Source of the DNA: a virus
Reading direction: 5' to 3' (one strand)
Length of the DNA: 31,079 nt
Virus record (IMG/VR): IMGVR_UViG_3300045999_011248
Coordinates: 1-31,079 of that record
Shown here: one piece after another, positions 1 to 31,079 of the stretch
Layout: every line of letters starts with the position of its first letter
Position numbering within the stretch: position 1 is the first letter of the stretch
Translations under genes and position numbers: made by a program
Notes under the pieces: model-generated
What the model saw: only the letters and a program-made list of their open reading frames with translations
The model's database searches: none
What the model was told of the DNA's origin: nothing

Positions 1-2
1 CA

Positions 3-125
3 ACCCCTTGCGTCTTCGATGATCCCAACGAAATCCGCCAGAACTGCTGCTACGCGATGCAATGCAACACCAAATGGGACTGTGCCTATTACGGCATTCA
101 AGACAAGGCCGCTCAAGCGTCGTAG
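3..125 (+). CDS. C-terminal end of a Cys-rich protein (partial, probably tail)
   Basis: An open frame enters from the left edge and stops at TAG 123-125, giving 40 residues. It is rich in Cys (a Cys pair and three single Cys) and aromatic residues, with a CCYAMQCN stretch, and no other frame here looks better. A stem-loop terminator follows. Because the tail genes run off the right edge in the same direction, this could be the last gene of the tail module on a circular or permuted genome. That link is inference, and the function is unknown. Confidence 0.5.
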   Translation, partial: TPCVFDDPNEIRQNCCYAMQCNTKWDCAYYGIQDKAAQAS

Positions 126-156
126 TCCCCTTCAATACTGGTTTTGCGCAGGATGA

Positions 157-195
157 GTCTGGCAGCCGCATTTTTTGTCAGCCAGACACGTTTTT
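157..195 (+). terminator. Probable intrinsic terminator after the left-edge gene
   Basis: GTCTGGC (157-163) pairs perfectly with GCCAGAC (181-187), and TTTTT follows at 191-195. The loop is long (17 nt) and itself T-rich, so the hairpin is weaker than the other terminators in this window. The position fits, between the end of the left-edge gene and the next transcription unit. Confidence 0.45.
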
Positions 196-286
196 GAGCA
201 AAGCCCCTAGTCCACGTCGCTAGGCGGGCAACCGGCCTACTCAACTGGTTGCATAGCTACTAACCTAGTGCAGAGCAGAGTTCACT

Positions 287-598
287 ATGTCCGATCTCAC
301 CGTCACCTGGAACATTGCCAACCTTGAGCGGGAGACCGCCGATGGCTATGTCTACACCGCCCACTACACCGTCGATGCGCACGACGGCACTTACTCCGCT
401 GGCGCCTATGGCTCCATTGGTTTTGAGCGCCCTGAGAACCTGATCCCCTACGCCGACCTGACCAAGGAGCAGGTTATTGACTGGGTCAAAGAAGCTTTGG
501 GCAATGACAAAGTGCTTGAAATCGGGCAAGCGCTGCTGAATCAGATCAACGAACAGCGCAACCCAACCAAGCAGGCAGGCGTACCTTGGGCATCCTGA
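287..598 (+). CDS. DUF7936-like small phage protein
   Basis: A 103-residue protein starting at ATG 287. It has a beta-rich N-terminal half with a T-W-N-I start and a DGTYSAGAYGSIGF segment (about residues 33-46). A helical C-terminal half has VIDWVKEALG (about 64-73), and the protein ends in a Gly-Val-Pro-Trp tail. This layout matches, from memory, the DUF7936 family of small cyanophage proteins of unknown role. No signal peptide or membrane segment is visible. A TAACCT box (261-266), 20 nt upstream, is a candidate -10 element. It heads a run of small genes leading to the endolysin. The function is unknown. Confidence 0.7.
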   Translation: MSDLTVTWNIANLERETADGYVYTAHYTVDAHDGTYSAGAYGSIGFERPENLIPYADLTKEQVIDWVKEALGNDKVLEIGQALLNQINEQRNPTKQAGVPWAS

Positions 599-606
599 TC
601 GCATCA

Positions 607-693
607 ATGGCACTACTGCTGGCCATCGCCATCCTTGGAATGATGGTGTGGCAGTGGTGTCATACTTCTGATTGGCAAGATCGTTACTGGTGA
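607..693 (+). CDS. 28-residue single-pass membrane peptide
   Basis: A very short frame from ATG 607 to TGA 691-693. Residues 2-17 form a hydrophobic helix (MALLLAIAILGMMVWQW), followed by a polar aromatic tail (CHTSDWQDRYW). A TTG at 586 would add seven residues and overlap the preceding gene. The next gene begins 2 nt after the stop, consistent with translational coupling. The hydrophobic stretch and tight packing support a real gene. It may be a small lysis or membrane peptide, but nothing proves this. Confidence 0.45.
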   Translation: MALLLAIAILGMMVWQWCHTSDWQDRYW

Positions 694-694
694 C

Positions 695-829
695 ATGGCA
701 GTCAAGTCAAAGACAGCTTTGGGACGTGTCGAGCACCAGCCCGGCAAACCCAAGAAAACGCGCCAAGGGCAAGGACAAAACAGCCTGCCTAATCACGGGC
801 GCAAAAAGCTTAGGGGACAAGGGCGCTAA
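695..829 (+). CDS. 44-residue basic protein with KKxRGQGR tail
   Basis: From ATG 695 to TAA 827-829. The product is strongly basic and low in hydrophobic residues. It begins MAVKSKTALGRVE, has a central PKKTRQGQGQ stretch and ends in RKKLRGQGR. From memory, very similar Lys/Arg/Gln/Gly-rich micro-proteins with the RGQGR ending occur in cyanophages of several types, so this is likely a conserved nucleic-acid-binding or virion peptide. The function is not known. It starts 2 nt after the previous stop, and its own stop lies inside a promoter-like box. Confidence 0.6.
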   Translation: MAVKSKTALGRVEHQPGKPKKTRQGQGQNSLPNHGRKKLRGQGR

Positions 830-832
830 CCT
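824..832 (+). promoter_or_regulatory. CGCTAACCT promoter-like box
   Basis: CGCTAACCT followed by ATAAAAAA, 28 nt before the next start codon. The same GGGCGCTAACCT string occurs at 26500-26511, upstream of the tail tube gene. It is one of a set of (T/C)GCTANNNT boxes in this window that I read as -10 elements. No -35 is evident. Confidence 0.4.
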
Positions 833-860
833 ATAAAAAAGGTCGGCAGTATGCCTCGCA

Positions 861-1112
861 ATGGACAACCACGAAGAGGTGTACACCGCAGCGCCCGAGC
901 ACCCCAACCCTTTTAACCAAGCCGTCCCAGCCCTTTTGACCGCAGCGGTCATCGGGCTGGGCGGCCTTTTTATGCAAGTCGCCAAACTGGATCAATCCGT
1001 CAGCACCGTAGCTGCCGATATCCAAGAACTTAAAAACGACAGCAAAGAACGCCTTAGCGACCTAGAGAATCGAGTTCGTCAAATTGAAATGACCGTCAGT
1101 AGCAAAAAATGA
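861..1112 (+). CDS. Membrane-anchored coiled-coil protein, lysis region
   Basis: An 83-residue protein from ATG 861. A polar N-terminus of about 20 residues precedes one hydrophobic segment (about 22-40, ALLTAAVIGLGGLFMQVA). A charged helix (about 42-80) with heptad-like spacing (IQELKNDSKERLSDLENRVRQ) suggests a coiled coil. One membrane segment plus a coiled coil near an endolysin fits an inner-membrane spanin or a holin-associated protein, or the uncharacterised DUF7201-like group. No lipobox or outer-membrane partner was found. It overlaps the next gene by 4 nt (ATGA). Confidence 0.6.
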   Translation: MDNHEEVYTAAPEHPNPFNQAVPALLTAAVIGLGGLFMQVAKLDQSVSTVAADIQELKNDSKERLSDLENRVRQIEMTVSSKK

Positions 1113-1291
1113 GCGTCACCCACACCACGGATTTTGGCAACGGCTACAGCCTGGATCAACTGGAAAACGAACGCGGCGAGCTGAATTACCGCGCCTGCAA
1201 AGGCAGCATCTGCCGTTACGCCGAAGACCACTACATTGCAATGATGTACCTCGAAGGCATGGGCTGGGACCCTAAAGCAGACCCCCAGTAA
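1109..1291 (+). CDS. 60-residue hypothetical protein
   Basis: ATG 1109 overlaps the previous stop (ATGA), so it is probably translated by coupling. The protein is soluble and mixed in charge, with aromatic-rich stretches (FGNGYSLDQLENERGELNYRA) and two Cys (residues about 30 and 35). The family is not recognised. Its 3' end overlaps the 3' end of the leftward HNH gene by about 20 nt, as expected if the HNH gene was inserted next to it. Confidence 0.55.
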   Translation: MSVTHTTDFGNGYSLDQLENERGELNYRACKGSICRYAEDHYIAMMYLEGMGWDPKADPQ

Positions 1292-1607
1292 TCCACTGCA
1301 CAATCGCATCCTCCCGATGCGGCTCCCAAAACGGCTGGTTCCTGTACCACTCAATCCAGTCCTCAGCCGACTTCGAAATATTGCACCCAAAACAGCAGGC
1401 CACCAAATTCTGCTGGTGCGTATGCCCACCCCGAATCTTGGGGTGCACGTGATCCAGCGTCGCCGAACGCCCCAAATCCGCAGCACAGTAAGCGCACCTG
1501 TTGTGCCAGTGCTTAAGAATTGACTGCCTAAACCGCGCCTTTGCTTCTTTTTTGTTTAAGTATTCGCCATCTTCAATCCGATGGTCCATACCCAGCAGTG
1601 GCTGCAC
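1272..1607 (-). CDS. HNH endonuclease (free-standing)
   Basis: Reads leftward: 111 residues from GTG 1607, or 105 from ATG 1589. The HNH/beta-beta-alpha-Me fold is clear: CAYC (38-41), then TLDHVHPKIRGG (51-61) with Asp52 and the catalytic His53, then NLVACCFGC (67-75), where Asn67 and the second zinc pair C72/C75 lie. Family members nick or cut double-stranded DNA with one divalent metal. The gene sits alone on the opposite strand inside the rightward lysis cluster, not near terminase, so a homing-type selfish endonuclease is more likely than a packaging HNH protein. That reading is inference. Confidence 0.85.
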   Translation of the reverse strand: MQPLLGMDHRIEDGEYLNKKEAKARFRQSILKHWHNRCAYCAADLGRSATLDHVHPKIRGGHTHQQNLVACCFGCNISKSAEDWIEWYRNQPFWEPHREDAIVQWITGGLL

Positions 1608-1657
1608 CGAATGTAGCGGTAGAAACTATTACGCGCCCGGATTCTCTTCTTTAGTAC

Positions 1658-1666
1658 AGCTAAACT
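1658..1666 (+). promoter_or_regulatory. AGCTAAACT promoter-like box before lysis genes
   Basis: AGCTAAACT lies 21 nt before ATG 1688, in the only spacer between the HNH gene and the rightward lysis genes. It fits the (T/C/A)GCTANNNT box family of this window. No consensus -35 hexamer is present 16-18 nt upstream. Confidence 0.35.
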
Positions 1667-1687
1667 CAAGAAAAGCTCTCGCTTTTT

Positions 1688-1831
1688 ATGACTGAACAGC
1701 AGATCGCCATTGCCGCCGTTGTTGTAGCAGCTGGTTCCGAAATTATCGGCATGAGCAGCCTCCGCTCCAACAGCTGGATCCAGTTGGGACTACAGGCCTT
1801 AAAGCTTATCTTCCCAAAGCGCCGCCGCTAA
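1688..1831 (+). CDS. 47-residue amphipathic/holin-like peptide
   Basis: From ATG 1688 to TAA 1829-1831. It has a hydrophobic N-terminal helix (IAIAAVVVAAGSEIIGM, residues 6-22), a short polar break with NSW, a second amphipathic helix (LGLQALKLIFP) and a basic end KRRR. Two hydrophobic stretches plus a positively charged tail, 19 nt upstream of the endolysin, suit a small holin or pinholin. From memory, close relatives with the same GSEIIGMSxLxSNSWIQ pattern occur in cyanophages as unannotated peptides. Holin function is inference. Confidence 0.55.
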   Translation: MTEQQIAIAAVVVAAGSEIIGMSSLRSNSWIQLGLQALKLIFPKRRR

Positions 1832-1850
1832 CTCCACTGAGAGCCTTGTG

Positions 1851-2978
1851 ATGACAACCAATAAGCTCCGCCTTAACGATCTATTTCGGTTCTACAAGGG
1901 GCTGCCCCACCAAATGGCAGCCATCACAGAGCTGGAGGCAGCCATCAACAAGGCCAACCCCCATATCCTGGGACGCGACCAGGGCTGGTTCAAAACTTGG
2001 AGTGTCTCCGGCAAACAGAGCAACTTCCCCAACAGCTGGGAAGGAATCCTCGAAGCCGCCCGCGTCGCTGGCGCCAAATTCCCCGAACTCGTATCCGCCC
2101 AATGGGCACTGGAATCCAACTACGGCAAACTTGTCTCCGGCAGAAACAACTTTTTTGGTCTCAAAGGCGAAGGTAGCGACAAGAAAACACAAGAATTTAT
2201 CAATGGTCAGTGGATAACAATTACCGACAGCTTTATCGATTTCCCCGATTTACTGTCCTGCGTAATGTACTTAGTTGATCACTGGTACAAAGACTACAAA
2301 AACTACAAAGGTTGTAATAACGCAGCAACTCGTGAAGATGCTGCCCGCTGGCTTCACAAAGATGGCTACGCCACCGATCCAAATTATCCCAACAAATTAA
2401 TCGCTTTGATGAGCCAACACGCTGGTACGAAACCCCTCGTCCCAGCAAAAGAGAAAATTCTCAAAGTCGCCTACGAATACCAGCTGGGACCTGACGATGG
2501 CTCGACCGGTTACCGCCAATGCTTTAGCTCCAGCTGCGCAATGGTCGCCCGCTACTACGGAAAAATCTCCGGAGATTACGAGTACAACAAAATCCGCGCC
2601 CGCTTTGGTGACACCACCGACCCCAAAGCACAAATCGCCGCCCTCAAATCCTTGGGGCTAAACGCAACATTTGAAATGGAAGGCACAGTCGAGGATCTTG
2701 AAACTGAAATTACCCACGGCCACCCTGTTCCGGTTGGCTGGTTGCACAAAGGACCAGTAGCTAAACCCTCTGGCACTGGCCATTGGAGCGTTGTAATCGG
2801 TTTTACGCCGACGCATTTCATCCATAACGATCCTTTTGGCGAGGCAAATCTTGTTGCTGGCGGTTACGTCAGTAACAAGGGAGGCGCGGGTATCGCCTAC
2901 TCGCGCAAGAACTGGCTGCCTCGTTGGCTCATCGAAGGCAACGACACGGGCTGGTTCCTCAAAATCCGCCCGAAGTAA
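1851..2978 (+). CDS. Two-domain endolysin: glucosaminidase + C39-like peptidase
   Basis: A 375-residue protein from ATG 1851 (GTG 1848 is an in-frame alternative). Residues about 70-190 match the endo-beta-N-acetylglucosaminidase family: the ALESNYG motif supplies the catalytic Glu (about 88), followed by SGRNNFFGLKG. Residues about 205-375 look like a C39_2-type papain-fold peptidase: QCFSSSCAMVARYYG with nucleophile Cys about 224, GHWSVVIGF with His about 311, and HNDPFG with Asp about 327. The enzyme should cut both glycan and peptide parts of the cell wall. It has no signal peptide, so it needs a holin, and the 47-residue peptide just upstream is the candidate. A specific two-domain origin by fusion is inference. 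Confidence 0.85.
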   Translation: MTTNKLRLNDLFRFYKGLPHQMAAITELEAAINKANPHILGRDQGWFKTWSVSGKQSNFPNSWEGILEAARVAGAKFPELVSAQWALESNYGKLVSGRNNFFGLKGEGSDKKTQEFINGQWITITDSFIDFPDLLSCVMYLVDHWYKDYKNYKGCNNAATREDAARWLHKDGYATDPNYPNKLIALMSQHAGTKPLVPAKEKILKVAYEYQLGPDDGSTGYRQCFSSSCAMVARYYGKISGDYEYNKIRARFGDTTDPKAQIAALKSLGLNATFEMEGTVEDLETEITHGHPVPVGWLHKGPVAKPSGTGHWSVVIGFTPTHFIHNDPFGEANLVAGGYVSNKGGAGIAYSRKNWLPRWLIEGNDTGWFLKIRPK

Positions 2979-2980
2979 TT

Positions 2981-3202
2981 ATGCGCCCCATCGAACACAG
3001 CCCCGAATCCAGCTTCCACAAAGCTGTGACGGATAAGTGGCTAGTCGACCTTTTTAACCGCCGGGACTACCGCGGCCTCCTCGAAGCCGCCTTAGTGTTA
3101 AACACGCTCCATCAGCTGGAACGAACAAAATCGGCCTGGGCTATCCGCGAAGCCGCCGATAACCTGGCCGATCAATTCGGAATGGACCGTGACTCCGCTT
3201 AA
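2981..3202 (+). CDS. 73-residue conserved phage protein of unknown function
   Basis: ATG 2981 begins 2 nt after the endolysin stop. The protein is mainly helical: FHKAVTDKWLVDLFNRRDY, then LLEAALVLNTLHQLERTKSAW and a final AADNLADQFG. It has no membrane segment and no metal motif. A longer in-frame start at 2924 inside the endolysin was rejected. The stop codon overlaps the stop of the facing leftward gene in a TTAA tetranucleotide. From memory similar proteins occur in other cyanophages, with no assigned role. Confidence 0.65.
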   Translation: MRPIEHSPESSFHKAVTDKWLVDLFNRRDYRGLLEAALVLNTLHQLERTKSAWAIREAADNLADQFGMDRDSA

Positions 3203-3372
3203 CGCTGGTTGTACTTGAGGTACAGCCCGGTGTAGCTGTGGTGGTAGGGATGCTCAGGATTGGAGCGCCCATCCCACTCGTACAGCTTTTCGAGCAGATC
3301 CGCCCGATTCTGATCCACGATTACTTGGCCCCACGCTTGGCGAGCCCAGTCGGCGATTTCAGGATTGCTCAC
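3199..3372 (-). CDS. 57-residue hypothetical protein, last gene of the leftward block
   Basis: I chose GTG 3372 because GGAGG stands 6 nt upstream on this strand; TTG 3387 would add five residues. The product is small, Trp/Tyr-rich and charged (NPEIADWARQAWGQVIV, then a HPYHHSYTGLYLKYNQR end). It overlaps the upstream gene by 14 nt and meets the endolysin-side gene tail to tail at TTAA. The family is not recognised. Confidence 0.5.
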   Translation of the reverse strand: MSNPEIADWARQAWGQVIVDQNRADLLEKLYEWDGRSNPEHPYHHSYTGLYLKYNQR

Positions 3373-3676
3373 GCTTAGCCTCCACAAGTTTCAAGTTTCG
3401 CCGGGCCGTTTCTTTCGGCCCACGCTTCGAGCGCACCAGCTTAGGCTTTTTCGCCGTCTGCTCCGGCACCTCCACCTTGCAATTCGGGTAACGATTCGTG
3501 GCAAAGGTAATCGCCTGCTGGAGCGACTCCGCCCGAATCAAATCCCGCATCGCCCCTTGACCAGGCAACCAAATCTTCAGCTCAAACAAGGCTGTTTTTT
3601 CTGCACTGGTACGTGAGCGACCTTCACCGAGCCGCAGCTCCGGGTCGAGTTGTTCCTGGAACGGCACTACTTCCAT
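3359..3676 (-). CDS. 105-residue basic hypothetical protein
   Basis: Starts at ATG 3676. The middle (about residues 30-72) looks like a small mixed alpha/beta domain: FELKIWLPGQGAMRDLIRA, then an AITFATNRYPNCKVEVP segment. The C-terminal third is strongly basic (KKPKLVRSKRGPKETARRNLK), which suggests nucleic acid binding. It overlaps its upstream neighbour by 10 nt, as usual in this block. The function is unknown. Confidence 0.6.
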   Translation of the reverse strand: MEVVPFQEQLDPELRLGEGRSRTSAEKTALFELKIWLPGQGAMRDLIRAESLQQAITFATNRYPNCKVEVPEQTAKKPKLVRSKRGPKETARRNLKLVEAKREQS

Positions 3677-3882
3677 GACCGGGGATAGGTGGGTTCATCA
3701 ACGCTATGCACAGCAACGTTGCTGTTAACGCACTGAGCAACAACTCTCGCCGCAGCGACAGCTCGCTCGTATGTGACCCACGAGGATGCATCCTCCTTGG
3801 ATGCGGTGAGACCAATTCCTTGACCAGGGCCGTAAACCGCCGTAACCCAGCGATCCTCGACCATGACGACATAGCGCGTCAT
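3667..3882 (-). CDS. 71-residue hypothetical protein
   Basis: ATG 3882. A compact domain begins with strands (TRYVVMVEDRWVTAVYG), followed by a helix (TYERAVAAARVVAQCVN) and a final strand (VAVHSVDEP) ending in a YPRSW tail. A slightly longer frame covering the same DNA was rejected as a shadow. A 77-bp spacer upstream carries CTAGATT (minus strand, 3906-3912), 24 nt from the start, as a possible -10. The family is not recognised. Confidence 0.6.
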   Translation of the reverse strand: MTRYVVMVEDRWVTAVYGPGQGIGLTASKEDASSWVTYERAVAAARVVAQCVNSNVAVHSVDEPTYPRSWK

Positions 3883-3959
3883 TGCTCTTGAGTGACTACT
3901 GTGTGAATCTAGTGCTTTTACCTAGTCTGCGTTGGTATGTAGCGAAACACAACTGAGTC

Positions 3960-4235
3960 TCATGCGTCAGTTTCTGACACACCTCCTTCTTGCTTGGAGC
4001 GCATCCTTCCCTGCACCCGCCGTTGCACCGACTCCGCCCAAGCCGCCTTATCCGCAGCTTCCGCAGCCTTGTAATCCGACACTGGAACAGCCTTTTCCAA
4101 AGCGGCGTAAACCATATCCCGCAACATTCCAGTTACCCGCTTGCCCTCACTGGCTGCAAGCTGCTCAGCCAGTTTGTAGCGGTGGCTGTCGAGCAGCAGC
4201 TGGCAGTAAATTTTCGACCCGTGCTTCAGCGGCAT
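3960..4235 (-). CDS. Ribbon-helix-helix-like small DNA-binding protein
   Basis: A 91-residue protein from ATG 4235. A short strand (SKIYCQLLLD, 7-16) is followed by a helix (RYKLAEQLAASEG), a GKRVT turn and a second helix (MLRDMVYAALEKA). This spacing fits the ribbon-helix-helix fold. The C-terminal half is Ala/Glu/Arg-rich and ends RVQGRMRSKQ. RHH proteins bind operators as dimers through the strand, so this may regulate phage transcription, though the target is unknown. A TGCTACTGT box stands 23 nt upstream. The fold assignment comes from pattern only. Confidence 0.5.
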   Translation of the reverse strand: MPLKHGSKIYCQLLLDSHRYKLAEQLAASEGKRVTGMLRDMVYAALEKAVPVSDYKAAEAADKAAWAESVQRRVQGRMRSKQEGGVSETDA

Positions 4236-4257
4236 TGCTGCTTCTCTAGTCTGCTAC

Positions 4258-4266
4258 ACAGTAGCA
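4258..4266 (-). promoter_or_regulatory. TGCTACTGT extended -10 box
   Basis: On the minus strand TGCTACTGT ends 22 nt before ATG 4235. It sits in an inverted repeat, TGCTA-CACAG-TAGCA (4252-4266). The same TGCTACTGT occurs on the minus strand at 16019-16027 before another leftward unit. TACTGT also forms the -10 of the strong-looking promoter at 16511-16539. Confidence 0.4.
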
Positions 4267-4278
4267 TACTGCGACACA

Positions 4279-4494
4279 CTAGACGCGCCAGCGAACGTCC
4301 TCGTCCACGTCCCTGCGCCACGAGTTCGACTGCGCCAGCCTCGCCCCAGTCCTCTGCTGCCTGGAGCCCTTCCGCACCCGCCGCGCAAACTCCAAAAACG
4401 CGGCCATCCGATGCAAATCGCTGGTTTTGGCCAAGCGAATCTCCCGCATCAACCACTCCATCACCAGTTCGCGACCAGTACGCGGGAGACTCAT
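4279..4494 (-). CDS. 71-residue Arg-rich hypothetical protein
   Basis: ATG 4494 overlaps the previous stop by 4 nt. The product is helical and very Arg-rich (ELVMEWLMREIRLAKTSDL, then AAFLEFARRVRKGSRQQRTG, ending WRRDVDEDVRWRV). No motif is recognised. The overlap with its neighbour and codon pattern favour this frame over a 76-residue alternative on the same DNA. Confidence 0.45.
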   Translation of the reverse strand: MSLPRTGRELVMEWLMREIRLAKTSDLHRMAAFLEFARRVRKGSRQQRTGARLAQSNSWRRDVDEDVRWRV

Positions 4495-4673
4495 GCGTCC
4501 AACTCTGAGACTCGCAAGATCGACTGCACGTGCTGATCAGGACAAAGCTCCAGAGCCTTCATCCTCGCGGCAAAGGCATCTGGAGCAAGAAGAAACAGGT
4601 CGTGCGTACCACCATGACGCGGGTGCATCCGCACTCGGTATTCGTAATCCACAGCGACCTGCTTGGCACTCAC
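4491..4673 (-). CDS. 60-residue hypothetical protein
   Basis: Starts at GTG 4673 in a GTGA overlap with the stop of DNA polymerase, and ends in an ATGA overlap with the next gene. The central part HPRHGGTHDLFLLAPDAFAA is distinctive, with four His or charged residues before a hydrophobic strand. It is probably co-translated with polymerase. The family is unknown. Confidence 0.55.
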   Translation of the reverse strand: MSAKQVAVDYEYRVRMHPRHGGTHDLFLLAPDAFAARMKALELCPDQHVQSILRVSELDA

Positions 4674-6496
4674 TTTGCCTGATCCCAGCTATCTCCGACC
4701 TTAGCTTCGGCAAGCGGCGGAATCTCGCCCAACCACTTTGCTTCAGCTTCCTCCATTACAGATTGCAGCTGGAGCGCCCAAGCATCTGCGTGTTCTTTAG
4801 CGACGAGCAAGATAATCTCGTCATGCACCACGCCGGCCAAACGCACCACGTCCTCCCCGTCTGCGTGGAGCAACGGCCACAACTTGCCAAGCGTAAGTTT
4901 GAGGACTGCTGCGCCAGCTCCTTGGATTGGTGTATTACAGCGCGTGGTGAGTTTGTTGTTCTCGCCCGGTAAAAACCTCCGCAAGCCCGAGATGCGTATG
5001 CGGATAGATGGATTGTCCTTAGCCGCATCAGCAGCGCGAGCATTTGCGCGCTGCCATGCGGAGATGCCTTTATATGCAGCGTGGAACTTTTCCCGCACCT
5101 CCGCAGCCTCATCAAGATCCATCTGGATGCCTGTTGCTGCTGCGTAATTCCTAAGTCCCTTTGCACCACTTCCATATAGCAGTCCGAAGTTCGCGCTTTT
5201 ACTGACCTGGCGCTGTTCCTTTGTAACTTCATCCTCAGCGACCCCATAAATCTGCGTCGCCGTAATCGTATGCAGGTCCTTTCCCTGCTGGAACACCTGA
5301 GTCATAAGAGAATCCTTAGCTTCCGCCGCAGCCAGTCTCAATTCCATCTGCCCATAGTCAGCGACAACAAACTTGTACCCATCCGGCGCTTGTACACAAG
5401 CCCTAAAGCGCTGATCCCTCGGAATCTGCTGCAGATTGGGACTCATACAACTCATCCTTCCAGTATCAGCCCCCATTTGCATGTAGCTGGCACGAATAAA
5501 CCCATCATTCGCCAGATTCTTCAACAGCGTTTCAGCCATTTGCCGCTTCTTCTCTACTTTTTTCCACCGCAAATAATCAGCTACAACTTTGTGATCGCCC
5601 ACATACTCCTGTAGCGCCATCCGACTGGCACTCGGCTTCCCGTTTTTCGCATCAATCGGTGCCTCACCAAGCAACGCAGTGAACTTTTTCAGTAACTGCA
5701 CTGGACTATTGAGGTTAAACACAGCACCATCAAGCTTTTTACCTTTAGGTCCAGGCTTCGTTTGGTACAGCAACTTTCCATCAACACCACGGCAAAGTTT
5801 GTGGCCTTCAGGCAACGCAGAATCAAAGTCTTCAATAAACGTATCGCCAACTTCGTAATGCTCAATATCCAAATGCTCAATCAACTGCTTCAGGTCTTTT
5901 TCATTGAACGGCAACCCTGTCCTCCATAGTTGCGCCATCGCTGGCAACGCATTGCACTCCAAGTACCAAGCCGGGTACAAACTTGCCGTCGCCATTCGCT
6001 GCTGGATCTGCTCGTAAAGATCCAGCAGCACCAGCACATCTTTCGCGGCGTACTGAAGCTGGCTCTCAGTCAGATCGCCCGACCAGTCACTCTTCTGCTC
6101 CTCCTTGGAAATATCCTCGTGCAGGTAGCGCTTCACCAAATGCTGGAGACCGTGCTTCACGTTCGGCATCCCATTGGTGAGGATGCGACTGGCCAGCATG
6201 GTGCACAAAACCTTGCCCGCTGGATAAATTTCGTGTTCTTGGAGCCAGCCAAGATCAAAAACAGCATTGTGCGCCACCCACGTACGCTCCACGCTGAAAA
6301 ACTCCTCAACCTCGATCCAGTCGTTGTCATCCAAAGAAAAACAGTCGAGCACCACAGGCGGTTTGCCCGGAGCACCCAACTGCAATAACCGCATCCCGCC
6401 CATCTTCGGCTGGAGCTGCGTCGTCTCCGAGTCAAAAGCGATCAGCTTCTCATCAGCGAGCGTGTGAAGGTGCTCGATCCCTTGAAGGAAGTCCAA
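4670..6496 (-). CDS. polA: Family A DNA polymerase with 3'-5' exonuclease
   Basis: A 608-residue phage-type Pol I without the 5' nuclease. Exonuclease motifs: FDSET (Asp22, Glu24), AHNAVFD (76-81, Asp81) and YAAKDV (149-154, Asp153). Polymerase motifs: TGRMSC...NLQQIP (346-359), motif A VADYGQMELR (Asp380), motif B RQVSKSANFGLLYG (429-442, Lys433 and Phe437), motif C VHDE (557-560). All catalytic acids are present, so it should be the replicative polymerase with proofreading. The residue equivalent to E. coli 762 is Phe. The start is an uncommon TTG: there is no ATG or GTG between the upstream in-frame stop and the first exonuclease motif. Confidence 0.96.
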   Translation of the reverse strand: MDFLQGIEHLHTLADEKLIAFDSETTQLQPKMGGMRLLQLGAPGKPPVVLDCFSLDDNDWIEVEEFFSVERTWVAHNAVFDLGWLQEHEIYPAGKVLCTMLASRILTNGMPNVKHGLQHLVKRYLHEDISKEEQKSDWSGDLTESQLQYAAKDVLVLLDLYEQIQQRMATASLYPAWYLECNALPAMAQLWRTGLPFNEKDLKQLIEHLDIEHYEVGDTFIEDFDSALPEGHKLCRGVDGKLLYQTKPGPKGKKLDGAVFNLNSPVQLLKKFTALLGEAPIDAKNGKPSASRMALQEYVGDHKVVADYLRWKKVEKKRQMAETLLKNLANDGFIRASYMQMGADTGRMSCMSPNLQQIPRDQRFRACVQAPDGYKFVVADYGQMELRLAAAEAKDSLMTQVFQQGKDLHTITATQIYGVAEDEVTKEQRQVSKSANFGLLYGSGAKGLRNYAAATGIQMDLDEAAEVREKFHAAYKGISAWQRANARAADAAKDNPSIRIRISGLRRFLPGENNKLTTRCNTPIQGAGAAVLKLTLGKLWPLLHADGEDVVRLAGVVHDEIILLVAKEHADAWALQLQSVMEEAEAKWLGEIPPLAEAKVGDSWDQAK

Positions 6497-6511
6497 GCCT
6501 GGTAGGGCAAC

Positions 6512-6541
6512 TTGTACCCTACTACTCTAGCAGACTGTCAA
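6512..6541 (-). promoter_or_regulatory. Candidate promoter for DNA polymerase
   Basis: Reading leftward, a perfect TTGACA (6541-6536) is followed after 17-18 nt by GGTACA/GTACAA. Between them lies TGCTAGAGT (6532-6524), a member of the (T/C)GCTANNNT box family, 27 nt before the polymerase start. The two readings compete. Both place a promoter overlapping the end of the upstream zinc-protein gene. Confidence 0.35.
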
Positions 6542-6797
6542 GCTCCCGCGCCGAACACAGCTCAGCCGCCGCGAGTGTCCCACCCTCGGGAAGTCCCAGC
6601 AAACACCGCTTTTCCCAATGTATGCAGAATTTGCATGGTCCCCCATCCTCCTGGGGCTTGTAACTCATCCGCAACCTCTCCATGCGAATCTCCAGTAACC
6701 CTGCCTCACTGGAGCGATAGCACTTCATACACATCACCGGGTTTGTGGTTTGTTTGCCGCACTTCTGACACGGCCTGCTGTTGATCGAAATTGCCAT
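6522..6797 (-). CDS. Zinc-module protein, 91 residues (paralogous C-terminus)
   Basis: I chose ATG 6797, which shares its A with the preceding TGA; GTG 6800 is the alternative. Two Cys pairs near the N-terminus (Cys10/13 and Cys23/26) form a zinc-ribbon-like unit. The C-terminus carries CKFCIHW...CLLGLPEGGTLAAAELC (Cys55, 58, 65, 81), matching the C-terminal module of the adjacent upstream gene. It is likely a metal-binding protein of the replication block, with unknown partner. See the finding on the shared module. Confidence 0.65.
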   Translation of the reverse strand: MAISINSRPCQKCGKQTTNPVMCMKCYRSSEAGLLEIRMERLRMSYKPQEDGGPCKFCIHWEKRCLLGLPEGGTLAAAELCSARELDSLLE

Positions 6798-7300
6798 CAC
6801 TCATCAAGTTGAAAGAACGAGCAATCCTCCGCAAAAGTTCCACCAGCTTCCGGAACATCTAGTCCACACTTTTTCTGCCACCAGTGCGCGCACTTCTGGC
6901 ATGTAGTCCTCTTACTTTCCGCCTTTTGTGCCGGAGTGGGGTAGTGCTCCTCCGGAAACTTGCGGGGCAACTCAGGCCATAGCCTCCGGTACGCCCGACC
7001 AGTCCTGACTTGATTGACCGCTTGGTGACTGACACCAAAGAGTTTGGCTAGCTCAGCACCACTCCGTGGATCAATGAGGATCGTCCTCACTTCGGCTGGA
7101 GTCAGGCGTTTCTGGTTCAGCGGTCGACTATCCGACGTGCTGGAAACCTCCACCTCCTTTTGAAGCTTGGTGTCGTAATAAACGCTCCAGCGAAAACCGC
7201 AGCACTTACACCGCAACCGGTACGTTCTCAAACTGGAGCCATTAGCCCAGTTGTACGTCGAAACAATTTTTCTGAATGTGTGAGTGCAATAGTCAGCCAT
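6797..7300 (-). CDS. HTH protein with N- and C-terminal Cys modules
   Basis: A 167-residue protein from ATG 7300. The N-terminus has a Cys-rich segment (RCKCCGFRW, 30-38). Residues 66-103 form a helix-turn-helix (LTPAEVRTILIDPRSGAELAKLFGVSHQAVNQVRTG, split here across two helices) like those that recognise DNA. The C-terminus has CQKCAHWWQKKCGLDVPEAGGT (134-155) and a last Cys160, the same four-Cys pattern as the next gene. It is probably a zinc-dependent DNA-binding protein, perhaps regulating this operon. The specific role is not known. Confidence 0.7.
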   Translation of the reverse strand: MADYCTHTFRKIVSTYNWANGSSLRTYRLRCKCCGFRWSVYYDTKLQKEVEVSSTSDSRPLNQKRLTPAEVRTILIDPRSGAELAKLFGVSHQAVNQVRTGRAYRRLWPELPRKFPEEHYPTPAQKAESKRTTCQKCAHWWQKKCGLDVPEAGGTFAEDCSFFQLDE

Positions 7301-7457
7301 TCCAGTGCCGAATAACGCCTGCGCAAATGAAAATGTTTGTGATCATGTAGGCCGCCAAGATACAAAAACGCACCAGTGCAACCTGATCAGCAATCCGGTC
7401 GTGCTGGTGCGCCTTCTCTCCCAGGGCCTTGGCGACAATCCGCCACCAGTGCCTCAT
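7293..7457 (-). CDS. 54-residue membrane peptide
   Basis: From ATG 7457 to TGA at 7295-7293, overlapping both neighbours (ATGA upstream, 8 nt downstream). A basic amphipathic N-terminus (MRHWWRIVAKALGEKAHQHD) precedes one hydrophobic helix (about residues 27-48, VALVRFCILAAYMITNIFIC) and a short tail ending VIRHWNG. Perfect packing between two genes and the clean membrane profile support it. From memory, similar HWWRI...AKALGEK peptides occur in other cyanophages. The function is unknown. Confidence 0.65.
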   Translation of the reverse strand: MRHWWRIVAKALGEKAHQHDRIADQVALVRFCILAAYMITNIFICAGVIRHWNG

Positions 7458-7696
7458 TTGTCCAGGTATGCCTCAGTGGCAAGCCTATTGATCAGCCGCG
7501 TGAGATACCAGTGGCACTTTCGCGCGTCTTCAAGGGCATCCTTTTTGAGCCACATCCGGCTGAGGTACTTGAGGCACTGCCACTGGAGCGAACCAGCAAC
7601 AGGATCCGGCGCATGTTGCGTCCAGTCCTCCAGCACCTCAATCACCTCGAACTTCCCGGCGGTGTAATGCCGGGGATGATGCACTGGATCGCTCAT
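7454..7696 (-). CDS. DUF3310 family protein
   Basis: An 80-residue protein from ATG 7696. It has the DUF3310 signature: an N-terminal HHPRHYTAGKFEVIEVLEDW (residues 6-25), a middle QCLKYLSRMWLKKDALEDARK and a final YLTRLINRL. The family is common in phage nucleotide and DNA metabolism clusters and has no firmly known activity. It sits between dCTP deaminase (4-nt overlap) and a membrane peptide. Confidence 0.85.
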   Translation of the reverse strand: MSDPVHHPRHYTAGKFEVIEVLEDWTQHAPDPVAGSLQWQCLKYLSRMWLKKDALEDARKCHWYLTRLINRLATEAYLDK

Positions 7697-8202
7697 CCCT
7701 TGGAACCTTGTACGGTTTTGTCGCCTTGGTACCTCCCAGTGTGGGAGTAGTCCTTAGCCGGCAGCATTGACATCCGATGAAACACGATCTGCGCAATCCG
7801 CATCCCAGGCCACAGAACAACCGGGTGCATGGAACGCGCGTTCTGTAGTTCCAGCGTTAGCCTTCCACAGTATCCAGGGTCTATGTACCCAGCAAGGAGA
7901 TGCTCAATCCCCTCCCTGGCCCGACTGGATTTGAGCGCCAGCTGCCCAGCAATACAGTCAGGCAGCTTGAACTCCTCGACCGTCTCCGCGAGCACGAACT
8001 CATGCGGCTGGAGCATGAACGGATTTTCTTGCGTGTGCCCAGCAATGGAAAAGGGCATCATCTGGGGCGTTGACGGCAATTCCACCAAGAGGTTCTCGCC
8101 GAGTCTCACGTCGAGACTCGCGGGATTCACCAGCTCAGGATCAAAAGGCGTCACCAAATCCCGCCGCACAAGCGACAAGATTTCCACGTCAGGCAAAATC
8201 AC
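7693..8202 (-). CDS. dcd: dCTP deaminase
   Basis: A 169-residue protein from GTG 8202 (GTGA overlap with the previous stop). It has trimeric dUTPase/dCTP-deaminase fold motifs: NPASLDVRLG (26-35), KSSRAREGIE (91-100), GYIDPGYCGRLTLELQNA (105-122) and PGMRIAQIVF (132-141), with a Gly/Tyr-rich end GRYQGD. Glu118 matches the catalytic Glu of dCTP deaminases (E138 in E. coli Dcd), which points to deaminase rather than plain dUTPase. It makes dUTP from dCTP to feed dTMP synthesis. Whether it also hydrolyses dUTP cannot be told from sequence. No thymidylate synthase gene is in the window. Confidence 0.9.
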   Translation of the reverse strand: MILPDVEILSLVRRDLVTPFDPELVNPASLDVRLGENLLVELPSTPQMMPFSIAGHTQENPFMLQPHEFVLAETVEEFKLPDCIAGQLALKSSRAREGIEHLLAGYIDPGYCGRLTLELQNARSMHPVVLWPGMRIAQIVFHRMSMLPAKDYSHTGRYQGDKTVQGSKG

Positions 8203-8600
8203 GCTGCAACCTCAGCAGTGTCCTGCTGGAGCTGCACGTGCTTCCAGGTCTTATTCCACTTGATGCAGTTGATGGTGGTGGGGTGCACGCCAAACTCCTT
8301 AGCGATCTTGCCCACCGACTTGCCACCAGCAGCCAGCTGGCGCTTGATTTCCAGCACCTTCACGTCGGTCAACACCGCCACCCCACGCTTGCCCTTGCGG
8401 CTGGACTTACGAGTCTTACTTTGAGACTGGCGTACGGCTTTGGTACGTACGATCTGCTCACCAGCGGGCAGCGGGATGGCCTGCTTGGGATTGGTCAGAT
8501 CCAGCTCAACGTGCTGGCAAGTACCAAGAGCAAAGCGAGCAGCATCAAGAGCCTTGATGACCTGATCAAACTGAGCTTCAGAAAGGATGTACATGTTCAT
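8199..8600 (-). CDS. HTH DNA-binding protein
   Basis: A 133-residue protein from ATG 8600; a longer in-frame start at 8822 overlapping the RlpA-like gene was rejected. Residues 60-72 form a very basic linker (KTRKSSRKGKRG). Residues 78-118 form a resolvase/Hin-type helix-turn-helix (VKVLEIKRQLAAGGKSVGKI, then AKEFGVHPTTINCIKWNKTW). The N-terminal 55 residues are an unknown small domain. It heads the dCTP deaminase-DUF3310-zinc protein run with its own promoter, so it may regulate it. That role is inference. Confidence 0.65.
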   Translation of the reverse strand: MNMYILSEAQFDQVIKALDAARFALGTCQHVELDLTNPKQAIPLPAGEQIVRTKAVRQSQSKTRKSSRKGKRGVAVLTDVKVLEIKRQLAAGGKSVGKIAKEFGVHPTTINCIKWNKTWKHVQLQQDTAEVAA

Positions 8601-8616
8601 AAGGTGGAACGTGTGC

Positions 8617-8647
8617 AGTGTAGTAGGCAAGAGCAGGGGTATGTCAA
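8617..8647 (-). promoter_or_regulatory. Candidate promoter for the HTH gene
   Basis: Reading leftward, TTGACA (8647-8642) overlaps the stop codon of the RlpA-like gene. TACACT (8622-8617) follows after 19 nt, or ACTACA after 17 nt. The distance from TACACT to the start codon is 16 nt, giving a very short leader. It would let the HTH gene and those downstream be read separately from the upstream genes. Confidence 0.35.
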
Positions 8648-8973
8648 TAGCTAATCCGAACAGTTGCTGTTCCATCAAGCGGAACACCCAAACGATGTGC
8701 CGCACCAGCAGAAAGATCAATGCTGCCGCAATCGCAGCGATCCGTAATGGGCACCACGACTGACCGCCCTTGGTGCGATACACGCACTTTGGTGCCACAA
8801 GGCAACCAAGGATGCGCTGCACTCAATCCCCAATGGCGATACACACTTCCGCAATACGCCACCTCTCCGTGATATTCCGGGTGATAGACGGTTGCGGTAA
8901 CTTCCCGGCCTGTGTGATGTGCCAGTGCTGGCCCGTTAAAAACAAGTGCTGCAGCAAGTAAACAGCGCTTCAT
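8644..8973 (-). CDS. RlpA-like double-psi beta-barrel protein, exported
   Basis: A 109-residue protein from ATG 8973. A signal peptide (MKRCLLAAALVFNGPALA, cleavage near residue 18) is followed by one double-psi beta-barrel domain. This has SAAHPWLPCGTKVRV (51-65), VVVPITDRC (72-80) and SIDLSAGAAHRLG (84-96). His54 and Asp78/Asp86 align with conserved RlpA residues; RlpA is a lytic transglycosylase of septal peptidoglycan. It lacks the SPOR domain of cellular RlpA, and four Cys could form disulfides in the periplasm. In a DNA-metabolism operon this is odd. It may act on the host cell wall during infection or at lysis. Confidence 0.8.
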   Translation of the reverse strand: MKRCLLAAALVFNGPALAHHTGREVTATVYHPEYHGEVAYCGSVYRHWGLSAAHPWLPCGTKVRVSHQGRSVVVPITDRCDCGSIDLSAGAAHRLGVPLDGTATVRISY

Positions 8974-8975
8974 GG

Positions 8976-9236
8976 TCAGTTGGTTTCAAGTTCGAGTTTG
9001 ATAGCAGCCTGGAAATAACCAGCCACTTTTAGTCTGCGGTAAGCAGGACCAGCTTCTTCAGATTGCTTGTTTTCAATGTTTTCGTACTCATGCCGCGCTT
9101 CTTCAAGAGCAGCTTTTGTATCGACATTGAGCAAGTGAAGTTCTGAATCAGACAGTTCAGAAAGCTTGTCCAGATAAATGGTCCGCCCGTTCAAAAGGTA
9201 AGAACGGTAGAACGGAACCATTGCGTTATCAGTCAT
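8976..9236 (-). CDS. 86-residue hypothetical protein
   Basis: ATG 9236, ending 2 nt before the RlpA-like gene. It has an N-terminal strand region (YRSYLLNGRTIYLDKL), then an acidic helix (LHLLNVDTKAALEEARHEYE) and a final YRRLKVAGYFQAAIKLELE. It looks soluble and helical. The family is not recognised. It shares one nucleotide with the upstream gene's stop. Confidence 0.6.
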   Translation of the reverse strand: MTDNAMVPFYRSYLLNGRTIYLDKLSELSDSELHLLNVDTKAALEEARHEYENIENKQSEEAGPAYRRLKVAGYFQAAIKLELETN

Positions 9237-9415
9237 CAGGAAAAATAGCGTTTGCGTTGTTCAGCGACCCAAGCGTCATAAGCCGCCGGATCACTGAATT
9301 GGTGTTTGAAGACCTCTGGCACGGTAGTGCTGGCAGGTCTTGGTTGCGAGCGTAGCTGGCGTAGATCATCCCAGCTATACCCGCGGGACTGGCGGTAGTA
9401 ATCGTCGTAGTTCAT
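9236..9415 (-). CDS. 59-residue hypothetical protein
   Basis: ATG 9415 (ATGA overlap with the upstream stop). The longer frame to 9622 was rejected because its upstream part is out-of-frame with a better gene. The product is Tyr/Arg-rich (MNYDDYYRQSRGYSWDDLRQ) with a C-terminal FSDPAAYDAWVAEQRKRYF helix. It is small and of unknown function. Confidence 0.55.
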   Translation of the reverse strand: MNYDDYYRQSRGYSWDDLRQLRSQPRPASTTVPEVFKHQFSDPAAYDAWVAEQRKRYFS

Positions 9416-9702
9416 GCGAAGAAATTCGGGTCTTGTTGTCGTAACCGGGTGAGATCCGTGAGTCTCAACTTGAGAATCTCGTGGATCGCTAGGTTGGCTA
9501 AGCGGGTGGAGCTGATGGTGTCGCTGGTGGCGAAGACGTAAATGAGGTGGCGGTAAAGCTGGGTCAGGGTGCGAATTCTGACCCAGTGCGTATCCCCCGG
9601 TATTGGCTCTAGCCCCACGCACCAGTCGTCGTAGTCGTCTTGGTTACGTAGGTCACGAGCTTCAGACGTCCCAATCAGACGTGTCGAGTGGAGCCCAGTC
9701 AT
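9412..9702 (-). CDS. 96-residue hypothetical protein, start uncertain
   Basis: I take ATG 9702, which overlaps the upstream gene by 41 nt. GTG in the middle (before GLEPIPGD) would give a 70-residue product and less overlap. The C-terminal part is strongly helical (LTQLYRHLIYVFATSDTIS, then LANLAIHEILKLRLTDLTRL). No known domain is seen. The frame is kept because it ends in ATGA with the next gene. Confidence 0.5.
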   Translation of the reverse strand: MTGLHSTRLIGTSEARDLRNQDDYDDWCVGLEPIPGDTHWVRIRTLTQLYRHLIYVFATSDTISSTRLANLAIHEILKLRLTDLTRLRQQDPNFFA

Positions 9703-9916
9703 CGACGCGCTCGGTGAGCATGGCCCGGAGTTGAGCATCGGTAGCCGGAATCAAATCTTCATCTGAAAAGTAGAGGGTGCCTCGGCACAGGGCAGGCCCC
9801 CACTCGGGCGGATCAAGCTGCGTCTGCGGATAGACCAGCACAGCGTCATCAACAAGGGCATCGACAACGAGATGGTCGCCCTCAAATCGCAGCTCCTCAA
9901 TGTTCAGTACCTTCAC
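9662..9916 (-). CDS. 84-residue acidic hypothetical protein
   Basis: I chose GTG 9916, which forms a GTGA overlap with the upstream stop; the open frame reaches back to 9961 but the extension overlaps the upstream gene. The product begins MKVLNIEELRFEGDHLVVDA, is rich in Asp/Glu and short beta strands, and ends in a DDWAPLDTSDWDV tail. The family is unknown. Confidence 0.55.
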   Translation of the reverse strand: MKVLNIEELRFEGDHLVVDALVDDAVLVYPQTQLDPPEWGPALCRGTLYFSDEDLIPATDAQLRAMLTERVDDWAPLDTSDWDV

Positions 9917-10152
9917 TTGACCTCCTGAGCAGTGTTGCTGGTTTCCATGCGATCCAGCCACTGGTCCCAGCTCATCTTGAGGAACTGCTCCAGATCCTGA
10001 AGCTTCTCCAGCTGGTTGATGTCGTAGATGGGGTTGAGGCCCACGGCCTCCATATCGGCTATCTTCTGCTGGAGCGTAAGGACGCCCCAGTTAACCGCAA
10101 AAAACCACGGACTGAGCTTGGTGTTTTCGACTGGAGTGTGAAATTGATCCAT
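9913..10152 (-). CDS. 79-residue hypothetical protein, first gene of its unit
   Basis: ATG 10152; the frame extends to 10269 but the extra part is Arg/Cys-rich and unlike a gene. The product is helical (WFFAVNWGVLTLQQKIADME, then INQLEKLQDLEQFLKMSWDQ). It begins a leftward unit that runs through the RlpA-like gene. A 6-bp GC hairpin lies in its leader at 10174-10191. The function is unknown. Confidence 0.55.
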   Translation of the reverse strand: MDQFHTPVENTKLSPWFFAVNWGVLTLQQKIADMEAVGLNPIYDINQLEKLQDLEQFLKMSWDQWLDRMETSNTAQEVK

Positions 10153-10531
10153 TTTGTAATTCAGTAGTAGAGGCGCCCGTCTCTCCGGGCGTGCCCTTAG
10201 TGTTGCACACAAACAGCCCACCCGCAAGGCCGAGCTGTCGCATTCCGTTACAAACCGGGCTGGAGCCACTACTTAAGACGGATTAAGTAACGACCCCAAG
10301 CCAGTAGCGCCAGTGGTTTTCGGGCGTTAGGCTGGCGACCTAGACCTTCTTCTGGAGAGTCTGGGCGTTCCCGTAGAGGCCGGCTGCGGGCACCAAGGTG
10401 GACACCGCGTGAGGACCCACCACCGGCCAACCCATTTCAAGTATTGGCAGCCACGTCAGAAAGGCCAATACAGCAAAGCCCAGCCGAAGCTGGGCAAAGC
10501 AGCCCGATGCCGAGGCAGAGCGGGAACCAGC
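10153..10531. other. 379-bp intergenic region, structured, possible leader RNA
   Basis: No convincing gene. It holds, from right to left: a minus-strand terminator hairpin (10475-10495); a 31-codon minus-strand frame from ATG 10435 to TAG 10340 that continues in frame for 18 more codons (SLTPENHWRYWLGVVT) to TAA 10283; a perfect inverted repeat TACTTAA-GACGGA-TTAAGTA (10270-10289); and a leader hairpin CGCCCG/CGGGCG (10174-10191). The leftward promoter of the 10152 gene must lie here, but I see no clear -35/-10 pair. Confidence 0.4.
10475..10495 (-). terminator. Minus-strand terminator with UUCG tetraloop
   Basis: On the minus strand GCCCAGC-TTCG-GCTGGGC (10495-10478) is followed by TTT. The seven perfect pairs and UUCG loop make a very stable hairpin, but the U-tract is short. 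It lies 37 bp after the 27-residue membrane peptide and would end the primase-helicase transcript. Confidence 0.55.
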
Positions 10532-10615
10532 TCAGGCTATGCGGGTCAGGTAGACGGTGACTGCCAGGATTCCCAGCAGCCACGTCAGCCCGAACACCAC
10601 CACGGGCGGAATCAC
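10532..10615 (-). CDS. 27-residue membrane peptide
   Basis: A micro-gene with a GTG start at 10615 in a GTGA overlap with the stop of the preceding gene. It ends at TGA 10534-10532, just before the terminator. Nearly all residues after IPP are hydrophobic (VVVFGLTWLLGILAVTVYLT), so it is a single-pass membrane peptide. Start-stop coupling and position support it. The function is unknown. Confidence 0.5.
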   Translation of the reverse strand: MIPPVVVFGLTWLLGILAVTVYLTRIA

Positions 10616-10956
10616 ACGGGCACTCCCAGCTCCTCGGGCTTGTACTGGGTCAGCACGCACACGTCGGCGCCCTGCCTGAGCGCCGTGCCCACCACGTAGT
10701 GGAACTGATCTTGGGCGTCCTTGGACTCCTCGATCTTGTACTCCTCCACCTCGTAGGCCATGCCCCTGCGATACCAGGAGACACGCACCACCGCCAGCAG
10801 CTCGAACGGAATGTCCCCGACGGTGTAACCCAGCGTGGGCTTCCTGGGGCGCTTCGGTTGGGGCGGTTCAGGCTTAGCCACGGGATCTCTCCAAAACAGC
10901 CAGGCGGCGACCCGCACTAGCCCTAGAAAAAAGTTAGGCGTGGTGAACATGCCCAT
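10612..10956 (-). CDS. 114-residue protein with N-terminal hydrophobic segment
   Basis: Starts at ATG 10956 (TGATG with the helicase stop); ATG 10950 is an alternative. A hydrophobic stretch (FFLGLVRVAAWLFW, residues 9-22) may anchor it in the membrane. A Pro/Lys linker (KPEPPQPKRPRKP) follows, then a beta-rich domain (LLAVVRVSWYRRGMAYEVEE, then HYVVGTALRQGADVCVLTQY). It is possibly a membrane-tethered replication accessory protein, judging only by its place next to the helicase. The family is unknown. Confidence 0.55.
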   Translation of the reverse strand: MGMFTTPNFFLGLVRVAAWLFWRDPVAKPEPPQPKRPRKPTLGYTVGDIPFELLAVVRVSWYRRGMAYEVEEYKIEESKDAQDQFHYVVGTALRQGADVCVLTQYKPEELGVPV

Positions 10957-13370
10957 CAGTCCCAGAGCCGTGCGGCTTCCTGCATCAGTTGCGCCAGCTC
11001 CTCTGGCGACCGTTCTTCCCTTGGGGATACCTCCAAAACCTGTCCAACTGGGGCAGATCCATTGGTATCACTGGAAAGAGCAGCTGGACAGGGGGTAGGG
11101 GTGTCCAGCTGTGTGTCCAACTGCTGGTTCGACAGCTGGACACAGCTGGACACGTCCGAGGGTTGTCCAGCTGTACTTTCCAGTCCCTGACTGGGTTTTG
11201 CCCCAGTTGGACAACTATTTATAGGCTTTTCACGCGAGACCACAGCTTGGTACGCAGGCATAGGAGAACCACCCCCCTTACTGGGACGTTCTTCAGCCAC
11301 CCAAATCAAGCCACGAGACACCAAGCGCTGGGTCGCCTTACGAATTCCGGCCACGCTGCCACCACACAGCGGATCGGCAGCAAGCTCGGATCGGGTGACT
11401 GAGCGCGGATAAGCCGCCCGGACGCGCTGGAGCACCCGATCCACCACCGAAGCGGGATTTCCCGTTTCCGCAGCATCCTCCACGTAGTCCATCAGGGAGA
11501 ACGTCAGGTCGCTCTCCAGCTTCATCAGCAGCTTGGAGCCATCCCGCCCTGCCCTGGACTTCTCCACGGTGATCAAACGGGCATTGGAGCCGGTCTGCTC
11601 TACCTGCTTCTTATCGGGCCGCCTAAGCCCCCACACCTCATCTACGGCGTCCCTGATGGCCGTGGAGCCCCGGAACCCACCGGTCTTGTTGGCGTGGTGG
11701 ATCAGCAGGATTGTGCAGGCCGGGAAGGTCCTCCCGTTGTTGTTCGCCAGCCAGTAGATCGGACTCGCAAATTCCTTCTTGTTTTCGTCGAACGCCGAGC
11801 CCCTGCTGCAACCCGTGATCGAGTCGATGATCACCAGCTTCGGCTGGTGCTTCTCGATCAACTTGACGAAGCGGTAGTACCAGTTCAAATCCCACCCCAT
11901 CACCACCGTCACCGGATCCGACGACTGGAACTCCAAATCCCGCAGCTGCTGCTGGACCTGCACCTCGCTCTGATCACCGTTAAGGATCAACACCGATCCC
12001 TGCTGCACTGGCACAAGGTCACCCCGCACCGAGAACGGAATCCCGCGAGCAACGTGCTTGGCGATAGTCCAAGCCGACATGGATTTGCCATCACCACCAG
12101 CGCCGTGGATCATCACGGTGCCTGGGCAGGGCAGCAAATCCGGGATGAGGTACTCAAACTTCAAATCCTTCTCCAGCAGGCGACTCATAGCCATCTCATC
12201 GTCCTGCTGCTCGAACTGCATCTGGGCGATCAGCAACCGCTCCAGCGCTCCAGCGTCACGGTATCCAGCCTCCAGCGCCAGCACGTTCATGGCGTGCGCC
12301 GCCTCAGCCGGGTTCTGAATCTGCTGGATCTCCTTCGCCCGCCGAATCACCTCGGCATAGGTGATGACGACCTGCCGAATGCGGGTGACGTTATCGCCCT
12401 CAGCAGTTTCAACAACCTTCCGCAGATCCTCCGAAAGCCACAGCCGCCCTGGCATCTGCTGGTCCGCCATCCAGAACAGCGTCCCAAGGCTCACCGGCCC
12501 CTTCCGAAAGGACTTCCAAACCTCCTCACAAGGATTGCCGTCCGCCCAATCCTGTGAAAATTCGGGGTCTTCCGCAGACCAAGCCGACCAAAGCGTCAAA
12601 CCAAGGTCAGTCGGCAACTCCGAGTGGATCGCCATCCCTACCTTCACCCAGTGATCCCGGCTGCCGCTGCCCTGCCCCGGAATCACCATCAACGCCGACT
12701 GGATAATCTCAGCCACCTCAGCTGGATCTCGATCCGAGAAATCCAGCGCCTTGCGGTTCTTAATGAAGCCGCCATCCTGCACATCTTTCCCTGCGGCATC
12801 CCGCATCTCCGCCAGCAGCCACTCAGGAGCCTCAGGAATGGCCTCCAAGTCGCCCTCAAAGCCGTACTGCCCTGCCGGAGCCTTCCCATCACTAGAGCCC
12901 GGATAAGCCCCGTAGAGCACCCCCTGACGGCCCCAGAGCACCTCATACCCAGCGCCGGTATCGCTCAGGCCAAAACCCTTCACCGAGGCCCACAGAGCCT
13001 CTGGAACGCGAAACAGGTACTTGGCCGCATTGGCTTTGGTCGACGTGATGACTGGAGCACCCTCCAGCGACTCACCCCACTTCTTTTTGAGACGACTGAG
13101 ATTGCGATCCACATCAAGGATCACAAGCCCCCCACTTCGAGCACCCGTAAACGCCCCCACCGCCTGGAACACCTCAGGCTTGCGGTCGATCTGGAGCGCC
13201 ACATCCGACGGCGCCATCACGGTGTGGTGACTGCGCTCTAGCGGCGTCTTGCCCTTTGAAATTTTCCCGGACTGGATCGCTTGCCCCTTGGCATAGATCG
13301 GCGCATACGCAATCCCGACAGGCAGCTGGCGCACAAAAGCCAGCAGCTCCTGCGTCTTACCTTGAGACAT
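10956..13370 (-). CDS. Primase-polymerase / RepA-type helicase fusion
   Basis: An 804-residue protein from ATG 13370. Residues about 10-190 resemble the prim-pol domain: SGGLVILDVD (79-88) supplies two Asp ligands, followed by an YEVLWGRQGVLYGAYPG strand region. The usual His motif reads NAAKYLF, with Lys117 in its place. Residues about 215-310 look like a PriCT-type domain. Residues about 405-630 are a RepA-like hexameric helicase: Walker A GAGGDGKS (423-430), Walker B KLVIIDS (511-517), then LLIHHANKTGGFRGSTAIRD. A winged-helix-like region (640-700) and a low-complexity tail follow. It should prime and unwind the phage origin. The tail DNA carries the iteron array. Confidence 0.85.
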   Translation of the reverse strand: MSQGKTQELLAFVRQLPVGIAYAPIYAKGQAIQSGKISKGKTPLERSHHTVMAPSDVALQIDRKPEVFQAVGAFTGARSGGLVILDVDRNLSRLKKKWGESLEGAPVITSTKANAAKYLFRVPEALWASVKGFGLSDTGAGYEVLWGRQGVLYGAYPGSSDGKAPAGQYGFEGDLEAIPEAPEWLLAEMRDAAGKDVQDGGFIKNRKALDFSDRDPAEVAEIIQSALMVIPGQGSGSRDHWVKVGMAIHSELPTDLGLTLWSAWSAEDPEFSQDWADGNPCEEVWKSFRKGPVSLGTLFWMADQQMPGRLWLSEDLRKVVETAEGDNVTRIRQVVITYAEVIRRAKEIQQIQNPAEAAHAMNVLALEAGYRDAGALERLLIAQMQFEQQDDEMAMSRLLEKDLKFEYLIPDLLPCPGTVMIHGAGGDGKSMSAWTIAKHVARGIPFSVRGDLVPVQQGSVLILNGDQSEVQVQQQLRDLEFQSSDPVTVVMGWDLNWYYRFVKLIEKHQPKLVIIDSITGCSRGSAFDENKKEFASPIYWLANNNGRTFPACTILLIHHANKTGGFRGSTAIRDAVDEVWGLRRPDKKQVEQTGSNARLITVEKSRAGRDGSKLLMKLESDLTFSLMDYVEDAAETGNPASVVDRVLQRVRAAYPRSVTRSELAADPLCGGSVAGIRKATQRLVSRGLIWVAEERPSKGGGSPMPAYQAVVSREKPINSCPTGAKPSQGLESTAGQPSDVSSCVQLSNQQLDTQLDTPTPCPAALSSDTNGSAPVGQVLEVSPREERSPEELAQLMQEAARLWD
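11041..11213. repeat. Eight TGTCCARCTG iterons, candidate replication origin
   Basis: TGTCCA(A/G)CTG occurs forward at 11041, 11102, 11114 and 11164, and inverted at 11081, 11133, 11143 and 11204: eight exact copies in 173 bp. The array is bounded by a perfect 15-bp inverted repeat, TGTCCAACTGGGGCA (11041-11055) and its complement (11199-11213). Copies 11101-11152 can also fold into a long imperfect hairpin. The repeats fall in all reading frames of the primase-helicase tail, so selection acts on DNA. Iterons inside an initiator gene recall the lambda O/ori arrangement. Origin function is inference. Confidence 0.65.
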
Positions 13371-13398
13371 GTTAGACTCTCACACGAGAATGTTCGCT

Positions 13399-13431
13399 AC
13401 GCCCCGCAGCCTTCTGGCCGTGGGGCGTTTT
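13399..13431 (+). terminator. Hairpin with T-run in the divergent region
   Basis: ACGCCCC (13399-13405) pairs with GGGGCGT (13422-13428), with a partial inner GCC/GGC pairing, and TTTT follows. It lies between the two divergent units with no rightward gene upstream. It may act as an attenuator in the leader of the SSB-like gene, or stop antisense transcription towards it. Confidence 0.45.
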
Positions 13432-13458
13432 CTCATGGTAGCCAGCCGGTCAAGACCG

Positions 13459-13467
13459 TGTTACTGT
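13459..13467 (+). promoter_or_regulatory. TGTTACTGT extended -10 for the SSB-like gene
   Basis: A TG-N-TACTGT element 44 nt before ATG 13512, after the hairpin at 13399-13431. TACTGT is shared with the promoter at 16511-16539. No good -35 is seen 17 nt upstream, so it may rely on the extended TG. Confidence 0.35.
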
Positions 13468-13511
13468 GTTAACCGTTGCCCTCGGGCGACCACCCAAAAG
13501 CACCAACCCCA

Positions 13512-14093
13512 ATGGGATTCCTCTCAAAAAGCGCATCCGCAGCAGTCACCTCTAATGGCACAGGCGGCGGCTACCTCAGCCTCAGCAAACTGCCCGACGG
13601 CGGCAGCGTCCGCTTCGCCCTACTCACCGACGAACCTCTGGAGTTCTACGAGTCCTGGGGCCAAGCCAACGGCTCCTCCAAGCCCTTCCGCTTCGACTTC
13701 GAGCCCACCTATGAGGACGTGGTTGCCGAAATGGGCGACTACGAGCCCCGCGAAGGACGCGGCGGCCCTGGCACCGCAGACGTGAAGTTCGCCATCGCCT
13801 GCCCGGTCTACAACTACGAGTCCGGCAAAGTTCAAGTCCTGCAGATCACTCAAAAGTCCATCCTCAAAGAGATCGACCAGATCTCCCAGATGGAGGACTA
13901 CGAAAACCTGCTGGACTGGGACTTCACTATCAGCAAAAAGGGCTCGGGCCTGCTGACTGAGTACACCGTGCGCCCCGTCCCCCGCAAAAAGGGCAGCCAA
14001 GAGCACATCGACGCCGCTTGGCTGGAGGCCAAATCCGAAGGCTTCGACATCACCCGCCTGCTCACCGGCGGCAACCCCTTCAAGGCCGCTTAA
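13512..14093 (+). CDS. Probable single-stranded DNA-binding protein
   Basis: A 193-residue protein from ATG 13512; the open frame reaches 13476 without a better start. After a short Ser/Gly N-terminus it has a beta-rich core: LPDGGSVRFALL (about 26-37), an acidic-aromatic loop and KFAIACPVYNYESGKVQVLQ (about 92-111). TQKSILKEIDQISQMEDY and FTISKKGSGLLTEYTVRPVP follow. This order matches phage SSB-like OB-fold proteins, where a KxI-helix and a final Y.V.P strand are typical. The C-terminus lacks a strongly acidic tail. Its place with the RecB-type nuclease and opposite the primase-helicase supports the call. A recombination mediator is the alternative. Confidence 0.6.
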   Translation: MGFLSKSASAAVTSNGTGGGYLSLSKLPDGGSVRFALLTDEPLEFYESWGQANGSSKPFRFDFEPTYEDVVAEMGDYEPREGRGGPGTADVKFAIACPVYNYESGKVQVLQITQKSILKEIDQISQMEDYENLLDWDFTISKKGSGLLTEYTVRPVPRKKGSQEHIDAAWLEAKSEGFDITRLLTGGNPFKAA

Positions 14094-14113
14094 GTAGCAC
14101 TTTGAAATTTTCA

Positions 14114-14137
14114 AGGCCCCTACCCAGGGGCTTTTTT
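14114..14137 (+). terminator. Strong intrinsic terminator after SSB-like gene
   Basis: GCCCCT (14116-14121), loop ACCC, AGGGGC (14126-14131), then TTTTTT (14132-14137). It is a textbook rho-independent terminator about 20 bp after the SSB-like stop codon. Confidence 0.9.
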
Positions 14138-14142
14138 AGTGG

Positions 14143-14148
14143 TATTAT
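14143..14148 (+). promoter_or_regulatory. TATTAT -10 box for the nuclease gene
   Basis: TATTAT starts 5 nt after the terminator's T-run, 22 nt before ATG 14171. The match to the bacterial -10 consensus is good. The -35 position falls inside the terminator stem and is not consensus. Confidence 0.4.
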
Positions 14149-14170
14149 CAGATTGGGAAAGAATATCCAA

Positions 14171-15010
14171 ATGGCCTCCAACACACAAGACACACTGGCA
14201 GGACTGCGTAAGTGGAGGCTGGAACAAGACAATTCAGGCCCCTTCCGGGTCTACAGAGACATAAACGGCAATATCTACCACTCTGTTACACACATCCTTA
14301 AAGAGACCAGCGACAAAACCGGACTGGAGCGCTGGGTTGCTCGCCTCGGCGAGGCTGAGGCTTCACAACAAAGAAATGTTGCTGCCACCCGAGGCAACAT
14401 GGCCCATTCACAGGCTGAATACCTCCTCAAAACCTCAATGCAGCTGGCACGTTCCACTGCAAACAAGCGCAATTCAATCCGCTGGGACGAACAGGGCTTA
14501 GCCCGCATCCCGGCCCCCATCACCCAATGGGCACTCAAGCGGGTCCGCCCCAACGTTCCCAGGGTTGGCTGGAGCGCCTCCGGCTACGCCCGCAGTCTGT
14601 CCGACTGGATCACTGAAAACGTCACCGAAATTTTTGCCTCCGAATTTTCCATTCACCACCCCGCCGGCTTCGCTGGAACCTGCGACGCCCTAATCGGTCT
14701 CAAAAACAACGAGCTGGTACTAGCCGACTGGAAGACCAGCGTGGGACGTAAAACGGCCATTCATGACGGCCAGGAACGCCTCCCCAACGGCCATTCATAC
14801 ATCGACCAATGCGGCGCCTATTCACTGGGACTCCGCCACCTCACCGGCCTCCAACCAACTGGAGCAGCCATCGTTTTGGCGCGTAGGTGTGGCGCCCCCA
14901 ACATCCACTACATGACCAGAGACGAGCTGGAGCAAGCCGAGTGCTCGTTCCTCGCACGAGTGGAACAGTATTTCGACCAGCTTCAAACCGCCATTCATGC
15001 CACAGCCTGA
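14171..15010 (+). CDS. RecB/Cas4-type PD-(D/E)XK nuclease
   Basis: A 279-residue protein from ATG 14171, directly downstream of a -10-like box. Residues 74-82 hold RGNMAHSQA, the His79 motif of RecB-family nucleases. GFAGTCDALIG (166-176) gives Asp172. LVLADWKTS (182-190) gives the D-x-K pair Asp186/Lys188. YIDQCGAYSLGL (210-221) supplies the Q...Y motif. All core residues are present, so it should be a metal-dependent DNA exonuclease used in recombination, repair or host DNA breakdown. It follows the SSB-like gene and contains four of the CTGGAGC motifs. Confidence 0.85.
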   Translation: MASNTQDTLAGLRKWRLEQDNSGPFRVYRDINGNIYHSVTHILKETSDKTGLERWVARLGEAEASQQRNVAATRGNMAHSQAEYLLKTSMQLARSTANKRNSIRWDEQGLARIPAPITQWALKRVRPNVPRVGWSASGYARSLSDWITENVTEIFASEFSIHHPAGFAGTCDALIGLKNNELVLADWKTSVGRKTAIHDGQERLPNGHSYIDQCGAYSLGLRHLTGLQPTGAAIVLARRCGAPNIHYMTRDELEQAECSFLARVEQYFDQLQTAIHATA

Positions 15011-15083
15011 AAAGTCATTCATGCTGGAGCTGTGAAAGCCACTCGGGAGCCATTCACTGGCTCCTTTTTTTGTGGCCATTCAT
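14756..15083 (+). repeat. Dispersed GCCATTCAT repeats
   Basis: GCCATTCAT is exact at 14756, 14790, 14990 and 15075, with variants GTCATTCAT at 15014 and GCCATTCAC at 15050. The copies cross from the nuclease gene into the intergenic terminator region and lie in two reading frames (AIH and GHS), so they are not a protein repeat. Function unknown. Confidence 0.5.
15046..15071 (+). terminator. Strong intrinsic terminator after the nuclease gene
   Basis: GGAGCC (15046-15051), 7-nt loop, GGCTCC (15059-15064), then seven T (15065-15071). It separates the rightward nuclease gene from the facing leftward gene that ends at 15080. Confidence 0.9.
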
Positions 15084-15316
15084 AGGATCTCAATGTGAGT
15101 CTCAAGCGTCTCACCCGGAAGGGACACCACAAAAACCTCACTTCCATCCAACGCCAGCATGTCTATCGGCTGGAGCACGATCAGCCCCCGCGCCGCAAGA
15201 CCCCTGGCGGTCTGGAGCGTACGGCGATCAGTCGGCAGGATGCTTGGCACCCCCACCGACTGAATGTGGGCCAGGAGATTCCGCTGGTTCGTTCCCAGCC
15301 CCACCGCCTTTCTCAT
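15080..15316 (-). CDS. 78-residue winged-helix-like protein
   Basis: ATG 15316 shares its A with the upstream TGA (TGATG). The first half resembles a winged helix: LGTNQRNLLAHIQSVGVPSI, then RRTLQTARGLAARGLIVL (recognition helix and wing), followed by beta strands EVFVVSLPG. The pattern of a conserved RTLxxARGLxxRGLIxL is like small MarR/PadR-type domains that replace 'right-hand' regulatory helices. It may be a phage regulator. The family call is weak. Confidence 0.5.
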   Translation of the reverse strand: MRKAVGLGTNQRNLLAHIQSVGVPSILPTDRRTLQTARGLAARGLIVLQPIDMLALDGSEVFVVSLPGETLETHIEIL

Positions 15317-15759
15317 CAGCTGGAGCGCTTACGGCTGGGCTGGGCCTTGCCGGCATCGCTGCGTTGCTTGCGCGGTGCACCCTTACCGGGCTTTGCCCGA
15401 TTGGCTGGAGCAGCCGGATCTTTTTCGGTGCGCGGAAAAATTCCCGTAGCTTGTGGAAAAAGTTCGGCGGGTATATCAGCTCCGCCGTTCAACCGCTGGC
15501 AGTCTCGCCAGTAGGGCACAAGCTCCCGCCACAGCTGGAGCGGACCTTCCTTGCCGTGCTCAGCCTGGAGCGCTAGCAGGTCTGCCCAATCGGACGCCTC
15601 GATGGTGGACCGCTCGATCGCCCAACGCAGGTCACGTAGGTGGCGCTTCTCCAAACGAAGCTGCTCCCGCTCCGCCTCTCGCTGATCACGCTGAAACGCT
15701 TTCCGTTCCCGGGTTGTGTTCCACTCGCCGCCGCTCACGCCACTACCCCCTGAAGCCAT
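15316..15759 (-). CDS. 147-residue charged protein of unknown function
   Basis: I chose ATG 15759; GTG 15768 adds three residues. A long charged helix (about residues 15-50, ERKAFQRDQREAEREQLRLE) may be a coiled coil. It is followed by a helical WADLLALQAEHGKEGPLQLW part and a basic, Pro-rich tail (KPGKGAPRKQRSDAGKAQPS). It carries several CTGGAGC motifs on its non-coding strand. No family is recognised, and a nucleic-acid-binding role is only suggested by the tail. Confidence 0.5.
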   Translation of the reverse strand: MASGGSGVSGGEWNTTRERKAFQRDQREAEREQLRLEKRHLRDLRWAIERSTIEASDWADLLALQAEHGKEGPLQLWRELVPYWRDCQRLNGGADIPAELFPQATGIFPRTEKDPAAPANRAKPGKGAPRKQRSDAGKAQPSRKRSS

Positions 15760-15989
15760 GCCTGGCACGCGGCTACGGATTCCGGGCTGAGATCCTGGCG
15801 GTTAAAGCGGTCACCCTCCAGGCAAAGCCCGGCGGTGATGGCGTTAAAGGTCGATAGGTAGTAGCTGGAGCAAAGCATCCCGCCGCCATAGCGGAATTCA
15901 ACTATCGGTTCAGGGTGACCGCCTGGGATGCGGCGAAGTGCTGCCAGCTGAACCGTCAAGGCGGCCCCCTGGCGCGTTGTTACGTGCAT
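15735..15989 (-). CDS. 84-residue hypothetical protein
   Basis: ATG 15989, first gene of a three-gene leftward unit; it overlaps the next gene by 25 nt. The product has short strands (TVQLAALRRIPGG, PIVEFRYGGGMLCSSYY) and a final helix (SVAACQAWLQGVV). It is Cys- and Tyr-containing, with no known motif. The TGCTACTGT box at 16019-16027 is its probable promoter. Confidence 0.5.
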   Translation of the reverse strand: MHVTTRQGAALTVQLAALRRIPGGHPEPIVEFRYGGGMLCSSYYLSTFNAITAGLCLEGDRFNRQDLSPESVAACQAWLQGVVA

Positions 15990-16003
15990 TGTTCCCTATG
16001 GGT

Positions 16004-16071
16004 GAGGGTTACCCTCTAACAGTAGCACCACGGCCAACCTTGGCTAGCCACATTGCAAAGTGTGACAGTAG
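16004..16071. promoter_or_regulatory. Divergent regulatory region
   Basis: Between divergent starts at 15989 and 16131. It holds a palindrome GAGGGTTACCCTC (16004-16016) and a leftward extended -10 TGCTACTGT (16027-16019). A 12-mer GTGTGACAGTAG (16060-16071) also lies here, and its exact reverse complement occurs at 17699-17710. The layout suggests a regulated divergent promoter with operator sites. The binding protein is unknown, though the HTH and RHH-like proteins are candidates. Confidence 0.4.
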
Positions 16072-16130
16072 TAGGGGTAAGCGGCTGGCGCGTCGATAGG
16101 ATTCCGGAGCACACCAAGGCACACCATGCC

Positions 16131-16514
16131 ATGACGATTTTCAGAACCACCGAACCGCGCGGCACCTTTCGCGTTACCTACGAAACCGTGACAGCAGAGT
16201 CAGCCGAGCAAGGGGACTGCGCTGATCGCGGCTGGCTCAGTTGGAACGGCAGCCCCGCAGATAAGTATTTCGACTCTGTGTGGGACCTGCGCGACCTTAC
16301 CGACAAGCTGGCAGGTTGCTACGCAGAGGGTGACGGCGACCGGCTGCCACGCTGGATCACGCTGGATCCGGGCGCAGACTTTTGGTTGTCGCCGTTCTGG
16401 CGCGATCTCGCGGGGGAGGATGCCCTGGGCGTTACCGCTTCGGTGCACCGGCCGGACTGGATCACCGACGCCAGCTGGATCAGAGTTTGCCGGCTGCTCG
16501 GCTGGCGTGCTTGA
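16131..16514 (+). CDS. 127-residue hypothetical protein
   Basis: ATG 16131 was chosen because the upstream in-frame part from 16053 covers the regulatory region. The product is rich in Trp and Asp (DRGWLSWNGSPADKYFDSVW, then LDPGADFWLSPFWRDLAG). It looks like a folded soluble protein without metal or membrane motifs. Its stop codon lies in the -35 of the next promoter. No family is recognised. Confidence 0.6.
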   Translation: MTIFRTTEPRGTFRVTYETVTAESAEQGDCADRGWLSWNGSPADKYFDSVWDLRDLTDKLAGCYAEGDGDRLPRWITLDPGADFWLSPFWRDLAGEDALGVTASVHRPDWITDASWIRVCRLLGWRA

Positions 16515-16539
16515 CGGCTGGCCCGTCCGGGCTTACTGT
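16511..16539 (+). promoter_or_regulatory. Sigma70-type promoter TTGACG-17-TACTGT
   Basis: TTGACG (16511-16516), exactly 17 nt, then TACTGT (16534-16539), 33 nt before ATG 16573. This is the best -35/-10 pair in the window. The -35 contains the stop codon of the previous gene. It shows that TACTGT can serve as a -10 here, which supports the other TACTGT boxes. Confidence 0.6.
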
Positions 16540-16572
16540 ATTTCACGAGACCCCAACCCTAAGGCTCACACC

Positions 16573-16920
16573 ATGATCCTGTCCCCTGCATCCCGTAACG
16601 GCTGGAGCTTTCCAGCTGATCAAACCCTCTCGCTGCTTGATATCCGCGAGCTGAGCGCAACTACCGGTTACTGCTGGTGTGTTGAGACTCGCTACCACGG
16701 TCCCACCAACACCAAGGGCAGCCGCATCAGCGTGTCGTTTGTAGGCAGCCGTAAGGGCAGCAAGACCTACGCATACCGACACGCTTTAACTGGTCCTGAG
16801 AATCACGTGGCTGCTGCCGTGGAATGGATGCAGCAGCTGGGCAGTCTTAACGGTGCGCCATCCTATGCCCTAGTTGCCAAGGCCAGCAGCGATAAAGGAT
16901 ATGTCCTGACCTTCTGCTAA
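16573..16920 (+). CDS. 115-residue hypothetical protein
   Basis: ATG 16573, between a clear promoter and a clear terminator, so it is probably a monocistronic transcript. The product has a beta-rich core (GYCWCVETRYHG, then GSRISVSFVGSRKGSKTYAY) and a helix (ENHVAAAVEWMQQLGSL). It is basic and soluble. A separate promoter and terminator suggest expression at its own time, perhaps early. No family is recognised. Confidence 0.65.
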   Translation: MILSPASRNGWSFPADQTLSLLDIRELSATTGYCWCVETRYHGPTNTKGSRISVSFVGSRKGSKTYAYRHALTGPENHVAAAVEWMQQLGSLNGAPSYALVAKASSDKGYVLTFC

Positions 16921-16942
16921 CTGGTTCTCCTACCGATCAACG

Positions 16943-16968
16943 GCCCGGCCACAGTGCCGGGCTTTTTT
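16943..16968 (+). terminator. Strong intrinsic terminator
   Basis: GCCCGGC (16943-16949), loop CACAGT, GCCGGGC (16956-16962), then TTTTTT (16963-16968). It ends the single-gene unit at 16573-16920 and precedes the terminase unit. Confidence 0.92.
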
Positions 16969-17018
16969 CGCGGCGCTCGCTTCGCTCGCTTGCGAAACGT
17001 GACAGCATACCGCGTAAC

Positions 17019-17501
17019 ATGAAGGCACAGCAGTTTGTGACAGTAACCGTGGAGGATTCCGCTTCCCAAGATGTAGCAAAGCTCTCGAACGTAGGCAACG
17101 ATGAGAGCAAGCGCTGGCGCGGTGGGAAGGGCTTAACCGCTCGCGTAGAGGAAAGGGCGAACTGGTGTTATGCCGAGATCTTGAATGGTGGCACACGTAG
17201 GCAGATCACTGCCAAGCTGGCAGATCGGTTCAGCGTATCTCAGAGAACCGCAGACGAAGACTACAGCCGTGCTCTGGAGCTGCTGAAGACGGAGCAAATC
17301 GCCACAAGAGGTGATCTGCTGAACCAAATACAGGCACTCCGTCTAGCAGCAGTGCGCAAGGCCCTAAGTAAGGGGCAGTTGCAGACCGTGGCAATGTTGC
17401 TTAAAGACATGGGCGCTGTCATTGGCGAGGCTGCGCCAGAGCAGCAAGCAGCGGCAGCGCCGACCCTTCAAATCACAGTGGAGGATAAGCGCCAGGTTTG
17501 A
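17019..17501 (+). CDS. terS: Terminase small subunit
   Basis: A 160-residue protein from ATG 17019. After a 35-residue polar N-terminus there is an HTH (residues about 45-85, ANWCYAEILNGGTRRQITAK, then LADRFSVSQRTADEDYSRAL). A helical oligomerisation part (RGDLLNQIQALRLAAVRKAL, then LQTVAMLLKDMGAVIGE) and an Ala/Pro-rich tail follow. This HTH-plus-coiled-helix layout is that of small terminases that bind pac or cos DNA. The large subunit lies 1 kb downstream with two small genes between. The assignment rests on layout, not on a clear family motif. Confidence 0.65.
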   Translation: MKAQQFVTVTVEDSASQDVAKLSNVGNDESKRWRGGKGLTARVEERANWCYAEILNGGTRRQITAKLADRFSVSQRTADEDYSRALELLKTEQIATRGDLLNQIQALRLAAVRKALSKGQLQTVAMLLKDMGAVIGEAAPEQQAAAAPTLQITVEDKRQV

Positions 17502-17544
17502 CCGCTGGCCGCTTGTGTGCAACAATACGGGGTGTAAGCTCACC

Positions 17545-17697
17545 ATGCTTCCCGTGCAACGTCTGCATCTCTTTGTCGTCCTACTGATCGGATCGGCTGT
17601 GCTCGCTATGGGCGCCGACAACTCAAACCAGCTGGCACGTTGCGAGGCTACCGGCCGCGGCCAGGCGGAGTGCCGGCTCCTTGTGCTCGGCCGCTGA
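17545..17697 (+). CDS. 50-residue exported or membrane micro-protein
   Basis: From ATG 17545 to TGA 17695-17697. The N-terminus is a signal peptide or anchor (LFVVLLIGSAVLAMGA, residues 9-24). The mature part is about 26 residues with two Cys (residues 33 and 43) that could form a disulfide. It lies between the terminase genes, directly before an inverted-repeat operator. The role is unknown; a superinfection or envelope peptide is possible. Confidence 0.5.
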   Translation: MLPVQRLHLFVVLLIGSAVLAMGADNSNQLARCEATGRGQAECRLLVLGR

Positions 17698-17698
17698 T

Positions 17699-17737
17699 CT
17701 ACTGTCACACACTGTAACATTACAGAATGTTACAGTA
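17699..17737. promoter_or_regulatory. TGTAACAT inverted-repeat operator
   Basis: CTGTAACAT (17712-17720) and ATGTTACAG (17727-17735) form a perfect 9-bp inverted repeat with a 6-bp spacer. Just upstream, CTACTGTCACAC (17699-17710) is the exact reverse complement of the 12-mer at 16060-16071. TGTNACA half-sites recur at 18386-18405. This looks like a dimeric HTH operator. The HTH protein encoded just downstream (17835-18191) is an obvious candidate binder. Confidence 0.5.
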
Positions 17738-17741
17738 TCAG

Positions 17742-17767
17742 CCGGGGCTCACTACCCCGGTTTTTTT
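17742..17767 (+). terminator. Strong intrinsic terminator
   Basis: CCGGGG (17742-17747), 7-nt loop, CCCCGG (17755-17760), then seven T (17761-17767). It ends the small-terminase unit. Confidence 0.92.
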
Positions 17768-17768
17768 G

Positions 17769-17777
17769 TGCTACACT
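17769..17777 (+). promoter_or_regulatory. TGCTACACT extended -10 box
   Basis: TG-C-TACACT begins 2 nt after the terminator T-run, 57 nt before ATG 17835. The -35 position is within the terminator stem, so activity would depend on the extended -10 or an activator. Confidence 0.35.
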
Positions 17778-17834
17778 ACATGTGTGAGCGCAGCAGTGAA
17801 CGCGCCACACCCACTACCCACACCACGGGAACAA

Positions 17835-18191
17835 ATGAACTACCCCACCACCGCCCAAGTCTCTGCCCAGCTGGAGCAGTACGCCCGCACTATCGCCCCA
17901 GCCGTTGCCTTCTGTATCACGCTAGTGGTTCATACGTACTGGCTCGGCTATCGGCTCGGCCGGCTAGTACACAGTACTAATGACTGGCTGGCGCAGCACT
18001 GGCCAACGCGCCCCCAGCCTGCACAGAATGTAACATTAGCAGAGGTTATCACCGAGACTAAGACTGTTGTACTAGTCGACGACGTGGTCGCACTGCGCGC
18101 GCAGGGCCTGACGCAGCGTGCCATAGCGGAGCGCCTAGGCGTGTCCCGCACGACCGTACGGCGTCGCCTGGCCGCTAGCGGCCAATCATGA
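17835..18191 (+). CDS. Membrane-anchored helix-turn-helix protein
   Basis: A 118-residue protein from ATG 17835. Residues 19-38 are a hydrophobic segment (TIAPAVAFCITLVVHTYWLG) followed by a basic, Tyr-containing turn. Residues 45-75 are a Pro/Gln-rich linker. Residues 84-114 are a helix-turn-helix (VALRAQGLTQRAIAERLGVS, then RTTVRRRLAAS) of the HTH_23/resolvase type. One protein thus has a membrane anchor and a DNA-binding end. It is flanked by TGTNACA operators and terminators, as an autoregulated unit might be. It may sense membrane state or tether DNA. Function is unproven. Confidence 0.65.
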   Translation: MNYPTTAQVSAQLEQYARTIAPAVAFCITLVVHTYWLGYRLGRLVHSTNDWLAQHWPTRPQPAQNVTLAEVITETKTVVLVDDVVALRAQGLTQRAIAERLGVSRTTVRRRLAASGQS

Positions 18192-18195
18192 CGCA

Positions 18196-18233
18196 CACTA
18201 AAAAGCCCGCCTGTACTGGCGGGCCTTTTAGTG
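18196..18233. terminator. Bidirectional terminator
   Basis: CACTAAAAAGCCCGCC (18196-18211) pairs with GGCGGGCCTTTTAGTG (18218-18233) with one mismatch over 16 bp and a 6-nt loop. The A-run and T-run flanking the GC core allow termination in both directions. Confidence 0.9.
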
Positions 18234-18557
18234 CCGGGCCAACCGGCGGTGCAGCCTTACTCAGGGCGTGTTGGGCTCGTGGTGACGCGTCGTGTACCCG
18301 GTTCCGCGGGGGAGATTGTTTAGCGAGGAATCCCCGTCCCTCGTGTTTGTACTATAGCACAGTAGTACAGCACTACGGGCAATATTGTCACATACTGTAA
18401 CACAGTACAGACGTACCAGGGGGTAGGGTTCGGCGCTGCCCGTCGGGGAACAATGCCCAGGGAACCTACTGACATATCCTTAATTCCTTCCTCTGTTACA
18501 CACCGGGGGCAGGGGTTCAATTCCTGTAATAACCTAGAAGGTACCCGTCTACTACAA
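18234..18557. other. Leader region upstream of terminase large subunit
   Basis: No gene is seen in these 324 bp. It holds a GTACTA...TAGTAC inverted repeat (18349-18368) containing TACTAT (18350-18355), a candidate -10. TGTCACATACTGTAACA (18386-18402) is a second TGTNACA-type operator, and a TGTTACA half-site occurs at 18494-18500. A GGGGTTCAATTCCTGTAA segment (18513-18530) resembles a tRNA T-arm but no whole tRNA can be folded around it. Terminase expression is probably regulated here. Confidence 0.4.
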
Positions 18558-19808
18558 ATGCCCGAATCAGCTGGAGCACTCACCCTTCGTTATGCCCAGG
18601 GTGAAGTGTTTAACAGCCGCAAACGCTTCAGAGTATTGGTAGCGGGCCGTCGATTCGGCAAAAGTTACCTCTCATGTATCGAATTATTGCGTGGGGCGAT
18701 CGAAAAGCCGGGCGAAACATTCTTTTACGCGGCCCCTACATACCGGATGGCAAAGGACATTGCCTGGAAAGTCCTAAAAAGGCTGGTTCCGAAAGCATGG
18801 ATCAAGAGCAAGAACGAAACCGACCTCAAGATCGAGCTTGTGAACGGCTCAACAATCGAACTAAAGGGCACTGAAAACGCGATGGCCCTCCGCGGCCGCA
18901 GTTTGGCTGGCGTGGTGCTCGACGAAGCCGCCTTTATGGACAGCGAAGTCTGGTTCGAGGTGATCCGCCCCGCCTTGGCTGACAAACAAGGCTGGGCACT
19001 CTTCATCTCCACGCCCGACGGCACGGCTAGCTGGTTCTACGACCTCTGGTGCTACTGCGAAGAAGGTGACAACGACTGGCAACGCTGGCAATTCACCACG
19101 ATTGATGGCGACAACGTCCCACCAGAAGAAATCGAAGCTGCCCGCGCCCAACTCGACCCCCGCACCTTCCGCCAAGAATTCGAAGCTTCCTTTGAGAACC
19201 TCTCCGGCCTCGTCGCCATCAGTTTCTCGGACGAAAACATCGACAAAACCGTCCAAGACCTGCCCGTCCTACCCCTCCTGCTTGGCGTGGACTTCAACGT
19301 CGACCCAATGAGCGCCGTCTGCGCGGTCAAAAAAGGCGACGTCCTCTGGGTCTTCGACGAAATCATCATGACCGGCGGCGCCACCACCTGGGACCTCTGC
19401 GAAGAAATCCAAACCCGCTACGGCGTGGAGCGCCGCATCATCGCCTGCCCCGACCCCACCGGCGGCGCCCGCAAAACCAGCGGCGTTGGAGCAACCGACC
19501 ACAACATCCTGCGCAAATCGGGCTTCACCGTATCCAGCCCCCGCAACCCTTGGAAAATCCGCGACAAGATCACTTGCGTCAACACCGCCCTCTTAGATGC
19601 CTCTGGAACCCGCCGTCTTTTCATCCACCCCCGCTGTAAAGAACTCATCAAATCGCTCCGCACCCTGACCTACGCTCCCGGCACCGGCCTCCCCAACAAA
19701 AACCTAGGCGTGGACCACGCTTTCGACGCCCTGGGCTACCTCTGCCTCCAAACCTTCAACCTTGCCAAACCCGAGAATATGGGCAAGACCAACTATCGTG
19801 TGTGGTAA
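18558..19808 (+). CDS. terL: Terminase large subunit
   Basis: A 416-residue protein from ATG 18558; an in-frame ATG at 18453 would add 35 residues of regulatory-region DNA and was rejected. ATPase: Walker A VAGRRFGKS (28-36), adenine-binding PTYR about 60-63, Walker B GVVLDEA (118-124) and coupling motif FISTPDG (149-155). RNase H-like nuclease: LLGVDFNVDP (241-250) with Asp245, CPDPTGG with Asp299, GVDHAFDALGY with Asp386/Asp390. It is complete for ATP-driven packaging and cutting of concatemers. The close likeness is to the Terminase_3/6 group, so headful or cos use cannot be decided. Confidence 0.95.
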   Translation: MPESAGALTLRYAQGEVFNSRKRFRVLVAGRRFGKSYLSCIELLRGAIEKPGETFFYAAPTYRMAKDIAWKVLKRLVPKAWIKSKNETDLKIELVNGSTIELKGTENAMALRGRSLAGVVLDEAAFMDSEVWFEVIRPALADKQGWALFISTPDGTASWFYDLWCYCEEGDNDWQRWQFTTIDGDNVPPEEIEAARAQLDPRTFRQEFEASFENLSGLVAISFSDENIDKTVQDLPVLPLLLGVDFNVDPMSAVCAVKKGDVLWVFDEIIMTGGATTWDLCEEIQTRYGVERRIIACPDPTGGARKTSGVGATDHNILRKSGFTVSSPRNPWKIRDKITCVNTALLDASGTRRLFIHPRCKELIKSLRTLTYAPGTGLPNKNLGVDHAFDALGYLCLQTFNLAKPENMGKTNYRVW

Positions 19809-19825
19809 TAACCTACTGGAGCGTA

Positions 19826-19932
19826 ATGGCAGCAAAAAAGGCCCCGTGGTGAAATCCCGCAAACAAGCCATTGCTATTGCCATGAGCGAGGCTGGAATGA
19901 CCAAAAAACCCACTAAAAAGCGCAAGAAATAG
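19826..19932 (+). CDS. Small basic protein made by -1 frameshift (or with indel)
   Basis: ATG 19826 opens MAAKK and, unshifted, stops at TGA 19850-19852. The heptamer A AAA AAG (19834-19840) is in exactly the right phase. A -1 slip there continues as GPVVKSRKQAIAIAMSEAG and ends in a Lys-rich tail at TAG 19930-19932. The joined product, about 35 residues, resembles DUF6496-type phage peptides (KSRKQAIAIA motif). A one-base deletion in the A-run would look the same, and a GTG start at 19846 or 19849 is a third option. GGAG inside CTGGAGC (19816-19822) may be its ribosome site. It follows terminase in the head cluster. Confidence 0.5.
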
Positions 19933-19934
19933 TC

Positions 19935-20096
19935 ATGGCACCCAAAAAACCCGGCTTGTACGCCAATATCGCCGCCAAACGCAAGCGCATCGCCGCCGGC
20001 AGCGGCGAAAAAATGCGCAAACCCGGCACTAAAGGCGCCCCCACCGCCGCTGCCTTCCGTGCAGCCGCCAAAACCGCCAAAAAACGGAGCAAATAA
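19935..20096 (+). CDS. 53-residue basic head-cluster protein
   Basis: From ATG 19935 to TAA 20094-20096, 2 nt after the previous stop. It begins MAPKKPGLYANIAAKRKRIA and contains GSGEKMRKPGTKGAPTAAAF, ending in a Lys/Arg tail. From memory this LYxNIxxKRxRI...GSGEKMR pattern is a widespread small phage protein found between terminase and portal genes, of unknown role. Strong positive charge suggests DNA or RNA contact, or a capsid interior role. Confidence 0.7.
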   Translation: MAPKKPGLYANIAAKRKRIAAGSGEKMRKPGTKGAPTAAAFRAAAKTAKKRSK

Positions 20097-20098
20097 CC

Positions 20099-20449
20099 AT
20101 GGCCGCCGTCGCTAATACCGCCATCGACCGCTTCACAAACGTGGTCGAGTTCACCGGCGGCACAATGACCGCCGTAAACGACTGGATGGAGGTACCTGCC
20201 CACTCCGGCAGCTACACCTTTGCCGCGAGCGTAACCGGCGGCGCCAACTTCCAGCTCGCCCTAGAAGCCAGCTTCAACGGCAACGGCAACTGGTTCACCA
20301 TCGACACCAGCAAAACTATCAACTCTGACGGCCAATACGTCTACTTCTACGACGGCAAAGTCGCCACAAAAGTCCGTATGCGCATCGCCTCCATTAGCTC
20401 TGGAACACCCTCACTTGTTCCTCACATTACTGTTGCATATCACGGCTAA
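20099..20449 (+). CDS. 116-residue beta-rich head-cluster protein
   Basis: ATG 20099, 2 nt after the previous stop. It is mostly beta strands with Gly/Ser/Thr turns (TNVVEFTGGTMTAVNDWMEV, then YTFAASVTGGANFQLALEAS, then YVYFYDGKVATKVRMRI). This profile suits a decoration, fibre or head-associated domain. No Cys and no known motif. Its stop overlaps the next start. The role is unknown. Confidence 0.6.
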   Translation: MAAVANTAIDRFTNVVEFTGGTMTAVNDWMEVPAHSGSYTFAASVTGGANFQLALEASFNGNGNWFTIDTSKTINSDGQYVYFYDGKVATKVRMRIASISSGTPSLVPHITVAYHG

Positions 20450-20646
20450 TGGCCATCCAAACAGTGAACGGAGGCTGTATTCACATCGAAATTGATGCTG
20501 AAGACGGCCTCACGCACGCAACATTCGTCTTCAAATCACCCCAAAACCCAGAAATCCTCGGCGGTTTCGTATCCATGCTGGCCCAAGGCATCGAAGTGCT
20601 GGTACCCATCTCCGATCCCGACGACGAGGAAGAAGACGATGATTAA
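20449..20646 (+). CDS. 65-residue acidic protein before the portal gene
   Basis: ATG 20449 overlaps the previous TAA by one base. Two short strands (HIEIDAEDGLTHATFVFKSP) and a helix (FVSMLAQGIEVLVPI) are followed by a run of Asp/Glu (DPDDEEEDDD). The acidic tail is unlike the two Lys-rich peptides two genes upstream and could bind them. That is inference. No family is recognised. Confidence 0.6.
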   Translation: MAIQTVNGGCIHIEIDAEDGLTHATFVFKSPQNPEILGGFVSMLAQGIEVLVPISDPDDEEEDDD

Positions 20647-20670
20647 GTCTCTGCCAAAATAAGTACAAAG

Positions 20671-20676
20671 TAGGAG
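20671..20676 (+). promoter_or_regulatory. Ribosome-binding site of the portal gene
   Basis: TAGGAG, 7 nt before GTG 20684. It is one of the few clear Shine-Dalgarno sequences in the window and decides the portal start. Confidence 0.6.
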
Positions 20677-20683
20677 TCAAGCC

Positions 20684-22117
20684 GTGGTCTACAGCGCCAA
20701 CATCCCCCCAACTGGAGCTGTAGTCAGCGAATCCCCCTTCGTCCGCAGCCTCGACGTCATCGCAATGATGTCCGACTGGAGCGTGATGGCTGCCGTCACC
20801 AAGGGCACAAGTTACCTCCGAGATATGAGCGAGACATATCTCCCACAGGAACCCCGTGAAGACGACGACGCCTACCAAACCCGCGTCGACCGCAGCGTCC
20901 TCAGCCCTTACACCAGCCGCCTAATCGAAACCGCCGCTGGCGCCATCCTGCGTAAACCCATCCACATCGAAGGCGACCCCTACTGGCTGGAACTCGCACA
21001 AAACATCGACGGCATCGGCTCCAACATCAACGAATACGCCCGCCGCGCACTGGTCAGCAGCCTCACCTATGGCCACAGCGCGATTTTGGTGGACTATCCC
21101 GCAGCAATGGGAGCGCGAAATCTTGCTGAGGAACGCGCCCAAGGCCGCCGCCCCTACTTCGTCCACATCGACGCCCCCCAAATCTGGGGCTGGCGCAAAG
21201 AATCCACAACCAACCGCCTCCTCCAAGTCCGAATCCACGACTACAACGTCCGCCCTGTAAACGAATTTGGCGAAGAACAGATCGAGGAGATGCGCGTCAT
21301 CTACCCCGGCCGCTACGACCTCTACACCTTGGGCCAAGAACTCGTCGAGTTCACCGCAACCGGCGGCTACAGCCTCGACGAAATCCCCCTAGTCCCCATC
21401 TATAGCAACCGCCGCGGCGTCTTGGTCTCCCAGCCCCCACTGCTGGACATTGCCAACCTCAACATCACCCACTACCAACGTCAAGCCGACCTAATCCACG
21501 CCCTCCACATCGCTGCCATGCCCACCCTCGTCTTAGAGGGCTGGGACGACACGACTGGTTCAGCAACGATGGGCGTCAACTACGCCATCGCCATGCAACC
21601 GGGCAACAAGGCGTACTACGTCCAATCCGACGCCACCAGCTTCGACGCCCAAATGCAAGAACTCCAATCCTTGGAGGGCCAAATGTCCACGCTGGGCGTC
21701 ACGAAGCTTTTTGGCCAGAAGTTTGTCGCCGAGTCTGCCGAGGCCAAGCGCATCGACCAAGCCCAAAGCAACAGCGTCCTCTCCATCATCAGCCAAGAAC
21801 TGGAAAGCGCCCTCAACCAAGCCTTCGCTTTTGCCGCCCAATACGTCGGCATCGAACCTCCCGAAATCACTATTGACCGCGACTTCGACTACTACCGCCT
21901 GATCGGCCAAGACGTCTCCGTCCTAACACAACTCAACCAAATGGGCAAAATTAGCGACGCCATGTTGTTGGAAGTCCTCCGCCGTGGCGAAGTTCTTCCT
22001 GACAACATCAACATCGAAGACGAAATGGAAGCCGCCGGTCATTCTGCTATTGAAATAGCCGAACCAGCCGAAACCGCCGAAGAACCCGATTCCCCCGAAG
22101 AATCCCCCGAGTCTTAA
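20684..22117 (+). CDS. Portal protein (DUF4055 family)
   Basis: A 477-residue protein from GTG 20684, fixed by an AGGAG 7 nt upstream. Characteristic of DUF4055 portals: RVDRSVLSPYTSRLIETAAG (67-86), AILRKP (87-92), NIDGIGSNINEYAR (107-120) and TYGHSAILVDYP. A long helical region (about 330-400) with VAESAEAKRIDQAQSNSVLS is the clip/wing-type helix part. The C-terminus is Glu/Pro-rich and probably disordered. Portals form the 12-subunit ring for DNA entry and tail attachment. Its place after terminase and before scaffold and capsid supports the call. Confidence 0.88.
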   Translation: MVYSANIPPTGAVVSESPFVRSLDVIAMMSDWSVMAAVTKGTSYLRDMSETYLPQEPREDDDAYQTRVDRSVLSPYTSRLIETAAGAILRKPIHIEGDPYWLELAQNIDGIGSNINEYARRALVSSLTYGHSAILVDYPAAMGARNLAEERAQGRRPYFVHIDAPQIWGWRKESTTNRLLQVRIHDYNVRPVNEFGEEQIEEMRVIYPGRYDLYTLGQELVEFTATGGYSLDEIPLVPIYSNRRGVLVSQPPLLDIANLNITHYQRQADLIHALHIAAMPTLVLEGWDDTTGSATMGVNYAIAMQPGNKAYYVQSDATSFDAQMQELQSLEGQMSTLGVTKLFGQKFVAESAEAKRIDQAQSNSVLSIISQELESALNQAFAFAAQYVGIEPPEITIDRDFDYYRLIGQDVSVLTQLNQMGKISDAMLLEVLRRGEVLPDNINIEDEMEAAGHSAIEIAEPAETAEEPDSPEESPES

Positions 22118-22118
22118 C

Positions 22119-22127
22119 TGCTAAAGT
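22119..22127 (+). promoter_or_regulatory. TGCTAAAGT promoter-like box
   Basis: TGCTAAAGT starts 1 nt after the portal stop, 25 nt before the scaffold start. It is one of the (T/C)GCTANNNT boxes. No -35 consensus is present. Confidence 0.35.
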
Positions 22128-22152
22128 ACATTTGTCCAAGTAATACACCATC

Positions 22153-22860
22153 GTGCCCGAAGAACAGCAAGCCCCAGTAACTCCTGTGGAGACTGGAGCA
22201 CCTCAGCCTGTGGCTGAAAGCCTGGATCTGGCCGCCCAACTCGAAGCCCTTCGTGCGAAAAACCAAGAGTTAATCGCCGAACGCCGCAAAGACCGCGAAA
22301 ACCGCGAAACTTTGCAGCGCCAACTGGAAGAAATTCGCGTTGCCCAAGAACAAGCCAAAACTGCAAAATTAGCCGAATCAGGCGAATACAAAACCCTCTG
22401 GGAAGAAGCACAAAGCACTGTTGCCCAACTCAAACAACAACTCGCCGCGAAAGAAGCCGAAGTCGATCAAATTCGCCAAGGCTTCACTCAAGAGCAAATC
22501 AAATCAGCCGCCATCGCACAACTTTCCCAAGCTGGTGCACTGGCACCCGATCAGCTGTATCGTCTATTGCAGGAGAACTTACGTGCCAAAGAAGGACAGC
22601 CTGTGGCTGTTGTCGGCGGCGTCGAAGTTCCAGTTGGTGAATACATCGCCAACCTAAAAAACCCCGGCAGCGGTTACGAGCACCATTTCGCAGCTACGAA
22701 TCGCGCCGGCATGGGTGTCACGGGTAGTGCCCGCGCCACCGCACTTCCCGGCCAAAGCAACCCTTGGTCTAAGGACAGCTGGAACCTCACCGAGCAAATG
22801 GTGATGCTTACCACTGACCCCGACAAGGCCCGACTCCTTCGGGCAGAGGCCGGCATTTAG
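22153..22860 (+). CDS. Scaffold / capsid assembly protein
   Basis: A 235-residue protein from GTG 22153. The N-terminal 20 residues are Pro/Glu/Gln-rich. Residues about 22-115 form a long charged coiled coil (LEALRAKNQELIAERRKDRE, then EEIRVAQEQAKTAKLAESGE). Residues about 118-175 hold a helix and GVEVPVGEYI, and the C-terminus has GSARATALPGQSNPWSKDSW before a final helix. This coiled-coil protein just before the capsid gene is the usual place and build of a scaffold. No serine protease motif is seen, so cleavage by a separate protease is not indicated. Confidence 0.75.
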   Translation: MPEEQQAPVTPVETGAPQPVAESLDLAAQLEALRAKNQELIAERRKDRENRETLQRQLEEIRVAQEQAKTAKLAESGEYKTLWEEAQSTVAQLKQQLAAKEAEVDQIRQGFTQEQIKSAAIAQLSQAGALAPDQLYRLLQENLRAKEGQPVAVVGGVEVPVGEYIANLKNPGSGYEHHFAATNRAGMGVTGSARATALPGQSNPWSKDSWNLTEQMVMLTTDPDKARLLRAEAGI

Positions 22861-22906
22861 CCCCTGTGGGGCACCTCCCCAACCTTGACTCCACTGGAGC
22901 TACCCA

Positions 22907-24013
22907 ATGTCTGCTTCTAATAGCAACTTCGGGGGAACTTTCCTCTCGAACCTTGTAACTCGTCCCGAGTTTCTTCAGTACACCGCTGAGGGCATCTTCG
23001 AGCAATCGAAGTGGGTCCAGAGCGGCATCATCCAGCGCAATGCTGCACTCGATGCCCGTGCCGGCGGCACCCGCGTGCGCGTGCCGTTCTTCGACCCCAT
23101 CGCCCCCACCGAAACCCAGATCCTCTCCACCTCCAGCTGGAACGGCGGCCTGGGTTATCTGACCGCCCAGAACGTCACTGCCGACGAGCAGATCATGACG
23201 ATTCTGCACCGCGGCTTCGCCTACGCGGCAGACGACCTCAGCAAGCTCGGCTCTGGTGCTGACCCCCTCAGCCATGTCCGCAACCAGCTGACCGCGGCCA
23301 TCAACAAGCTGAAAACCGCCACCCTGGCAGCCCAACTGCTGGGCCTGTTCGGCGGCATCAGCGGCGCCGGCGTACTTGGTGCCAACCAGACCAACAAATC
23401 GTTTGCTGGTGTGCCCGGTTCGATGACCGAGGCCAACTTCCTGAACGTGGCCAACGTGGTGGCTGCCAAGGCCAAGCTGGGTGAGCGAGGCGACAACCTC
23501 GACTCGATCGCCATGCACTCCAACGTGGCGTACTACCTCCAGCAAGTCGGGATGCTGACCTTCAGCACCTCTGCTCTGTCTGCCTCTGGCGCCATTGTGT
23601 GGGGCGCCGGCGGTGTGGGTGTGACCCAAACCGAGGTGCCTTTCTTCGCCGGTCTCCGCGTGGTGATCGACGACCAGCTGACCTACCTGACCGGCGGCAC
23701 TTCCACCCATGCGGTGAAGTATCCGGTCTATCTGTTCCAGAGCGGTGTTGTTTCCGAGGGAATTCAGCAGGATCTTCGCCTCGCTGCGGACCGCAACATC
23801 CTGTCGATGCAGGACATCCTGGCCGTGGATTACCACTACGGCTACCACGTGACTGGCACCAAGTGGAACGTGGCCGGCGACAACCCGACCAACGCTGCCA
23901 CCACCGGCAACCTGGCCGACACCGCCTCTTGGAGCTTGGTCTACAGCGCCGCCAAGCAAGTGCCCCTGTGCCGCCTGCTGGTCAACACCCCCTTCGATAC
24001 CACCGCCTACTGA
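22907..24013 (+). CDS. Major capsid protein
   Basis: A 368-residue protein from ATG 22907; GGAG of a CTGGAGC motif 10 nt upstream may be its ribosome site. The N-terminal part TRPEFLQYTAEGIFEQSKWV, the QSGII segment and the RVRVPFFDPI strand, then YLTAQNVTADEQIM and HRGFAYAADDLSKLGSG, match the coat family near Gp13-like major capsid proteins (HK97 fold). A DPLSHVRNQL helix and a Gly-rich middle follow. Its strong terminator and codon use fit high expression. The antisense 405-codon frame over it was rejected as a shadow. Confidence 0.88.
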   Translation: MSASNSNFGGTFLSNLVTRPEFLQYTAEGIFEQSKWVQSGIIQRNAALDARAGGTRVRVPFFDPIAPTETQILSTSSWNGGLGYLTAQNVTADEQIMTILHRGFAYAADDLSKLGSGADPLSHVRNQLTAAINKLKTATLAAQLLGLFGGISGAGVLGANQTNKSFAGVPGSMTEANFLNVANVVAAKAKLGERGDNLDSIAMHSNVAYYLQQVGMLTFSTSALSASGAIVWGAGGVGVTQTEVPFFAGLRVVIDDQLTYLTGGTSTHAVKYPVYLFQSGVVSEGIQQDLRLAADRNILSMQDILAVDYHYGYHVTGTKWNVAGDNPTNAATTGNLADTASWSLVYSAAKQVPLCRLLVNTPFDTTAY

Positions 24014-24031
24014 TCCGTCAGTCACGGCATC

Positions 24032-24064
24032 AAAAAGGCCCCCAACTCGGGGGCCTTTTCTTTT
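24032..24064. terminator. Strong bidirectional terminator after capsid gene
   Basis: GGCCCCC (24037-24043), loop AACTC, GGGGGCC (24049-24055), then TTTTCTTTT. AAAAA on the left side allows termination of the facing leftward gene as well. Confidence 0.92.
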
Positions 24065-24070
24065 ACCTAC

Positions 24071-24346
24071 TCAACCCTTAATCTCACCAATCCGAATCCT
24101 CTCCTGATACTCAAAAATTTCAGGAGCCCGCCCCACCATCTTGTACGAGTGGGTCAACAGCTCACGAAATACATGCGGACTGACCGCAAGCTCTTGCTGG
24201 ATCGCCTCGGCATCTTCACCGGCAGCAATCTTGGCGCGGATAGCCTCAGCAACCACCTCAAGCGAGCGCACCTCAGTACCCGGAGCAACCGATAGCGCCG
24301 CCTTTTCTACAGTGCCTTCAGTGCTGGAACTTTTGCGAGCAGGCAT
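24071..24346 (-). CDS. Lone antisense HTH-like protein in the head cluster
   Basis: A 91-residue protein from ATG 24346, transcribed opposite to all its neighbours. A Ser/Thr N-terminus precedes helices (EVVAEAIRAKIAAGEDAEAI, then QQELAVSPHVFRELLTHSYK) with the spacing of a helix-turn-helix, and a charged end (EYQERIRIGEIKG). It faces the capsid gene across a bidirectional terminator. Its start codon overlaps that of the divergent gene (CATG). It may be a late regulator or a recent insertion. The HTH call is tentative. Confidence 0.55.
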   Translation of the reverse strand: MPARKSSSTEGTVEKAALSVAPGTEVRSLEVVAEAIRAKIAAGEDAEAIQQELAVSPHVFRELLTHSYKMVGRAPEIFEYQERIRIGEIKG

Positions 24347-24539
24347 GGGAACCGTCCGTCTTTTCGTACTACATGATAAAACCCGTTCCTACGTTGACGT
24401 CCCTTACGGCCAACACCTAGAAGCCCAAGCGGAAATTGAAATGCAAGGCGCAGAGGTTTACCACGCTGCCCTTTTATCTTCCACACGTAATTCAAATAAA
24501 AAACGCACTGGCGCTAGACTCAAACAAAGGATGTATTAA
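24345..24539 (+). CDS. 64-residue hypothetical protein
   Basis: ATG 24345, overlapping the divergent start by two bases. It begins with strands (MGTVRLFVLHDKTRSYVDVP), has a helix (LEAQAEIEMQGAEVYHAALL) and a basic tail (KKRTGARLKQRMY). The stop is 3 nt before the next start. It is likely a small head or connector-associated protein, but no family is recognised. A longer frame from 24141 running through the antisense gene was rejected. Confidence 0.55.
   Translation: MGTVRLFVLHDKTRSYVDVPYGQHLEAQAEIEMQGAEVYHAALLSSTRNSNKKRTGARLKQRMY
24512..24520 (+). promoter_or_regulatory. CGCTAGACT promoter-like box
   Basis: CGCTAGACT, inside the end of the 64-residue gene, 22 nt before GTG 24543. TGTATTAAGCCG follows at 24533, and the identical 12-mer recurs at 26511-26522 after the box at 26503. 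This suggests a shared promoter/leader design. Confidence 0.35.
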
Positions 24540-24542
24540 GCC

Positions 24543-25073
24543 GTGCCAGCCGCCATCGACGCCACTTTGAGCGGGGCCTCGGCCAACTCATACGTGACGC
24601 TGGCTGGCGCCGACACATATTTTGAGACCGTCCCCGACAGCACCACTTGGACCAGTAAGACCGACGATCAGAAAAACCGCGCCTTGATCTCCGCCACCCG
24701 CTGGATCGACGCCCTGAGCTTCTACGGCGAGCGCTGCACTACCACCCAAGCCCTGAAGTGGCCCCGCGAGGACTACAAGATTGACGGTATCGACCTCGCC
24801 TGCACTCTGATCCCAGAGCCAATCAAAGTCGCCACCTACGAACTGGCACGTGCCCTCGCCAACGACACCGACGCCATCACCGGCACCACTGGCACAACCG
24901 GCATCTACGACCAAGTGGAGCTAGGCGAACTCAAAGTCAAATACAACAAAACCAGCCAAACCAGCGGCGTCATCAACAACGTTTTTGACGTTTACCCCTG
25001 GCTCCAGTCCTACCTAGGCCCCTACTGTATGGGCGGCGCTGCAAACTACGCCGTCCGTCTATTCCGAGGTTGA
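24543..25073 (+). CDS. Head-tail connector (gp6-like; DnaT_2-type)
   Basis: A 176-residue protein from GTG 24543. It has the features of the connector family often listed as DnaT-like: SANSYVTLAGADTYF (about 12-26), KNRALISATRWIDALSFYGE (about 43-62), ALKWPRED and PEPIKVATYELARALAND. A C-terminal strand region (ELKVKYNKTSQTSGVINNVF) follows. These proteins add below the portal to make the neck. Position right after the capsid gene and before the closure protein supports this over a replication role. Confidence 0.75.
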   Translation: MPAAIDATLSGASANSYVTLAGADTYFETVPDSTTWTSKTDDQKNRALISATRWIDALSFYGERCTTTQALKWPREDYKIDGIDLACTLIPEPIKVATYELARALANDTDAITGTTGTTGIYDQVELGELKVKYNKTSQTSGVINNVFDVYPWLQSYLGPYCMGGAANYAVRLFRG

Positions 25074-25074
25074 T

Positions 25075-25452
25075 ATGGGCCTCATTGACGACGTATTTGC
25101 CCCCGTACCCACCTCCGTCTTAGCCGACTGGGGCCAAACCATCACGTACATCAAAACCACTACACCCCGCACCTACAACCCAACCACTGGCGCAGTGACT
25201 GGCGCGGACACCAACGTCACCGTAAAAGCCGTCATCACTCGCCTAAACCCACGCGAATCCGAGGGTCTGTATCAAACAACTGACCTCAAGGTCATCATCG
25301 GTACCAGCGAGCTTGGAACGTACTATCCAACCGAAGCCGACCGCATCCAGTACACCCAAGACGGCGCCACCCGAGAAGCCAAGATCATCAACATCACGTC
25401 TTATCGCGGCGACAATCCCCTCATGCACACGCTGATTGCGAGGCCCCAGTAA
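25075..25452 (+). CDS. Head closure / head-tail joining protein
   Basis: A 125-residue protein from ATG 25075. A beta-rich fold: SVLADWGQTITYIKTTTPRT, then NVTVKAVITRLNPRESEGLY, DLKVIIGTSEL and a last EAKIINITSYRGDNPLMHTL. Length, strand order and place between the connector and the gp10-like gene match gp16/SPP1-type head closure proteins. It overlaps the next start by one base. Confidence 0.7.
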   Translation: MGLIDDVFAPVPTSVLADWGQTITYIKTTTPRTYNPTTGAVTGADTNVTVKAVITRLNPRESEGLYQTTDLKVIIGTSELGTYYPTEADRIQYTQDGATREAKIINITSYRGDNPLMHTLIARPQ

Positions 25453-26057
25453 TGGCAAAAAAAGGTTTCTGGCAAGGCGGCAAAGAACTCACAGAAGAGC
25501 TGGATCGCCTAGGTGGATCCATCGCACTCATTGGACCTACGTTGGCAGCCGAGCGCATTGTCCGAGAAGTACAGCAAGCCGGTCCAAGCTGGACCGGAAA
25601 ATTTTCAAACTCCTGGCAAATCGAAGGCCCGCAAGGTCAACTTGCTAAAGGAGACGGCCAACCCGGCGAACCTCGCCCCGTCGAATTCACATCCACCCCA
25701 TTTACCGGCCGCCAAGCTGCAGCAACACTATTCAGAACAACAGTCCTAAAAGACAAAGTCGTCTATCGAATTTCCAACTTTTCTCCTTACGCCGCCGAAG
25801 CCACCGACGAAGTACAAGGCACTTTTGCACGACCTAAAGGTGCCCCAGTTCCCCAAACTCAACTTGGTCTAAGTAAGTGGGATCCGCAAAACACAAAACG
25901 TTTACCTAATACGTATAGGGGCCAAACCGAAGGAGGCCGACCAGACGGCACTGCCAGTCGTACAGCTCCCTTGGATTGGTTAGCAACGTATGCCGCCGCC
26001 GGAATAAATCGCGCAATCAAAATAGAAATGGACGCCGCACTAAGAGGCCCCCGATGA
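25452..26057 (+). CDS. Tail completion / HK97 gp10-like protein
   Basis: A 201-residue protein from ATG 25452. GPSWTGKFSNSW (about 44-55) and later VVYRISNFSPYAAEATDEV are typical of HK97 gp10-like or minor-capsid/neck proteins that connect tail to head. The C-terminus has an Ala-rich helix (LDWLATYAAAGINRAIKIEM). The position between closure and terminator genes supports it. Third positions are more A/T-rich here than in the capsid gene. Confidence 0.65.
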   Translation: MAKKGFWQGGKELTEELDRLGGSIALIGPTLAAERIVREVQQAGPSWTGKFSNSWQIEGPQGQLAKGDGQPGEPRPVEFTSTPFTGRQAAATLFRTTVLKDKVVYRISNFSPYAAEATDEVQGTFARPKGAPVPQTQLGLSKWDPQNTKRLPNTYRGQTEGGRPDGTASRTAPLDWLATYAAAGINRAIKIEMDAALRGPR

Positions 26058-26485
26058 ATTATCAAGCAATCCGCGCCGCAATCGAAAATCCTTTACTTAG
26101 CGCATTTAGCGCACTGGTACCAGCAGTACCTGTCTACTTTGACAACATTACAGCCGTCCCACCCAACACGACTACAGAGTACGTTCGCGTCAATGTTACT
26201 TTCGGCATTACCAACGAACCCACCCTCACTTCGAGTGTTGACACAGCTCGTGGCGCAGTGGTCATTCGCATTTTTACAGAAAAAGGCAAAGGACCAGCTC
26301 GAAATCAAACCTTACTAACTACAGCCGTAAACGTACTAGAGACACTCAACAACAGCACAAAAAGCACTACAGGCGTTTACTTCAAAGTAGGCCAGATTAA
26401 CGGTCCTACGTTTTCTACTACTGAGGAATCTCCTCACTTCATGGGACGTATCGAGACTTCGTACGTAGCAACTGTGCTGTCGTAG
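26054..26485 (+). CDS. Tail terminator (DUF4128-like)
   Basis: A 143-residue protein from ATG 26054 (ATGA overlap). It begins MNYQAIRAAIENPLLSAFSA. The fold has YVRVNVTFGITNEP (about 46-59), RGAVVIRIFTEKGKG (about 69-83), a helix with LLTTAVNVLETLNN, and a final FMGRIETSYVATVLS. These are features of phage tail terminator proteins of the DUF4128/gpU-like type, which cap the tail tube. Order before the tail tube gene is as usual. Confidence 0.7.
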   Translation: MNYQAIRAAIENPLLSAFSALVPAVPVYFDNITAVPPNTTTEYVRVNVTFGITNEPTLTSSVDTARGAVVIRIFTEKGKGPARNQTLLTTAVNVLETLNNSTKSTTGVYFKVGQINGPTFSTTEESPHFMGRIETSYVATVLS

Positions 26486-26502
26486 GAAATGTTTGTGTTG
26501 GG

Positions 26503-26511
26503 CGCTAACCT
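26503..26511 (+). promoter_or_regulatory. CGCTAACCT promoter-like box before tail tube gene
   Basis: CGCTAACCT with upstream GGG is identical to 821-832 over 12 bp, and is followed by TGTATTAA. It lies 49 nt before ATG 26561. A GGGC/GCCC mini-hairpin lies between it and the start. It fits the promoter of a well-expressed tail gene. Confidence 0.4.
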
Positions 26512-26560
26512 GTATTAAGCCGGGCAGTGCCCGCCCACAAACGTCATCTTTGGTACGCCA

Positions 26561-27331
26561 ATGGCCACCACTGTTCTGTCCGGCACGTCCGGCGCCCTCT
26601 ACTACAAACCCGCCGGTACCACCGGCACGTTTGGCGAATCCGGTGTAAATATCAGCACTGACGTCATTACCGTATCTCCTTATCTGAACTTCAAAGCCGG
26701 TGATCCGGTGAAGTTCCGCGTAGTCAACAGCCAAACCGGCGGCGCTGGCACTGGCACTTTGCCTGCCCCCATTTCTGACGCCACAACGTATTACGTGCTT
26801 AGTTACGCTCCAACAACTGGTGCACTGACCGTTTCTACCGCTGCTGGTGGCACCATCCTCGCCATCACCGACGACGGCACTGCGGCTGCGCCTAACGAGT
26901 TTGAGGTGTACTACGCCGACTTCGCCGTCGTTGGCCAAGTCCGCGACTGGAGCTTTGAAATCAGTCGCGCCGAGATCGACGTAACCACCATCGGTCAAAC
27001 TCCTGGCCAGTACGTTCCCTTCCGTAGCTACATCTCCGGCTTCGGCGACGGCAGCGGCACCGCAACGGTCTACATGACCGACGAGGACGCCGCCCTGTCC
27101 AACCGCATGATCGAGGACGTGCTGCAGCGCCAGCAAAACGGTGCCGCTTTCAAGCTGTACACCGACCGTGTGTTCAGTGGCGGCACCCTGAGCGAAACCC
27201 TCAGCCGCTCGATCAGCTTTGATGCTGTGCTGACCTCCGCCAGCCTCAACATCAACCCTGACGACGCCCAATCGGTAACCGTCAACTTCCGTCCCGCCGG
27301 CACCCCAACCTTCGACTTCTCCAAGTCCTGA
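26561..27331 (+). CDS. Major tail (tube) protein
   Basis: A 256-residue protein from ATG 26561. The N-terminal 100 residues include a small beta domain with repeated Thr/Gly turns (SDATTYYVLSYAPTTGALTV). From about 120 the tube fold follows: VGQVRDWSFEISRAEIDVTT (a typical start), then FRSYISGFGDGSGTATVYMT, VFSGGTLSETLSRSISFDAV and VTVNFRPAG. Phage tail tubes share this strand order. It has its own box upstream and terminator downstream, as expected for a highly expressed tube protein. Confidence 0.85.
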   Translation: MATTVLSGTSGALYYKPAGTTGTFGESGVNISTDVITVSPYLNFKAGDPVKFRVVNSQTGGAGTGTLPAPISDATTYYVLSYAPTTGALTVSTAAGGTILAITDDGTAAAPNEFEVYYADFAVVGQVRDWSFEISRAEIDVTTIGQTPGQYVPFRSYISGFGDGSGTATVYMTDEDAALSNRMIEDVLQRQQNGAAFKLYTDRVFSGGTLSETLSRSISFDAVLTSASLNINPDDAQSVTVNFRPAGTPTFDFSKS

Positions 27332-27359
27332 TAGGCTGCTGGAGCAGTTGGATTCAGCA

Positions 27360-27385
27360 CCCCGGCCTAACCGCCGGGGTTTTTT
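27360..27385 (+). terminator. Strong intrinsic terminator after tail tube gene
   Basis: CCCCGGC (27360-27366), loop CTAACC, GCCGGGG (27373-27379), then TTTTTT (27380-27385). Confidence 0.93.
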
Positions 27386-27395
27386 ATTTCTAGTC

Positions 27396-27404
27396 CGCTA
27401 CAGT
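27396..27404 (+). promoter_or_regulatory. CGCTACAGT promoter-like box
   Basis: CGCTACAGT starts 10 nt after the terminator and 23 nt before ATG 27428 of the tail chaperone gene. It is part of the terminator-then-box pattern seen at several unit borders. Confidence 0.4.
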
Positions 27405-27427
27405 AGTCCAAGAAAGACCAGGACTTC

Positions 27428-27775
27428 ATGCCTGCCTCAATTCCAGTCCGCGCTATTGATCGCCTGCGCAAAGCAGCCAATCTGGAGCCGGTCAAAAAAC
27501 AAGTTGAACTGTCTGATGGCAGCACATTTGAAATGTGGGCGGCACCATTGACGATGGCCGAACGCGAACGCGCTCAAAAGCAAGCCAAGTCCGACGACGC
27601 CAACGCCTTCGCACTTCAACTGCTGATCGCCAAGGCACTCGACGAGAACGGCACCAAACTGTTTAACGCCGGTGAAATCGACGTCCTTAAAAACGAAGTC
27701 AAGGACAAAGACCTCCAAGCTCTGATGCTGGCGATCCTGACCGACGACGCCGAGCCTATCGACCCCAAGAACTAG
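27428..27775 (+). CDS. Tail assembly chaperone (G-type)
   Basis: A 115-residue protein from ATG 27428. It begins MPASIPVRAIDRLRKAANLE, has strand-like KKQVELSDGSTFEMWAAPLT, then a helical AERERAQKQAKSD part and a final LQALMLAILTDDAE. Length and place between tube and tape-measure genes fit the lambda gpG class. The next segment continues in the -1 frame, giving a longer GT-type protein at low frequency. These chaperones coat the tape measure during tail assembly. Confidence 0.75.
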   Translation: MPASIPVRAIDRLRKAANLEPVKKQVELSDGSTFEMWAAPLTMAERERAQKQAKSDDANAFALQLLIAKALDENGTKLFNAGEIDVLKNEVKDKDLQALMLAILTDDAEPIDPKN

Positions 27776-27960
27776 CCAAGGAGCTTCGCCAGGACAACTG
27801 GCTCATGCTCCAGTTCGGCGTCGCCAAAGAGCTTGGCCTAAGCCTCGGCCAAGTCCGAAGCATGATGACCGCCGAAGAACTCCTTGGCTGGAGCGCCTAC
27901 TTCCAAATCCTCAACGAGGACCAGCAAAAGGAAGTCGAAAAGGCCAAACGCCGCCGCTAA
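27763..27960 (+). CDS. T-type extension of tail chaperone (-1 frameshift)
   Basis: In the -1 frame relative to the gene before it, an open run from 27691 reaches TAA 27958-27960. Across the G stop it reads ELAKELRQDNWLMLQFGVAK, then LSLGQVRSMMTAEELLGWSA and a charged end. The trailing W...MT.EE..GW.AY layout is typical of the T part of GT. The slip site is probably C CCC AAG (27763-27769), six bases before the G stop, which is not the classic A/G heptamer. Internal ATG 27805 could also start it separately. Confidence 0.65.
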   Translation, partial: PQELAKELRQDNWLMLQFGVAKELGLSLGQVRSMMTAEELLGWSAYFQILNEDQQKEVEKAKRRR

Positions 27961-27974
27961 CCCGGCGGCTTTTT
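27950..27974 (+). terminator. Terminator overlapping the chaperone-extension stop
   Basis: GCCGCCG (27950-27956), loop CTAACC, CGGCGGC (27963-27969), then TTTTT (27970-27974). The stem includes the last codons of the frameshift product and its stop is in the loop. Confidence 0.85.
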
Positions 27975-27977
27975 GTC

Positions 27978-27986
27978 GCGTAAACT
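27978..27986 (+). promoter_or_regulatory. CGCGTAAACT box before tape measure
   Basis: GCGTAAACT with TAAACT at 27981-27986, 26 nt before GTG 28013 and 6 nt after the terminator T-run. TAAACT equals the core of the box at 1661-1666. Confidence 0.35.
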
Positions 27987-28012
27987 GAAGTACCAGAGTG
28001 TGACGTATTACC

Positions 28013-30700
28013 GTGGCCACCTACAAAGCTGATATTGAAATCGGCGTAAGAGGTGCCCAACAGTTACAAGCTTTACGTAAACAAATTGACGTATTATCTA
28101 CTGGAATTGATAGTGTAAATAACAAACTTAAAGGGGGCGCCCAAAGTATCGATGCATATAATGCAAATTTAGCTAAAGCAGCAGCAACTTTAGCCAAAGT
28201 AAACACAGGCACTTTAGGTGAAATCGATGCAGTACGCCAATACGTACAAGCACTGGGTCAAGCTAACAGTGCTAGAGATAGACAAAACAGGCTTATACAA
28301 GAGCAAATTACACTACAACGCAAAGCTGTCGCTACAGCTAATGCAGGTTTTGGTGTGCAAGGTCCTGCTTTGCCCCCTACTAGACGTGGACCAACATCAC
28401 CTATTGGTGGCGCACTAAACATACCGGGATCTCCAGCTGCTGTTGCTGCCTCAAATCGCCGACAAAATGAAGCGTTAAGTAATGCAGTTATTGGTGGTGC
28501 GTTTCCTTTGTTGTTTGGGCAAGGTCTCGGAGCTGCTATTGGCGGAGGTGTCGGTGGAGCAGCTGGTGGTTTAATGGGCGGTCAGTTCGGCTTCGGTCTT
28601 TCACTTGTTGGGACAGCTATCGGTCAAGCTTTTGATACTGCCACGCAGTCAGCAAAAGATTTTACAAAAGCACTTAAAGATACTGGGGACGCATCGCTAG
28701 CTTTAGAGGCCGCTTTAGGTAGTGTGGATAAAAACACAAAGACGTTAATTGAAAATTTAGCAAAATCTGGTCAGAAAGCAGCAGCTACTCAAGCTTCATT
28801 TGAAGCTTTGTCTTTACAGATAGGCTACGAAAATGCTGAAGCTTTTGTGCGTGCTGGCGAAGCTGCTAGCCAGTGGGGCACAAATCTTCAAACTTGGCTT
28901 ACTAAATTATATGCTCAAGCAGTACGTTTAGGTGAGGCTATTAAAAACAATTTTCCTACAGGGCCAGGTATCCAGCAAACTTCAGTATTTGATATTGTTG
29001 AAGCACAGCCTCAACAACCAATAACACAAGAAGCTCAGGACAGGTTAGAAAATTTAGCAGGCCAAAATAGTTTACTAGAAAAACAAGTAGCTTTATCTCG
29101 TCTTACAGCCGACGCATCAATCGATCAACGCTTGCAGTTGGAGCGCCAAGTAGCACTCCAAGATTACGTTAATGAAGCTGTGCAGCTAGAACAACAACTT
29201 AAACAAAAGCTTCTATCCCAACAAGAATACAACTTACGTCTTAAAAGCGCCGAACTGTCTTTTACAAAAGAGATATTTGCACTGGAGAATACTGCGCAAC
29301 AAGCGCGGCAACGTAAAGCCGAAGAAGCTCGACGTGCAGCCGAGAAAGCGCGCCGTGAAGCCGAGCAAGCTGCTCAAAAACAACTGCAGACTCTGAATAA
29401 TATTCGTAGTCTACAAATTTCACTAACACAACAAGCACTAGAAGGTGCTGACATTGACGTTGATCGTGCTAAAGCAGTAGACGGAGAAATAAGCGCTTTG
29501 AAAGAATCTCTTTCTCAACTGCAAGCACGTCTTAATTTAGACGCACGAATTTTAGATATCCAATTAGAACGGCAACTTTCAGCCCAAGATATTACAGACC
29601 AAGAGCGTGTGCTTTATGAGTCTATTTACAAACAACAACGAGTTAATCTTGAAGCGCAATACCAAATTAAAGCTCGCACCCAGCAACTGGATATAGCCAG
29701 ACTTCAAACAGCCCGGCAAATCTTGTTTGCCGAAAAAGCTCGAGCTGTACAAGACATCAGACAACAAAGAGGCACACAACTTGCCGGTCTACAGGCCGAG
29801 CTGGCATTCCCGTTCGGTGGCGCTGGTCTTGATGTAGTAAACCAACAACTGGAGCAGCAAGCACGCCGGTACGAGACACTTGTACCTTTACAGAGAGAAC
29901 TACAAAATTTAGAAACAGAACGCGCTAACGTAGCGGCATCTGCTTCAGCGGAGGAACTGCAAGATCTTAACGAACGTATTTCGGGTAAAATTGCCCAAAT
30001 TGAACTTGAAGGACAATACCTTAATCAGCTAGACGCAACAGAAAAAGCTCTGCTCCGTCAACAACAAATCTACGCAAAGTACGGCTTTATTGCTGATGAA
30101 GTTTCCCGCGCTCTAAATGACTCCATCACAGGGTTGATTACTGGCACAACAACTGTCGCAGAGGCCTTCAGTCGCATGTTTGAAAACATCGGCAAGGCTT
30201 TTATTGATATGGCTACGCAAATGCTGGCGCAAAAGCTGTTTATGACAGTGCTCGGTGCACTGATTCCTGGCGGCAGTTCGATTGTTCAAGGTGTAGATGT
30301 ACCCGTAAGTCAAATGCCTGCTGGCATGGCTTTTGCGGAGGGCGGTTTTGTTACCGGACCTACTCGCGCACTTATCGGCGAAGGTGGGGAGCCAGAGTAC
30401 GTCATCCCCGCCAGCAAAATGCGTTCCGCGATGGGTCGTTATGCCGCCGGCGCCCGTGGTTCCAGCGTTATTACCAGCACCGGCACCGAATCCGGAGCAG
30501 GTCAGGGCGGTGTCACCACAATGGAACCGATCGACGTGCGCTACAGCGTGGAACGCATCAACAATGTGGACTACGTTACGACTGCCCAGTTCCAAGCCGG
30601 CATGGCGCAAGCTGCTCAACAAGGCGCGATTCAAGGCGAACGTCGCGCGTTGCGTAGCTTAAAAACCAGCGCCGCAGCCCGTAGGAGCGTCGGAGTCTGA
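28013..30700 (+). CDS. Tail tape measure protein
   Basis: An 895-residue protein from GTG 28013. The N-terminus (1-100) is helical with a typical QQLQALRKQIDVLSTGIDSV. Residues 158-206 are a long Gly/Ala hydrophobic part (FPLLFGQGLGAAIGGGVGGA) that can insert in membranes. Residues about 340-690 are Gln/Glu/Arg-rich coiled coil (RKAEEARRAAEKARREAEQA). Near the C-terminus, TGPTRALIGEGGEPEYVIPA is a common tape-measure motif. Length sets tail length, about 130 nm by the usual 1.5 angstrom per residue rule. Much of the gene is visibly more A/T-rich than its neighbours. Confidence 0.92.
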   Translation: MATYKADIEIGVRGAQQLQALRKQIDVLSTGIDSVNNKLKGGAQSIDAYNANLAKAAATLAKVNTGTLGEIDAVRQYVQALGQANSARDRQNRLIQEQITLQRKAVATANAGFGVQGPALPPTRRGPTSPIGGALNIPGSPAAVAASNRRQNEALSNAVIGGAFPLLFGQGLGAAIGGGVGGAAGGLMGGQFGFGLSLVGTAIGQAFDTATQSAKDFTKALKDTGDASLALEAALGSVDKNTKTLIENLAKSGQKAAATQASFEALSLQIGYENAEAFVRAGEAASQWGTNLQTWLTKLYAQAVRLGEAIKNNFPTGPGIQQTSVFDIVEAQPQQPITQEAQDRLENLAGQNSLLEKQVALSRLTADASIDQRLQLERQVALQDYVNEAVQLEQQLKQKLLSQQEYNLRLKSAELSFTKEIFALENTAQQARQRKAEEARRAAEKARREAEQAAQKQLQTLNNIRSLQISLTQQALEGADIDVDRAKAVDGEISALKESLSQLQARLNLDARILDIQLERQLSAQDITDQERVLYESIYKQQRVNLEAQYQIKARTQQLDIARLQTARQILFAEKARAVQDIRQQRGTQLAGLQAELAFPFGGAGLDVVNQQLEQQARRYETLVPLQRELQNLETERANVAASASAEELQDLNERISGKIAQIELEGQYLNQLDATEKALLRQQQIYAKYGFIADEVSRALNDSITGLITGTTTVAEAFSRMFENIGKAFIDMATQMLAQKLFMTVLGALIPGGSSIVQGVDVPVSQMPAGMAFAEGGFVTGPTRALIGEGGEPEYVIPASKMRSAMGRYAAGARGSSVITSTGTESGAGQGGVTTMEPIDVRYSVERINNVDYVTTAQFQAGMAQAAQQGAIQGERRALRSLKTSAAARRSVGV

Positions 30701-31079
30701 TGGAATACGCCTACGGCCACCTACTTGAAATCGGTCCCAGCGGCCAAGCCGCTCGTTACCGCTTTCAAAACTACGCCATCAACCAGCAGATTAACGGACA
30801 CCTTTACTTGCCATTTGGCTTTGGTGGCGCTGTTGCAACATTGCAGGGCGACAACTTGGATGCCAACTTGCAATTTGCTAATAGCAAGATGGTGCGTGCT
30901 TGGGTCACGGAAGCTCTTGAAAATTTGTGGGTCGCCAAAGTAACGACCCTTTTATGGGAACCCGCGACAGGCGCCGTGCAACGAACGTTGTATCAGTACT
31001 GGGGAAGTTGTGCCAGTGGCGGCTGGGACGAAACCACTTTGCAGATCAGCCTTAATTCCGTTCTTGATGCGGTGCAAGC
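30700..31079 (+). CDS. Minor tail protein, N-terminal part (runs off right edge)
   Basis: ATG 30700 overlaps the tape-measure stop (TGATG) and the frame stays open for 126 codons to the edge. It reads MEYAYGHLLEIGPSGQAARY, then GGAVATLQGDNLDANLQFAN, then WVTEALENLWVAKVTTLLWE. The G.....GDNLDANL strand pattern fits DUF1833/minor tail protein L-type tail-tip proteins, normally next after the tape measure. The family call is tentative because the C-terminal half is missing. Confidence 0.55.
   Translation, partial: MEYAYGHLLEIGPSGQAARYRFQNYAINQQINGHLYLPFGFGGAVATLQGDNLDANLQFANSKMVRAWVTEALENLWVAKVTTLLWEPATGAVQRTLYQYWGSCASGGWDETTLQISLNSVLDAVQ

Follow-up and report, generated by a model that had tools for sequence, protein, structure and literature searches.

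A dyad-symmetric iteron array, and probable replication origin, inside a phage primase-helicase gene

The 3' end of a phage primase-helicase gene carries an array of short repeats that we consider very probably to be iterons bound by the winged helix encoded in the same gene, the array most likely being the phage replication origin. This reading comes from sequence comparison, from which we infer that the protein physically binds the array, that the origin fires there, that the helicase is loaded, and what drove the diversification described below. The window, by which we mean the whole 31,079-nucleotide stretch of DNA that was analysed (IMG/VR virus record IMGVR_UViG_3300045999_011248), is part of a phage genome, and its genes include those for terminase, portal, capsid, tape measure, DNA polymerase A, exonuclease and endolysin.

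The array and the gene that contains it

The initial annotation had reported eight exact 10-bp copies of TGTCCARCTG, four forward and four inverted, within 173 bp (11041-11213), framed by a perfect 15-bp inverted repeat. Exact-copy search located all eight (starts and strands 11041+, 11081-, 11102+, 11114+, 11133-, 11143-, 11164+ and 11204-), and the frame is TGTCCAACTGGGGCA at 11041-11055, which pairs with its reverse complement at 11199-11213 and reaches 20 nt at 90% identity. There are no exact copies outside the array in the whole 31,079-base record, and first-order Markov surrogates of the window give a chance expectation of 0.23 copies on average and 2 at most. The array is in fact more regular than that annotation described, being a 173-bp dyad of four nested site pairs with start spacings of 40, 21, a variable centre, 21 and 40. 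The features of the array and of its gene are as follows, the iterons being placed by exact-copy search.

10956-13370 (-): primase-helicase gene, 804 aa, with the array in its 3' end (ORF; Pfam PriCT_2 and AAA_25; PHROG)
12465-12701 (-): PriCT-2 domain, residues 224-302 (Pfam PF08707, E 4.4e-15)
11679-12161 (-): RecA-like AAA_25, helicase-type ATPase, residues 404-564 (Pfam PF13481, E 6.8e-19)
11244-11447 (-): winged helix-turn-helix, residues 642-709, predicted binder of the array (AlphaFold models, generic fold matches, half-site covariation)
11340-11342 (-): Arg677 codon, recognition helix; tracks site bases 6-7 in relatives (covariation)
11262-11276 (-): wing, residues 699-703, where 702 goes with site bases 8-9 in relatives (covariation, AlphaFold model)
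11016-11234 (-): codons of the predicted disordered linker, residues 713-785, which bear the array (pLDDT about 30)
10962-11006 (-): conserved C-terminal helix, residues 789-803 (AlphaFold model)
11041-11213 (no strand): dyad-symmetric iteron array, probable replication origin (copies and inverted repeats; framework kept in 99 relatives)
11041-11050 (+): iteron TGTCCAACTG, outer pair
11081-11090 (-): iteron TGTCCAGCTG
11102-11111 (+): iteron TGTCCAGCTG
11114-11123 (+): iteron TGTCCAACTG
11133-11142 (-): iteron TGTCCAGCTG
11143-11152 (-): iteron TGTCCAGCTG
11164-11173 (+): iteron TGTCCAGCTG
11204-11213 (-): iteron TGTCCAACTG, outer pair
11070-11074 (+): second conserved element, ACTGG, in one 40-bp gap (common and constant in relatives' gaps)
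11180-11184 (-): ACTGG, inverted mirror copy (same basis)
11214-11235 (no strand): slightly AT-rich patch adjoining the outer iteron, possible unwinding site (family mean AT; weak)

The N-terminal 200 residues of the protein are a putative primase on the strength of PHROG matches (DNA primase, residues 45-290), with no Pfam Prim-Pol hit, and BLASTP found no similarity to the S-2L PrimPol. The full protein has no relatives of solved structure by sequence. Its winged helix is weak by sequence; by fold (mean pLDDT 75) it matches generic winged helices, many of which are transcription regulators, and a specific winged-helix family name could not be assigned from such generic matches, the absence of P4 alpha and RepA_N from the match lists being uninformative. 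In the AlphaFold models the recognition helix spans residues 673-686 and the wing lies between strands 689-695 and 704-709; the winged helix is followed by the disordered stretch 713-785, which is the part encoded by the array, and then by the C-terminal helix 789-803. The repeats had been proposed to exist for the DNA and not for the protein, and this held, as the copies use all three reading phases and both strands and the tail that they encode is predicted to be disordered; a cause of the repeats at the protein level is thus ruled out. Because the array encodes a disordered linker, its DNA sites should be free to change at little cost to the protein. The gene's neighbours encode an SSB-like protein, an exonuclease, a dCTP deaminase and DNA polymerase A, and the region is therefore a replication module.

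Conservation and concerted change of the sites in relatives

Six IMG/VR scans gave 411 sequences with the window, repeats of the same contigs included. Many of these contigs are fragments; the gene's end is present in 394 of the 411, and these represent 206 distinct tails. TGTCC and its complement GGACA were counted at -330 to -60 from the stop codon, and the counts are bimodal, with 4-13 cores in 141 of the 206 distinct tails and 0-1 in the other 65. Class A (99 loci) has the window's mirror-symmetric 40/21-bp framework at fixed distances from the stop codon, and most of its members have ACTGG symmetrically in both 40-bp gaps (left gap 72/84, right gap 66/84), constant and without covariation. 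In class B (34 loci), four or five forward copies at 10-bp spacing are followed by four or five inverted ones, and class B arrays have only the core and base 6 in common. AT content rises modestly beside the outer iteron (family mean 0.49-0.52 vs 0.43 mean), a weak signal.

The 65 tails without a TGTCC array form one clade in which the helicase and winged-helix half of the gene has been exchanged. Several of them have another repeat at the array position: eight GACTTTTCCGA-like copies in L205, L348 and L349, TTTGTCAAAAG in L355-L360, and GGTTTATACA in other contigs. A k-mer test at 0.05 was passed by only 11 of the 65, and for most of the clade another repeat is no more than suggested. L205:1339-3846, set against window 10956-13370, has a nearly identical N-terminal (primase) half and differs in its helicase/winged-helix half and in iteron type, and this is a module exchange within the gene. 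A search for the same array at the same place in related genomes had been suggested as a check of the origin, and the array is indeed kept in 141 of the 206; relatives that have the gene and no iterons were to count against it, which does not apply to those 141, the remaining 65 being the exchanged-half clade, several members of which have a different repeat.

The class A site consists of a constant core, TGTCC, and bases 6-10, which switch jointly in all copies of one locus. Identity at these five bases is.82/.69/.70/.71/.56 within loci and.48/.31/.39/.49/.31 between loci, and the half-site types include AGCTG/AACTG (the window), CACTG, CACCT, CCCCT, CGG.., T-rich, CATTG and AGTGG. Exact sites of each locus's own type number 499 in the arrays vs 6 in the 695 kb outside them (reversed-pattern control, 5), and in six related 40-47 kb contigs the densest cluster of cores is the array. 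Several copies of a short site are thus clustered once, with conserved spacing, as is usual for an iteron origin. Two types can occur in one sample (CACTG in L002 and T-rich in L023 in sample 3300010354; T-rich in L020 and CACCT in L032 in 3300042554), and several types per sample are what the idea of replication compatibility, discussed below, needs.

None of 50,697 phage records yielded a homologue over the greater part of the protein, and the family appears to be uncultured. The search for cultured relatives gave nothing beyond partial ATPase matches (S-CBS4, 29% identity over 26% of its length), no prophage or host relatives were present among 84,980 prokaryote genomes scanned, and a search of open papers brought up no reports of this phage group. 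The group is widespread and comes from water. The window's portal (20684-22117) is closest to those of the cyanophages KBS-S-2A, S-H1 and S-2L, at about 36%, and such portal matches hint at cyanobacterial hosts. Elsewhere in the window, the endolysin (1848-2978) combines glucosaminidase and C39-like peptidase domains, a dCTP deaminase-like gene (7693-8202) lies beside the replication genes, and the first part of the tape-measure gene (28001-30000) has a GC content of 0.44, vs mostly 0.50-0.63 in the rest of the window.

Covariation of the half-sites with the winged helix

The half-site distance between loci was tested against the protein, given the backbone distance (residues 1-620). The partial correlation is about zero for residues 1-645 and for the 360 bases downstream of the gene, and it peaks at 0.46 at residues 667-678 (recognition helix) and at 0.36 at residues 691-702 (wing). 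The highest single columns are residues 677 (0.524), 702 (0.504) and 701 (0.452), against a background with mean -0.003, sd 0.062 and a maximum of 0.233; columns from about 719 on, being encoded by the array, were left out of this reading. A partial Mantel test gave 0.486, with a null maximum of 0.101; the permutation nulls used here take loci or clusters as independent. When loci are collapsed into clusters, at 75% as at 85% identity, bases 6 and 7, and not 8-10, can be predicted from residue 677. The strongest residue-base combinations are 677/base 7 (z 7.6), 702/base 8 (z 6.5) and 672/base 6 (z 6.0), the maximum of the background of 710 residue-by-base tests being z 4.3. At 85% clustering Arg677 goes with A at base 7 in 17/18 clusters, and Lys677 goes with C at base 6 and C or G at base 7 in 12/12. 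The window has Arg677 with AGCTG and falls in a mostly Thr677 cluster, off the majority rule that Arg677 = CA, and because of this departure the code must be context-dependent. The recognition helix thus appears to pair with the bases near the core and the wing with the outer bases, which is the order expected for a winged helix lying along the site. The initial annotation had suggested that the host protein may bind the array through its winged-helix-like part, and this residue-level covariation strengthens the suggestion, the array probably being bound by the winged helix of that same protein.

Between the window and L005, protein identity is 98-100% over residues 5-620 and drops to 54% in the winged helix core and 44% in the tail encoded by the array; their half-sites differ, and their DNA is about 96% identical on both sides of this cassette, including just past the stop codon. 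L003/L013 and L012/L061 show the same cassette-limited divergence. The winged helix and the array therefore look like one exchangeable cassette with many specificities, as judged from these comparisons. Such exchange raises the question of whether the covariation is mere linkage, neighbouring winged-helix codons and array being swapped together without contact, since only about 30-200 bp separate the two, and they diverge together. Residues 613-645 and the DNA immediately downstream are equally close and show no correlation, so linkage alone is rejected; within the domain, moreover, the signal sits in the recognition helix and the wing, whose positions each go with particular site bases, and it persists between clusters below 75-85% identity. 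We regard linkage as the most improbable of the alternatives considered here.

Proposed origin function, alternatives and known systems

An array bound by the winged helix might have a regulatory role (control by the protein of its own gene or operon, control of copy number, or a roadblock) and not that of firing an origin. Iterons often double as control elements, as is established for iteron plasmids, and many of the fold matches of this winged helix are transcription regulators; the array also lies inside an operon. Against this, the array lies at the gene's far 3' end, with about 2.2 kb between it and the gene start, the domain that would bind it is part of a primase-helicase, and no further sites are present in the genome pieces examined, so that a purely regulatory array is unlikely. 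It is more doubtful still that another protein, a host factor or another HTH protein of the phage, binds the array for packaging, partition or transcription. The phage does have further HTH-like proteins (8199-8822 and 17727-18191), and TGTCC arrays lie near terminase genes in some unrelated phages, but the specificity shifts track the winged helix of the primase-helicase itself, and a second binder is unnecessary.

The 173 bp could also be recognised by shape, as a long hairpin or cruciform, in the way that has been proposed for pRN1, which has a similar protein and a stem-loop origin 3' of its replication gene (PMC4234260). The initial annotation had noted that copies 11101-11152 can extrude a long hairpin, and on paper such folding is possible: 14-bp arms are present at 11101-11114 and 11140-11153, the whole 173 nt can be folded as one nested stem (-59.3 kcal/mol, z -11.9), and a class B array can be folded likewise (z -7.4). 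No Rfam match to a known RNA element was found in the array. Mirror partners resemble each other barely more than other opposite pairs do (0.787 vs 0.760, a weak excess), and the covariation excess of mirror copies is 0.43-0.46 at bases 6-10, 0.04-0.12 at bases 11-20 and absent beyond, so that the covariation along the whole stem that would mark an origin of the pRN1 type is not seen, being near zero past site bases 6-10. Because the covariation of mirror copies ends at the site edges, the hairpin is probably not the conserved function. Same-strand copies switch jointly too, and the half-sites covary with the winged helix; protein sites arranged in a dyad fit the covariation and the constant ACTGG better than a selected stem does, and a structure-dependent origin seems to us improbable.

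We return to the preferred reading, an origin whose iterons are bound by the gene's own winged helix. A change of GC skew had been named as a further check; in six related 40-47 kb contigs there is no skew extremum at the array, and skew gives the origin no support. By the proposed mechanism each site would comprise the constant core TGTCC and a 5-bp specificity half, and the winged helices of several protein copies would load on the mirror-symmetric sites. The recognition helix would contact the core and bases 6-7, and the wing would contact bases 8-9. Helicase and primase, being attached, would so be placed on the DNA, leading to DNA opening and primed synthesis. The diversification might be caused by avoided interference between co-infecting relatives, or by origin-directed parasites or nucleases.

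In phage lambda the ori iterons lie inside the O initiator gene and are bound by O, and the Stx phages are built likewise (PMC4488673, PMC7466680). The likeness to lambda ori pointed out in the initial annotation fits this organisation, an array inside the gene of its likely binder, the binder being indicated here by covariation. The lambda origin has four to six 19-bp iterons and a 40-bp AT-rich tract, whereas the window has 10-bp sites in a long dyad, and O recruits the helicase through P, whereas here a single protein has both the helicase and the primase domains. There is no O-family match, the full protein giving Pfam PriCT_2 and AAA_25 only. Extra copies of its own origin block lambda infection (PMC4488673), and this could be a reason for relatives to diverge. 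In the staphylococcal plasmid pSK41, the boxes bound by the winged helix lie within its own rep gene, the protein segment that the origin encodes is a linker that can be dispensed with, ahead of a C-terminal part, and divergent types are compatible (PMC5703833). The predicted flexible linker encoded by the array (713-785), between the winged helix and a C-terminal element (789-803), has the same layout. The pSK41 winged helix is, however, N-terminal and of the RepA_N family, with a C-terminus that recruits host primase, whereas the window's is at the end of a primase-helicase, and neither the full protein nor a domain alignment gave a RepA_N match.

The alpha protein of phage P4 combines primase and helicase with a winged helix at its C-terminus, which binds the origin repeats (PMC4234260), a design of domains also present here (the primase part by PHROG). 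The P4 alpha primase is of the Toprim type (PMC4234260), whereas the window's protein has PriCT_2 and a RecA-like AAA_25 in place of the Toprim/SF3 arrangement. The two proteins belong to different sequence families. The P4 alpha repeats are not known to lie in the coding end of its gene. ORF904 of the archaeal plasmid pRN1 is likewise a single protein with primase and helicase parts and a winged helix at its C-terminus, with the origin 3' of the gene (PMC4234260). The fused design and the position of the origin on the gene's 3' side resemble the window, but the pRN1 origin is a stem-loop without iterons, lies downstream of the gene and goes with an SF3 helicase, unlike the in-gene iterons described here. 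In the PLE satellite, the RepA DNA-binding domain and the iterons covary and are swapped as a module, and only cognate pairs replicate (PMC8263062); PLE origin specificity was swapped under attack by the origin-directed nuclease Odn (PMC8263062). The PLE origin is non-coding and apart from repA, with few types known, whereas this family has a probable in-gene origin of many types.

Similar TGTCC arrays are found in unrelated phages. L432:5914-5948 is a 10-bp-spaced array that starts about 50 bp past a Prim-Pol and AAA_25 gene (3832-5862), and near-identical arrays are present in the unrelated L434, L441, L468, L482, L485, L492, L528, L530 and L536. Tandem arrays lie about 0.6-0.75 kb past D5-type primase-helicase genes (L438:9095-9129 and L473:10560-10594), inside a Phage_rep_org_N/HTH_36 (replisome-organiser) gene (L481:3956-3990), in an ORF with a weak DnaT match (L500:1927-1961), and by terminase small subunit, portal or sigma-like genes (L442:2163-2197, L435:2322-2356, L443:3028-3062 and L458:1419-1453). 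The TGTCC tandem array was rejected as a universal mark of origins, since homologues make up only 20 of 120 hits and some arrays lie by terminase or portal genes; because of the latter, the support from unrelated phages for an origin is only partial, and TGTCC arrays may have other roles too.

We tentatively suggest, as a possibility that we put at somewhat under even, that the winged helix and the in-gene origin form a replication-compatibility cassette under diversifying selection, whose mutually exclusive specificities, swapped by recombination, would prevent interference from co-infecting relatives, origin-borrowing satellites or origin-directed nucleases. If this is true, the family contains a natural code for DNA recognition by a winged helix, in which bases 6-7 are read by residue 677 of the recognition helix and bases 8-9 by the wing. 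A few model elements are known to have in-gene origins, and here one would have been kept across many environmental phages despite repeated change of specificity, in step with a few residues of the protein encoded around it. The family would thus be a natural data set of an initiator and an origin that switch specificity without loss of function and a source of a testable residue-to-base rule for a winged helix, and replication compatibility may be a diversifying trait in phages.
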